In this document: positions 1-5,361 of the stretch, piece by piece
How the letters are laid out: the number at the start of each line of letters is the position of its first letter
How positions within the stretch are numbered: position 1 is the first letter of the stretch
From: Chloroflexota bacterium
GTDB lineage: Bacteria > Chloroflexota > Dehalococcoidia > Dehalococcoidales > UBA3254
Length of the DNA: 5,361 bases
NCBI GenBank assembly: GCA_017860765.1
Contig: JAGDMY010000121.1
Coordinates: 1 to 5,361, forward strand
Reading direction: 5' to 3'
Notes under the pieces: generated by a model
What the model was told of the DNA's origin: nothing
Database searches by the model: none
What the model saw: only the letters and a program-made list of their open reading frames with translations
Translations under genes and position numbers: made by a program

Positions 1-63
1 CCGTGCTTTGATGGTTCCTAAACGCTTTCTTAAAACTTCCTCCTGATTTTTAAGATAACTCAT
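1..63 (-). CDS. Partial coiled-coil-like small protein (probable separated C-terminal part of a DUF5320 protein)
   Basis: This is an open frame of 21 codons that starts with ATG at 63 and leaves the window at position 1. It reads MSYLKNQEEVLRKRLGTIKA and one more Arg. The charged, leucine-spaced pattern predicts a helix or coiled coil. From memory of the family, DUF5320 proteins have a Gly-rich N-terminal 'DGTGP' part and end in just such a 'LKNQ...L...L..I..RI' helix. The frame is the same as that of the upstream 31-residue protein: stop TAA at 69-67, then GAG, then this ATG. It is therefore either an independent small gene coupled to its neighbour, with a weak AGGG ribosome site inside the end of that gene, or the tail of one gene broken by a stop codon. 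The rest is outside the window, so its length is unknown. Confidence 0.5.
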   Translation of the reverse strand, partial: MSYLKNQEEVLRKRLGTIKAR

Positions 64-66
64 CTC

Positions 67-162
67 TTACCCTGTGGTATTTAGTTGAATAATGCACTTG
101 CCGCTACCGAAACCGGTTATCGGTCCTTTTCCTTGTGGACCTGTACCATCCTTTTTAGGCAC
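67..162 (-). CDS. Small DUF5320-like 'DGTGP' protein, 31 residues
   Basis: The protein begins MPKKDGTGPQGKGPITGFGS and continues to residue 31. The repeated Gly-Pro/Gly-Thr pattern followed by GSGKC is the N-terminal signature I know from the DUF5320 family (MPxxDGTGPxGxGPxTGxGxGxC). The function of that family is not established. Its genes are often found beside DUF134 regulators and iron-molybdenum-cluster-binding (NifX/NafY-like) proteins. I chose the GTG start at 162 because a strong AAGGGGG site lies about 8 bases upstream and the family signature begins there. A longer frame in the same phase runs upstream to 423, but it overlaps the DUF134 gene and has no family resemblance there. Usual family members are much longer. 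Here the frame ends in TAA right before an in-frame helix-forming segment. A single Cys (C23) is the only obvious metal ligand. Confidence 0.72.
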   Translation of the reverse strand: MPKKDGTGPQGKGPITGFGSGKCIIQLNTTG

Positions 163-229
163 AATTATCACCCCCTTATGGTATATTTTTAATTGAAGCT
201 CACGGCCTAAATCCAATACCCCTCTATAA

Positions 230-658
230 TTAATCTCCTTGGCCAGCTTGCGGCAATCTGGCGCTATCCTCAATCTGACCGATTTTGGAATTTTCTTCAC
301 CGTCGCGACGGCATTTCGGCCATCCGGCCCCTCTGCCGCAACATCGACCCCCCTGCATGAACTGTGGATCAACTTCGAAGTTCCCCCCTTCAATCCGGAT
401 GGCCTTGCCATTAAGAAGTACATCCGATATCTTACGCCTGGCGGAGGCCAGTATTCTCTGAAAGGTGGGGCGAGAAATATTCATTTTCTCGGCTGCTTCC
501 TCCTGTTCTAATCCCTCCAGGTCCTTTAGTCTGATGGCTTCCGCCTCTTCGATAGAAAGGTTGACCTCTTCAAGTTCCCGCATCGGGATCCCAGCCGGTT
601 TAAAATAGGTTACATTCGGCAAATAAGCGATGCGCCGGCATTTAATCGGCCTCGACAT
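230..658 (-). CDS. DUF134 (UPF0251) family predicted DNA-binding protein
   Basis: This 142-residue protein opens MSRPIKCRRIAYLPNVTYFK and continues with PAGIPMRELEEVNLSIEEAEAIRLKDLEGL, the classic N-terminal block of DUF134. A sigma-70 region-4-like helix-turn-helix spans about residues 49-77 (GLEQEEAAEKMNISRPTFQR and onward), where the SRPTFQR segment should be the recognition helix. The tail carries Cys106, Cys107 and Cys116 in a Gly-rich stretch that could bind a metal or Fe-S cluster; that is inference. The length is normal for the family. The ATG at 658 is supported by AAGGAG 8 bases upstream. The DUF5320-like gene follows after 67 bases on the same strand, so the two are probably co-transcribed. 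A 22-bp palindrome just upstream, next to a promoter, suggests autoregulation. The regulated pathway is not proven for this family; links to Fe-S or Mo-Fe cofactor proteins come from gene neighbourhoods. Confidence 0.9.
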   Translation of the reverse strand: MSRPIKCRRIAYLPNVTYFKPAGIPMRELEEVNLSIEEAEAIRLKDLEGLEQEEAAEKMNISRPTFQRILASARRKISDVLLNGKAIRIEGGNFEVDPQFMQGGRCCGRGAGWPKCRRDGEENSKIGQIEDSARLPQAGQGD

Positions 659-672
659 ACTCCCAACTCCTT

Positions 673-694
673 ATTATGAGCGTATGCTCATAAT
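673..694. promoter_or_regulatory. Palindromic operator candidate upstream of the DUF134 gene
   Basis: ATTATGAGC and GCTCATAAT form perfect 9-bp inverted arms around the 4-base spacer GTAT. The site lies 15 bases before the DUF134 start codon and immediately downstream of the -10 box. A protein bound there would block transcription start or early elongation. The twofold symmetry fits a dimeric helix-turn-helix protein, and DUF134 itself is the obvious candidate. That the site is an operator is inference; the symmetry is directly visible. Confidence 0.68.
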
Positions 695-701
695 TAATGC
701 T

Positions 702-726
702 ATTATATTTAAAACGTCGTTGTCAA
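702..726 (-). promoter_or_regulatory. Possible sigma-70-type promoter for the DUF134-DUF5320 unit
   Basis: Reading leftward, a perfect TTGACA lies at 726-721 and a perfect TATAAT at 707-702. They are separated by only 13 bases, well below the usual 16-18. Either the TATAAT is used with a different upstream contact, or a weaker -10 such as TAGCAT, 18 bases from the TTGACA, is used. Either way transcription would start close to the palindrome at 673-694. The stretch from 659 to 818 otherwise shows no gene and no clear terminator. Confidence 0.45.
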
Positions 727-818
727 ATCGAGGTATAAAAGCTCTCGCCTATATCTGAGTGATAAGTTTACTCTGGGGACAAATCAGGTGCTTTGTTGAG
801 TTGGGTTACATATTTTAT

Positions 819-1982
819 TTACTCTAAATATTTAGAATAGCCTTCCCCTACCCAGGAGGTACTGAACCGGGATTCGCCCAGCCTGCGTAAAAATTTCAGA
901 TAGCTTAATCCTTCAGCGCAGGCGCTATATCTAATGGCGCCTGGCTCAAGACATGTCCGGCATCTTTCCTGTTTTTCCATTCCCTTCCGCCAGGCCTGAG
1001 CAAGCGGACCTCCCCATATCGTTTCCGGTTCTTGCTTTCTTAAATCTCCTATAGGCGTGGCTATCATCTCGCAGGGAAAGACTTTGCCGTCAAATTCGAT
1101 AAAAAGATAGTTATATCCCGCCGTACAGACCCAGGACTTTCTTCTGCTTTTCAAAAAGCGGCAGGTTTGCGCGTAGAAATAGCTCTTGTTTAGTTCGCTG
1201 CGACTGTAAAATTTGGAAATCTTGTGATAATCGCCCGGTCCTAATATTAATTTGTCCTGCCGGTCAAGATTTCTGAACCTCCCTGCTGTAAAGAAGACCG
1301 GGGAAATGATATGAAAGAGGCCTTTAGCTAAGGCGTAATCCAGGATGGAATCCAGATTATCGATGTTCTGGGGCAGAATGGTAGCCTTGATACCGGCCAG
1401 AAAATTAGGGTACTCTTTTTTCAGCTCCAGAAGTCCCTCGATGGTTTCCGTAACCAGCTTATAAGCGTCTTTCGTACCCCGGATTGTATCATGAATTTTG
1501 CCTATTCCATCGAAAGAGTTCACGCTGACCAGGTCAATATTGGTACGCTGCAGCCCCTCCAGGATATTCCGATAGTTGGCGACGGTTTTTGCTGGCAGGA
1601 GACCGTTCGAGGTGATAATAATGCTTCTCAATTTGGTTAAGTGGTTCGCTTTCAGTCCGGCAACACCGGTCGCCAGATCCACCAGGTCGTCCCTGAGATG
1701 GGGCTCACCGCCGGTTAAGTCCAGTTCGACCAGCTGAGAGCATACCGGGCTGGATAATATTTTAAGAATCTCCCGTCCGGACATTTCCAGGCTCTGAATA
1801 CTGGGGATCTCCCGGCTTCTTTTCCAGAGATTGCACATCAGGCAGTGAGAGTTACAGCGGTGAGTTAGGGCCAGGCTCATCACGCTTGGTTTTAAGGGTG
1901 TAGCTCTGAGTCTATGGCGCCGAAAATTAAGTGCGTTATCTTGAAGAATTTTTTCTGTCTTAATATAATCGTTCTGTTCCAA
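819..1982 (-). CDS. Radical SAM protein with SPASM/twitch-like C-terminal cluster domain
   Basis: This 387-residue protein has the radical SAM signature CxxxCxxC at Cys43, Cys47 and Cys50 (CNSHCLMC), the SAM-binding TGGEP at 90-94, a strand ending ITSNG at 123-127 and the FDG...IHDTIRG segment at 157-169. These together define a partial TIM-barrel radical SAM enzyme. After the barrel, Cys286-x12-Gly299-x4-Cys304 followed by Cys341xxCys344 and Cys355 resembles the SPASM/twitch region that holds an auxiliary Fe-S cluster. It has fewer cysteines than a full two-cluster SPASM domain. Such enzymes modify peptides or proteins, or make cofactors; the substrate here is unknown. The only available upstream start is TTG at 1982, with a weak ribosome site. 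The in-frame stop lies just above it and the next Met (35) is too close to the cluster motif, so the start is uncertain. The gene stands alone, divergent from the DUF169 gene. Confidence 0.9.
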   Translation of the reverse strand: MEQNDYIKTEKILQDNALNFRRHRLRATPLKPSVMSLALTHRCNSHCLMCNLWKRSREIPSIQSLEMSGREILKILSSPVCSQLVELDLTGGEPHLRDDLVDLATGVAGLKANHLTKLRSIIITSNGLLPAKTVANYRNILEGLQRTNIDLVSVNSFDGIGKIHDTIRGTKDAYKLVTETIEGLLELKKEYPNFLAGIKATILPQNIDNLDSILDYALAKGLFHIISPVFFTAGRFRNLDRQDKLILGPGDYHKISKFYSRSELNKSYFYAQTCRFLKSRRKSWVCTAGYNYLFIEFDGKVFPCEMIATPIGDLRKQEPETIWGGPLAQAWRKGMEKQERCRTCLEPGAIRYSACAEGLSYLKFLRRLGESRFSTSWVGEGYSKYLE

Positions 1983-2083
1983 TCTTCTAAGCCCAGATAT
2001 TTTTTATTTCCGCGTCATGGTTTTTACATCTAAAATCTAATGTAGCTTAATATTAAACTATATATCGATACAAATGATATAGC

Positions 2084-2132
2084 CCGGTTCCGCACCAATC
2101 CACATAATATTCCCGGACATAAGCGGAACCGG
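2084..2132. repeat. Inverted repeat with 10-bp arms in the divergent intergenic region
   Basis: CCGGTTCCGC at 2084-2093 and GCGGAACCGG at 2123-2132 are exact reverse complements separated by 29 bases. The GC-rich arms stand out from the AT-rich surroundings. No T-run follows on either strand, so a terminator is unlikely. The right arm lies inside the spacer of the proposed rightward promoter. Two operator half-sites, or a DNA or RNA hairpin controlling either divergent gene, are both possible. Confidence 0.6.
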
Positions 2133-2143
2133 TGTGTTATAAT
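2114..2143 (+). promoter_or_regulatory. Probable promoter for the DUF169-led operon
   Basis: A perfect -10 box TATAAT lies at 2138-2143. A CGGACA at 2114-2119, matching the consensus -35 in four of six bases, lies 18 bases upstream. Transcription would start near 2150 and give a leader of about 80 bases before the ATG at 2231. The right arm of the inverted repeat lies between the two boxes, so a protein bound there would affect this promoter. Confidence 0.5.
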
Positions 2144-2230
2144 CTCTTCAACTTACCCAATATTTTGGCAGGCAACCCGGGGACTGCTCGGTAGGAAATT
2201 TTTTAGAAACAATATTTGGGGGAGGTTAAA

Positions 2231-2989
2231 ATGAGACCGCTGCAAACCGATTTGTCAATTTATCGCAAGTTTAACTTTGAGAGGCCGCCGGTAGGCGTCA
2301 AATTCCTGTTCCACAAACCGGAAGGCATTGAGCCACTGGGCAAAACTCTGGGTCTCTGCGAAATGCTCAAAGAGGCACAATTGAGAGGAGAGCCTTTCTA
2401 CTTTACTAAAGAGAATGAGGATTGCTTCGGGAAAGCATTCCTGGGCATGATGGGGGAATCACCTGAACTTGGGGACGGCGGTCAGTTGGGAATCAAATTT
2501 GAAATCTTTCAGGAGGCACATGCTAACAGCCGGTCGCGCCGGTTCCAATATAATATGGAAAAGGGTATGGCTAACTATGTTGTTCTTGCCCCATTGGACA
2601 GGATAACCTTTGAGCCAGACCTCCTGATTCTTACCGCCCCTCCCAGCCAGGCAGAAATTGTGCTCAGGGCAATGACCTATTCTAGCGGCGAAATGTACGA
2701 GAGCAAGTCAACCTGTGTCGGGGGTTGTTCCTGGCTTTTCATTTATCCTTATCTCAGCGGCAAGGTGAATTACATTATTACCGGGCTGGCTTATGGCATG
2801 AAGGGAAGACAGGTATTTCCCGAAGGACTGCTCCTGATATCCATCCCTCATAACTGGATACCGACGATTACGCAAAACCTCAGGGAAATGAAATGGGTTC
2901 TGCCGGCATACACTCTGGGCAGGGAAAAATTCATACAGTACGAACATCAGGTACTGAACGAGCTGGCCAGGGAGTGTCAGAATCCTTGA
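2231..2989 (+). CDS. DUF169 family protein (COG2043)
   Basis: The 252-residue protein begins MRPLQTDLSIYRKFNFERPP followed by VGVKFLF, the typical opening of DUF169. Further family-like blocks are the GLCEMLKEA stretch around residues 41-49, DCFGKAFLGM near 64-73 and CVGGC at 162-166. The biochemical role of DUF169 is not established, although the family is common in anaerobic bacteria and archaea. Cys43, Cys65, Cys162 and Cys166 could form a metal or Fe-S site; this is inference. There is no signal peptide or clear membrane segment, so it is probably cytoplasmic. The ATG at 2231 is preferred over an upstream TTG because GGGGGAGG ends five bases before it and the TTG would lie within that site. 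It is the first gene of a same-strand group that continues with the HapK-like and acyl-CoA dehydrogenase genes. Confidence 0.87.
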   Translation: MRPLQTDLSIYRKFNFERPPVGVKFLFHKPEGIEPLGKTLGLCEMLKEAQLRGEPFYFTKENEDCFGKAFLGMMGESPELGDGGQLGIKFEIFQEAHANSRSRRFQYNMEKGMANYVVLAPLDRITFEPDLLILTAPPSQAEIVLRAMTYSSGEMYESKSTCVGGCSWLFIYPYLSGKVNYIITGLAYGMKGRQVFPEGLLLISIPHNWIPTITQNLREMKWVLPAYTLGREKFIQYEHQVLNELARECQNP

Positions 2990-3070
2990 TTTTAGGCCGG
3001 GGGAGTACCGGGGGTAGATTGAGTGACATTATAAACGGTCGTTAAAATCTTTTAAAAAGGGGTTAATGAA

Positions 3071-3379
3071 ATGCCAAAGAAAATCATTCTCTACAATCTA
3101 GCGGACAATGTCACCGAGAAGGAATTCAAGGAATACGTTACCAGGGAGAAAGGTCCACTGATCTCCAGCCTTCCCGGCGTCAAGAAATATGAGCTGGTCA
3201 AGGTAACAGGTGCCATGGGGGGGAAGATTCCCTATAAATACGTGGGCATCGTGCACGTGACCAGCCTGGAGGAGTACGACCAGAAAGCCACCAAAACGCA
3301 GAAATATCAGGACTTTTTGAAGAAATTCGGACCAATGGCCAAAGACCTGATAATGCTTTCCGGTGAAGAGATTTATTAA
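3071..3379 (+). CDS. HapK/REDY-like small protein, dimeric alpha/beta-barrel fold
   Basis: This is a 102-residue soluble protein. A starting strand (KKIILYNLAD) is followed by a helix EKEFKEYVTREKGPLISSLP, then GVKKYELVKVTG, then a strand ending YVGIVHVTSLEEYD and a second helix. This strand-helix-strand-strand-helix-strand order, with the 'R-E-x-x-P-x-x-x-S-L-P' centre, is that of REDY-like/HapK proteins in the dimeric ferredoxin-like alpha/beta-barrel superfamily, which also holds EthD and small monooxygenase-like proteins. HapK itself comes from a prodigiosin-type cluster; most relatives have no proven activity. A role in binding or modifying a small carbonyl or acyl compound is inference. 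The ATG is supported by AAAGGGG several bases upstream. It lies 81 bases after the DUF169 gene and 97 before the acyl-CoA dehydrogenase gene, without a visible terminator. Confidence 0.7.
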   Translation: MPKKIILYNLADNVTEKEFKEYVTREKGPLISSLPGVKKYELVKVTGAMGGKIPYKYVGIVHVTSLEEYDQKATKTQKYQDFLKKFGPMAKDLIMLSGEEIY

Positions 3380-3476
3380 AGCAAATATGCGCCTGGTAAA
3401 CTGAGTTCGACAAAGTGCAAATGAGCCTGTATCATTTTGTGCTCAATAGTTAAAGTCGCACGGGTGGGAGGGGCAT

Positions 3477-4691
3477 ATGAATCTGGAGCATCTGCTGACC
3501 GACGAGCATCGTCAGCTACGCAATACGATAAGAGAGTTTACTCATAAAGAGATTATACCCAGGACCAGGGAACTGGAGGCTGACTACAGCCTGGTCGAGG
3601 AAGTGCACCAAAAACTTGTCGATATGGGAATACAGGCCGCCGGCTACCCCAGGGAATATGGAGGGGGCGGCGGACTTTCCCCGTTGATGCAGGTGATTAT
3701 GGGTGAGGAACTTGCCAGGGGCGACGGCGGCATTGCCATGACTGCCAGCGTCAATGCGGGGGCGGTGCTCTCCGCAGCCATCCAGGCCAACAACAGGGCG
3801 GTTATGGACCGGTTTATTCCCCTGTTTACCCGGGGGAAACTGGCTCATGCCTGTTTAGCTATGACCGATGAGGCAGGCGGGGCAGACACCGAGAACCCTT
3901 TGCTGCAGGGTGCCGGCATTAAGACGATTGCCAGGCTGGAGGGTGACGAGTGGGTCATTAACGGCAATAAATCCTGGCCTACCCACGGCGGCATTGCCGA
4001 GGTCTACATTACCGTTTGTACCACAGACCCGAAAGCGGGAGATGAGGGTATCGCATTGATTTACGTCCCTCGTGACGCGCCAGGGCTCACCTTTGGCAGG
4101 CCGGAGAAAAAGATGGTGTATAAAACGGTAGTCAATGGCTCCGTGTACTACGATAATGTCCGGGTGCCCAGGGAATACCGAGCCGCGGGGCCAGGTGCTG
4201 ATGCCCGGATATTCTATGCGGCTATTGCCGCCGGAGCTCAGTTGCATTCTGCGATACAGGCCCTCGGCATTACCGAAAGGGCTTTCGATATAGTGCTCGA
4301 ATATACTGGCATCCGTAAGGGGGGATTTAAGCCGGTCAGGCAGCATAGCCTGGTGGCTGGCATCATTGCCGATATGGCCGTCGGCATCGATATGATGAGG
4401 GCCGGCGTATACAACCTGGCCATGATGTTCGAGAATGCCAATTTCTACGGGCCACCATTTTCCAAGCAGTTCATCTCCAAGGCAGCGGCGGTAAGGGTGT
4501 TCTGCAGCGATGCCGGCGTAGAACTAATCAACAAGGGAGCCGAGCTGCTCGGCTCCATGGCGATTTCAGAGGACTTCCCTTACGAGAAGTGCCTGCGTGA
4601 CATCAAGATATTGCAGCTCTGGCTCGGGGGTCAGCAGATTTGCCGCTACCGCGTGGCTAACGGTTATTACGATTTGAAAAACTGGGCTTAG
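3477..4691 (+). CDS. Divergent acyl-CoA dehydrogenase family flavoprotein lacking the usual catalytic Glu
   Basis: This 404-residue protein has the full three-domain acyl-CoA dehydrogenase layout. The N-terminal helical domain spans about 1-125. The middle beta domain runs from LAMTDEAGGADT (127-138, a variant of the AMTEPGAGSD motif) through INGNKSWPTHGG (161-172) to about 235. The C-terminal helical domain has AAGAQLHSAIQALG, Arg280 in the FAD-binding position, and KCLRDIKILQLWLGGQQICR (371-390). The last block aligns with the family's 'RDAKIYQIYEGTSQIQR'. The Tyr-Glu-Gly-Thr is Trp382-Leu383-Gly-Gly here, so the glutamate base is missing. The segment before AAG (251-253), where isovaleryl- and long-chain enzymes carry their Glu, has Phe-Tyr instead. 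The 'LGGxG' FAD-binding segment is altered to LGSMA. FAD binding is likely; ordinary dehydrogenation is doubtful. A strong GGGAGGGG precedes the ATG. The carbonic-anhydrase-like gene follows after 36 bases, so the two are probably co-translated from one message. Confidence 0.9.
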   Translation: MNLEHLLTDEHRQLRNTIREFTHKEIIPRTRELEADYSLVEEVHQKLVDMGIQAAGYPREYGGGGGLSPLMQVIMGEELARGDGGIAMTASVNAGAVLSAAIQANNRAVMDRFIPLFTRGKLAHACLAMTDEAGGADTENPLLQGAGIKTIARLEGDEWVINGNKSWPTHGGIAEVYITVCTTDPKAGDEGIALIYVPRDAPGLTFGRPEKKMVYKTVVNGSVYYDNVRVPREYRAAGPGADARIFYAAIAAGAQLHSAIQALGITERAFDIVLEYTGIRKGGFKPVRQHSLVAGIIADMAVGIDMMRAGVYNLAMMFENANFYGPPFSKQFISKAAAVRVFCSDAGVELINKGAELLGSMAISEDFPYEKCLRDIKILQLWLGGQQICRYRVANGYYDLKNWA

Positions 4692-4727
4692 ACACTCCCA
4701 GAATCTGAGAAAAGAGGAGATAAAACC

Positions 4728-5273
4728 TTGCTGTATAGTTTCAGAAATAGAGAACCCATAATCGGAAAAAACACCTACATCAGCGAGCAGGCCGTCTTGA
4801 TTGGAGATGTGAGGATAGGTGACGATTGCTATATCGGGCCGGGAGCAATATTAAGGGCTGATTATGGGGCTATTGAGGTTGGTGATGGCTCGGCTGTCGA
4901 GGATGGCGTAGTGGTGCATAGTCCTCCCGATATTACCTGTAAGATTGGTAAGAAGGTCACTATCGGGCATGGAGCTATCGTACATTCCAGCGCAATTGGA
5001 GACTCGGCTACCATAGGTATGGGTGCGATAATCAGCATCGAGGCTCAGGTAGGTGCCGAGACCACGGTCGCTGAGGGATCGGTGGTCAGGATGAAGCAAA
5101 TAGTCCCGCCATCGGTCATTGTGGGAGGGAATCCTGCCAAGGTGATAAGGCAGGTAACAAAGGGTGATAAGGAGTTTAACGACTACGGTAAAGCCGCCTA
5201 TATCGACCTGGCTCATGAATATCTCCGTGAGGGTTTGAAAAAGGTGGAAACGGGGAGTAACGCCAAATCTTGA
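4728..5273 (+). CDS. Gamma-class carbonic-anhydrase-like hexapeptide-repeat protein
   Basis: The 181-residue protein consists of left-handed beta-helix hexapeptide repeats (IGDVRIGDDCYIGPGA and onward, residues 25-130) followed by a C-terminal helix (about 148-172). The three zinc or iron ligands of gamma carbonic anhydrases are present as His64, His81 and His86. The RAD motif Arg43 and Asp45 is kept. Glu58 falls near where many members have Gln. The VGGNPAKVIR motif (132-141) is typical of the YrdA/PaaY/CaiE group. The acidic loop of the archaeal Cam enzyme is not seen, so CO2 hydration cannot be assumed; PaaY acts as a thioesterase. The start is TTG at 4728, supported by AAAGAGGAGA seven bases upstream. 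Gene order after an acyl-CoA dehydrogenase recalls caiE lying in the carnitine operon with caiA. The protein should be a cytoplasmic trimer. Confidence 0.88.
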   Translation: MLYSFRNREPIIGKNTYISEQAVLIGDVRIGDDCYIGPGAILRADYGAIEVGDGSAVEDGVVVHSPPDITCKIGKKVTIGHGAIVHSSAIGDSATIGMGAIISIEAQVGAETTVAEGSVVRMKQIVPPSVIVGGNPAKVIRQVTKGDKEFNDYGKAAYIDLAHEYLREGLKKVETGSNAKS

Positions 5274-5340
5274 TCGTTTGAGCAGATTATCAATTTATGA
5301 TAGAGCAGTTAAAAACACCCAATCTGAGAAGGTCGATTAA

Positions 5341-5361
5341 ATGAAAAGTCCCTGCAAAACC
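5341..5361 (+). CDS. Start of a further gene, cut by the window end
   Basis: An ATG at 5341 is preceded by AGAAGG (5327-5332) with an eight-base spacing and opens MKSPCKT before the window ends. It lies 67 bases after the carbonic-anhydrase-like gene on the same strand, with no terminator between, so it is probably a fifth member of the operon. Seven residues do not allow a family call. An early cysteine is the only visible trait. Confidence 0.45.

Follow-up and report, generated by a model that had tools for sequence, protein, structure and literature searches.

The window, a 5,361-nt stretch of DNA from a Chloroflexota bacterium, encodes a flavoprotein of the acyl-CoA dehydrogenase (ACAD) fold in which a leucine, Leu383, occupies the position of the catalytic glutamate, and among the nearest homologues this position is never acidic. 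We conclude that the protein probably carries out a reaction other than the one its annotated name implies, and we give about even chances to a redox reaction of a CoA ester in which no carboxylate at the two classical sites abstracts the α-proton.

Results

A leucine at the position of the catalytic glutamate

The N-terminal, middle and C-terminal ACAD domains of Pfam were recognised in the protein with 74.8, 66.6 and 63 bits (gathering scores 22.9, 33.3 and 22.4), and the best fold matches were dehydrogenases, placing it as a full-length protein within the ACAD fold. The best NCBIfam scores, 176.5 bits for acryloyl-CoA reductase AcrC and 166.9 bits for cyclohexane-1-carbonyl-CoA dehydrogenase, did not reach the cut-offs of 640 and 650 bits, and the protein is not an equivalog of either; the 3-sulfinopropanoyl-CoA desulfinase model NF042439 gave 119.2 bits against a cut-off of 600. 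PF08028 scored 35.7 bits (cut-off 22.7), less than the 63 bits of PF00441. Among the matches listed, the nearest named relatives came from Dehalococcoidales MAGs (71–73% identity) and a Desulfobacula sp. (71%), and closer matches (87–89%) were metagenome proteins; where source records give such proteins a name, it is 'butyryl-CoA dehydrogenase', 'AidB-like acyl-CoA dehydrogenase' or 'acyl-CoA dehydrogenase family protein'.

In HMMER alignments to SCAD and 3pfd, Leu383 paired with the glutamate of the YEGT motif, the position of the catalytic Glu376 of MCAD, bearing out the preliminary description, which had read Trp382-Leu383-Gly384-Gly385 in place of that motif. Where canonical ACADs carry the Glu of YEG, the protein carries Leu383. 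The close-clade set comprised the query and the best 120 of its 1880 matches (68–100% identical, P0001 being the window's own protein), and in these 121 rows site 383 was Leu in 120 and Val in one, answering in the affirmative the earlier question of whether Leu383 is fixed in orthologues. Its codon wobbled among CTT, CTC and CTG across 13 loci while the residue stayed constant, as expected under purifying selection. An isolated mutation or sequencing error at this site is ruled out by the row counts together with the codon wobble. An acidic residue occurred at 383 in none of 363 rows from three lineages, each represented by a query and its best 120 listed matches (of 1880, 526 and 3578); each set consists of the nearest matches of its query, and the sets are therefore not independent. 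The glutamate-bearing orthologues that were to have marked Leu383 as an isolated substitution did not appear among these nearest homologues (best 120 per set).

Table 1. Features of the window discussed in the text
Feature	Position	Strand	Remarks
DUF134 regulator	67..658	−	
Radical SAM/SPASM protein	819..1982	−	Best NCBIfam score 62.8 bits; no model shown above cut-off
DUF169 protein	2231..2989	+	PF02596, 101 bits
EthD/HapK-like protein, 102 aa	3071..3379	+	Conserved upstream neighbour; PF11639, 30.5 bits (cut-off 25)
ACAD-fold flavoprotein, 404 aa	3477..4691	+	
Asp83	3723..3725	+	Base candidate of the preliminary description; superclade-wide
Loop 136–149 after the TDExGG motif	3882..3923	+	7–8-residue insertion of the superclade
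Glu139	3891..3893	+	Superclade hallmark; candidate functional acid
Gly253-Ala254-Gln255	4233..4241	+	Place of Glu in IVD/LCAD-type enzymes and of a conserved Arg in most ACADs
Active-site motif LRDIKILQLWLGGQQIC, residues 373–389	4593..4643	+	Aligns with the RDxxIxxIYEGT stretch of SCAD/3pfd
Trp382 codon	4620..4622	+	
Leu383 codon (CTC)	4623..4625	+	Position of the catalytic Glu
Gly384-Gly385 codons	4626..4631	+	
Left-handed β-helix protein (γ carbonic anhydrase/PaaY/CaiE-like)	4728..5273	+	Hexapep PF00132

Repeated exchange of glutamate within a superclade

A scan of species genomes yielded 80 loci, from which 59 proteins were extracted and aligned. Thirty of them belong to a superclade marked by RDxKIxQLWxGG and its variants, with Glu in 10, Leu in 11, Met in eight and Val in one at site 383; the Glu-bearing members, 41–48% identical to the window protein, may do ordinary dehydrogenation. 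In the record titles of the loci, Deltaproteobacteria/Syntrophales and Dehalococcoidia MAGs predominate, next to a few Acetobacteraceae, actinobacterial, Spirochaetes, Acidobacteria, Bacillota and Euryarchaeota MAGs; the superclade is mainly one of MAGs from usually anaerobic lineages. In the two further homologue sets (best 120 matches plus query each), site 383 was Leu in all 121 rows of a Syntrophales-type lineage, and Leu in 73 and Met in 48 of the 121 rows of a lineage that we call the tandem partner. The latter lineage (L095, 147–1457; homologues P0121–P0240) carries a V[L/M]GG motif. The rows of all three homologue sets are superclade members.

For the tree, the motif columns were left out and 72 of 79 rows kept, those omitted being L018_07 (not an ACAD), L021_05 (a degenerate partner) and five ACADs of other types (L001_11, L001_12, L014_08, L014_10 and L118_03). 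The 63 superclade rows split, with a branch support of 100, from nine conventional ACADs and Ch1CoA-dehydrogenase-like rows, eight of which carry Glu. The AU test rejected a single group made of all 53 Glu-less superclade rows (p-AU 0.000058) and likewise one made of the 10 Glu-bearing rows (p-AU 0.00011). With a single origin rejected for either state, Glu and Leu/Met have been exchanged repeatedly, at least four switches being needed within the superclade on this quick tree with some long branches.

A non-acidic second base site and conserved flavin-contact positions

The site of IVD Glu254 and MCAD Thr255, where isovaleryl- and long-chain-type enzymes carry their Glu, aligned with Gly253 or Ala254, a one-residue insertion lying nearby in the window protein. 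Across the close clade (best 120 plus query), column 254 was non-acidic in 121 of 121 rows (T, A, P, G or S), and column 253 held Asp in eight. The preliminary description had rightly called this second site non-acidic; its placement at a Phe-Tyr pair was wrong, the AAG anchor used for it is not homologous, and the true counterpart is Gly253/Ala254. Every Glu-bearing (10/10) and outgroup row (9/9) carried the arginine beside the site, against 12/48 among the Glu-less rows.

Thr130, Lys165, Trp167, Thr169 and Arg280 occupy positions that correspond to flavin contacts of MCAD. Thr130, Trp167, Thr169 and Arg280 were kept in the window protein, and the Glu-less rows had Thr/Ser130 in 48/48, Lys165 in 48/48, Trp167 in 48/48, Thr/Ser169 in 47/48 and Arg280 in 45/48. 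Because these positions are kept, the protein looks like a working flavoenzyme, and their conservation disfavours the earlier option that it only binds a ligand. The LGGxG motif had been called degenerate, which is right for Gly360, replaced by Ser (also in Glu-bearing relatives), and for Ala362, special to the clade, and not for Gly359, which is kept.

Candidate replacement acids

Asp83, put forward earlier as a substitute base, occurred in 48/48 Glu-less and 10/10 Glu-bearing rows, in 5/5 partners without FAD motifs and in 2/9 outgroup rows, and so tracks neither Glu loss nor flavin binding. In the cyclohexenecarboxyl-CoA dehydrogenase 7p98 it aligns with Cys79, not with Asp91, which we take to be the catalytic residue of that enzyme; given this alignment and its presence in Glu-bearing relatives and FAD-less partners, Asp83 fails as a candidate. 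Asp91 itself aligned with Ala96, which is not an acid (Gly95 in an ungapped reading by eye), and Thr363 of 7p98 with Leu383. Unlike the window's own lineage, the tandem partner lineage has Asp or Glu within one residue of the Asp91 place in 119 of 121 rows (best 120 plus query).

A different acid stands out in the loop inserted by the superclade, whose members have 15–16 residues between positions 135 and 150 versus eight in 9/9 outgroup rows. Glu139, within this loop, was present in 363/363 rows of the three homologue sets (best 120 matches plus query each), in 48/48 Glu-less, 9/10 Glu-bearing and 2/5 degenerate partner rows, and in 0/9 outgroup rows; the sole row with FAD motifs that lacks it, L014_07, keeps the old Glu. 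Judged from these motifs, Glu139 tracks with flavin binding. By sequence it lies three residues past the equivalent of MCAD Ser142, and presumably closer to the pantetheine than to Cα.

Within the close clade (best 120 of 1880 plus query), Glu132 was found in 120/121 rows and His257 in 106/121, being missing in 15; Glu132 and His170 are clade-specific and lie within flavin-binding motifs. Glu132 recurred in 6/121 rows of the tandem partner lineage (best 120 matches plus query), and His257 was not found in the other two Glu-less sets. A screen of D/E/H columns, Glu-less versus Glu-bearing rows within the superclade, gave its five largest differences at positions 5, 349, 20, 275 and 41, none of which falls, by sequence, in a known active-site motif; positions 132 (0.40 versus 0) and 170 (0.34 versus 0) differed essentially through the close clade only. 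This screen found no compensating D/E/H common to the Glu-less lineages inside the superclade, and Glu132, His170 and His257 are possible clade-specific replacement bases.

Genomic neighbourhood

Four co-directional genes on the plus strand of the window encode the DUF169, EthD/HapK-like, ACAD and β-helix proteins. The minus-strand regulator gene is overlapped by an ORF with a weak DUF5320-like tail, just under the Pfam cut-off. The EthD/HapK-like protein scored 27.2 bits with TIGR02118 (cut-off 30.5), and the β-helix protein 131.5 bits with the PaaY model (cut-off 319.6); the β-helix gene had no tblastn match in the related loci examined and was seen in the window only. A promoter and terminator scan stayed close to shuffles (8 versus 4.6 and 5 versus 3.5), and no ETF, ligase or hydratase gene was found within the window's 5.4 kb.

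By tblastn, 11 of the 12 close-clade loci with upstream DNA have a co-directional EthD-like gene directly 5′ of the ACAD gene (the window, L001, L130–L137 and L140, split in two pieces in L135; none in L129); two pairs of these loci each stem from a single genome, L001 with L136 and L130 with L137. The spacing was 95–97 bp in the five loci measured, and the intergenic sequence was not conserved. An EthD-like gene also precedes a VMGG-type ACAD (L024, 7597–7902) and a WEGG-type ACAD (L010, 7422–7763), and in the other loci of these types examined it was seen once, farther away, in L008. Its place before three ACAD subclades (VMGG, WEGG and WLGG) suggests a lasting functional pair. DUF169 genes were near the ACAD gene in the window and, on the opposite strand, in L001, L132 and L134, with a weak 21% match in L133.

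Of the 14 close-clade loci that extend 3′ of the ACAD gene (the window, L001, L002 and L129–L139), three (L129, L131 and L133) had a second superclade ACAD directly 3′ of it. Neighbours in L001 were an RACo-type activator, an ACAD pair, a 3-hydroxyacyl-CoA dehydrogenase/hydratase and a DUF35 protein; by clustering, L132 and L137 have counterparts of these plus a thiolase, L132 also having a TRAP transporter. CCG and NarI-type proteins were encoded in L136, ETF with the partner lineage in L142 (CCG and FAD-oxidase genes there by clustering), and AFOR in L131 and L008. These neighbours point to an anaerobic metabolism in which CoA esters undergo redox chemistry, and, since they differ among loci, to no single substrate.

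Other arrangements were seen in passing. A reductive-dehalogenase-family protein (PF13486; L130, 4550–5950) lies directly 3′ of one orthologue, and an MTTB-type methyltransferase, a second protein clustering with it and a B12-binding protein lie 3′ of another orthologue and its partner (L129, 8009–11722). A tandem ACAD-like pair (L020, 6685–17229; also L021, L022, L023, L025, L026, L027 and L031) combines a first subunit without FAD motifs (five rows counted) with a second of WMGG type, WLGG in L031, and is adjoined in several loci by HGD-D genes, a BcrAD-type ATPase and Pfam-less proteins (by Pfam in L020, by clustering elsewhere); it looks like an undescribed redox system.

Discussion

Because Leu383 stands where the base would sit, proton removal of the Glu376 or Glu254 type would not be the start of the reaction. 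We envisage that a CoA or similar thioester is bound over the flavin with Leu383 at the base position, and that the reaction would start without removal of the α-proton by either glutamate. As both classical bases are gone and the flavin site appears intact, we favour hydride transfer without a carboxylate at those sites, with an alicyclic or conjugated thioester of CoA as substrate, the options being conjugated, malonyl-type or reductive chemistry. Electrons would probably pass to ETF and from there into a membrane route of CCG/NarI type; a reactive product or substrate is probably dealt with by the EthD-like protein. From the preliminary reading, the fixed leucine, the non-acidic base sites, the plausibility of altered chemistry and its precedents are retained, Asp83 is dropped, and mere ligand binding is disfavoured.

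A wider proposal, which we offer as speculation with the odds against it, is that the superclade forms an unrecognised class on the ACAD scaffold, in which a centre made of the inserted loop and Glu139 rendered the textbook glutamate optional, hence the repeated Leu/Met swaps, and an EthD-like barrel completes the reaction, so that two proteins together would convert alicyclic or conjugated CoA esters anaerobically. The titles and abstract openings of the literature consulted held no description of the superclade.

The protein could instead be an ordinary α,β-dehydrogenase with a relocated base, Glu139 being the best acceptor, and Glu132, His170 or His257 being options confined to this clade. 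With the base at Glu139 the old Glu could be dispensed with, which would account for its repeated loss, and this agrees with the presence of Glu139 in all homologues of the three sets (363/363, best 120 plus query per set), in every Glu-less and nearly every Glu-bearing row and in no outgroup row, with the old Glu of L014_07, with the 2/5 score among partners without FAD motifs, and with the rejection of one origin for both states (p-AU 0.00011 and 0.000058; at least four switches); Glu132, His170 and His257 are, for their part, features of the close clade (120/121 and 106/121 for the first and last, best 120 plus query). However, Glu139 by sequence more likely lies near the pantetheine than at Cα, it coexists with Glu in nine rows and may serve CoA binding, and the other three are absent from the remaining Glu-less lineages save for Glu132 in 6/121 partner rows. 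We regard a relocated base as unlikely. Less probable again is a silent or half-site subunit that draws its base from a partner, as in ChsE1/ChsE2: steroid ACADs operate so, according to the part of PMC8399759 consulted, and a second superclade ACAD lies directly 3′ in 3/14 loci, but that lineage is Glu-less too (Leu 73, Met 48 of 121) with its own FAD motifs kept, no partner adjoins the ACAD in the remaining 11 loci, the window among them, and the window protein retains FAD motifs.

An ACAD scaffold put to non-redox use, as in 3-sulfinopropionyl-CoA desulfinase, would agree with the missing Glu, absent from that enzyme too (AGG), and with the 119-bit match to NF042439; this score is far under the cut-off of 600 bits, and the genes for ETF and CCG/NarI beside relatives hint at electron transfer, making the idea improbable. 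A flavin monooxygenase-like member, akin to DszC or nitroalkane oxidase, is the kind of protein that the PF08028 match above cut-off would suggest, but PF00441 scores higher, the best fold matches are dehydrogenases and, among the matches listed, the nearest named relatives belong to usually anaerobic groups, so that we consider this highly improbable.

Metabolic models of uncultured anaerobes may count these proteins as β-oxidation; should the base be missing because of selection, such assignments would be mistaken across a large group. The repeated Glu/Leu exchange in one superclade is a natural experiment on the best-known residue of the family, and supplies related Glu and Leu enzymes for comparison in vitro.

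Loss of the glutamate is a known kind of departure in ACADs, with IaaF, cyclohexene-CoA dehydrogenase and the desulfinase as precedents, and precedents for altered chemistry, to which the preliminary description had pointed, exist: the part of PMC8360864 consulted lists Glu-lacking subfamilies, among them 3-sulfinopropionyl-CoA desulfinase with its AGG motif. According to the same part, IaaF (benzylmalonyl-CoA dehydrogenase) lacks the Glu, which prevents unwanted C2 deprotonation, and loss of CO2 is proposed in place of α-proton abstraction. This logic is the nearest argument for the mechanism of the window protein, which differs in having the bulky Trp and Leu of WLGG where IaaF has the small residues of GGG; no iaa-type genes were recognised in the window. 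Isovaleryl- and long-chain ACADs likewise lack the motif Glu, as the part of PMC11659651 consulted records together with changes of the residue before Glu in enzymes for α-substituted substrates, but have a Glu at the second site, where the close clade has Gly, Ala or Thr. The steroid heteromers of the ChsE1/ChsE2 type, in which one subunit keeps Glu (PMC8399759, in the part consulted), resemble the superclade in that its members are sometimes paired in tandem; neither tandem partner has Glu in the loci inspected or in the 121 rows (best 120 plus query), and the window has a single ACAD.
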